NCBI GenBank assembly: GCA_902798705.1
Contig: CADBXS010000028.1
Span: 6,571-41,268 of the forward strand
DNA length: 34,698 bases
Direction of reading: 5' to 3'
DNA from: an uncultured Bacteroidales bacterium
GTDB taxonomy: Bacteria > Bacteroidota > Bacteroidia > Bacteroidales > Bacteroidaceae
Within the stretch, counting starts at the first letter, position 1. Every line of letters begins with the position of its first letter. This document shows, one piece after another, positions 1-34,698 of this stretch. The translations under genes and the position numbers were made by a program. The notes beneath the pieces are model-generated. The model did not search any database. It was given only the letters and a program-made list of their open reading frames with translations, and had not been told where the DNA came from.

Positions 1-137
1 AGGAGTTCCTTCACGGCTTCGTAGTGCCGTCGTCCGCCCGAGAACACACGATGCGTACGAATGGCATCCACCACCTCGGGTACGAAGTGTGGCAGCTGGC
101 CGTCGTCCATTCCCACCACAATAAAACGCTTACACAT
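1..137 (-). CDS. cbiE: Precorrin-6Y C5,15-methyltransferase, CbiE/CobL N-terminus (partial)
   Basis: Only the first 45 or so codons are present; the gene runs off the left edge. The product starts MCKRFIVVGMDDGQLPHF and continues with a segment containing VFSGGRRH. This matches the start of the CbiE/CobL methyltransferases, which act on the corrin ring in the middle of cobalamin synthesis. The ATG at 137 lies inside the end of the upstream cobJ-cbiC gene, giving an 8-base overlap (ATGTGTAA), so the two are probably translationally coupled. Whether the C-terminal CbiT half is fused, as in CobL, cannot be seen. Confidence 0.85.
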   Translation of the reverse strand, partial: MCKRFIVVGMDDGQLPHFVPEVVDAIRTHRVFSGGRRHYEAVKEL

Positions 138-1530
138 CTCTACCTGGTTTTAGTTCCGCAGCATCATCCCACGACAGAATGCTGTTCACCAGCGTAGCAG
201 CAATGTTGCTACCGCCCTTTCTGCCCTCGACAATGAGTTTCGGAACATTCACAAAACTCTTCACCATATATTTCGACTCGCACACATGCACAAACCCAAC
301 AGGAGCGGCCACAATGCCCACAGGCTGTGCCTTACCCCTGCGCATCAGGTCGCACAGTTCCATCAGTGCCGTTGGAGCGTTACCAAAAGCAAACAGAGCG
401 TCGGGATGTTCCTCCACCGCCAGACGAATGCCAGCCTGCGAACGAGTGATGTTCTGCTCACTTGCCATCGCCATCACACGCTCATCCTGCAAGTAGCATT
501 TCACCTCCACCCCGTAGCGAGCACAGGCAGCCTTCCGTATGCCACTCGCCACCATCGTCACATCTGTCACAATCGTATGCACCCGTCCCTCGCGAATGGC
601 ATCAAAGATGTGCGGTACCGCACCGGCATCCACATAGAGCAGATGCTCCATCTCGAAGTCGGCAGTCGTGTGGATGGCATGAATCAGAGGCCAAAGCCTG
701 TCGATGGGTACATTCCTATTCGTCAGTTCACTGCGAATCCTCCGAAAACTCTCCATCATAATGGATTGACCAAGCCCCCTCCCAACCTCCCCGAGGGGAG
801 GGGAAACCATCCGGATGGCATCTCTCCCCCTCGGGGGAGCAGGTGGGGGGCTAGGGGCTTTACTATACCCTCTCGGCGTCACCATCTTTCCTTTCCACAC
901 GTAGCTCTGCGAATTGCCAATCAGCACCACAGTGAACATATCCACTTCCTCAGGGTTCAGCTCACGCAGCGTAGTCAGGCGAACCGTCTCGCCTTCCCTA
1001 CCCGCCTGCCGCACATAGCCCACAGGCGTATCGCCATCGTGCCACTCCAGGAAAACCTCCTTCAGGCGGTACAGTTGCCAATAGCGCTCATGGCTCTTGG
1101 GGTTGTAGATAGCCGTCACAAAGTCCGCTTCAGCAGCCGCACGTATGCGCCTTTCAATCTTCATCCACGGCACCATCAAGTCCGAAAGCGAGATGACACA
1201 GAAGTCATGCCCCACAGGAGCACCCAGCAGAGCAGCGGCCTTCTGAAAGGCACTGATGCCCGGATGCACCTCTATCTCCACGTCCGTTTCACGTTCCCTT
1301 CCCATCTCGTAGATGAGCGGAGCCATGCCGTAGATGCCAGCGTCGCCACTACTCATCACCACTACCCGTTTCCCTGTTTCAGCACACTCGAAGGCCATCT
1401 GGGCACGTTCGCGCTCCTTCCGCATACCCGTGTCGATGCACTGACAATGTGGAGAAACCAACTCGCGAACAAACTGGAAGTAGTAGTGATAGCCCACCAC
1501 CACGCCTGCCTCACGAATCACCGACACCAC
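130..1530 (-). CDS. cobJ-cbiC: Fused precorrin-3B C17-methyltransferase (CobJ/CbiH) and precorrin-8X methylmutase (CbiC/CobH), N-terminus apparently truncated
   Basis: This is a two-enzyme cobalamin fusion of about 466 residues from the GTG at 1530. The first half is CobJ/CbiH-like: VVVGYHYYF, VMSSGDAGIYGMA, HPGISAFQKAAALLGAP, GHDFCVISLSDLMVPW and YNPKSHER are visible. It would methylate C17 and contract the ring. The second half, starting about base 750, is CbiC-like with HTTADFE, NAPTAL and KGGSNIAATL, and moves the C11 methyl group. The usual first 25 or so residues of CobJ, with the GxGPG loop that forms part of the S-adenosylmethionine pocket, are missing. A plausible original start (ATGGAAAAAGAC at 1547) now runs into TGA at 1518, out of frame with the rest. 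The linker is made of a palindromic repeat. Domain identity is secure; whether the CobJ half is active is doubtful. Confidence 0.85.
   Translation of the reverse strand: MVSVIREAGVVVGYHYYFQFVRELVSPHCQCIDTGMRKERERAQMAFECAETGKRVVVMSSGDAGIYGMAPLIYEMGRERETDVEIEVHPGISAFQKAAALLGAPVGHDFCVISLSDLMVPWMKIERRIRAAAEADFVTAIYNPKSHERYWQLYRLKEVFLEWHDGDTPVGYVRQAGREGETVRLTTLRELNPEEVDMFTVVLIGNSQSYVWKGKMVTPRGYSKAPSPPPAPPRGRDAIRMVSPPLGEVGRGLGQSIMMESFRRIRSELTNRNVPIDRLWPLIHAIHTTADFEMEHLLYVDAGAVPHIFDAIREGRVHTIVTDVTMVASGIRKAACARYGVEVKCYLQDERVMAMASEQNITRSQAGIRLAVEEHPDALFAFGNAPTALMELCDLMRRGKAQPVGIVAAPVGFVHVCESKYMVKSFVNVPKLIVEGRKGGSNIAATLVNSILSWDDAAELKPGRDV
772..860. repeat. Palindromic repeat element inside the cobJ-cbiC linker
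   Basis: This 89-bp G/C-rich nested palindrome has outer arms starting AAGCCCC and ending GGGGCTT. It has a hairpin CCTCCCCGAGGGGAGG, a 12-bp perfect palindrome CCATCCGGATGG in the middle, and a second hairpin CTCCCCC/GGGGGAG. It is translated in frame into a Pro/Gly/Arg-rich linker (SPPPAPPRGRD and SPPLGEVGRGLG) between the two enzyme domains. Degenerate relatives lie in non-coding DNA near 10540-10641 and 28047-28061, so this looks like a dispersed extragenic element captured by a gene. Confidence 0.75.
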
Positions 1531-1556
1531 CCCGTGTCTTTTTCCATACGATGATG

Positions 1557-1589
1557 CGAAGATACAAAAAAATACAGAATCACTGACAA
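1557..1589 (-). promoter_or_regulatory. Possible promoter for cobJ-cbiC
   Basis: On the minus strand TATCTTCG (1564-1557) resembles the Bacteroidetes -7 element TAnnTTTG, with TTG at 1589-1587 about 22 bases upstream. It lies only 9 bases before the ATG at 1547, so the transcript would be nearly leaderless. The match is imperfect and the gene may simply be read through from upstream. Confidence 0.25.
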
Positions 1590-1660
1590 GACACCAGCAA
1601 AAAAACATGTAAAACAAAGTAAAAAGGGAATCACCTTCTTAATGATGCATCAAGGGAAAA

Positions 1661-1786
1661 GTACATCCCCATCGTTACGAAAGTACGTCCCCATCGTTAC
1701 AAGAGTACGTCCCCATCGTTGCAAGAGTACGTCCCCATCGTTGCAAGAGTACGTCCCCATCGTTGCAAGGGTACGTCCCCATCGTT
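1661..1786. repeat. 22-bp tandem repeat, about 5.7 copies
   Basis: The unit GTACGTCCCCATCGTTGCAAGA begins at 1661, 1683, 1705, 1727, 1749 and 1771. The last copy breaks into a T-run after 16 bases. The two left-most copies carry a few substitutions; the middle copies are identical. The period is not a multiple of three and no gene covers it. It lies between the chelatase gene and cobJ-cbiC, both on the minus strand. The remaining intergenic DNA (1548-1660 and 1787-1926) shows only a possible promoter and terminator. Confidence 0.95.
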
Positions 1787-1833
1787 TTTTTGCTCCCTTT
1801 GCATGGATAAAGGAAACGGGCTTCGGAAAAATG

Positions 1834-1869
1834 TGGCAGGGTACATCGAACGCTTCCGAGTCCCTGCCA
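1834..1869 (-). terminator. Possible terminator hairpin after the chelatase gene
   Basis: TGGCAGGG (1834-1841) and CCCTGCCA (1862-1869) form an 8-bp inverted repeat around a 20-base loop. On the minus strand it is followed by CATTTTTC. It lies 58 bases past the stop of the CbiK-like gene. The long loop and short T-run make it a weak candidate. Confidence 0.35.
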
Positions 1870-1926
1870 CTCACTTTAATTGAAATTCATTTTTTTCTAT
1901 TAGCTGTTTCCTGAAACAAAAGTGTG

Positions 1927-3015
1927 TTATTCTGGATTCTTGGAGTGGTAGTAGTCGAGCGGCTCACCGAGGATGGCAGCCTTGGTGTGGTTCATCCAGA
2001 TTTGACGAACGGTTGGGAGTTCAAGCAGTCCCTTGACAATCTGTGTCTCGTCGTTGCAGGTGTAGCCATTACGGGTGAAATAGCACTTCCAAGAGGTGTC
2101 TTCCACTTCTCCTTCCTCGTTGAACTCGTATTTCTTCTTTTCCTCGTCCCATGCGTCATCGTCGCCTGCCATGTCGTTGTGAGCATGGTCGCCGGCAATC
2201 GACATGAGCGGATGGCAATAGATGGTGCCATTGCGGAAGCCTCTCTCTTGCATACGTTCGAGGACATGAGTTTTGAAGTTTTCTGCCATGTCAACTGTTC
2301 CTACATAGTAGTTTGGATTGAGCGTCTGGAGTTCTTCTTCGAGCTGGGTGTAGCGCACGTTGGCCTTGTAGGTGTCGTAGGAGTCGGGATTGCCGTGTCC
2401 CATGAAAGCAACTGCGCTGTTCTTGGCATAGTTGCCATAGATGGCATGAAGTGCTGTTGCAACGGCTGGCACATCGGTGGTGGCATCCTGAAGAAGTGGC
2501 ACTCCGAGCTTGAGGACAACATTGGAGAGGTAGGTGTCGTCGATGTCGCCATCGGAATTGTTGGCGAAGTCCTTGATGTAGTTGATGACACGCGTGTATT
2601 CCTCGCCAGGGATGACCTGAAGGGACTGCACAACAATTTCGCTGTACTTGGAGAAGGCGAATGCCTTGAGCCAGTAGTTAGGCGAATAGAAATGGCGTGG
2701 GGCTACGTTTTCGCCAGCTGCAGCACGGTTGATGCAGATGGCAGAGGAGAAGGAAAGATAGACGTCGTAGCCTGGGAATGCACTCTTGTAGGCATCGACA
2801 GTGGCATCGAAGGCATTGTAAGCCTGCTGCCAGGTGGAACCGAAGGCAACAAGGAGGATGGCCTTGCTGTTGTGCTTGCTGCTCGATACGGTGCTGTTGA
2901 CTGCGTTCTGATAGCGAACTACGTTGCTTTCTTCTTCGTCATCGCTACATGCTGTGAAGCAAGCTGTAGCTGCGATAGCCATCATGGCTATCAGGAGGAA
3001 TTTGATTTTCTTCAT
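1927..3015 (-). CDS. CbiK-type chelatase lipoprotein, probably on the cell surface
   Basis: This 362-residue protein has a type II signal peptide ending at Cys23. The next residues, SDDEEE, fit the Bacteroidetes lipoprotein export signal, so it is probably anchored on the outer face of the outer membrane. The body resembles the CbiK class of anaerobic cobalt/iron chelatases: ILLVAFGSTW at the start of the fold, His207 in FMGHGNPDS, and His268 in YCHPLMSIAGDHAHNDMAGDD, candidates for metal binding. An acidic Asp/Glu/Lys-rich insert covers about residues 285-312. Cytoplasmic CbiK inserts cobalt into sirohydrochlorin. A surface form next to TonB receptors resembles the Porphyromonas IhtB/FetB proteins proposed to act on haem. 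Here the B12 riboswitch upstream suggests a corrinoid or tetrapyrrole substrate. Metal and substrate are inferred. Confidence 0.85.
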   Translation of the reverse strand: MKKIKFLLIAMMAIAATACFTACSDDEEESNVVRYQNAVNSTVSSSKHNSKAILLVAFGSTWQQAYNAFDATVDAYKSAFPGYDVYLSFSSAICINRAAAGENVAPRHFYSPNYWLKAFAFSKYSEIVVQSLQVIPGEEYTRVINYIKDFANNSDGDIDDTYLSNVVLKLGVPLLQDATTDVPAVATALHAIYGNYAKNSAVAFMGHGNPDSYDTYKANVRYTQLEEELQTLNPNYYVGTVDMAENFKTHVLERMQERGFRNGTIYCHPLMSIAGDHAHNDMAGDDDAWDEEKKKYEFNEEGEVEDTSWKCYFTRNGYTCNDETQIVKGLLELPTVRQIWMNHTKAAILGEPLDYYHSKNPE

Positions 3016-3043
3016 AACAAATATAATAAAAAGTTTAACGTTT

Positions 3044-3073
3044 AAAGTTTAAAGTTTAACGAAGTTACACTTC
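3044..3073 (-). repeat. 30-bp dispersed repeat, copy 1
   Basis: This stretch is the exact reverse complement of 10585-10614. It contains the small palindrome GAAGTTACACTTC followed by TTTAAAGTTT-type repeats. It lies just upstream of the chelatase gene, in the 129-base gap after the second TonB receptor. Confidence 0.85.
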
Positions 3074-3103
3074 TTCGCAAAAACTCAAAAACTTATAATT
3101 AAA

Positions 3104-3130
3104 ATCTGTGTCAATCTGTGTCATCTGTGG
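3104..3130. repeat. Short direct repeat ATCTGTGTCA
   Basis: ATCTGTGTCA, ATCTGTGTC and ATCTGTGG follow each other in tandem (3104, 3114, 3123). A fourth partial copy falls at the end of the TonB receptor gene (ATCTGTG from 3148). The array lies in the gap between that gene and the chelatase gene. Confidence 0.7.
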
Positions 3131-3144
3131 TTCGATAAACAGCC

Positions 3145-5280
3145 TTAATCTGTGTTTTCGTCGTTTCTGATAACAGGTGTCTTCGCGGTTTTCTTCACTC
3201 CCTGCGAGAAGCGAATGGCGAAGGAAGCATAGAGGGTGGTGCCAGGGGTGGTGGTGCCAAGGTGCAGACCGTGGTCGGTGCGGTCCACGTGGTTGAACAC
3301 GTTATCCACTCCAGCTTCGATGGAATAGCTGAGATGCCGTTTGCCTGTGATATCGTGGGTGGTGGCAAGTTTCCATATCTGGTAGCCCTTTCCATTGCCA
3401 TTGATTTGGTAGTATCGCTTGGATGACATCTTTCCGTAGATGCCGATGCCGAGATGGTAGGCAGGAGTGATGGGATGGTTCCAAGTGGCATAGAAATTGG
3501 CCTTGTGGTGCGCCATGCCGTCGATGGTGACATGCTTCAAGCGCTCGTGGTTGGTGTCATAGGTGTTGGCATCGGTGTCGAGGTAGCTATAGTTGAGTGC
3601 AAAAGCAAACTCGCTCAGGGTGTAACGCATGGACACATCTACTCCGTAGGTCTTGGCATCCTCAAGGTTCTTGTACTGGCGTGTCTTGATGGGTTGATAC
3701 TGCATATAGAGGTCCTTGGGAGCATCATAGTTGGGGATGGTGACCAATGCTATCATGTCCTTCACGCGGTTGTGGTAAGCAGTGACGGCAACAGAGAGGT
3801 GGTTGTGGGTATATTCCACTCCAGCGCTGAAGTAGTTGCTCCGCTGTGGTGTGAGGCTCTTATTGCCGAGGTAGAGATAGGTGCCACTCATCTGACGCAC
3901 ATAGCAGTAATGGAGTTCCTTGGTAGTGGGTGTCTTGAATCCCTGGCTCCACGTGGCTCTGAGCCTCCAGGCATCGCCCAGTCGGTACATGGCAGAGAGC
4001 TTTGGGGTGAGTCGAAATCCGAACTGTTCGTTGCGGTTGAGTCGGAGTCCGGCTGTGAGATTCAGACTGCGCAAGGCGTTCCACTCATCCTGCACGTAGA
4101 GAGCTTCGGTGTTGTCGCTTGCCTTTCCTCCATCCACACGGAGAGGTGCCTTCAACCAGTCGTAACGCCATTCGACACCAGCGCTGAGTCGTTGCTGATA
4201 AGGAAGCTGGAATACTCCCTTGAGGTGTGCCATAGTGCGTTGCTGATCGCTTTGCAACTGCTCCTGCGAAGGAAAGTAAGGGAAATAGTTGGTGAAGCGA
4301 CCGTTGACGTAGCCATCAGTCAGGGTGGTATCGGTGAAGTGGTAATAGTAGGCATGGCGGTTCCAGTCAAGGTCAAATGTCAAGACATCGGTCTGGTTGA
4401 GCTTCCACTTAGCTCCTGCGGATGCCGAAGCATTCTGATAGACAAAGTCGTAGGTGGTGACGTCGGTGGATGGGTATTTGCCGCTTGGGCGATAGATGCG
4501 CTTCCTGTAGATGGAACCTTCAGCATAGAATTCCAAGTCCTTGAAAGGGGCGTATGTCAGTCGCTCGGAAAGCTGCCAGTTCGTATAGCGGTTGACCGTT
4601 TTGTTGCGAGAATCTGTGATGAGGAATTCAGTGAGTGCAGGCGCTTCCACCGATGTGTTCTGCCATCCGTCGGTGTGTTGGAGCTGGAAATTGGTGTATG
4701 TGCTCCACTTGCCCGAATGGAAGGCAATGCCATTGTGCTGACGTAGGTCGCCGTAACTACCCACTCGTGTCTTATTATCCAACTGGATGCCCTGTTGATG
4801 GTGCTTCTTCGTGATGATGTTCACCACTCCTGCAATGGCATCACTGCCGTAAAGTGCCGATGATGCTCCCTTCACGATTTCGATTCGCTCAATGTTGTTA
4901 GGGTCGATGAGCCCGAGGTCGTTTTCGCCTCCCACATCTCCATGAATGCGCTTGCCGTCGATGAGGATGAGGATGTAGTTGTTGCCCAGACCATTCATCT
5001 GCATTTGGCTACCCATGTCGCCTTCGTTGAAATCGAACGAAGCTGTGAGCATTCCCAACAAGTCCTCAACACTCTTTCCTGCAAAGTTTTTCAATGTCTT
5101 TCCACTTATCACTTCAGTTTGCACGGGTGCATCCTTGAGAGGGTGCTCTGTGCCGGTTCCTGTCACCACCACTTCGTGGAGCATGAGCTTCTTATCAACA
5201 GCACCATCAGCAGTGCTCTGCGCTTGCAGAGTGGCAGCACAGAAGAGGAATAGGATGATATGTGAAATGACTTTTTGCAC
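3145..5280 (-). CDS. TonB-dependent outer-membrane receptor (BtuB-like)
   Basis: 711 residues: a signal peptide of about 20 residues ending LQAQ, a TonB-box-like EVVVTGTGTEHPLKDAPV, a plug domain (about 45-155, with GVVNIITKK at its end), then a 22-strand-type barrel whose last strand ends LYASFAIRF. It imports a large ligand across the outer membrane using TonB energy. Position under a B12 riboswitch and beside corrinoid genes points to a corrinoid or related tetrapyrrole. It starts 33 bases after the preceding receptor, so they share a transcript. It lacks the N-terminal carboxypeptidase-like domain of that receptor. About 18 residues follow the final aromatic strand (SQGVKKTAKTPVIRNDENTD), which is unusual because barrels normally end at the terminal Phe. 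Confidence 0.9.
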   Translation of the reverse strand: MQKVISHIILFLFCAATLQAQSTADGAVDKKLMLHEVVVTGTGTEHPLKDAPVQTEVISGKTLKNFAGKSVEDLLGMLTASFDFNEGDMGSQMQMNGLGNNYILILIDGKRIHGDVGGENDLGLIDPNNIERIEIVKGASSALYGSDAIAGVVNIITKKHHQQGIQLDNKTRVGSYGDLRQHNGIAFHSGKWSTYTNFQLQHTDGWQNTSVEAPALTEFLITDSRNKTVNRYTNWQLSERLTYAPFKDLEFYAEGSIYRKRIYRPSGKYPSTDVTTYDFVYQNASASAGAKWKLNQTDVLTFDLDWNRHAYYYHFTDTTLTDGYVNGRFTNYFPYFPSQEQLQSDQQRTMAHLKGVFQLPYQQRLSAGVEWRYDWLKAPLRVDGGKASDNTEALYVQDEWNALRSLNLTAGLRLNRNEQFGFRLTPKLSAMYRLGDAWRLRATWSQGFKTPTTKELHYCYVRQMSGTYLYLGNKSLTPQRSNYFSAGVEYTHNHLSVAVTAYHNRVKDMIALVTIPNYDAPKDLYMQYQPIKTRQYKNLEDAKTYGVDVSMRYTLSEFAFALNYSYLDTDANTYDTNHERLKHVTIDGMAHHKANFYATWNHPITPAYHLGIGIYGKMSSKRYYQINGNGKGYQIWKLATTHDITGKRHLSYSIEAGVDNVFNHVDRTDHGLHLGTTTPGTTLYASFAIRFSQGVKKTAKTPVIRNDENTD

Positions 5281-5313
5281 GGAGTAATGTTTGTTTGTAA
5301 AGGGAAATAATGA

Positions 5314-7470
5314 TTAGAATCGCAGTTTCATGCTTGCGTATGCAGTGCGCCCAGGATTGAGGGTGGCATAGTTGCTGTTGTAGGGACGATCGTCTCTCCA
5401 ATTGAAGAGGTTCTCGATGCCCAATCCTGGTTCAACGATGAACTTCTTCAGATGGATGGTATGACTGGTGTTGAGGTTCCACATCGTGTAATGTGGTGCA
5501 TATCCGTAACTTTCTGAATACCTTCGACTATATATTTGTCCATTCAAAGAGACATTCAAAGTGTAAATGCCCCATGTTCTTGTCCATTGAGAACCCAGAG
5601 TCCAAGAGTTCTTGATGGTTTTGTCGAGTGGATTTCCTGTCTCCTCGTCTTTCGCATCGAGATAGCTGAATCCAGCTCGCAGAGAGAATCCATAGCCGAG
5701 ATGGGCATTGGCACTGATGTTTACTCCAAAGACTTTTGCACGGTTGATGTTTTGACGCTGCCGAACGGTTTTATGACCGTATTGCTTCATGGCTTCATCC
5801 CCTGTGGAAATGGTGGCATAGTCAATCATATCACGTACCTTATTTAGAAACACATTTCCAGAAAGGGAGAACCAACGCTCGTTATATTCTGCGTTGAAAG
5901 CAAAGTAATTGCTCTTTTCGGGCTTGAGATTCTGATTGCCAATTGTCATGCGGTCGGTAGTTTTGGCTATGTCGGTGGCATACACTTCGCTGAGCGTTGG
6001 GGCCTTATATCCTGCTGAGTAGCTAGCACGAAGGTTGAGATGGCCAAGTGTGTAGATGGCAGACACATTGGGTGTGGCATAGCTTCCGAAGACATTGTGA
6101 TACAAATATCTTACTCCAACAAGCGCCTTCAACAGTGGAAGAATCTTCACTTCGTCTTGTGCAAAGAGTGCAATGGTATTGTCAGTTTCCTTGTCAATAT
6201 TGTCAGAAACACTCTTCAAGGCATCAAAAACGAACTCAGTTCCTACACTCAACTTGTGGTAGAAACCCAATTTGAAGATACCTTTCACCGAAGCATTGTG
6301 GTATCGTGTTCGTTTTCTCAACACGTCATCGCCTGCTTCGAAGGTGCCACTCTTTTTATAGTAGTCGTATTTGCTATTGAAAATGTCGGTGTTGAAATCC
6401 GCTGTGAGATAATTGCCATCTTTCAGCAGCCACTTTGCACCAGCAGCATAGCCATAGTTCTCATGATTAACATCGTATGCATAGACATCGAACGGACGAT
6501 CGGTGACATTGCGGTAATAATTACCTTCCGCATAGAAGCTCAGGTGGTCGTTAACATCGAAAGTGAGACGCTCGTTGAGCAAGTTGGTGTGATAGCCTGT
6601 GGATGCAATCTTATTGGTTTCCACCAGTTTCTCGTTCTTTTCTTCATAAGGAGATAACTGCCAACAATCAGCGGTTTCGTACTGATAAGATGTGTAGCTA
6701 CCGATTTTATCCTTCTGCACATCAACATTCACACTCTCCGACACTCGTGCCTTGCTACGCACTTTTGTATCGCTCTGCACCGAGAGAATGTTCTTCGCAT
6801 CGTCGGTGATGATGTTAATCACACCACCAAGAGCGTTTGTTCCATAGAGCGTACTCGATGCACCATTCAGCAGCTCGATGCGCTTGATATTGTTCACATT
6901 AATACGACGAAAAGCATCGTCGCCAGCCATCCTTCGACCATTCAACAAGAACACGAAGTAATCGTCGCTAAGTCCGTTGAAATTCAAGAAAGTACCCATT
7001 CCATTTGTCATGGTCGTAAAACTTGGTGAAAGCATCTGCAACACTTCCTCCACAGTGGTGGCATTGGCACTGGCAATGTCCTTCTGAGTGAGAACATGGA
7101 TAGGTACAGGAGAATCTTTCAAGCGATGGTGCGTACCTGTTCCTGTAACAACCACCTGCCCCACATTCAAATTACTTTCATTCATCTGAATCAGTATGCC
7201 TTTCTGACTACCATTCACTCGGATGCTTCGTGGCTCATAACTCACATGCGTCACACTCAATAGGTTTTCCTCTTCTGACAATCCCGAGAGTTGAAATTCA
7301 CCTTGGGCGTTTGTTACCGTCTTCTGCATACTTTTGTCAACACGCACATACGCTCCAGAGACAGGACGATGAGAACCAGCATCCACAATTCTTCCGCTGA
7401 TAGCAACTTGTGCCATCATACGCATAGAAACGAACATGCATATCATGCTCAACCACACGAACTTCCTCAT
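5314..7470 (-). CDS. TonB-dependent outer-membrane receptor with N-terminal carboxypeptidase-regulatory-like domain
   Basis: 718 residues from the ATG at 7470. An in-frame ATG 9 codons earlier is possible, but MRKFVWLSMICMFVSMRMMAQ gives the better signal peptide. After it comes a carboxypeptidase-D-like domain (about 22-105, starting VAISGRIVDAG), a TonB-box-like VVVTGTGTHHRLKDSPVP, a plug (about 110-220, ending ALGGVINIITDD) and a barrel ending with TAYASMKLRF. It is the first gene after the cobalamin riboswitch, so a cobalamin, cobinamide or related corrinoid is the likely ligand. It is homologous to the next receptor (shared GTGT-H-LKD-PVP motif), suggesting an old tandem duplication with different specificity. 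Confidence 0.92.
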   Translation of the reverse strand: MRKFVWLSMICMFVSMRMMAQVAISGRIVDAGSHRPVSGAYVRVDKSMQKTVTNAQGEFQLSGLSEEENLLSVTHVSYEPRSIRVNGSQKGILIQMNESNLNVGQVVVTGTGTHHRLKDSPVPIHVLTQKDIASANATTVEEVLQMLSPSFTTMTNGMGTFLNFNGLSDDYFVFLLNGRRMAGDDAFRRINVNNIKRIELLNGASSTLYGTNALGGVINIITDDAKNILSVQSDTKVRSKARVSESVNVDVQKDKIGSYTSYQYETADCWQLSPYEEKNEKLVETNKIASTGYHTNLLNERLTFDVNDHLSFYAEGNYYRNVTDRPFDVYAYDVNHENYGYAAGAKWLLKDGNYLTADFNTDIFNSKYDYYKKSGTFEAGDDVLRKRTRYHNASVKGIFKLGFYHKLSVGTEFVFDALKSVSDNIDKETDNTIALFAQDEVKILPLLKALVGVRYLYHNVFGSYATPNVSAIYTLGHLNLRASYSAGYKAPTLSEVYATDIAKTTDRMTIGNQNLKPEKSNYFAFNAEYNERWFSLSGNVFLNKVRDMIDYATISTGDEAMKQYGHKTVRQRQNINRAKVFGVNISANAHLGYGFSLRAGFSYLDAKDEETGNPLDKTIKNSWTLGSQWTRTWGIYTLNVSLNGQIYSRRYSESYGYAPHYTMWNLNTSHTIHLKKFIVEPGLGIENLFNWRDDRPYNSNYATLNPGRTAYASMKLRF

Positions 7471-7513
7471 TTTTGCAGTAAAATTAAAAAATGACAATTA
7501 CCGAACAAATCCG

Positions 7514-7533
7514 CTTCCTTAATCCCGAGGAAG
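7514..7533 (-). promoter_or_regulatory. Hairpin in the riboswitch expression platform
   Basis: CTTCCT (7514-7519) and AGGAAG (7528-7533) form a 6-bp stem between the aptamer and the receptor start codon. There is no T-run after it, so it more likely affects translation or pairs with the aptamer than ends transcription. Confidence 0.45.
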
Positions 7534-7555
7534 GTACGGATAATTCTTATTCACA

Positions 7556-7731
7556 AATTGGCAGGTTTCCTGACTTTCTCCTGAAGAACGCCTTCCCAAT
7601 TGAAAAGAATTTTCAATCAGTGGCTTGGTGTGTTCTTGCTAAAATGGGGAGATTACAGTAGCGGGCACTGTTCAGGTTTTTCACCTGATTCCCTTTTATA
7701 CCTTGAACTAATATTCAAAATATCACCAATT
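7556..7731 (-). promoter_or_regulatory. Cobalamin (adenosylcobalamin-type) riboswitch
   Basis: Read on the minus strand, the conserved core is complete: AAAGGGAATCAGGTG, then AACAGTGCCCGCTACTGTAA, a GCCACTG segment, GGGAAGGCG, and the B12 box GTCAGGAAACCTGCC. The outer P1 stem can form from AATTGG/CCAATT at 7726-7731 and 7556-7561. It sits 86 bases before the start of the first TonB receptor. In this family B12 binding normally lowers expression of the downstream uptake and synthesis genes. Confidence 0.96.
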
Positions 7732-7737
7732 GCACTG

Positions 7738-7745
7738 CAAAGGTA
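7738..7745 (-). promoter_or_regulatory. Promoter -7 element for the riboswitch operon
   Basis: TACCTTTG on the minus strand matches TAnnTTTG and places transcription start at about 7731, exactly where the aptamer P1 stem begins. A TTG about 20 bases upstream could be the -33 element. It overlaps the divergent promoter region of cobB. Confidence 0.7.
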
Positions 7746-7758
7746 TGAATAAAATTTG

Positions 7759-7766
7759 TATCTTTG
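7759..7766 (+). promoter_or_regulatory. Promoter -7 element for cobB
   Basis: TATCTTTG, a perfect TAnnTTTG match, lies 108 bases before the cobB start and points away from the riboswitch operon. The two -7 elements are about 13 bases apart, so polymerase binding on one side may hinder the other. No cobalamin aptamer is seen on the plus side. Confidence 0.6.
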
Positions 7767-7874
7767 CAACATTTCAGTAAAAATCTTTGTTCATGCCTCG
7801 CAGAAAACAGATATACACAGAAAATAGGTTCGTATTAAAGGAACGATTTCCGCGTGACATAAAAGCAGCATCAA

Positions 7875-9170
7875 ATGAATCCATCCAGAATCAGTTCTTT
7901 CCTCATAGCAGCCACCAACTCGGGATGCGGTAAGACAACAATCACAATAGGCATTCTTCGTGCCTTGAAAAGGAGAGGAATGGCTGTGCAAGCCTACAAA
8001 TGTGGTCCCGACTATATTGACACCCAATATCATCGGATGGCATCGGGAGAGGAATCTGTCAATCTGGACTCGCGTTTCACCAGTAAAGAGCATCTGAAAT
8101 GTGTTTTTGCTCGTTATGCTAAGACAGTGAATGTGGTGGAGGGAGTGATGGGCTTGTTCGATGGCTATGACCGCCACAGAGGAAGTTCGGCTGAAATAGC
8201 TTCCTTCCTCGACATTCCTGCCGTTCTCATCATCAATGCACGAAGCATGGCATATAGTGCCGCAGCCATCATCCACGGCTTCAAGACGCTTCGCAAAGAT
8301 GTAAGAATTGCTGGTGTGATTTTCAACCAAGTAGGAAGTGAACGACATGCCACTTTTCTGAAACAAGCGTGCGAAGATACCCAAACCCCATGCTTGGGAT
8401 ACATTCCTCGCATAGAAGAACTGGAAATTCCATCACGCCACCTCGGGCTGTCTCTCGAAAACGAGCAACGTATCGAAAAGCTGATAGAACGGGCTGCAGA
8501 TGTAGTAGAAAAACACATCCATTTGGACCAATTAATGGCACTAATGATAGATGAAAACAGATATCACGAGACATTTTCTTCGGAAACGCTTCCCCACACA
8601 CCAATGCGCATCGCCATCGCACATGATGCTGCTTTCAATTTCACTTATCGAGAGAATATTGACCGACTCAAGGAAATGGGGCATGTAACGTTCTTCTCTC
8701 CTTTAGTTGACAGAGTAATTCCTCCCAAAACCGACCTACTCTACCTACCTGGTGGCTATCCTGAATTCTTTCTTTCACAACTCAGCAACAACCATAGCAT
8801 GAAGCAAAGCATAAGCGGTTACATAGAGTATGGTGGACGTTGCCTGGCAGAATGCGGTGGAATGATGTATCTATGTAAATCCATTATTGGTATGGACGGA
8901 AATACCTACCCCATGGCGAATGTGTTGCATCAAACAGCCACACTGCAGGGTATGCGCCTGCATTTAGCTTATCGGCAATGGGAAGGACAAACGAACGATG
9001 GCATTCCATATTCTTTTCAAGGACATGAATTCCACTACTCTCACATTCTGGAGGAAGAAGAAACAGGAGATGGTAAAAAGTCTGCACCCATTTACATCTA
9101 CAAAAACCTGCGTGCATCCTATATTCATCTTTATTGGGGCGATAAAGACATTCTCCAACTTTGGAATTAA
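7875..9170 (+). CDS. cobB: Cobyrinate a,c-diamide synthase (CobB/CbiA)
   Basis: 431 residues, typical length. The N-terminal ATP-binding domain has the P-loop ATNSGCGKTT (about residues 13-22), followed by KCGPDYIDTQYHRMASG and EGVMGLFDG. The C-terminal class I glutamine amidotransferase domain has the nucleophile Cys327 in AECGGMMYL and a GHEFHYSH segment near residue 384. The enzyme amidates the a and c side chains of cobyrinic acid, using glutamine and ATP, in the cytoplasm. It is divergent from the riboswitch operon, so it is under separate control. A 46-codon open frame (7793-7933) overlaps its start. Confidence 0.96.
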   Translation: MNPSRISSFLIAATNSGCGKTTITIGILRALKRRGMAVQAYKCGPDYIDTQYHRMASGEESVNLDSRFTSKEHLKCVFARYAKTVNVVEGVMGLFDGYDRHRGSSAEIASFLDIPAVLIINARSMAYSAAAIIHGFKTLRKDVRIAGVIFNQVGSERHATFLKQACEDTQTPCLGYIPRIEELEIPSRHLGLSLENEQRIEKLIERAADVVEKHIHLDQLMALMIDENRYHETFSSETLPHTPMRIAIAHDAAFNFTYRENIDRLKEMGHVTFFSPLVDRVIPPKTDLLYLPGGYPEFFLSQLSNNHSMKQSISGYIEYGGRCLAECGGMMYLCKSIIGMDGNTYPMANVLHQTATLQGMRLHLAYRQWEGQTNDGIPYSFQGHEFHYSHILEEEETGDGKKSAPIYIYKNLRASYIHLYWGDKDILQLWN

Positions 9171-9214
9171 TGGAAAAAATATTGAGGGAAAGATGACAAG
9201 TTCCAAAAAAGATG

Positions 9215-9222
9215 TATCTTTG
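9215..9222 (+). promoter_or_regulatory. Promoter -7 element
   Basis: TATCTTTG followed by CAAAGG lies 64 bases before the ATG at 9286. No clear -33 TTTG is seen at the usual distance. Confidence 0.5.
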
Positions 9223-9285
9223 CAAAGGAATGTGCGATATCTGACAATTGAATCGCATAACTATTCATCAATTAATCATTTATTT

Positions 9286-10518
9286 ATGAAGCACTTATTG
9301 GTATTAACATATCTCACTTTGATTTCAATTCAAGTTCAAGCACAAAACATTTTTCCCGTCTTGACCATTGACTCAACGGAGGTAGGGAAAAGTGTCAGTA
9401 GTCTTGAATACGCTCGTGTCGAGACACTCATTAAGAAGGAATTGGCATTGGCTAAAAGACAGAAAAAACCTACTGCATCTTTGGAACAACTGCTGAAAAG
9501 TTGCAACTACGGAAAATCGCTTCTACGAAATACCGATAAAGTGGTGGTAGTGGATTCCACTGTGGTACCCAAGTCGGAGTTCCTCGCTGCATACATGTTC
9601 AGTCCCGAAGTTGGTAGTATCGAGATGGACCTTGAAGGACAATCGACGTCCTATACCAGCGAACGAGGAAACCAAACCATACGTGTTCGCCCCACAAATG
9701 ATTCTATTCTCGCCCTGCAAATGCTTTATAATGACAAGGGAACCCAAAATACATCAGCACCGAAGTTCATTGAAGGGCTTGGCATCAAAGGCGATGTGAA
9801 TTATCCATTTATGATGATGGATGGAATAACCCTCTACTTCGCAGGTATCAACGAGGAAGGTCTGGGAAATTATGACCTCTACGTCACTCGATTCAATGCA
9901 GAGTCTAACAGCTTCTATCCAGCGGAGAATCTTGGTTTTCCATACAACTCCTACGCCAACGACTATTTGCTTGTGATTGATGAAATCAACAATGTGGGAT
10001 GGTTTGCATCCGACCGCTACCAACCAGCTGGAATGGTGTGCATCTATACTTTCATTCCTAACGCAAGCAGGCATCCCATCGATTTTGAGAACACCGCACC
10101 CGCTCTTGTCAACGAATGGGCATCACTTCGCCCAATTCGCTCCACATGGACAGCAGAAAATGAGCCACAGCGCATTGCCGTACGGCAACGTCTGGCTTTG
10201 CAATCGGCAAGCAACGACAAATCGAAAAAAAAGGATTTTGAACTGGTCATCAACGACCTCTACACTTATACCAACATTTCAGACTTCCGCAATCCACAAG
10301 CAAGAGAACTCTGCAAGGAATGGATTCAAAAACAGAAAAACCACGACACCCTTTCTGAGCAATTGGAAACTCTCCGCAGCACTTTTGCCAGTTCCAATCG
10401 CACCAAGCAGAACAGCATGCGCCAGCAAATTCTCGACTTGGAAAAACGCATAGAACAACTTGCTCGTGAAATCACTCAGGCCGAAAAAGAAATCAGAAAA
10501 AGCGAATTACAACGTTAG
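9286..10518 (+). CDS. Exported protein with PD40/beta-propeller-like segment and C-terminal coiled coil
   Basis: 410 residues from the ATG at 9286. The open frame extends further upstream, but this start gives the signal peptide MKHLLVLTYLTLISIQVQAQ and follows a promoter-like TATCTTTG. Around residues 170-255 are blade-like repeats (MMMDGITLYFAG, GNYDLYVTRFN, WFASDRYQPAGMVCIYTF) as seen in PD40/WD40-like domains of Bacteroidetes outer-membrane and OmpA-type proteins. The last 60 residues are charged and heptad-like (DLEKRIEQLAREITQAEKEI), a likely coiled coil. No OmpA peptidoglycan-binding domain is present. Function is not recognised; a cell-envelope structural or sensing role is a guess. 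It is not obviously linked to the cobalamin genes. Confidence 0.75.
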   Translation: MKHLLVLTYLTLISIQVQAQNIFPVLTIDSTEVGKSVSSLEYARVETLIKKELALAKRQKKPTASLEQLLKSCNYGKSLLRNTDKVVVVDSTVVPKSEFLAAYMFSPEVGSIEMDLEGQSTSYTSERGNQTIRVRPTNDSILALQMLYNDKGTQNTSAPKFIEGLGIKGDVNYPFMMMDGITLYFAGINEEGLGNYDLYVTRFNAESNSFYPAENLGFPYNSYANDYLLVIDEINNVGWFASDRYQPAGMVCIYTFIPNASRHPIDFENTAPALVNEWASLRPIRSTWTAENEPQRIAVRQRLALQSASNDKSKKKDFELVINDLYTYTNISDFRNPQARELCKEWIQKQKNHDTLSEQLETLRSTFASSNRTKQNSMRQQILDLEKRIEQLAREITQAEKEIRKSELQR

Positions 10519-10520
10519 TT

Positions 10521-10641
10521 GTCTCGCTGAGACAGCCCCTCCAGTTTCCCCGAAGGGGATAGAAAAACGTGAAGCGTGGAGCATGAAGTGTAACTTCGTT
10601 AAACTTTAAACTTTTTTAGCGTGTAGCGATGCCATCCGGAT
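10521..10641. repeat. Cluster of degenerate extragenic palindromes
   Basis: The gap 10519-10701 contains the hairpin GTCTCgctGAGAC (10521-10533), the hairpin TCCCCgaaGGGGA (10547-10559) and GATGCCATCCGGAT (10628-10641). The last is the reverse complement of 14 bases in the centre of the 772-860 element. The C/G-rich pieces around them also resemble that element, so this is probably a decayed copy interrupted by a second repeat. No U-tract makes these into clear terminators. Confidence 0.6.
10585..10614 (+). repeat. 30-bp dispersed repeat, copy 2
   Basis: Exact reverse complement of 3044-3073. It contains GAAGTGTAACTTC followed by GTTAAACTTTAAACTTT and sits upstream of the nucleoside phosphorylase gene, inside the palindrome cluster. 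Confidence 0.85.
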
Positions 10642-10701
10642 CGTCTCCCTCCCCCTCTTATCTATGTAATTGTTTAACTCATAACATATCAAGACATTAT
10701 C

Positions 10702-11583
10702 ATGAAAAAGACATTTCCTGCTTCTGAACTTATCATCAATGCTGATGGTTCAGTTTTTCATCTGCACGTTCGCCCAGAACAATTAGCAGACAAAATAATT
10801 CTCTGCGGAGATCCAGGACGAGTAGATACCATTGCAGCACATTTCGATATACAAGAATGTGACATACAGAGTCGAGAGTTTCACACCATTACGGGCAGCT
10901 ACAAAGGCAAGCGCATCAGTGTCATTTCCACCGGTATAGGTTGCGATAACTGCGATATTGTGATGAACGAAATAGATGCGCTCAAGAACATAGATTTTGA
11001 AACGCGTACTGAAAAAGAACAACTGACATCCCTCGAAATTGTGAGAATTGGTACGACAGGGGGATTGCAACCATACACCCCCATTGGCACGTTTATCATT
11101 TCCGAAAAATCTATCGGTTTCGATGGGCTCCTGAATTTCTACGGAGGGCGCGACGAGGTATGCGACCTTGAATTTGAAAAAGCATTCACAGAACACATGC
11201 ATTGGAACCACCGCTTGCTTCATGCTCCCTATGTCATCGATAATTCAAAGGAGCTCATCGACCGCATCTATTCACCAGAGCAAGGGATGGTGAAAGGTGT
11301 GACCATCGCTTGTGGTGGATTCTATGGTCCACAAGGTCGCCAACTTCGCATTCCGCTTGCCGACCCGCAACAAAACGAGAAAGTGGAATCTTTCGAATAT
11401 AATGGTTATCGCATCACAAACTTCGAAATGGAATCTTCTGCCATTGCAGGACTTGCCGCTTTACTCGGACACCGTGCCATGACCGTTTGCATGGTGATTG
11501 CCAACCGACGTGCTCTGGAAGCAAACACAGGATATAAGAACCAAATCGACGACCTCATCCGAATTGTTCTCGACAAAATCTAA
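10702..11583 (+). CDS. udp: Nucleoside phosphorylase, uridine phosphorylase-like
   Basis: 293 residues of the PNP/UDP phosphorylase family. Visible motifs are the phosphate-binding CGDPGRVD near residue 35, STGIGCDNCDIVMNE near 76, RIGTTGGLQ near 113, and NFEMESSAIAGLAALLGH near 240, which carries the ribose-contacting Glu-Met-Glu. It would split a nucleoside with phosphate to give the base and ribose-1-phosphate in the cytoplasm. The family match is firm; uridine specificity is inferred from overall likeness. mnmE follows 27 bases downstream, probably on the same transcript. Confidence 0.9.
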   Translation: MKKTFPASELIINADGSVFHLHVRPEQLADKIILCGDPGRVDTIAAHFDIQECDIQSREFHTITGSYKGKRISVISTGIGCDNCDIVMNEIDALKNIDFETRTEKEQLTSLEIVRIGTTGGLQPYTPIGTFIISEKSIGFDGLLNFYGGRDEVCDLEFEKAFTEHMHWNHRLLHAPYVIDNSKELIDRIYSPEQGMVKGVTIACGGFYGPQGRQLRIPLADPQQNEKVESFEYNGYRITNFEMESSAIAGLAALLGHRAMTVCMVIANRRALEANTGYKNQIDDLIRIVLDKI

Positions 11584-11610
11584 CTTAAAAGTTTTTTAGA
11601 CCATAATACC

Positions 11611-12978
11611 ATGCACGAAACCATTTGCGCACCCTCCACACCTGCTGGAGGAGCCATAGGAATCATAAGAGTCAGCGGACCACAAGCCATAGCGTTCGCT
11701 GACCGCATTTTTACATCACCCTCGGGACAACCATTGTCTTTAGCTAAAGGTCAAACACTTCATTTTGGCACCCTCTACGATGCCAAAGGAAATATCATCG
11801 ACGAAGTTTTGTTGAGCCTTTTTCGCTCTCCACATAGCTACACGGGGGAAGATTCCGTAGAAATATCGTGCCATGGCTCTCGCTTCATCATGAATGCCAT
11901 CATGGAGCGACTCATACAAATCGGTTGCCGTCAAGCACAACCAGGCGAATACACACAGCGCGCCTTTCTTAACGGAAAACTCGACCTCAGTCAAGCAGAA
12001 GCCGTTGCCGATCTCATTGCAGCGAATAGTCGAGCCTCCCACAGAACGGCCATGTCTCAGCTACGAGGACATTTCTCTTCCGAACTATCCCAACTCCGAG
12101 AACAGTTACTGAAACTCACCTCTCTCCTTGAATTGGAATTGGATTTTTCAGAACATGAGGATTTGGAATTTGCAGACCGCAGCGAATTGCTACAGTTGGC
12201 AATAGCCATCAACGATCATCTATCCAAACTGCTTCACTCTTTCCGAACAGGACAAGTCATCAAACATGGAATACCAGTTGCTATCATTGGAAAGACAAAC
12301 GTGGGAAAAAGCACCCTGCTCAACCAATTACTACATGATGAGCGCGCCATCGTTTCAGACATACATGGCACCACTCGCGATGTCATTGAAGACACTACCG
12401 ACATCAACGGCATCACATTCCGTTTCATTGACACAGCAGGAATCAGACAAACCACAGACACGGTGGAATCACTTGGAATCGAGCGCACCTTCAAGAAAAT
12501 TGTAGAAGCCAGCATCATCCTTTGGGTGATTGATGCACAACCAACCACTGAAGAAATATCAGAAATAAAACAACTCACAAAAGATAAATCTCTCATTATC
12601 GTGCAAAACAAAATCGACAAAGACGACAACCGTTTTGCCATTTCATCCCATCCATCCTCAGTGCCTATCATCTCCATTTCAGCAAAATTAGGCACTGGCA
12701 TACCTAATCTTGAATCTGCCATCTATACTGCAGCCCATCTTGACGACTGGCAAGAAAACACCACCATTGTCACACATGCCCGTCATTATGAAGCTCTCCT
12801 TCGAGCACAAGAATCCCTGTCTCGAGTCCTCGATGGTCTCCATCAACATCTCTACAGCGACCTCCTTGCTGAAGACCTTCGCATCACCCTCTCACACCTT
12901 GGCGAAATTACAGGTGGCACCATCACAGCCGACGAAACACTACAAAACATCTTCAAAAACTTTTGCGTGGGAAAGTAG
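11611..12978 (+). CDS. mnmE: tRNA modification GTPase MnmE
   Basis: 455 residues, standard length. The N-terminal folate-binding domain begins TICAPSTPAGGAIGIIRVSG. The inserted G domain has G1 GKTNVGKS (near residue 227), G2 GTTRD, G3 DTAG (near 274) and G4 NKID. The C-terminus is FCVGK, with the conserved Cys452. With MnmG it makes the 5-carboxymethylaminomethyl group on wobble uridine of certain tRNAs. It is followed 13 bases later by the acetyltransferase gene. Housekeeping gene. Confidence 0.98.
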   Translation: MHETICAPSTPAGGAIGIIRVSGPQAIAFADRIFTSPSGQPLSLAKGQTLHFGTLYDAKGNIIDEVLLSLFRSPHSYTGEDSVEISCHGSRFIMNAIMERLIQIGCRQAQPGEYTQRAFLNGKLDLSQAEAVADLIAANSRASHRTAMSQLRGHFSSELSQLREQLLKLTSLLELELDFSEHEDLEFADRSELLQLAIAINDHLSKLLHSFRTGQVIKHGIPVAIIGKTNVGKSTLLNQLLHDERAIVSDIHGTTRDVIEDTTDINGITFRFIDTAGIRQTTDTVESLGIERTFKKIVEASIILWVIDAQPTTEEISEIKQLTKDKSLIIVQNKIDKDDNRFAISSHPSSVPIISISAKLGTGIPNLESAIYTAAHLDDWQENTTIVTHARHYEALLRAQESLSRVLDGLHQHLYSDLLAEDLRITLSHLGEITGGTITADETLQNIFKNFCVGK

Positions 12979-12991
12979 ATTTTGCGTAGGT

Positions 12992-13444
12992 ATGAACAAC
13001 GATCCACTTCTACATAAGAAAGCATTCCAAGAACTGACCACGGAAGAACTATACGAACTCCTTAGAGTGCGAAGCGAGGTCTTTGTAGTTGAGCAGAACT
13101 GCGTCTATCAGGACATGGACGGCGATGACCAGCAAGCCGTTCATTTATGGTTGACCGTTCAAGATAAAATAGTTGCTTTGGCTCGTGTATGTCCTGAAGG
13201 CACTCACATGAAAGAAGTCTCCATCGGCAGAGTAATCACTACAGAGCGAACCAAGGGTTACGGCAAGCAAATCATGACTCATGCCATAGATGCAGCGATT
13301 GAACATTTCGGGGCGACAGTCATAGAAATTGAAGCACAGGAGTATGCAAAGGGGTTTTATGAAAGTGCGGGATTCAGACAATCATCCGATACTTTCATGC
13401 TCGATGGCATTCCTCACATTAAAATGACTTGGATGAAAGAATGA
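12992..13444 (+). CDS. ElaA-type GNAT N-acetyltransferase
   Basis: 150 residues. The open frame runs back into mnmE, but MNNDPLLHKKAFQELT at 12992 is the natural start. ElaA-like features are LRVRSEVFVVEQNCVYQDMDGDD at the N-terminus, LARVCPEG, the acetyl-CoA-binding strand-loop IGRVITTERTKGYGKQIM and YESAGFRQ near the end. The acceptor substrate of this family is generally unknown. Its stop overlaps the next gene's start (ATGA at 13441-13444), indicating translational coupling with the esterase. Confidence 0.9.
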   Translation: MNNDPLLHKKAFQELTTEELYELLRVRSEVFVVEQNCVYQDMDGDDQQAVHLWLTVQDKIVALARVCPEGTHMKEVSIGRVITTERTKGYGKQIMTHAIDAAIEHFGATVIEIEAQEYAKGFYESAGFRQSSDTFMLDGIPHIKMTWMKE

Positions 13445-14280
13445 AAAAAATATTGTTCTTACACGGATTCTATGCCAGTGGTCAGTGTGTACCAGCCATG
13501 GCGTTGCGCGATTCCTTCGAAAGGCAACGATTAGGCGACGTTACTTCGAGAAAGTGTCGTGCAAAGGTGCTTACGCCTGACTTGCCGATGCACCCTAAAG
13601 ATGCCATCGAGTACATCCGAGAACTTATTGACCGTGAAAAGCCAGACCTTCTGGTTGGCAATAGTTGCGGTTCGTTCTATGCCCAGATGCTGGCTCCCAT
13701 CGTGGGCATTCCAGCCTTGCTTGGCAATCCCCACTTCCAGATGACGGAGTTTCTGAAGCAGCGCATCGGTGAACATCAGTACAAGTCGCCACGAAAGGAC
13801 GGCATGCAAGACTTCATCATCAATGAAGCCTTGGTGGAAGAATTTGCCGAACTTGAGGCGATACAGTTCAACTACTGCAATCCATACTACAAGGACCGCA
13901 TCTGGGGATTGTTTGGCGAACAGGACACGTTGGCGCACTATGAGCCGCTGTTTTTGGAGTATTACAACCAGTCGTTCCACTTCCCTGGTGGTCACACCCC
14001 AACTGCAGAGGAAGTACACACATGGTATGTGCCTTTAGTCGAGAAGATGCTGATGCAATATTCCTTGCCCGAAGACGGCATCCGTTACTTCCAGCATTTC
14101 AAGGGCGGTCGCTATCGCTACATCCGAACGGCACTCGACTCAGAGACCCAAGAACGAATGGTCGTCTATCAAGCCCTCTATGGAGATAGGCAATACTGGG
14201 TACGTCCCGAGAAATTGTTCTTCGAGACAGTCACCCGTGATGGTCGCAAATTTTCAAGATTCACAGAAATAGACAAATAA
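13441..14280 (+). CDS. YqiA-type esterase fused to a C-terminal DUF1653 domain
   Basis: 279 residues, starting at the ATG that overlaps the upstream stop. Residues 1-205 form an alpha/beta hydrolase of the YqiA/UPF0227 type: ILFLHGFYASG, the nucleophile elbow GNSCGS with Ser75, an acid candidate in FGEQDTL and His in FPGGHTPT. Residues from about 212 (YFQHFKGGRYRYI, MVVYQALYGDRQYWVRPEKLF, FSRFTEI) match DUF1653, a small domain that is normally a separate protein. The substrate is unknown; YqiA enzymes cleave short acyl esters in vitro. A GH43 gene follows closely, but the lack of a signal peptide argues against a role in extracellular xylan deacetylation. Confidence 0.85.
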   Translation: MKKILFLHGFYASGQCVPAMALRDSFERQRLGDVTSRKCRAKVLTPDLPMHPKDAIEYIRELIDREKPDLLVGNSCGSFYAQMLAPIVGIPALLGNPHFQMTEFLKQRIGEHQYKSPRKDGMQDFIINEALVEEFAELEAIQFNYCNPYYKDRIWGLFGEQDTLAHYEPLFLEYYNQSFHFPGGHTPTAEEVHTWYVPLVEKMLMQYSLPEDGIRYFQHFKGGRYRYIRTALDSETQERMVVYQALYGDRQYWVRPEKLFFETVTRDGRKFSRFTEIDK

Positions 14281-14377
14281 CACCATACATAATAATATGG
14301 CTATACAGGATTTTAGATCTTATATGGCATCGGGTCAGCCCATAATGACCGAACTAAAACAAATAGAAAAACAGATC

Positions 14378-15982
14378 ATGAAATATTTTGGAAAAGGAAT
14401 CATCATCATAACCTTGCTGTTACAGACACTTGGCACCTTTGGTCAAGGATTCATGAATCCGGTGCTTCCTGGCTTCCACGCCGATCCAAGTGTGTGCCGT
14501 GCAGGTGATGACTTCTATCTCGTAAACAGCACGTTCCAATACTTCCCTGGAGTGCCTGTATTCCACAGCAAGGACTTGGTGAACTGGGAACAAATAGGCA
14601 ACTGCCTGACACGACCAACTCAGGTGGACTTGAAAGGCTCCGATGGCAACAGCGGCATCTATGCTCCCACCATCCGATACCACAACGGACGATTCTATAT
14701 GGTGACAACGGTTTTTCCATCGCGCCGTCATTTCTATGTGTGGACAGATAATCCCGCTGACGAATGGTCGGAACCCGTCGTAATTGACTTTGCCATCGGC
14801 AGTTGCGACCCCACACTCTACTTCGAGGGCAACAAGTGCTATTTCCTTTGGAAGGAAGGTGACATCAAGATATGCAAGATTGATGTAGAGACAGGCAAAC
14901 AGCTTGGCGAGATTCATCACTTAGGTACCGGCCTTGGCGGTCGGTATCCAGAAGGACCACATATCTACAAGAAAGACGGCTACTACTATCTGCTGTTGGC
15001 AGAAGGTGGTACAGAACATGGACATCACGTAAATATCCTGCGCAGCAAAAGCCTATTTGGTCCATACGAAGCGAATCCTGCCAATCCCATTCTGACACAT
15101 TTTAGCATGAAGATGCAAAATAGTCCGATACAGGGTTTAGGACATGCCGACTTGGTGCAGGCTCCAGACTCTTCGTGGTGGATGATTTGTTTGGGATACA
15201 GGACAAGCGGCTATCTGCAGCATGTGATGGGACGCGAAACGATGCTGGCACCTGTTCAATGGGAGCAAGACTGTTGGCCTGTGGTAAACGGAGATGGTAC
15301 GCTTCAAACGAACATGAAATGTCGGACGCTGCCGCTGGTGCCAATGGCAAAAGAGCCGATTAAAGAAGAATTCAACTACTTGAAGCGCAAAGCTCCCAAA
15401 GACAGCTATCATTCATTGGGATTACCTATGGGATGGATGAGCCTGTGTAACCCAGACTATACCAAATACTCGTTGTCTGAGCGTAAAGGCTGGCTCAGAC
15501 TTTACCCCTCAACGACCGACCTTAGCCAGACGGCATCACCTACATTTGTTGCCCGACGACAGACTGAACTAAAATTCTCTGCCACTGCGCTGTTCGACCT
15601 TTCCCACCTTACCGAAGACATGCAGGCTGGACTTACGGCTTATGCTGCTCCCCTAAACCATTACGATGTGGAAGTCGAGAAAAGAAATGGGAAGATTTTC
15701 ATCAAATCGAATGTACGCTTAGGTCAGACCAACCACAGTGAAAAGGAAATCGAATTGTCCGGTAACCATGTTTATCTACGCATCACGTCCGATAAGGATT
15801 TCTATTATATGTTGGCATCCTGTGACGGCATCAACTACACCCAACTTTCCAAAATGGAGTACCGTTTCCTCAGCACCGAAACTATCGGTGGGTTCACAGG
15901 TGTCATGCTTGGAGTTTTCGCACAATGTCGCCATGAGGAGAATAATGGATATGTGGATATAGATTGGTTTGAATACAAGTAA
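14378..15982 (+). CDS. GH43 beta-xylosidase/alpha-L-arabinofuranosidase
   Basis: 534 residues from the ATG at 14378, which gives the signal peptide MKYFGKGIIIITLLLQTLGTFGQ. An in-frame ATG at 14297 would add 27 polar residues and hide the signal. The five-bladed propeller domain has the catalytic base Asp36 in FHADPSV, the pKa-modulating Asp in GSCDPTLYFEGN and the acid Glu in YPEGPHIYKKDGYYYL. A beta-sandwich C-terminal domain (about 330-534) is typical of GH43 xylosidases. It would release xylose or arabinose from xylo-oligosaccharides in the periplasm. It sits between the esterase and a GH106-like gene with almost no gaps. Confidence 0.92.
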   Translation: MKYFGKGIIIITLLLQTLGTFGQGFMNPVLPGFHADPSVCRAGDDFYLVNSTFQYFPGVPVFHSKDLVNWEQIGNCLTRPTQVDLKGSDGNSGIYAPTIRYHNGRFYMVTTVFPSRRHFYVWTDNPADEWSEPVVIDFAIGSCDPTLYFEGNKCYFLWKEGDIKICKIDVETGKQLGEIHHLGTGLGGRYPEGPHIYKKDGYYYLLLAEGGTEHGHHVNILRSKSLFGPYEANPANPILTHFSMKMQNSPIQGLGHADLVQAPDSSWWMICLGYRTSGYLQHVMGRETMLAPVQWEQDCWPVVNGDGTLQTNMKCRTLPLVPMAKEPIKEEFNYLKRKAPKDSYHSLGLPMGWMSLCNPDYTKYSLSERKGWLRLYPSTTDLSQTASPTFVARRQTELKFSATALFDLSHLTEDMQAGLTAYAAPLNHYDVEVEKRNGKIFIKSNVRLGQTNHSEKEIELSGNHVYLRITSDKDFYYMLASCDGINYTQLSKMEYRFLSTETIGGFTGVMLGVFAQCRHEENNGYVDIDWFEYK

Positions 15983-15983
15983 G

Positions 15984-18449
15984 ATGATGAAACTAAAACT
16001 AACACTTTTTTTTCTAACTGTCATGACATGTTGCCAGAACCTATTGGCACAACAGTCGCTGCGTGAGGATTTCATCCATCCCAAGGATGAGCACCGTGCA
16101 TGGATCATCTGGCAATGGATGGATGGACTGGTGAGCAAAGAGGCTATCACACACGATTTGGAGGCATTCAAGGCTGCAGGACTCGCTGGCGTGCAGAATT
16201 TCCAGATTGGCGGTGACATGCAGAGCCTCGTGGGAGACCCATCGTGCTCCATTGGAAGCGAAAAATGGAAGGAAATGATGCGGTGGACAATGGACGAGTG
16301 CGAGCGACTGGGCTTGTCGTTCGGCACTCACAATTGCCCGGGCTGGTCTTCAAGCGCTTACGTCAACGTAACGCCCAAGTACTCCATGCAGAAGGTCGTG
16401 GTGGAATCCGTGGCATTCACACCAAAAGCCAAAGCCATCCGCTTGCCACATGCAGAGGTTGACCCAAAATACAATTACTATCAAGACATCTGTGTGTTGG
16501 CAATGCCCAACGACTCAGTGGTCAGCAAGACCGACATCCGCGACCTTACACCCTGTCTGTCCGCAACGACGGATGGGCGATGGGCAGACACCCTTGTCAT
16601 CACGAACAAGATGATGAAGCTCTTGCCGAAGTCGTATGTCAAACGGATGAAGCAGGGCAACTGGCTGCTGTTGCGCTTCGGCCACACGACCAACGGAAAG
16701 ACCAACGAGGCACAGGCACCCAAGTCGGGACAAGGACTGGAATGCGACAAGATGAACCGAGAGGCAGTGAGGCATTTCTGGAGTGGTTATCCTCAGATGC
16801 TGATAGACCTGGCAGGGAGGCATGCAGGGAAGACCTTCTGTCGCTTGGAAATAGACAGCTATGAGGCAGGCGGTCAGGACTGGAGCGTGGTACTGCCCGA
16901 TGAGTTCCTACGTCGCAAAGGCTACGACATCCATCCATGGCTGCCCTACATCGTAGGTAAGGCAGTGATAGGGAGCAAAGAAGAGAGTGCAGCGTTCCGA
17001 AAAGATTTGGTCGATGTACTCACATCGCTCTTTGCTGAGAACTACTACGGCTACATGGCTGAACTTGCTGAAAAGAGTGCGCCTGGCATGCAACTTTTGG
17101 TGGAACCTTACGGAACAGGTGGACAGAAACCATTCCAGGTGCTCGACATTTACAAAATACTACGTGCTGCTCCCAAGGCACTCGTCGCCACAGAGTTCTG
17201 GGTGCGCCCTAACTGGGGTTGGAAGGACATGGGACGGCATGAGCAGGTGATGCGCAACCTGCAGAAGCCGCTGCTTGTGGCAGAGGCATTCACCTGCTGG
17301 CCGTTATATGCATGGCAGGACGACCCTCAATCGCTCAAGCCCATCTGCGACCGTGCCTTCTGTACAGGTGTCAACCGCATGATGCTGCACGCTGGAGCAT
17401 GCAATCCGTGGACACAGGTCGAACCGGGCATGTCGTTCGGCATTTGGGGAACTCACTTTGTGCCCAAACAGACGTGGTGGAAGGCAGGCGGAGCAAAGGC
17501 TTTCTTCGATTACATGGCGCGTTGCCAGTCGTTGCTCCAGCGCGGACTGCCCAGCAAGCAGCAATGGGGTGATACAGACAGATTCAAGACCTATCGGCGG
17601 ACCGATGGCGATATTGACATCGTGTTCGTATGCAATTCCACCGACACCGCAGCCACAGCCACCCTACCCATCGCACAATATGCAGGTGGAAAGAGCATAG
17701 AAGTGTGGAATCCTTATAATCTCGCAATGAAGACATTCAACGGCAACAAGCTCACCATCGAGGCTAATGGCTCGAGGTTTCTCGTCATCACCGCTAATCC
17801 CATGGAGTATGCGCAGAACGACTCCTTGGCAACCTTGCTTGTTCATCACCATCAAGATGAATGCGTGGCGACACTCAACGATAGTTGGGACATCACATTC
17901 CCAGATGTGGCAGAGATGAAGCGTCAACTACTCTTCGACTGGACACAGTCACCAACACCTGCCATCAGGTATTTTTCAGGAACAGCCACCTATAGCACCC
18001 ACTTCCGACTGAACAATCGACAACTCAAAAGCAGTCGTCTCGTACTTCATTTAGGCAATGTAAAGAACATGGCTACCGTGCGTGTCAACGGTGTTGCATT
18101 TCCCGTCATGTGGAAAGCTCCTTTCCTGCTCGATATTACGTCAGCACTCCATACGGGTGATAACCAGATAGAAATCGATGTCACCAACCTCTGGCCCAAC
18201 CGCATGATTGGAGACGAACAGGAACCCGACGACATCGATTGGTCTGAACCGTTGATATACGACTTTGCGCCAGGCAAACCTATGGCAGGCCGCTATATGG
18301 CAGCTATCCCCGAATGGTTGCAAAATGGAAAGCCACGTCCGTCACAAGGTCGCAAAACGGTAGGCTGCTTCAAATTCTTTACCAAAGAATCTCCCCTACT
18401 CCCTTCCGGACTGCTTGGACCTGTTGAAATATGGAAGACAAAGAGATAA
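15984..18449 (+). CDS. GH106-like glycoside hydrolase (alpha-L-rhamnosidase family)
   Basis: About 821 residues, beginning immediately after the GH43 stop. A signal peptide MMKLKLTLFFLTVMTCCQNLLAQ is followed by WIIWQWMDGLVSKEAITHDL and GLAGVQNFQIGG, the opening signature of Glyco_hydro_106 proteins. THNCPGWSSS and EIDSYEAGGQDW lie further in. A C-terminal galactose-binding-like beta-sandwich (about 660-750, LVLHLGNVKNMATVRVNGV) completes the architecture. Characterised members remove alpha-L-rhamnose; a rhamnose substrate is inferred from family only. An alternative start exists 5 codons upstream, inside the GH43 gene. Confidence 0.88.
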   Translation: MMKLKLTLFFLTVMTCCQNLLAQQSLREDFIHPKDEHRAWIIWQWMDGLVSKEAITHDLEAFKAAGLAGVQNFQIGGDMQSLVGDPSCSIGSEKWKEMMRWTMDECERLGLSFGTHNCPGWSSSAYVNVTPKYSMQKVVVESVAFTPKAKAIRLPHAEVDPKYNYYQDICVLAMPNDSVVSKTDIRDLTPCLSATTDGRWADTLVITNKMMKLLPKSYVKRMKQGNWLLLRFGHTTNGKTNEAQAPKSGQGLECDKMNREAVRHFWSGYPQMLIDLAGRHAGKTFCRLEIDSYEAGGQDWSVVLPDEFLRRKGYDIHPWLPYIVGKAVIGSKEESAAFRKDLVDVLTSLFAENYYGYMAELAEKSAPGMQLLVEPYGTGGQKPFQVLDIYKILRAAPKALVATEFWVRPNWGWKDMGRHEQVMRNLQKPLLVAEAFTCWPLYAWQDDPQSLKPICDRAFCTGVNRMMLHAGACNPWTQVEPGMSFGIWGTHFVPKQTWWKAGGAKAFFDYMARCQSLLQRGLPSKQQWGDTDRFKTYRRTDGDIDIVFVCNSTDTAATATLPIAQYAGGKSIEVWNPYNLAMKTFNGNKLTIEANGSRFLVITANPMEYAQNDSLATLLVHHHQDECVATLNDSWDITFPDVAEMKRQLLFDWTQSPTPAIRYFSGTATYSTHFRLNNRQLKSSRLVLHLGNVKNMATVRVNGVAFPVMWKAPFLLDITSALHTGDNQIEIDVTNLWPNRMIGDEQEPDDIDWSEPLIYDFAPGKPMAGRYMAAIPEWLQNGKPRPSQGRKTVGCFKFFTKESPLLPSGLLGPVEIWKTKR

Positions 18450-18472
18450 TTATTCGACCACGGTAATCATAT

Positions 18473-19000
18473 ATGAACAAGGAATCTATTGACAAAAGCA
18501 AAATGTGCTCCCACCTGCAGAAAAAGCTGTTTGAAGAAGATGGCGTTTATCATCCCTTATGGATAACCATGCTGGATGAGCCTGAACTGACAGCCATTGT
18601 TCGCTCGCGCCAACTCCACGTCTATCGAAATGGAAAGAAAGTCTTGGTACTTGCAGGAAAGGCAGCTCCCAAGATAATCAGGGAAGATAGAATCTGTGAG
18701 CTCCTTCCAGGACGCAAAGAGCAAATAGAGCGTATCAGCCAGATGGAGCAACGCTTCAACAAAGCATTAGCTTTCATTCAAGAACCTACGATAACACCAG
18801 AAAGCTTGGAGGCTATCAAGGAGGATATAGCGATACTTGACGAGTACTATGGTAGTGAGGTATGGCGACAGGACTTCGCTGATGACGAAGCAGGACGGCT
18901 TCCTGAGGGCCTAAAACGAGGCGTACTGTCAGAAGACGGAATATGGAATCTACTCTCTGACTTTCGTGAACTTGCAAGAAAATTAAAAATTAAAAAGTAA
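18473..19000 (+). CDS. DUF4298 domain protein
   Basis: 175 residues, no signal peptide. The C-terminal 90 residues, with LDEYYGSEVWRQDF, DEAGRLPEGLKRGVLSEDGIW and NLLSDFRELARKL, match DUF4298. The first 85 residues (WITMLDEPELTAIVRSRQLHVYRNGKKVLVLAGKAA) are not recognised. It is a soluble, probably cytoplasmic protein of unknown role, placed 23 bases after the GH106-like gene and likely on the same transcript. An internal Met11 is an alternative start. Confidence 0.8.
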   Translation: MNKESIDKSKMCSHLQKKLFEEDGVYHPLWITMLDEPELTAIVRSRQLHVYRNGKKVLVLAGKAAPKIIREDRICELLPGRKEQIERISQMEQRFNKALAFIQEPTITPESLEAIKEDIAILDEYYGSEVWRQDFADDEAGRLPEGLKRGVLSEDGIWNLLSDFRELARKLKIKK

Positions 19001-19008
19001 AATTTTCA

Positions 19009-19046
19009 GGGATTTAAAGGATTTAAAAGGATTTAGGGCGCTTCGC
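19009..19046. repeat. GGATTTAAA direct repeats with GGCGCTTCGC palindrome
   Basis: Three GGATTTA(AA) units run into GGGCGCTTCGCTTG. Similar A/T-repeat plus GC-hairpin pairs occur at 21430-21448 and 26580-26686. The remaining DNA up to 19166 is A/T-rich with two TTTAGAATT repeats and no clear promoter. Confidence 0.5.
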
Positions 19047-19166
19047 TTGAAATTGTATTTAGAATTATCATTTAGAATTTTAAAAATAATTTTTACGTTT
19101 CAATTTTAAACTACATTTCGAGCCGTAGACGACCAAGAAAGTAAAAAGTAAAAAACAATAGCGATT

Positions 19167-20168
19167 ATGAAAAGACTATTATTCAGCCTCATGGCAATGG
19201 TAAGTGTGCTGACCCTTTCGGCACAAAGCATTTATGATTTCAAGGTAAAGAACGATATCGGTCAGGAAATTCCTCTCTCCGACTACAAAGGGAAAGTGCT
19301 GCTGATAGTGAATACTGCTACCCGATGCGGATTCACGCCGCAGTACAAGGAATTGGAGCCGCTCTACCAGAAGTATCAAGCTCAGGGCTTCGAGATTCTC
19401 GACTTTCCTTGCAACCAGTTCGGACAGCAGGCTCCTGGTACAATTCAGGAGATACACCAGTTCTGCACAGCCAACTTCAACATCCACTTTCCACAGTTCG
19501 ACAAGATTGATGTGAACGGCGAAAACGCACATCCTCTCTACACTTGGCTGAAGGCACAGGCTGGCGGAGGCGACATCAAGTGGAACTTCACCAAGTTCCT
19601 CATCGGGCGTGACGGCAAGGTCATCAAACGATATGAGTCACGCGACAAGGTTGCCACCATCGAGACCGACATGCAGATGGAGGTAAACCCCGTACTTCGT
19701 AATATCATGGCACGTCGCTCAGTCCGCAAGTATCTCGACAAGCCCGTTGAACATGAGAAGCTGGAAACCGTTGCCCTTGCTGGCATCAATGCACCAAGTG
19801 CCATGAACCACCAAGACTGGGCTGTACGAATCATCGAAGACCAGAAGCTGATGGCAGATGTAAAGGACAAGTGCCGCAATGCTCTGAACCTCATCTGCGT
19901 CTGTGCTCCTGCTGATGGCAGGTTCGACCTTGATGCAGGTCTATTGGGCGAAAACATGATGCTGGCAGCACAGTCACTGGGACTTGGTACCTGCATCCAG
20001 ACAGGGCCTATTCGTTTCCTCACAACAGACAAGAAAGCCAAAGCCTTCCGCGATAGCCTCGACATCCCAGAGGGCTACAAGTTGCTCTATGTAATTTCTA
20101 TTGGCTATCCCGACGAACAACCCGAGGCAAAACCACGTGATGCTTCAAAAGTAAAATTCATCAAGTAG
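19167..20168 (+). CDS. Exported glutathione peroxidase-nitroreductase fusion
   Basis: 333 residues with a signal peptide (MKRLLFSLMAMVSVLTLSAQ). Residues 20-178 are a glutathione-peroxidase/thiol-peroxidase domain with Cys54 in NTATRCGFTPQY, the Gln of FPCNQFGQ and the Trp-Asn of KWNFTKFLIG, the full catalytic set. Residues 180-333 are a nitroreductase-like flavin domain: RRSVRKYLDKPV, INAPSAMNHQDW, DAGLLGENMMLAAQSLGLGTC and YVISIGYPDEQP. The peroxidase probably uses thioredoxin-like rather than glutathione electrons. It may detoxify peroxides in the periplasm; how a periplasmic flavin domain would be supplied with reductant is unclear. The two domains are usually separate proteins. Confidence 0.88.
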   Translation: MKRLLFSLMAMVSVLTLSAQSIYDFKVKNDIGQEIPLSDYKGKVLLIVNTATRCGFTPQYKELEPLYQKYQAQGFEILDFPCNQFGQQAPGTIQEIHQFCTANFNIHFPQFDKIDVNGENAHPLYTWLKAQAGGGDIKWNFTKFLIGRDGKVIKRYESRDKVATIETDMQMEVNPVLRNIMARRSVRKYLDKPVEHEKLETVALAGINAPSAMNHQDWAVRIIEDQKLMADVKDKCRNALNLICVCAPADGRFDLDAGLLGENMMLAAQSLGLGTCIQTGPIRFLTTDKKAKAFRDSLDIPEGYKLLYVISIGYPDEQPEAKPRDASKVKFIK

Positions 20169-20374
20169 AATGTCGATTATCCAGAAGCCACATGCTATGG
20201 AAAGCAGGTTGGTGACTCGATGCACGGGAACGTCTATTGGCTGCACTTCGCGGTGAGGCCACCTAGCCAGCAAAACCACAGGAAGATTGGCTTTTTGCGA
20301 GCGTAAATAATTCTAATTGCTGGGTTACTTATTGTTTTTTTGGAAAAGTATGGCAAAAGTTTGAAGGAAATGAG

Positions 20375-20397
20375 TACCTTTGTCACAAAAGTGACAA
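20375..20397 (+). promoter_or_regulatory. Promoter -7 element merged with a palindrome
   Basis: TACCTTTG (20375-20382) matches TAnnTTTG. Its last bases start the palindrome TTGTCACaaaaGTGACAA (20380-20397), which would cover the transcription start, a typical repressor site position. The rest of the 369-base gap 20169-20537 shows no recognised gene apart from a possible 30-codon frame and a hairpin. Confidence 0.5.
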
Positions 20398-20450
20398 GCA
20401 CGGAGTATATAGAGAATATGATGAAAGATGGTTTTAAGCCGTGTTTTTGA

Positions 20451-20500
20451 CATCAAGGACAAAGTGTGGCACCCATTGCTTGCCTTTGTGTTTCTTGATG
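20451..20500 (+). other. Two-part hairpin in the leader of the phosphatase gene
   Basis: CATCAAG/CTTGATG (20451-20457 and 20494-20500) and the inner ACAAAG/CTTTGT (20459-20464 and 20484-20489) can fold into one long stem. It lies between the putative start of transcription and the phosphatase gene and overlaps a 30-codon open frame (20428-20520), so it could be a regulated leader. Confidence 0.4.
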
Positions 20501-20537
20501 CAACCCTAATAGGTAAATAACGAAAAAATAACAATAG

Positions 20538-21350
20538 ATGAAAAGATTATTTGTTTTAGCCGTGGCATTTGTGCTTTGCGGCATCGTCAGTGTTCAGGCA
20601 GCAGGCGACGAGAAGAATGGACATGCGTATTTTACAAAGGCTGAATTACCAAATATGGCAAACATCCTGCCAGCTCCACCTGCATTTGAGTCTGCCAGAT
20701 TCGTTGCAGACCAGTCGCAGTATCTCTGGGGAAAGCTGATGCGTCTCGACGAGGCACGTTGTGCTCAGGCTCAGCGTGATGCTGTGTATAGCATGGAAAC
20801 CATCATCGCGGAGTTCAGCGGCATCTTCGGTTTGGAAATCACCAAGGAAGACACTCCCGAAATATACACCATCCTGCAGGATGTCTGCGCCTCATGCGAC
20901 AGCATTCACTCCGACGCAAAGGTATTCTTCAACCGCATGCGCCCCTACACCTACTACAACGAAGGCACCATCGTTCCTGAGAAGGAAGAGAAGCACCGTT
21001 ATGAGGGCTCCTATCCTTCAGGACACACCGTACTGGGCTGGACTGCTGCATTGTTGCTCGCAGATATCAACACTTCTCCAAAGGCAATGGAAGCCTTGCT
21101 GGCACGTGGCTACGAGTTCGGACAGAGTCGCGTCATCGCTGGCTACCACTGGCAAAGCGACGTTGATGCAGGAAGAATGGCAGGCTCTGTGCTCTATCAG
21201 ATGATTCGCAACCACGAGCGCTTCATCGAACAGTTGGCAAGGGCTCGCACTGAATTCGCAGAGAAAACGGGCGGTATCTCAACAAATGGGAACAACAATA
21301 TCAATGACACACAGAGCGAAGATTCTTCTTCCTCCTTACCTACACATTGA
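20538..21350 (+). CDS. Class A nonspecific acid phosphatase (PAP2 superfamily)
   Basis: 270 residues with a signal peptide ending VSVQA. The three-part PAP2 signature is complete: Lys128-x6-Arg135-Pro136 (KVFFNRMRPY), PSGH with His163, and Ser197-Arg198-x5-His204-x3-Asp208 (SRVIAGYHWQSD). Length and layout fit the PhoN-type periplasmic acid phosphatases, which release phosphate from many organic phosphates. The last 30 residues are Ser/Asn-rich and probably disordered. It follows the peroxidase fusion but has its own promoter-like region. Confidence 0.93.
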   Translation: MKRLFVLAVAFVLCGIVSVQAAGDEKNGHAYFTKAELPNMANILPAPPAFESARFVADQSQYLWGKLMRLDEARCAQAQRDAVYSMETIIAEFSGIFGLEITKEDTPEIYTILQDVCASCDSIHSDAKVFFNRMRPYTYYNEGTIVPEKEEKHRYEGSYPSGHTVLGWTAALLLADINTSPKAMEALLARGYEFGQSRVIAGYHWQSDVDAGRMAGSVLYQMIRNHERFIEQLARARTEFAEKTGGISTNGNNNINDTQSEDSSSSLPTH

Positions 21351-21429
21351 CACAAACGCTAGGTAGGTTCTAAAAATTATGTCGGATTGATTTTTGAATT
21401 GATTTGATTGGATTTTTGTCAGTTTTTGA

Positions 21430-21678
21430 GGGCGCATAGCGAGCTATGTAACCGAGAATTTCTTCACGTATGGAATTGACAAGTGGAAGGCAAAAAAGTC
21501 AAAATGGCGTATCAGAGAGGCGGCTCTTTTGGGCTTGGCCGTTCTTGGCGGTAGTATAGGTGCTTGGTTGGGCATGAAGGTCTGGCATCATAAGACTATG
21601 CACAAGAAGTTCAAGTATGGCATTCCCGCTATCATCATCGTTCAGCTTGCTATACTCGGATACCTACACTTTAAGTAA
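21430..21678 (+). pseudogene. DUF1294 membrane protein remnant, N-terminus lost
   Basis: The frame reads FFTYGIDKWKAKKSKWRIRE, then a hydrophobic segment with GLAVLGGSIGAWLGM, then HHKTMHKKFKYGIPAIIIVQ and stops at 21678. This is the core of DUF1294, a small two- to three-helix membrane protein. No start codon precedes it: the frame opens after a TGA at 21427. The place where the first membrane helix should be holds a palindrome (CATAGC-GA-GCTATG, 21435-21448). It looks cut by a repeat rather than being a complete gene. Confidence 0.75.
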
Positions 21679-21824
21679 TGACAAAAACAATTGGCTATTC
21701 GCATATTGGTGCTATAGACCCTGATAAGAGTCGTCGTTCAGTAGCATGGGCTTTTTATCAAGTAATCACCTATTCCACCCTTTTCACCTGAAAGGAAAAA
21801 CCACAAATCCAACACACACGAAAA

Positions 21825-21855
21825 AAGGGAACAGGAAAAACTATCCTGCCCCCTT
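21825..21855 (-). terminator. Rho-independent terminator of the 21911-22606 gene
   Basis: On the minus strand a stem of AAGGGGGCAGGA with TCCTGTTCCCTT is followed directly by TTTTCG. It lies 56 bases beyond the stop codon of the unknown exported gene. On the plus strand no T-run follows closely, so it mainly serves the minus strand. Confidence 0.75.
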
Positions 21856-21910
21856 CCTGGGTTTATTTACAAGTTGTTAATCGGGATCATCCTTTCTCAT
21901 TGCTTCATCA

Positions 21911-22606
21911 TTATCCTTTAATAAGTCCCTTCTCCTTCAAGACAGGGAGAATATTGGCAGCTGACTGACGAGCATTCTTCTTCTCAACCGCATTGTATCT
22001 TTCCAACAGTGCATGGTCGTTAGCAAGCACCTTCTCCACGAACTCGTCGTTGATTCTGACCACAGCCGTTTTTCCCTTACTATTCGCATCTTGGTCAAGG
22101 TAATAGCATCGATAGCTATTGAACTTGTCCATATTGAGCCAAATGACATCTGAAGCAACCTCAGCTGGAACAGCCACAGGCAATGGAGCTGCGATGGAAA
22201 CCACATCACCTGCAAGACTTGCCAATACAGCGCCGCCATTTATCCAGTGTGCCACGACGCACAGTTTGTTGCCTTCGTAACGGTAAGCCTGTGCATAATT
22301 GCTTACATCAAGAACAATGTCATTGCAGCGAAGGTTGCGACAGTTGACGTAGAGATGGCCCATATATTCCACAACCAGCACTTCTTTCTTAAGAATCTCG
22401 TCAGCCTCCTTGTCACCAGTACTGAACTTAAACTGGTCATCCGTAAACTTAATCTGGCACATTTGTTTTGTCTTTCCTTCTGTCAATGTCTCAACAGGAG
22501 TCCAACGGTTGGCTACAAAGTCAGAGTAGCTCTTACAGAACTTAGCATTTTGTGCCTGAAGCATCATTGGCAAACAGCTCAATAAAATAACGATTAGCTT
22601 TTTCAT
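21911..22606 (-). CDS. Exported protein of unknown function
   Basis: 231 residues with a clear signal peptide (MKKLIVILLSCLPMMLQAQ). The mature protein starts with CKSYSDFVANRWTPVETL and has a central hydrophobic stretch (about 123-150, GGAVLASLAGDVVSIAAPLPVAVPAEV) that could cross or lie on a membrane. No enzyme motif is seen. It looks like one of the small exported proteins common in Bacteroidales. Its upstream region carries two TGTCGCAA-type sites placed as at the MATE-NRPS promoter, so it may be co-regulated with that unit. Confidence 0.75.
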   Translation of the reverse strand: MKKLIVILLSCLPMMLQAQNAKFCKSYSDFVANRWTPVETLTEGKTKQMCQIKFTDDQFKFSTGDKEADEILKKEVLVVEYMGHLYVNCRNLRCNDIVLDVSNYAQAYRYEGNKLCVVAHWINGGAVLASLAGDVVSIAAPLPVAVPAEVASDVIWLNMDKFNSYRCYYLDQDANSKGKTAVVRINDEFVEKVLANDHALLERYNAVEKKNARQSAANILPVLKEKGLIKG

Positions 22607-22692
22607 TTTGATTGATTTTTTTAATTTGTTTATTTTTGTTTTTTACTCTCTTTCTTGTGTCTTGGGAATGTCCTTTGTTCCTTTTGACGCTG

Positions 22693-22700
22693 CAAAGTTA
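22693..22700 (-). promoter_or_regulatory. Promoter -7 element for the unknown exported gene
   Basis: TAACTTTG on the minus strand matches TAnnTTTG, 87 bases before the start codon at 22606. There is no TTTG near 22720 where a -33 element is expected, so activation by a bound protein would make sense. Confidence 0.6.
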
Positions 22701-22751
22701 TGGCGGATATTTGGCGTAACATAAAATTATTTCATGTTTCTTCTCATTTCG

Positions 22752-22810
22752 TTGCGACAACCACCTCGATTCGCGACAAACACGGGAAAGCCCCCTCAAA
22801 TATGTCGCAA
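22752..22810. promoter_or_regulatory. Cluster of TGTCGCAA sites, region A
   Basis: Three sites lie in the divergent gap 22607-23002: TTGTCGCAA on the minus strand at 22760-22752, TTGTCGCGA on the minus strand at 22779-22771 (one mismatch), and TGTCGCAA on the plus strand at 22803-22810. The first two are direct repeats 19 bases apart, about 28 bases upstream of the expected -33 position of the exported gene. The octamer recurs at 31582-31641. Confidence 0.6.
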
Positions 22811-22912
22811 TCCACCCTTTTTTGTACCTTCATTAAGCTGAAAAGACCTGTAGAACGAGGCATCTTGTTGGGAAAATAATTCTTTCAGGTGAAAAATACT
22901 CCCGAAAGAGGA

Positions 22913-22942
22913 TTGTTTTTCAGATTATAATGTTTAACTTTG
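22913..22942 (+). promoter_or_regulatory. Promoter of the isomerase-like gene
   Basis: TTG (22913-22915), 19 bases, then TAACTTTG (22935-22942): good Bacteroidetes-type spacing. It lies 60 bases before the start codon at 23003. Confidence 0.65.
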
Positions 22943-23002
22943 CCATGCCATGAAAAAGATATTACATTTAATGTCAAATCACTTAACTTTAATTATTCTA
23001 AC

Positions 23003-24499
23003 ATGAACAACGTACCTAAAATTAAGATTGGAATCGTCGCAGTAAGTCGCGACTGTTTTCCAGAGTCATTGGCAGTTAACCGCCGCAAAGCCGTTATTGC
23101 AAAGTATGTAGAGAAATACGACGCAGCCGACATCTACGAGTGCCCTATCTGCATCGTCGAAAGCGAGATTCACGCTCAGCAGGCGCTTGAGGATGTGAAG
23201 AAGGCTGGATGCAATGCTCTCTGCGTCTATCTGGGCAATTTCGGTCCAGAGATTTCGGAAACCATGATAGCCGACTGGTTCCAAGGCCCAACCATGTTCT
23301 GTGCTGCTGCTGAGGAGACTCAGAACGACTTGATTGACGGTCGTGGAGATGCCTATTGCGGTATGCTGAATGCCAGTCAGGCGCTTTCCCTCCGCAAGAC
23401 ACGTGCCTATATTCCAGAAGAGCCAGTGGGTGATGCTGGTGAGTGCGCAGACATGATCCATGAGTTCGTACCTATCGCTCGTGCCATCGTCGGCCTACAG
23501 AACCTCAAGATTATCAGCTTCGGTCCACGCCCTAACAATTTCCTCGCTTGCAACGCTCCTATCCGTGCCCTCTATGACCTCGACGTGGAAATTGAGGAGA
23601 ACTCTGAGCTCGACTTGCTGGAGGCATTCCAAAAGCACCAGAATGACCCACGTATCGACGCTGTCGTGAAGGACATGGCTGCCGAACTGGGTACTGGCAA
23701 CAAGATTCCATCCGTGCTGCCAAGACTTGCACAGTATGAACTCACGCTGACCGACTGGATAGAAGCCCACAAAGGCTCAAGACAGTTCGTGGCAATGGCA
23801 AACAAGTGCTGGCCTGCATTCCAGACGATGTTCGGCTTCGTTCCATGCTATGTGAACAGCCGCCTGACGGGTAGAGGCATCCCAGTAGCTTGTGAGGTTG
23901 ATATCTATGGTGCCTTGTCGGAGTTTATCGGTACCTGCATCACTCAGGATGCTGTCACCTTGCTCGACATCAACAACTCCGTGCCAAAGGACATGTACGA
24001 GGAGAGCATCAAAGGCAAGCAGTTTGAGTGCGACAGCTATACCGACAAGGAGATTTTCATGGGCTTCCATTGCGGAAACACAGCATCTTCCAAGGTATGC
24101 AACTGCCAGATGTGCTTCCAGCGTATCATGGCGCGTGCACTGCCTGTAGAGGTGACAAACGGCACATTGGAGGGCGACCTGAAACCAGGAAAGGCCACCG
24201 TTTATCGCCTGCAATCCACCGCCGACACAAAACTGCGTGCATATATTGCACAGGGTGAGATTCTGCCTGTTGCCACACGCTCATTTGGCTCAATCGGAAC
24301 CTTTGGCATCAAGAACATGAGCCGTTTCTATCGTCATGTACTCATCGAGAAGCACTATCCTCACCATGCAGCAGTGATGTTTGAGCATGCAGGAAAATAT
24401 CTATGGGAAGTGCTGAAATACATGGGCATCCCTGTGGAGGAGATTGACTACAACTTCCCTAAGGGCAACTACTACCCAACAGAGAACCCATTTGCTTGA
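23003..24499 (+). CDS. L-fucose/L-arabinose isomerase-family protein
   Basis: 498 residues from the ATG at 23003. An in-frame ATG at 22940 lies within the -7 promoter element, so it is not the start. The N-terminus KIKIGIVAVSRDCFPESLAV, the central SFGPRPNNFLACNAPI, EVDIYGALSEFIG, LLDINN and FMGFHCGNTAS, and the C-terminal HHAAVMFEHAGKYLWEVLKYMGIP fit the fucose/arabinose isomerase fold, where Glu and Asp of these motifs bind a divalent metal. It would interconvert an aldose and a ketose in the cytoplasm. The exact sugar is not known; L-arabinose or L-fucose would suit the nearby hydrolases. A strong terminator follows. Confidence 0.85.
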   Translation: MNNVPKIKIGIVAVSRDCFPESLAVNRRKAVIAKYVEKYDAADIYECPICIVESEIHAQQALEDVKKAGCNALCVYLGNFGPEISETMIADWFQGPTMFCAAAEETQNDLIDGRGDAYCGMLNASQALSLRKTRAYIPEEPVGDAGECADMIHEFVPIARAIVGLQNLKIISFGPRPNNFLACNAPIRALYDLDVEIEENSELDLLEAFQKHQNDPRIDAVVKDMAAELGTGNKIPSVLPRLAQYELTLTDWIEAHKGSRQFVAMANKCWPAFQTMFGFVPCYVNSRLTGRGIPVACEVDIYGALSEFIGTCITQDAVTLLDINNSVPKDMYEESIKGKQFECDSYTDKEIFMGFHCGNTASSKVCNCQMCFQRIMARALPVEVTNGTLEGDLKPGKATVYRLQSTADTKLRAYIAQGEILPVATRSFGSIGTFGIKNMSRFYRHVLIEKHYPHHAAVMFEHAGKYLWEVLKYMGIPVEEIDYNFPKGNYYPTENPFA

Positions 24500-24554
24500 A
24501 ACAGCACGATAAAGTTCCCCTCATAAAACGTGTTAAAGGGGATATTGCCTAATC

Positions 24555-24602
24555 AGAAAGCCAGCCATTTTCAAAAAAATCTTGAAAACAGCTGGCTTTT
24601 CT
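24555..24602 (+). terminator. Rho-independent terminator after the isomerase gene
   Basis: AGAAAGCCAGC (24555-24565) pairs with GCTGGCTTTTCT (24591-24602), with inner CATTTTCAA/TTGAAAACA pairing as well, ending in TTTTCTT. It lies 56 bases after the stop codon. Between it and the next gene, 24603-24689, nothing recognisable is seen. Confidence 0.85.
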
Positions 24603-24689
24603 TGCGCAATTTATAATGATGATGATTTTGCAAATAGCACCCAAGTTGATGATGCACGTATTTACATAGCCAACAGCACGCTGGTAGTA

Positions 24690-26378
24690 TTAATGCTTCA
24701 CAACCACCTTCTTGCCATTACGGATATACACCCCCGATTTCATTCCTTGATTGGAATTGTACTTCTTTCCACTTAAATCATAAACGCTTCTTGTCGTTTC
24801 ATCGGTACTCACCAACGCTTGTATCCCTGCTGCATCTTCCTTGGAGAACTGCCATGCATCAAAAAAGACGTTGTTCGCTTCAGTAAACAAGAAAAAGACC
24901 TTCTTCACACCCTTGAACAGACTTGGTTCGACACTGATAGTGTAATCCTTGAAATCAGTCGATGAGAGCTCAATACTTGCCGCTGGCTTAGCCGAAACAT
25001 TCTCAAGGCGTATCTCAAGCTTTCCAGTTCCCTTTGCCCTTAGCATGAACGAATTAGCCCCTTCTGTGCCAAAATCAACGTTCCGCACCATGGTCCATGC
25101 TCCAGCGTTCATCTTCACTTGCAAGTTTTTCGAAGCATCGTTTCCAAGCGTGTTCAAATAGGCAACTTTCTCGATATTCGTGAAGTCCTCATAATTCACA
25201 CCTCCCGACGTGGACATGGTCTCAGCCTGTTGCAAGGAATACGGGTCCAATCTCTTGATGGCAGATGGGCCCTGATTGGTCATCGTCACCTTATTAATCT
25301 GTTGCCTGTTCTCATTCACCGTTGCCTTCTCAACACCGATTGAACGGAAGCCCGATGCGCCTGTATTCATCTTTTGCTCCAGCACCATCGAGTGATAGAA
25401 CAGATAGTAATTTCCTTGGAATTTCTGAAGATGCGTGTGATTATTCCCCCAACCAAACCCGAAGTTTCCAGGATTGGGAACATATTCGCCCTTGTATTCC
25501 CATGCATCAGGATTCAGCGGGTCATCAGTCACCATGTAGCACATGCTACACGACGAAGGTGCTGGATAACTCCCCCGTTTCGCATAACTGTTCCAGTCGT
25601 TGCGGTCAGACCAAGATGTATTATAAGTATAAACGTAGCGCCCATTCATCATGTTCAATTCATTAGCCTCAAACAAATATGGCGCAGGCAAATTAACAGC
25701 CTTACCCTCAAGCGAAATCATATTACTCCTCAACTTTGCAATGCGCGAGTTGCCAGGCATAAGCTTCGTTCCCTGATTGTTTGGGTCACCTCCACCGAAG
25801 GCAATCCATCCCGTTCCATTATCATCAATGACCACACCAGGGTCAAATATCCAGTTGCAAGGAGCCACACCAGGCGTATCCCCATCGATAAGCGGCCTCG
25901 TAAGCGGTGACCTCCACGGTCCAATCGGAGAATTAGCCGTTAAGACACCCACACTGCCACCACTATTCGCAAAGTACAGGAAGAACTCATTCTTACCGTT
26001 AGCACCCTCACGCCACGTCACCGATGGAGCCCAAGAGGCAGCAAAACGCCATCCCCACGAAGTGCATAGCTTTCCCACGTCAATAGTCCCGTGAAAAGTC
26101 CAGTTCACCATGTCGTCAGTAGAGAAAACAACAAGCGACTTGATAGCTCCATACCCATTGCTTCCCTTCTTGTTATTGACAAGAAACTGTTGGCTGTCGT
26201 TCGAACCATAGACATAAACGCGCCCATCGAACTCCAAGGCTGTAGGGTCAGCACAGAACACACAAGGACTGATAGGATTACCGTTCGACACCCCTTTGTA
26301 GGCATTCGCCACAGTCTGAGCCTCCATGCATATCGAGGCACTCATGAATACGGTTCCAAGGATGATTTTTAATTTCAT
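24690..26378 (-). CDS. GH43 family arabinofuranosidase/xylosidase with CBM6-like domain and C-terminal tail
   Basis: 562 residues from the ATG at 26378, giving the signal peptide MKLKIILGTVFMSASICMEAQ. An upstream in-frame ATG at 26444 falls in the promoter region. The GH43 propeller (about 30-360) shows the base Asp in FCADPTALEFDGRVYVYGS, Asp in WIFDPGVVIDDNGTGW and Glu in YLFEANELNMMNGRYVY. Residues about 375-505 form a CBM6-like sandwich (LQQAETMSTSGGV, NSFMLRAKGTGKLEIR). The last 35 residues (SVYDLSGKKYNSN, SGVYIRNGKKVVVK) resemble type IX secretion sorting tails. The probable role is removal of arabinose or cleavage of xylan chains outside the cell. Confidence 0.9.
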   Translation of the reverse strand: MKLKIILGTVFMSASICMEAQTVANAYKGVSNGNPISPCVFCADPTALEFDGRVYVYGSNDSQQFLVNNKKGSNGYGAIKSLVVFSTDDMVNWTFHGTIDVGKLCTSWGWRFAASWAPSVTWREGANGKNEFFLYFANSGGSVGVLTANSPIGPWRSPLTRPLIDGDTPGVAPCNWIFDPGVVIDDNGTGWIAFGGGDPNNQGTKLMPGNSRIAKLRSNMISLEGKAVNLPAPYLFEANELNMMNGRYVYTYNTSWSDRNDWNSYAKRGSYPAPSSCSMCYMVTDDPLNPDAWEYKGEYVPNPGNFGFGWGNNHTHLQKFQGNYYLFYHSMVLEQKMNTGASGFRSIGVEKATVNENRQQINKVTMTNQGPSAIKRLDPYSLQQAETMSTSGGVNYEDFTNIEKVAYLNTLGNDASKNLQVKMNAGAWTMVRNVDFGTEGANSFMLRAKGTGKLEIRLENVSAKPAASIELSSTDFKDYTISVEPSLFKGVKKVFFLFTEANNVFFDAWQFSKEDAAGIQALVSTDETTRSVYDLSGKKYNSNQGMKSGVYIRNGKKVVVKH

Positions 26379-26435
26379 AGCAATATCTTTTTTATCGGTT
26401 TCTGCTGATGAGTAGCTGTTCCAAGCAGGAAACCC

Positions 26436-26483
26436 TGTTGACAATTCGTTTTGTGTTGCAAAGATAATACATTATTGTCAACA
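26436..26483 (-). promoter_or_regulatory. GH43 promoter flanked by a 10-bp inverted repeat
   Basis: TATCTTTG on the minus strand (26466-26459) is the -7 element of the GH43 gene. It lies between TGTTGACAAT (26436-26445) and its exact reverse complement ATTGTCAACA (26474-26483). One arm falls near the -33 position and the other just past the transcription start, as for a looping or dimeric repressor. Confidence 0.6.
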
Positions 26484-26517
26484 ACAGGTGTCCTTCTGAA
26501 AAAACATTCAAATAAAG

Positions 26518-26546
26518 TTGTAAATGAAATAATTTTTATAAATTTG
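26518..26546 (+). promoter_or_regulatory. Possible promoter for the serine hydrolase
   Basis: TTG (26518-26520), 18 bases, then TAAATTTG (26539-26546). A second start candidate with TTACTTTGCAACGTTAA lies at 26711-26727, and both are followed by the same TTTGCAACGT decamer. The second is closer to the gene at 26769. Confidence 0.4.
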
Positions 26547-26579
26547 CAACGTAACAGTTCTGCGAATCATCTTTTTGAG

Positions 26580-26686
26580 TCGCCTACGGCGAGAAATCTT
26601 TCAAATCTATACAAATCATACAAATTATATTTTGAAGATTTTGAAAGATTTGAAAAGATTTGTGAGATTTCTGTCACGAAGTGACA
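26580..26686. repeat. Extragenic hairpin element
   Basis: The element is bounded by TCGCCtacGGCGA (26580-26592) and TGTCACgaaGTGACA (26672-26686). Between them imperfect inverted copies of AAATCTTTCAAATCT can pair with AGATTTGAAAAGATTT. The whole can fold as a large branched hairpin. A 77-codon open frame across it is a by-product of the repeats. Confidence 0.6.
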
Positions 26687-26768
26687 CTCCTTGATATATT
26701 CCCTGAACAGTTACTTTGCAACGTTAATATGCGAAACAAGTTTAATTGAATAAAAAAAACGTATATAT

Positions 26769-28011
26769 ATGAAAAAGCTCTTACGCTATCTTGCCATTGC
26801 ACTCCTTCTCGCCATCATTGGCGGATGTATCTACCTGAACAGTCTGATGCCTATCATCACTGGCTATGCTGCGAAGAATTTGGCTTCGGCTGTGTTTGTT
26901 TCAGGTCGTGAGGCGAAAGCTGTTGAAGCACTTGATCTGAACTTTTCCTTCATTCGCTTCACCAGTAACACGGTGGACTATGAGAACAAGACTGTCACCA
27001 GTCGCTTGCTTTGGGGCAAATCTACAGCCGTCTATCGCGAGGGCTACGGTGTGACATTGCTGTGCGGTGCCTCTGCCGATGGGTTGAGGGAACAGCGTCA
27101 CGAATGCTTTTGTCAACGAACATGCCTATCATGGCCACCCCTTTACTTTTGTGGTTCTGCACAAGGGCGGTGTAGTGGCAGAACGCTATAACGATGGCAT
27201 CACTCCCGACACAAAACTCCTCAGCTGGAGCGTTGCGAAGAGCTTTGTAAATGCACTCATCGGCATTATGGTGAAAGACAGTCTTCTCGACATACATGCT
27301 CCGATGGACATTCCCGAGTGGCAGGGCGACGGACGCAAGGCCATCACCATCAACGACTTGATGCAGATGCAGAGTGGACTGAAATGGAATGAGGATTACA
27401 GCGCACGTTCCGATGTAAACATCATGCTCCACTGCGAAAGCGACATGGGTCTCTATGCCCTCTCAAAGCCGCTCGAATATGAACCTGGTACACACTGGCA
27501 ATACTCCAGCGGCAGTACAAACATCGCGATGCGCTATCTGCGTAGTCGCTTTCCTTCCCAAGAGGCATTCCTCCGCTATATGCACTCACGACTCTTTGCT
27601 CCGCTCGGCATCTATGGTGCTGTCTTTGAGCAGGACATGAGCGGCACACCATTGGGCTCATCCTACCTCTATATCACAGCAAGGGATTTTGCTCGCTTCG
27701 GACAAATGTACCTCGACGACGGCTGCGTCGGCAACGAGAGAATCCTCCCTGAAGGATGGGTGGACTATACACGAACGCCAGCTGCCAACAGTGGTGACTG
27801 CTATGGTGCATACTTCAAACTAAATGGAAATGGCAAGTACCAAGACATACCAAGGGATATGTACTGGTGTGATGGCCACGATGGTCAGTGCATCTTCATC
27901 TTCCCTTCCCAACAGGTGGTGGTTGTCATCCTCGGCTTCTCTCCAAAACCCAACAACCTCATCGACTTCAATGCTCTCCTGAAAGATATTCTCAACCAAA
28001 CGAGGTGCTAA
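26769..28011 (+). pseudogene. Serine hydrolase (beta-lactamase/NylB family), split by a one-base frameshift
   Basis: The first frame gives a membrane-anchor start (MKKLLRYLAIALLLAIIGGC) and reads normally to about 27086. The rest continues in the next frame from 27088, with a single extra base near 27087 (GAT GGG TTG a GGG AAC). Joined, the protein would be about 413 residues. The downstream part carries the nucleophile motif SWSVAKSF (SxxK), WQYSSGSTN in place of the usual YxN loop, and GHDGQ in the position of the KTG/HxG motif, as in penicillin-binding-protein-like esterases and 6-aminohexanoate-dimer hydrolases. Without the extra base the gene would be whole, so decay, sequencing error or phase variation are all possible. 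An ATG at 27151 could start a fragment lacking the anchor. Confidence 0.85.
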
Positions 28012-28019
28012 CGTGAAAT

Positions 28020-28061
28020 TAAAAGTGAAAAGTGAAAAGTGAAAAATGCCTTCCGGATGGC
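28020..28061. repeat. Short AAAAGTG tandem and TTCCGGATGG palindrome remnant
   Basis: Three AAAAGTG units (28020-28040) are followed by TGCCTTCCGGATGGC (28047-28061). The latter resembles the centre of the 772-860 palindromic element (CCATCCGGATGG). It follows the serine hydrolase stop. Confidence 0.45.
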
Positions 28062-28135
28062 GGTTTTCGTTATCGTTTTCGTTGAATTTTTAACTTTTAA
28101 CTTAAAGAAATCAAGCGTTATTCCCACGTATTACC

Positions 28136-28225
28136 TCAGCTGCGAACACGAGCAGGACCTGTGCCTTTACCACCATAGGTGATTTCATCATCACTCTCCT
28201 GTACCTCAGCAACGTTTTTCTCACC
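28136..28225 (-). pseudogene. Possible C-terminal gene remnant
   Basis: The minus strand reads VAEVQESDDEITYGG followed by KGTGPARVRS and a stop. This has ordinary coding-like composition but is closed by a stop at its upstream end after 29 codons and has no start. It looks like the tail of a lost gene. The family is not recognised. Confidence 0.3.
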
Positions 28226-28476
28226 TTAACACTTGGAATCTGATAGATTTTTTCATAAATCAATGATAATATCAATCGTTTGTCATCAATTCTTAATAGG
28301 AACTTATCCTCAAATGAAGAGCAATTTCAACAACAAGTTGTAAAAAATCATGCAAATTTACTTCAAATTTTCCGATTGAGCAAAAACAACACAATATTTT
28401 ACTTATCACAACAAAAAACGTCCCTATTCTTTACCTAAATCTCCTCATTCCACCATCTCATCCCACGCTGCAAAAT

Positions 28477-28708
28477 TCACATAACATACATAACATAACA
28501 TAACAACATAACATTGGGCTTTTTTGAATGAAATCCTCTCTTATAATAGTATAAATATCATAGTATATATATTATTAAGTGTATAATATACAATTATTAT
28601 TAATAAATAATATAGAATTATAATCATCTATTTCTCTCCTTTATTTAGTCAAATCAAATAAAAACCCCTGATGTTATGTTGTTATGTTATGTTATGTATG
28701 TTATGTGA
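28477..28708. repeat. Perfect 38-bp inverted repeat around a 156-bp A/T-rich core
   Basis: Bases 28477-28514 are the exact reverse complement of 28671-28708. Each arm is built from CATAA units (TCACATAACATACATAAC at its outer end). Pairing continues imperfectly inward (TGGGCTTTTTT against AAAAACCCCTG). The core is almost pure A/T with nested small palindromes. No gene lies inside. The wider gap 28012-28895 otherwise holds only gene remnants and repeats. Confidence 0.95.
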
Positions 28709-28711
28709 TAG

Positions 28712-28882
28712 GTAATTCCTACACGTACCATTGTTGATAAATTGTCGTGTTATTGGGGACTCATTCACAATTCGTTGGGGAAGCACTTCCTCGCCATTAG
28801 GAACGCAATGGAGAAGGTGTAAGAGAGGCACAAAACACTGAACCCCAAGCGAGATGCTCAGGGAACAGTGAATGCGCGATAA
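28712..28882 (+). pseudogene. Possible gene remnant with an internal stop
   Basis: One frame reads TIVDKLSCYWGLIHNSLGKH then FLAIRNAMEKV, a stop at 28820, then continues in the same frame with RHKTLNPKRDAQGTVNAR and a second stop at 28880. It has no start codon and begins right beside the 38-bp repeat arm. The SCYWGLIHNS stretch faintly recalls the end of some reverse transcriptases (SYxGxxxH), but this is a guess from a few residues. Confidence 0.3.
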
Positions 28883-28895
28883 AAAGGGCTGGAAC

Positions 28896-31481
28896 TTAAG
28901 GCAGAAGGAGTTTTTTGCCGTCGGAACGGAGAATTATACGAGGATGACGAGGGGAGAAAGATGACTTTTGAGAGCTGAGAGAAGGGAGGAGACGCCCTTG
29001 GAGGTCGTAATAATAAGAAGGAGATGATGGATTGGTGGCAATGGAAGGAACGGAGGAGACGATGATGTCGCCAAGCGGAATGAAGGACTCATTGGAGGAG
29101 ATTTGGGCATAAACATCGAATGGATGGAGGATTGAGACGTCGGTCTGACGCACCCAGCCCCATTGGCCGTCCTGCTGGCCGAGGAGGTAATCACCAGGGT
29201 AGATTGGAAGTTGTGTGTAGGTACCTCGATAAAGGGCATCCATTGGACTTCGGGCAAAGGAGATGTCGCCCTTGCCTTTGAAGGTGATGATGCCATCGGC
29301 TACGATAAGGTATGGCTGGTGGGCTTGGATGGTGTTGAGTTCTTCAATTTCGTAATCGTCGTAAATAATGTAAGCTTTCGCTGAAGCCGGGACGTCGGCT
29401 GCGAATGGGAGTATTATCATGCGTGCTCCATCGACTTGAACGGTGAGTGTTGCAAGTTCGGCTGTAAATGGTGTGGCTGGTCGGAAGTCGCCTTCGGAGG
29501 TGGAAAGCTGGAGGTTGTGGCAGACGCTGCCTGAGACGACGTTGGCTGCTGTGAACGATGTTTCCTGTGGAAGATAGACGACGCGGTTTGTACTATTGCT
29601 CCACCATGTGAGTTCGGCAGGGAGACTGGTCACTTTGGTCATGTCGAGGCTTGTGCAGGCGTCATCGGTTGAGTATTCGAGCACGTAGCTGTCGTCGGAT
29701 ACATAGTCGCCTGTGAGTGTTGCGGCATAGTTGCTTCCGCTGGCGAGCCATACGTCGCCGAAGGAGATGGAGAGGTGGGATACGGCATTGTCGCAGGTGA
29801 GGGAAATGAGTCCGATGCAGCCGTCGGAAAGTGTAGCAGGCGAAAGGTCGAAAACGAGGTCGAAGTCGTTGGCACGACTGAGGTCGATGCGTCCATATTC
29901 GTGCTTGGAGACTTGGTTGTTGCGGTTGACGTAGGTGAGTGTGGTGCCTCCTGCTGTGAGAGAATTGGTGGTTGTCACCTTATTTATATGCATGACGAGC
30001 TGTGAATAGCGTTCATCGAGGGCCACATAGCCGTAGCTGGCGTTGGTGCGCGAGGAGATGAGAGGATTGGAGGAGTCAAAAGTCTTGCTCTTTCCGCTCA
30101 ACTTGTATGCCGTGCCGAAGTTGGTCTTGGTGGTTCGCATGTCGTCGAGACGGTCAAAACGGGTGGCTGTGCCTTTCATATTGGAAGGTTGTCGGTCGCG
30201 CGAACGGATAAACATGATGGTGTTGACACTCTGAGCTGGGATGCTGAAAGTGGGACAACAGGTCTCGTCCATATCAGGATACTTGGTGCTGGCGAAACGG
30301 CGTGTCTTGGTTGTGGAAACGAGTGTAGCGTTGGTGGTGTAGAATGGCAAATCGCACGTTACGTCTATGGCCTCGCCTGGGTTGGAGATAACGATGACTG
30401 CGGTGTCGGTGGTCTGCGAGAGATAAGCAGAACTTTCCAAGCTGTTACCGCTCCATGTGGCATCGATGCGTGTCATGCCAGTGATGAATCGAGCGAAATG
30501 AGCCATGATGTAGCCTCGCTTGGTCACTACCCCACTGCTTGTGCCCCTCTGTCCGTCGCCCAACATGCCATAGTAGCGCTTGGCAGCATAGTGTATCCAA
30601 GCATTGAATTCGCCCAGCATACAGGTGTTGATGGCTGTGAAGAAGTTGAAGAAATCCTTTGAGAAATCGAAGCTGCGGGTGTTGTTTTCGGCCTCGTTCC
30701 AATTGATGAGATACTCCGTCATCCACAATTCCTTGCCTTTCCTACCAAGGTTCTTGTAGGCCGACTGGATGCCTCCGTATTGGTGTCCGCCATAGATGTC
30801 GAAGCAGTCGAGCACATCGCTCTTGTTGAGGGCATTGGCATAGGAGTCGCTCACGGCCAGTGTTTCGGGAGCCATCACCTTGCAACTGATGCTCTTGCCA
30901 TAGGTCTTCACAAACTCAGCAATCTCCTCGGCCGACCACAGGCAACCAGCATACTCTGCAGGCCAGTCGGGTTCGTTCTGGATGGAGATGGCATCGAGTT
31001 CCACGCCGTTCTTGCGCAGATATTGCACGTATTCTTCCAGATATTGCGCATAGTCGGCCCAGTTTTCTCGCTTCAGCTTGCCCGTTGTGCCATCGCTGTT
31101 TCGTGCATTGATAGTGCCATTGGTCTTCCACTCTGCAGGCTGTCCCCAAGGGGATGCAAAGACGATGAGTCCCATCTGCTTGCCTTTCTTCGCCGTTGCC
31201 AGCGACTGGTTCCAGTTTCCCTTGCCGATGGGAATGTAGAGGCGCATGATGTTGCAACCCACGGTGCTGTTCTTGCCCCATACCTTCTCGATTTCGGCGT
31301 TGGACATGTGGTTGTAGCCAAACTGCGGACTACAGACGAATCCGCCGAATCCTGTGATGCGCTGGTGGGTGTTCTGAGCGTTCAGGCGTACTGTTGCCTT
31401 TGTCTGTGCCATAGCTCCCTGCACTCCACAAAGGATGCAAAGCAGGGCTACTGGCAGAATTTGTTTCAAAAGAGTCTTCAT
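28896..31481 (-). CDS. GH30 glucuronoxylanase-like enzyme with long C-terminal extension
   Basis: 861 residues with a signal peptide ending GAMAQ. Residues about 27-430 form the GH30 barrel plus side sandwich: RITGFGGFVCSPQFGY, acid/base Glu170 in SIQNEPDW, GGHQYGG and nucleophile Glu256 in LWMTEYLINW. This fits GH30 xylanases that cut glucuronoxylan. Residues 430-800 hold unrecognised beta-rich regions, possibly carbohydrate binding. The C-terminus (YYYDLQGRLLPS, IILRSDGKKLLLP) resembles Bacteroidetes sorting or anchoring tails. It is divergent from the MATE-NRPS unit and shares an operator region with it. Confidence 0.9.
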   Translation of the reverse strand: MKTLLKQILPVALLCILCGVQGAMAQTKATVRLNAQNTHQRITGFGGFVCSPQFGYNHMSNAEIEKVWGKNSTVGCNIMRLYIPIGKGNWNQSLATAKKGKQMGLIVFASPWGQPAEWKTNGTINARNSDGTTGKLKRENWADYAQYLEEYVQYLRKNGVELDAISIQNEPDWPAEYAGCLWSAEEIAEFVKTYGKSISCKVMAPETLAVSDSYANALNKSDVLDCFDIYGGHQYGGIQSAYKNLGRKGKELWMTEYLINWNEAENNTRSFDFSKDFFNFFTAINTCMLGEFNAWIHYAAKRYYGMLGDGQRGTSSGVVTKRGYIMAHFARFITGMTRIDATWSGNSLESSAYLSQTTDTAVIVISNPGEAIDVTCDLPFYTTNATLVSTTKTRRFASTKYPDMDETCCPTFSIPAQSVNTIMFIRSRDRQPSNMKGTATRFDRLDDMRTTKTNFGTAYKLSGKSKTFDSSNPLISSRTNASYGYVALDERYSQLVMHINKVTTTNSLTAGGTTLTYVNRNNQVSKHEYGRIDLSRANDFDLVFDLSPATLSDGCIGLISLTCDNAVSHLSISFGDVWLASGSNYAATLTGDYVSDDSYVLEYSTDDACTSLDMTKVTSLPAELTWWSNSTNRVVYLPQETSFTAANVVSGSVCHNLQLSTSEGDFRPATPFTAELATLTVQVDGARMIILPFAADVPASAKAYIIYDDYEIEELNTIQAHQPYLIVADGIITFKGKGDISFARSPMDALYRGTYTQLPIYPGDYLLGQQDGQWGWVRQTDVSILHPFDVYAQISSNESFIPLGDIIVSSVPSIATNPSSPSYYYDLQGRLLPSLSSQKSSFSPRHPRIILRSDGKKLLLP

Positions 31482-31527
31482 ATTTCGGTTCTGTTAATTT
31501 TAAATGCGTTTATCATCATTGTCAGGG

Positions 31528-31559
31528 CAAAGATAAACATAAAATGTGAACCTTGCAAA
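31528..31559 (-). promoter_or_regulatory. Promoter of the GH30 gene
   Basis: TTTG (31559-31556), exactly 20 bases, then TATCTTTG (31535-31528) on the minus strand: an ideal Bacteroidetes promoter, 47 bases before the start codon. A TGTCGCAA site reading toward it ends about 22 bases upstream of the -33 element. Confidence 0.8.
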
Positions 31560-31581
31560 TGCACTATAATATAAACGAGTT

Positions 31582-31641
31582 TTGCGACAGGAAATGCTGG
31601 ATTTTGCAGTGATTGTCGCAAATTTTTGTTTTGTGTCGCAA
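31582..31641. promoter_or_regulatory. Cluster of TGTCGCAA sites, region B
   Basis: TGTCGCAA reads toward the GH30 gene at 31589-31582 (minus strand) and toward the MATE gene at 31614-31621 and 31634-31641 (plus strand). The last two are direct repeats 20 bases apart, ending 28 bases before the -33 element of the MATE promoter. This is the usual place for activator binding, for example by AraC-type domains. The same octamer is clustered at 22752-22810. Confidence 0.6.
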
Positions 31642-31669
31642 CAAAGTGAAAAGAAAAGCAAAGGAAATT

Positions 31670-31701
31670 TTTGGATGAAAAAGAAAGTGCATGTATATTT
31701 G
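31670..31701 (+). promoter_or_regulatory. Promoter of the MATE-NRPS unit
   Basis: TTTG (31670-31673), exactly 20 bases, then TATATTTG (31694-31701), matching the Bacteroidetes consensus. The start codon of the MATE gene is 73 bases further on. Confidence 0.8.
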
Positions 31702-31774
31702 CAATGTGAAAAGGGAAAATACTTTTTTACAGTGATAAAAAAACGTTTAAGCAATTTAATAAGCCACTATCGAC

Positions 31775-33121
31775 ATGATGAATCAAGTAGAAAGAAAGGT
31801 GTTCAACAGGGATTTCCGAGTGTTCCTGTGGTCGTCCATCCTGATAGCCCTCTCGGCTTGTCTGGGTAATGTGATTGACGCCATCATCGTGGGAAACCTG
31901 ATTGATGCGGACGCGGTGAGTGCCATCAACATCTCGCGCACGATGATACAGTTCATGTTCACGCTCAACATGCTGCTGGCCACGGGTGCCGGTATGCTGG
32001 TTGGTATGCAACTCGGCAAGAAGAATCCTCAACGTGCTTCCTACATCTTCACCGTGTCGATGTCGGCTTGTTTGGTGGCAGGATTGGTGATTGCGGCATT
32101 CGGTCTTTTCTTCCCTGATGCCTCTACCCGACTGCTTTGCAACAGCGAGCAACTGTTCGAATCCACGAAGGCTTATCTGCGTGTGATGATGCTGGGTGCA
32201 CCAGTCTATCTGTTGCTTTGGGGCATCGATACGATGGTCAGTGTGGATGGTAGTCCGAAGCTGGTGTCCTTGTCAATATTCGTTGACAATGCAGTGCACC
32301 TCATTCTCGACATCGTGTTCATCAAGTGCCTCGGTTGGGGCATTGCAAGTAGTTCTGCTGCCACTGTCATTGGTCACGTGGTGGGTATCGCCATGATGGC
32401 ATTCCACTTCTACTCGTCGAAGAACAATCTGCGACTGGTGTTCAAGTGCGATGACAAGGAAACGAGCCTGTTTGCCACATTGAAAGACCTCATCTCGCAG
32501 GGTGCACCACTGGCCATCGCATCTGTCTGCCTGACGCTATTGCTGTTCTGCTCCAACCGCATCGTTGTTGCCACACTGGGACTTGCTGGTATCTTCGCCT
32601 TCTCGGTTTGTATGTACCTCTTGCAGATTTACAACCTCTTCCTTGGTGGTGTGTGTCGCACCTTGCAGACATTCGGAGCCATTCAGGTAGGTAAGGGCGA
32701 CAACGAGGCTTTCACACTGGTGCAACGCAAGTCGTTCAGGTTCATCACCATTGCAATGGTTCTCACCTGCCTGTTCGTGTGGATATGGCCTGAGCTGGCC
32801 GTAAAGACGTTCGGTGCCAACGAGCCAGACTTAATCGGTGAAGGTTGCTATGCGCTGAGTGTGTTCGCCATCAGTCTTATTCCTTTCTGCTACATCTACG
32901 TCATCATGATTGTGTATAAGCTGTATAACTACCACCAGATAGCGCTGTTCATCTCCTTCGCACTCTCGCTGACAGTCATCCCAGTGCTGTGGCTGATGTC
33001 GAAGTTTGCGCCAAACTATTTGTGGTTCAGCTATCTGATTGCCTATATCATCGAGATGTTAGCCATCTTTATACTACATAAAAAGTATCATGTTAAGTTT
33101 GAACTGAAGGAAATTAAATAG
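31775..33121 (+). CDS. MATE family efflux transporter
   Basis: 448 residues with about 12 hydrophobic helices in two homologous halves: LIALSACLGNVIDAIIVGNLI early, MLLATGAGMLVGMQLGKKN, and LLLFCSNRIVVATLGLAGIFAFSVCMYLLQ starting the second half. These are characteristic of MATE transporters, which export organic compounds against sodium or protons through the inner membrane. The next gene, a nonribosomal peptide synthetase, starts 37 bases later, so the exporter probably carries its product. A second in-frame ATG follows immediately at 31778. Confidence 0.93.
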   Translation: MMNQVERKVFNRDFRVFLWSSILIALSACLGNVIDAIIVGNLIDADAVSAINISRTMIQFMFTLNMLLATGAGMLVGMQLGKKNPQRASYIFTVSMSACLVAGLVIAAFGLFFPDASTRLLCNSEQLFESTKAYLRVMMLGAPVYLLLWGIDTMVSVDGSPKLVSLSIFVDNAVHLILDIVFIKCLGWGIASSSAATVIGHVVGIAMMAFHFYSSKNNLRLVFKCDDKETSLFATLKDLISQGAPLAIASVCLTLLLFCSNRIVVATLGLAGIFAFSVCMYLLQIYNLFLGGVCRTLQTFGAIQVGKGDNEAFTLVQRKSFRFITIAMVLTCLFVWIWPELAVKTFGANEPDLIGEGCYALSVFAISLIPFCYIYVIMIVYKLYNYHQIALFISFALSLTVIPVLWLMSKFAPNYLWFSYLIAYIIEMLAIFILHKKYHVKFELKEIK

Positions 33122-33158
33122 TAATAATTAAAAAGCAAAATATAATAACAATTACAAT

Positions 33159-34698
33159 ATGAAAACTAAAGCACCATTAACCAAAACGCAGTATGGCCTC
33201 TATGTAGAGTGTGTGAATCACCAGGGCGAGGCTTGTTATAACATTCCTTATCTCTACACGTTCGACGGTAGTCTGGACGAGGAGAAGCTGAAGTCGGCCA
33301 TTGAGGCAGCTGTAGCCGCACATCCTACACTGTTCACTCGCATCGAACTGAATGAGCAGGGCGATCCACAGCAAGTTATCGACGACAGTGAGACATTAGC
33401 GCTGAGCGTGGAGACGGTGGACGACATTGAAGCCGAAAAGGCAAGCTTTGTTCAGCCATTCGACTTGTATCAGGACAGATTGTTCCGCATCCGTCTGCTT
33501 CGCGATAAAGAGCATTTTTACCTGTTGCAGGACATTCACCACATCATCAGCGACGGTACATCGCGCAAGGTGCTGCTGGCTGACATCGAGCAGGCATATC
33601 ATGCTGAGCCATTGACAGCAGAGGAGATGAGCCTTGCCGAGGTGGCTACTGCTGAGGATGCACAGCGCCAGTCGGATGTTTTCGAGCAGGACAAGCAATG
33701 GTATGCAACGCATTTTGATTGTGGTGACACCTATTCGCCACTGCTTCCCGACCTGGAGGAAGAGGAACATCGAGAGGGACTGATGACTCGAAAGATGGAC
33801 ATTGCACAGGCTGAGGTGGAGAACTTCTGCAAGGAGCATGGCATCTACAAGAGCACGTTCTTCACGGCGGTGTATAGTTATCTGCTTGCCAAGTTCAACA
33901 ACGAACAGGAAGTGCTTTTCAGTACGATTCACAATGGCAGAAGCGATAAGCGCTTGGGCCACACCATGGCTATGCTGGTGAAGACCTTGCCTGTGTATGC
34001 GAAATTCGATAACGACACCACAGTGATTGACTTCCTGAAAGCAGGTCAGGAGCAGATGAGCGGATGCCGAGAGCATGAGGCTTACGGCTTTAGCGACATG
34101 GTGGAGAACTTAGGCTTGCAGTGTGCAACTATGTTTGCATGGCATGGAACACTGTTCGCACAAAACGAATTCTGTGGAAAGCCTTTGAGCCAGCAACGTC
34201 TGAACAACAACACGCGCGAATGCCCTATCTACGTGAAGGCTTACAGCAAGGAGGAATGCTTCTGTGTGGAGGCTGAATATAGTGCCAACGAATATAGCGA
34301 GACACTCATCAGCCAGTTCTTGGAAAGCTATGAGGCAGTGGTGAAGGGATTCATGGCTGAGGAACTTCTGCGTGACATCGACATTGCCACAGCTGCTCAG
34401 GTGGATGTGCTCGATGGATTCAACCAGACAGATGTGGATTATGACAACAGTCAGACCATCGTATCGCTGTTCAGTCGTCAGGCGAAGGCTACACCTCAGA
34501 ACGTGGCCGTTGTCTATCAGGACAAGCAATTCACCTATGCCGAGGTGGATGAAATGAGCGACCGCATCGCAAGCCATATCGCAAAGAAGGGACTGGGAAC
34601 AGAGGATGTTGTATCGGTTCTCATTCCACGCAGCGAGTGGATGGCCATCGCTTCCTTGGGCGTATTGAAGGCTGGATGTGCTTATCAACCGCTCGATC
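33159..34698 (+). CDS. Nonribosomal peptide synthetase, condensation and adenylation domains (partial)
   Basis: The first 513 codons are present and the frame is open to the window edge. Residues about 5-420 form a condensation domain with the catalytic HHxxxDG (DIHHIISDG, His127-His128) and HNGRSDKRLGHTMAMLVKTLPV. From about 425 an adenylation domain begins (VSLFSRQAKATPQNVAVVY, FTYAEVDEMSDRIA, VSVLIPRSEWMAIASLGVLKAGCAYQPLD). Starting with a condensation domain suggests an acyl or externally loaded first unit. The substrate-selecting residues and later domains lie outside. It is coupled to the upstream MATE exporter. Confidence 0.95.
   Translation, partial: MKTKAPLTKTQYGLYVECVNHQGEACYNIPYLYTFDGSLDEEKLKSAIEAAVAAHPTLFTRIELNEQGDPQQVIDDSETLALSVETVDDIEAEKASFVQPFDLYQDRLFRIRLLRDKEHFYLLQDIHHIISDGTSRKVLLADIEQAYHAEPLTAEEMSLAEVATAEDAQRQSDVFEQDKQWYATHFDCGDTYSPLLPDLEEEEHREGLMTRKMDIAQAEVENFCKEHGIYKSTFFTAVYSYLLAKFNNEQEVLFSTIHNGRSDKRLGHTMAMLVKTLPVYAKFDNDTTVIDFLKAGQEQMSGCREHEAYGFSDMVENLGLQCATMFAWHGTLFAQNEFCGKPLSQQRLNNNTRECPIYVKAYSKEECFCVEAEYSANEYSETLISQFLESYEAVVKGFMAEELLRDIDIATAAQVDVLDGFNQTDVDYDNSQTIVSLFSRQAKATPQNVAVVYQDKQFTYAEVDEMSDRIASHIAKKGLGTEDVVSVLIPRSEWMAIASLGVLKAGCAYQPLD

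Follow-up and report, generated by a model that had tools for sequence, protein, structure and literature searches.

A composite three-box promoter element in ruminant-gut Bacteroidales and its candidate AraC-type activator

DNA-binding domains of the AraC type suit direct repeats about two turns of the helix apart. In Bacteroidales such a domain is also found as the output domain of the hybrid two-component systems (HTCS) of polysaccharide loci. Direct repeats of similar spacing, with a period of about 20 bp, are used by regulators of the LytTR type, including ComE, BlpR and AgrA with their regulons of bacteriocin and signalling genes. A different kind of control is exerted by the SpoIIE/RsbU-SpoIIAA/RsbV-SpoIIAB/RsbW modules, where partner switching is expected to have a sigma factor as its output.

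Here we describe an element composed of two direct boxes and one inverted box, and propose as its regulator a protein that we call ccAraC. Like the AraC/XylS activators, ccAraC has an HTH_18/HTH_AraC domain with a predicted fold resembling MarA, AdpA and AraC, and the putative direct half-sites lie about two helical turns apart upstream of a promoter. Unlike these activators, ccAraC has a helix of about 67 residues and no N-terminal effector domain that could be found, while the element adds a third, inverted half-site 24 bp upstream and the site lies far from the -33 element. The difference with HTCS is that ccAraC is a separate protein of 190 aa and that glycan loci do not make up most of the element's targets. 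Small peptides occur among these targets, as in the ComE/BlpR/AgrA regulons, but the DNA-binding domain differs and LytTR proteins do not track the element. As in the SpoIIE/RsbU modules, a PP2C phosphatase, a HATPase_c_2 domain and a STAS protein are encoded in one operon; here, however, phosphatase and HATPase form one polypeptide with a Cache sensor, and the third gene encodes the AraC-type DNA-binding protein ccAraC. A search of open-access literature found no description of this operator or of a wiring of partner switching to an AraC-type protein; as far as this search goes, the parts are of known kinds and the combination is new.

The window, by which we mean the whole stretch of 34,698 nucleotides that was analysed, belongs to the genome of an uncultured Bacteroidales bacterium (G000; 3.31 Mb in 195 contigs, 81.7% complete). 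Its genes include those for an exported DUF6563 protein, a fucose-isomerase-like protein, a GH30-like protein, a MATE transporter and an NRPS, the last being cut because contig C28 stops at 41268, which is also the end of the window. The features on which the analysis is based are as follows.

21911..22606, minus strand: exported DUF6563 protein of 231 aa, target gene (PF20201, E 1.5e-19)
22693..22700 (read from 22700), minus strand: -7 element of the DUF6563 promoter (TAACTTTG), following box 3 at an offset of 52
22752..22759, minus strand: box 3 of the DUF6563 element, repeating box 2 with a period of 19
22771..22778, minus strand: box 2 of the DUF6563 element, a one-mismatch copy (TGTCGCGA)
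22803..22810, plus strand: box 1 (distal, inverted) of the DUF6563 element, octamer match
28896..31481, minus strand: GH30-like protein, divergent neighbour judged to lie outside the regulon (PF14587 and PF02055 just over the cut-off)
31582..31589, minus strand: box 1 (distal, inverted) of the MATE-NRPS element, earlier taken for a GH30 site, octamer match
31614..31621, plus strand: box 2 of the MATE-NRPS element, octamer match
31634..31641, plus strand: promoter-proximal box 3 of the MATE-NRPS element, repeating box 2 with a period of 20
31694..31701, plus strand: -7 element of the MATE promoter (TATATTTG), following box 3 at an offset of 53
31775..33121, plus strand: MATE-family transporter, first gene of the controlled unit (PF01554, E 7.7e-23)
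33159..34697, plus strand: NRPS, Condensation then AMP-binding (PF00668, E 3e-57; PF00501, E 6.4e-18)

The preliminary description of this DNA reported five exact copies of the octamer TGTCGCAA confined to two divergent intergenic regions. These are indeed present (22752 and 31582 on the minus strand; 22803, 31614 and 31634 on the plus strand), as are the intergenic one-mismatch copy (22771, minus strand) and the direct pairs with periods of 19 and 20 bases. The scan by eye that showed no other exact copy was wrong, since a sixth lies at 22335-22342 within the DUF6563 gene. Six exact octamers compare with 1.64 expected in the window, and 1 of 100 shuffles reached six. In the whole genome, however, the octamer is found 109 times against 90 for the reversed word. 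Being so near to background it says little by itself, and as a signal on its own it was rejected.

The signal becomes clear when the boxes are taken together. The full element reads TTGCGACA-N24-TGTCGCAA-N11/12-TGTCGCAA, followed about 52 bp downstream by TAnnTTTG, the -7 element of a Bacteroidetes-type promoter, which is present at nearly the same distance at both promoters of the window. Counted from the proximal box, 20 of 23 bases are shared between these promoters. The window contains the shortened pattern CGACA-N24-TGTCGC-N13/14-TGTCGC twice, whereas 100 shuffles of the window yielded none; the genome contains the pattern seven times against 0.0006-0.0008 expected. Pairs of TGTCGC are found at 11 places in the genome (control: 1), seven of which have one layout, in which 24 bp separate an upstream inverted box from the direct pair and the whole is oriented toward one gene; in the element on contig C9 the inverted box departs from the consensus at two bases. 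The four other pairs (two on C83, one each on C113 and C140) are without a third box and were dropped. The best explanation is that both intergenic regions hold one composite activator element apiece, each serving one gene or operon. The earlier proposal that the exported protein and the MATE-NRPS unit share an operator is supported, with one three-box element at each.

To obtain the distribution, one genome per GTDB species was scanned with the three-box pattern without its promoter part, which yielded at least 113 stretches in at least 71 genomes (counted by accession prefix). Among the matches listed, titles name Prevotella, Prevotellaceae, Bacteroidaceae, Muribaculaceae or Bacteroidales, the sole exception being an 'uncultured bacterium' (L169), and many of them mention rumen, omasum, reticulum or similar sources; RUG in the titles stands for rumen genomes. 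Although the promoter was left out of the pattern, TAnnTTTG stands at an offset of 50-53 in 112 of 118 distinct sites among these matches (80 at 52 and 26 at 53), against a chance expectation of 0.0018 per 4-bp window. Two of the six sites without a -7 element at the usual place are cut by locus ends. In the 399 family genomes the element occurs in nine, and the reversed control in 0 of 399. Matches in G266, G148, G172 and G288 from an earlier search were dropped, as no three-box match was found in these genomes; the reversed control of that search gave two matches.

Since inverted and direct repeats are both present and the copies are many, it might be argued that the boxes are no regulator site but stem from a mobile repeat or from an invertible promoter. 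We give this almost no credence. An alignment of 108 sites shows conservation of the boxes, short A-runs, a weak TTGG at -33 and the -7 element, whereas most spacer positions vary; furthermore, no box is found on the far side of the promoter, and inversion between the boxes would not flip it.

Two sets of sites deserve mention in their own right. The sole element of G075 (contig C67, 9580-9633) differs by one base from the element on contig C20 of the window's genome and precedes the same PepSY-like gene, though G075 is of another genus; this is either a recent transfer or mis-binning. Locus L054 in G128 carries three tandem elements within 2.7 kb, one of them before a DUF6563 gene, while the stretches that follow the other two have no gene called at the cut-off used.

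The single box at 31582 had previously been read as an operator of GH30, and the natural product had been tied to xylan degradation on that ground. Within the MATE element it is box 1, distal and inverted, with 24 bp between it and box 2; the box at 22803 has the same place in the DUF6563 element, and with this the xylan link fails. That the GH30, exported-protein and MATE-NRPS genes have separate operators, tying xylan use to the natural product, is in our judgement very unlikely. It is true that GH30 has one exact, correctly oriented box upstream of it, but this box stands 47 bp from the TATCTTTG of GH30 and without a second direct box, against offsets of 50-53 at related sites that have a -7 element (n = 112, among the matches listed). 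Also, the inverted box is found at 24 bp in all seven elements of the genome, and the 118 strict sites carry it too (by construction of the pattern) whatever lies upstream. An upstream neighbour is in reach at 131 of 136 sites among the matches listed; 71 are on the same strand and 60 on the opposite one, so divergent genes are not in excess. Nothing in the analysis points to control of xylan breakdown by the element.

The seven elements of the window's genome have as their targets three PepSY-like genes, a BspA-like gene, a 52-aa peptide, DUF6563 and the MATE-NRPS unit; the BspA-like call is uncertain because the gene starts 560 bp past the element. Over 137 sites (strict and relaxed, among the matches listed) a PepSY-like cluster is the commonest first gene, with 25 sites. 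It is followed by SpoIIE-type phosphatases (4 sites), D-Ala-D-Ala dipeptidase-like proteins (4 sites, 3 genes), 60-aa peptides starting with MKTMELTP or similar (4 sites) and DUF6563 (3 sites). Outside the window, sites stand before DUF6563 genes at L054 and L081. Type VI secretion (T6SS) is represented as well: TssD is the first gene at three sites and lies beside a fourth, and TssC is the first gene at one. At L120 the order is element, SpoIIE, STAS, NRPS. First genes were called mechanically as the longest non-overlapping ORFs, so some calls are wrong (for instance at L060, L064 and L089), and gene families are clusters of which one or a few members were scanned against Pfam. By a crude hydrophobic-run/lipobox rule, export-like N-termini are more frequent in first genes (65 of 83) than in neighbouring genes (122 of 321). 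As the best explanation we propose that the element is the mark of a regulon to which surface, secreted and competition-type genes belong, in ruminant-gut Prevotellaceae as well as in some other Bacteroidales.

Several of the small genes behind the element are worth describing. On contig C9 of the window's genome (55496-55549, minus strand; L013) the element stands ahead of the gene for the 52-aa peptide, which is basic; a hairpin-like sequence comes next and MnmG lies downstream. Short basic peptides also follow elements at L062, L063, L122 and L136. The peptide behind the element at L094 has 45 aa and a leader of double-glycine-like type; it matches lantibiotic, ComC and class II bacteriocin models, all below their cut-offs. 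The element at L109 precedes a 189-aa exported protein with repeated units of the ARPEAAPRGIFVFTDK type, possibly a multi-copy peptide precursor.

No regulator was found among the 25 ORFs scanned in the window. A LytTR-type regulator, of which contig C9 encodes a membrane-anchored example, appeared promising in the first 12 genomes, where membrane-anchored types were present in element-positive genomes and the same two types in 0 of 4 negatives. Yet a LytTR relative (E ≤ 1e-20) occurs in 52 of the 399 family genomes and in only four of the nine element-positive ones (G000, G012, G075 and G128), and the promoters of these regulators have no paired site. The 399-genome control and the missing sites led us to rule out this candidate, and that a LytTR protein binds the element now seems highly improbable.

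A protein that recurs near the sites is ccAraC, mostly after genes for SpoIIE and STAS proteins and sometimes beside T6SS genes. It has 190 aa in the window's genome (180-190 aa in the family) and consists of an N-terminal helix and an AraC-type domain. Matches to PF12833 (HTH_18, E 2.9e-16) and PF00165 (E 4.4e-8) place it in the AraC/XylS family. The AlphaFold model (mean pLDDT 84.5, pTM 0.59) predicts one helix from residue 3 to 69, probably a coiled coil, and then seven helices, for which the best PDB matches are AraC-type DNA-binding domains (yesN, AdpA and MarA; best E 7.8e-5; 3lsg and AraC domains are among the fold matches). In the domain scan only the HTH domain scored above the cut-off, and neither a kinase or receiver domain nor an N-terminal effector or dimerisation domain family was found. 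MarA-like members of the AraC family are also without an effector domain, so the assignment to AraC/XylS stands, though not to the classical effector-sensing subgroup. Of the regulator types suggested in the preliminary description, the activator with repeated half-sites is supported, with direct repeats about two helical turns apart and a predicted regulator of the AraC type, whereas a hybrid two-component regulator does not agree with the best candidate. A local AraC protein at L016 had been joined to ccAraC by BLAST clustering only; its sequence is different and longer, and it was set aside.

Co-occurrence points to the same protein. Matches to ccAraC of at least 234 bits are found in 7 of the 399 family genomes, in three genera, and all seven are among the nine element-positive genomes; six are near full length, and that of G012 spans positions 45-184 and holds a stop. 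None of the 390 element-negative family genomes has such a match among the candidates scored (at most eight per genome). Fisher's test gives p = 1.2e-13 (399 genomes, uncorrected for kinship), and at the level of genera the association is 3 of 4 against 0 of 26 (p = 0.001). With a threshold of E ≤ 1e-20, 11 of the 399 genomes match; G009, G117, G195 and G234 have weak relatives only (89-101 bits) and are without the element. Among the matches listed of the wider scan, 62 of 71 named element-bearing genomes have a ccAraC match at E ≤ 1e-20. The best match reaches at least 175 bits in 61 of the 71, including six genomes with a more divergent subtype (175-199 bits), and in 55 of 65 after leaving out six genomes that supplied alignment rows; G401 has weak matches only (up to 96 bits). 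To judge from identical coordinates, the family set shares at least three genomes with these 71.

These figures leave some room for a different regulator, with ccAraC as a member of the same regulon or simply co-inherited. Elements without a detected ccAraC are found in 9 of the 71 named genomes (among the matches listed) as well as in G007 (four elements) and G075 (one), which makes another regulator of the element possible. The absences are soft, however, because most genomes are MAGs and the family search scored at most eight ccAraC candidates per genome. Operons of ccAraC can carry the element, as a target would (at L078 it lies upstream of SpoIIE-STAS-ccAraC itself), and other candidates exist: an XRE-like gene is near four sites in three genomes, apparently one conserved locus, and sigma-factor-like genes are near five scattered sites. 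Against this stands the lack of strong ccAraC matches in element-negative genomes across genera. In addition, ccAraC adjoins sites in unrelated settings (PepSY, T6SS and its own operon) whereas the XRE-like gene does so in one, and the spacing of the direct boxes is what an AraC-type domain would favour. We therefore regard a different regulator as unlikely.

In the window's genome ccAraC is the third gene of an operon on contig C24, directly after the genes for a 725-aa protein with PDC/Cache, SpoIIE (E 1.3e-46) and HATPase_c_2 (E 8.9e-20) domains and a 102-aa STAS protein (E 1.1e-16). All three components of partner switching (SpoIIE/PP2C phosphatase, HATPase_c_2 and STAS) are thus present in the operon. 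No element was found at the ccAraC operon of this genome. Among 37 ccAraC loci (three genomes being counted twice under two handles), SpoIIE and/or STAS genes adjoin ccAraC in 27, and an element (relaxed pattern) lies within 1.5 kb in 10. Without SpoIIE/STAS neighbours are ccAraC of G070, G361, L254 and L257 and of the T6SS loci L262, L268 and L271.

Taken together, a small activator that is coupled to a sensor in the membrane probably operates the element. Our main reading, to which we assign a probability of roughly 0.8, is that it is bound by ccAraC, gated by SpoIIE-HATPase-STAS partner switching, and controls the regulon described above. A periplasmic signal would set the SpoIIE phosphatase against the HATPase kinase on the STAS protein; dephosphorylated STAS would free ccAraC, and ccAraC would then bind the three boxes and recruit polymerase. 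A more far-reaching and doubtful extension is that the NRPS product exported by MATE, or a small peptide, is itself the signal for the Cache domain, upon which STAS releases ccAraC. The regulon would then be a cell-cell signalling or competition programme in which ccAraC activates T6SS parts, peptides and envelope proteins; in some genomes it would also activate the NRPS and the operon that encodes it, which would complete a positive feedback loop.

Should ccAraC be the regulator, then an AraC-type activator would take the place of the sigma factor under a partner-switching phosphatase. Because the operator is rigid and recognisable from sequence alone, it also provides a list of co-regulated genes in uncultured rumen Bacteroidales, including the functionally obscure DUF6563, PepSY-like and short-peptide genes and two natural-product units. 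It makes testable what rumen bacteria sense before they deploy secretion systems and peptides.

Some relatives of the operon depart from the common arrangement. Weaker relatives of ccAraC are encoded at L230 (8407-9231, contig C22 of the window's genome; 98 bits) and at L231 (374-1036, G002; 108 bits). Both start with a hydrophobic segment and are perhaps membrane-anchored paralogues. At L225 (8271-8789, G002) a 172-aa ORF directly before ccAraC combines a start like that of the SpoIIE protein with a STAS match, as if most of the phosphatase were missing.
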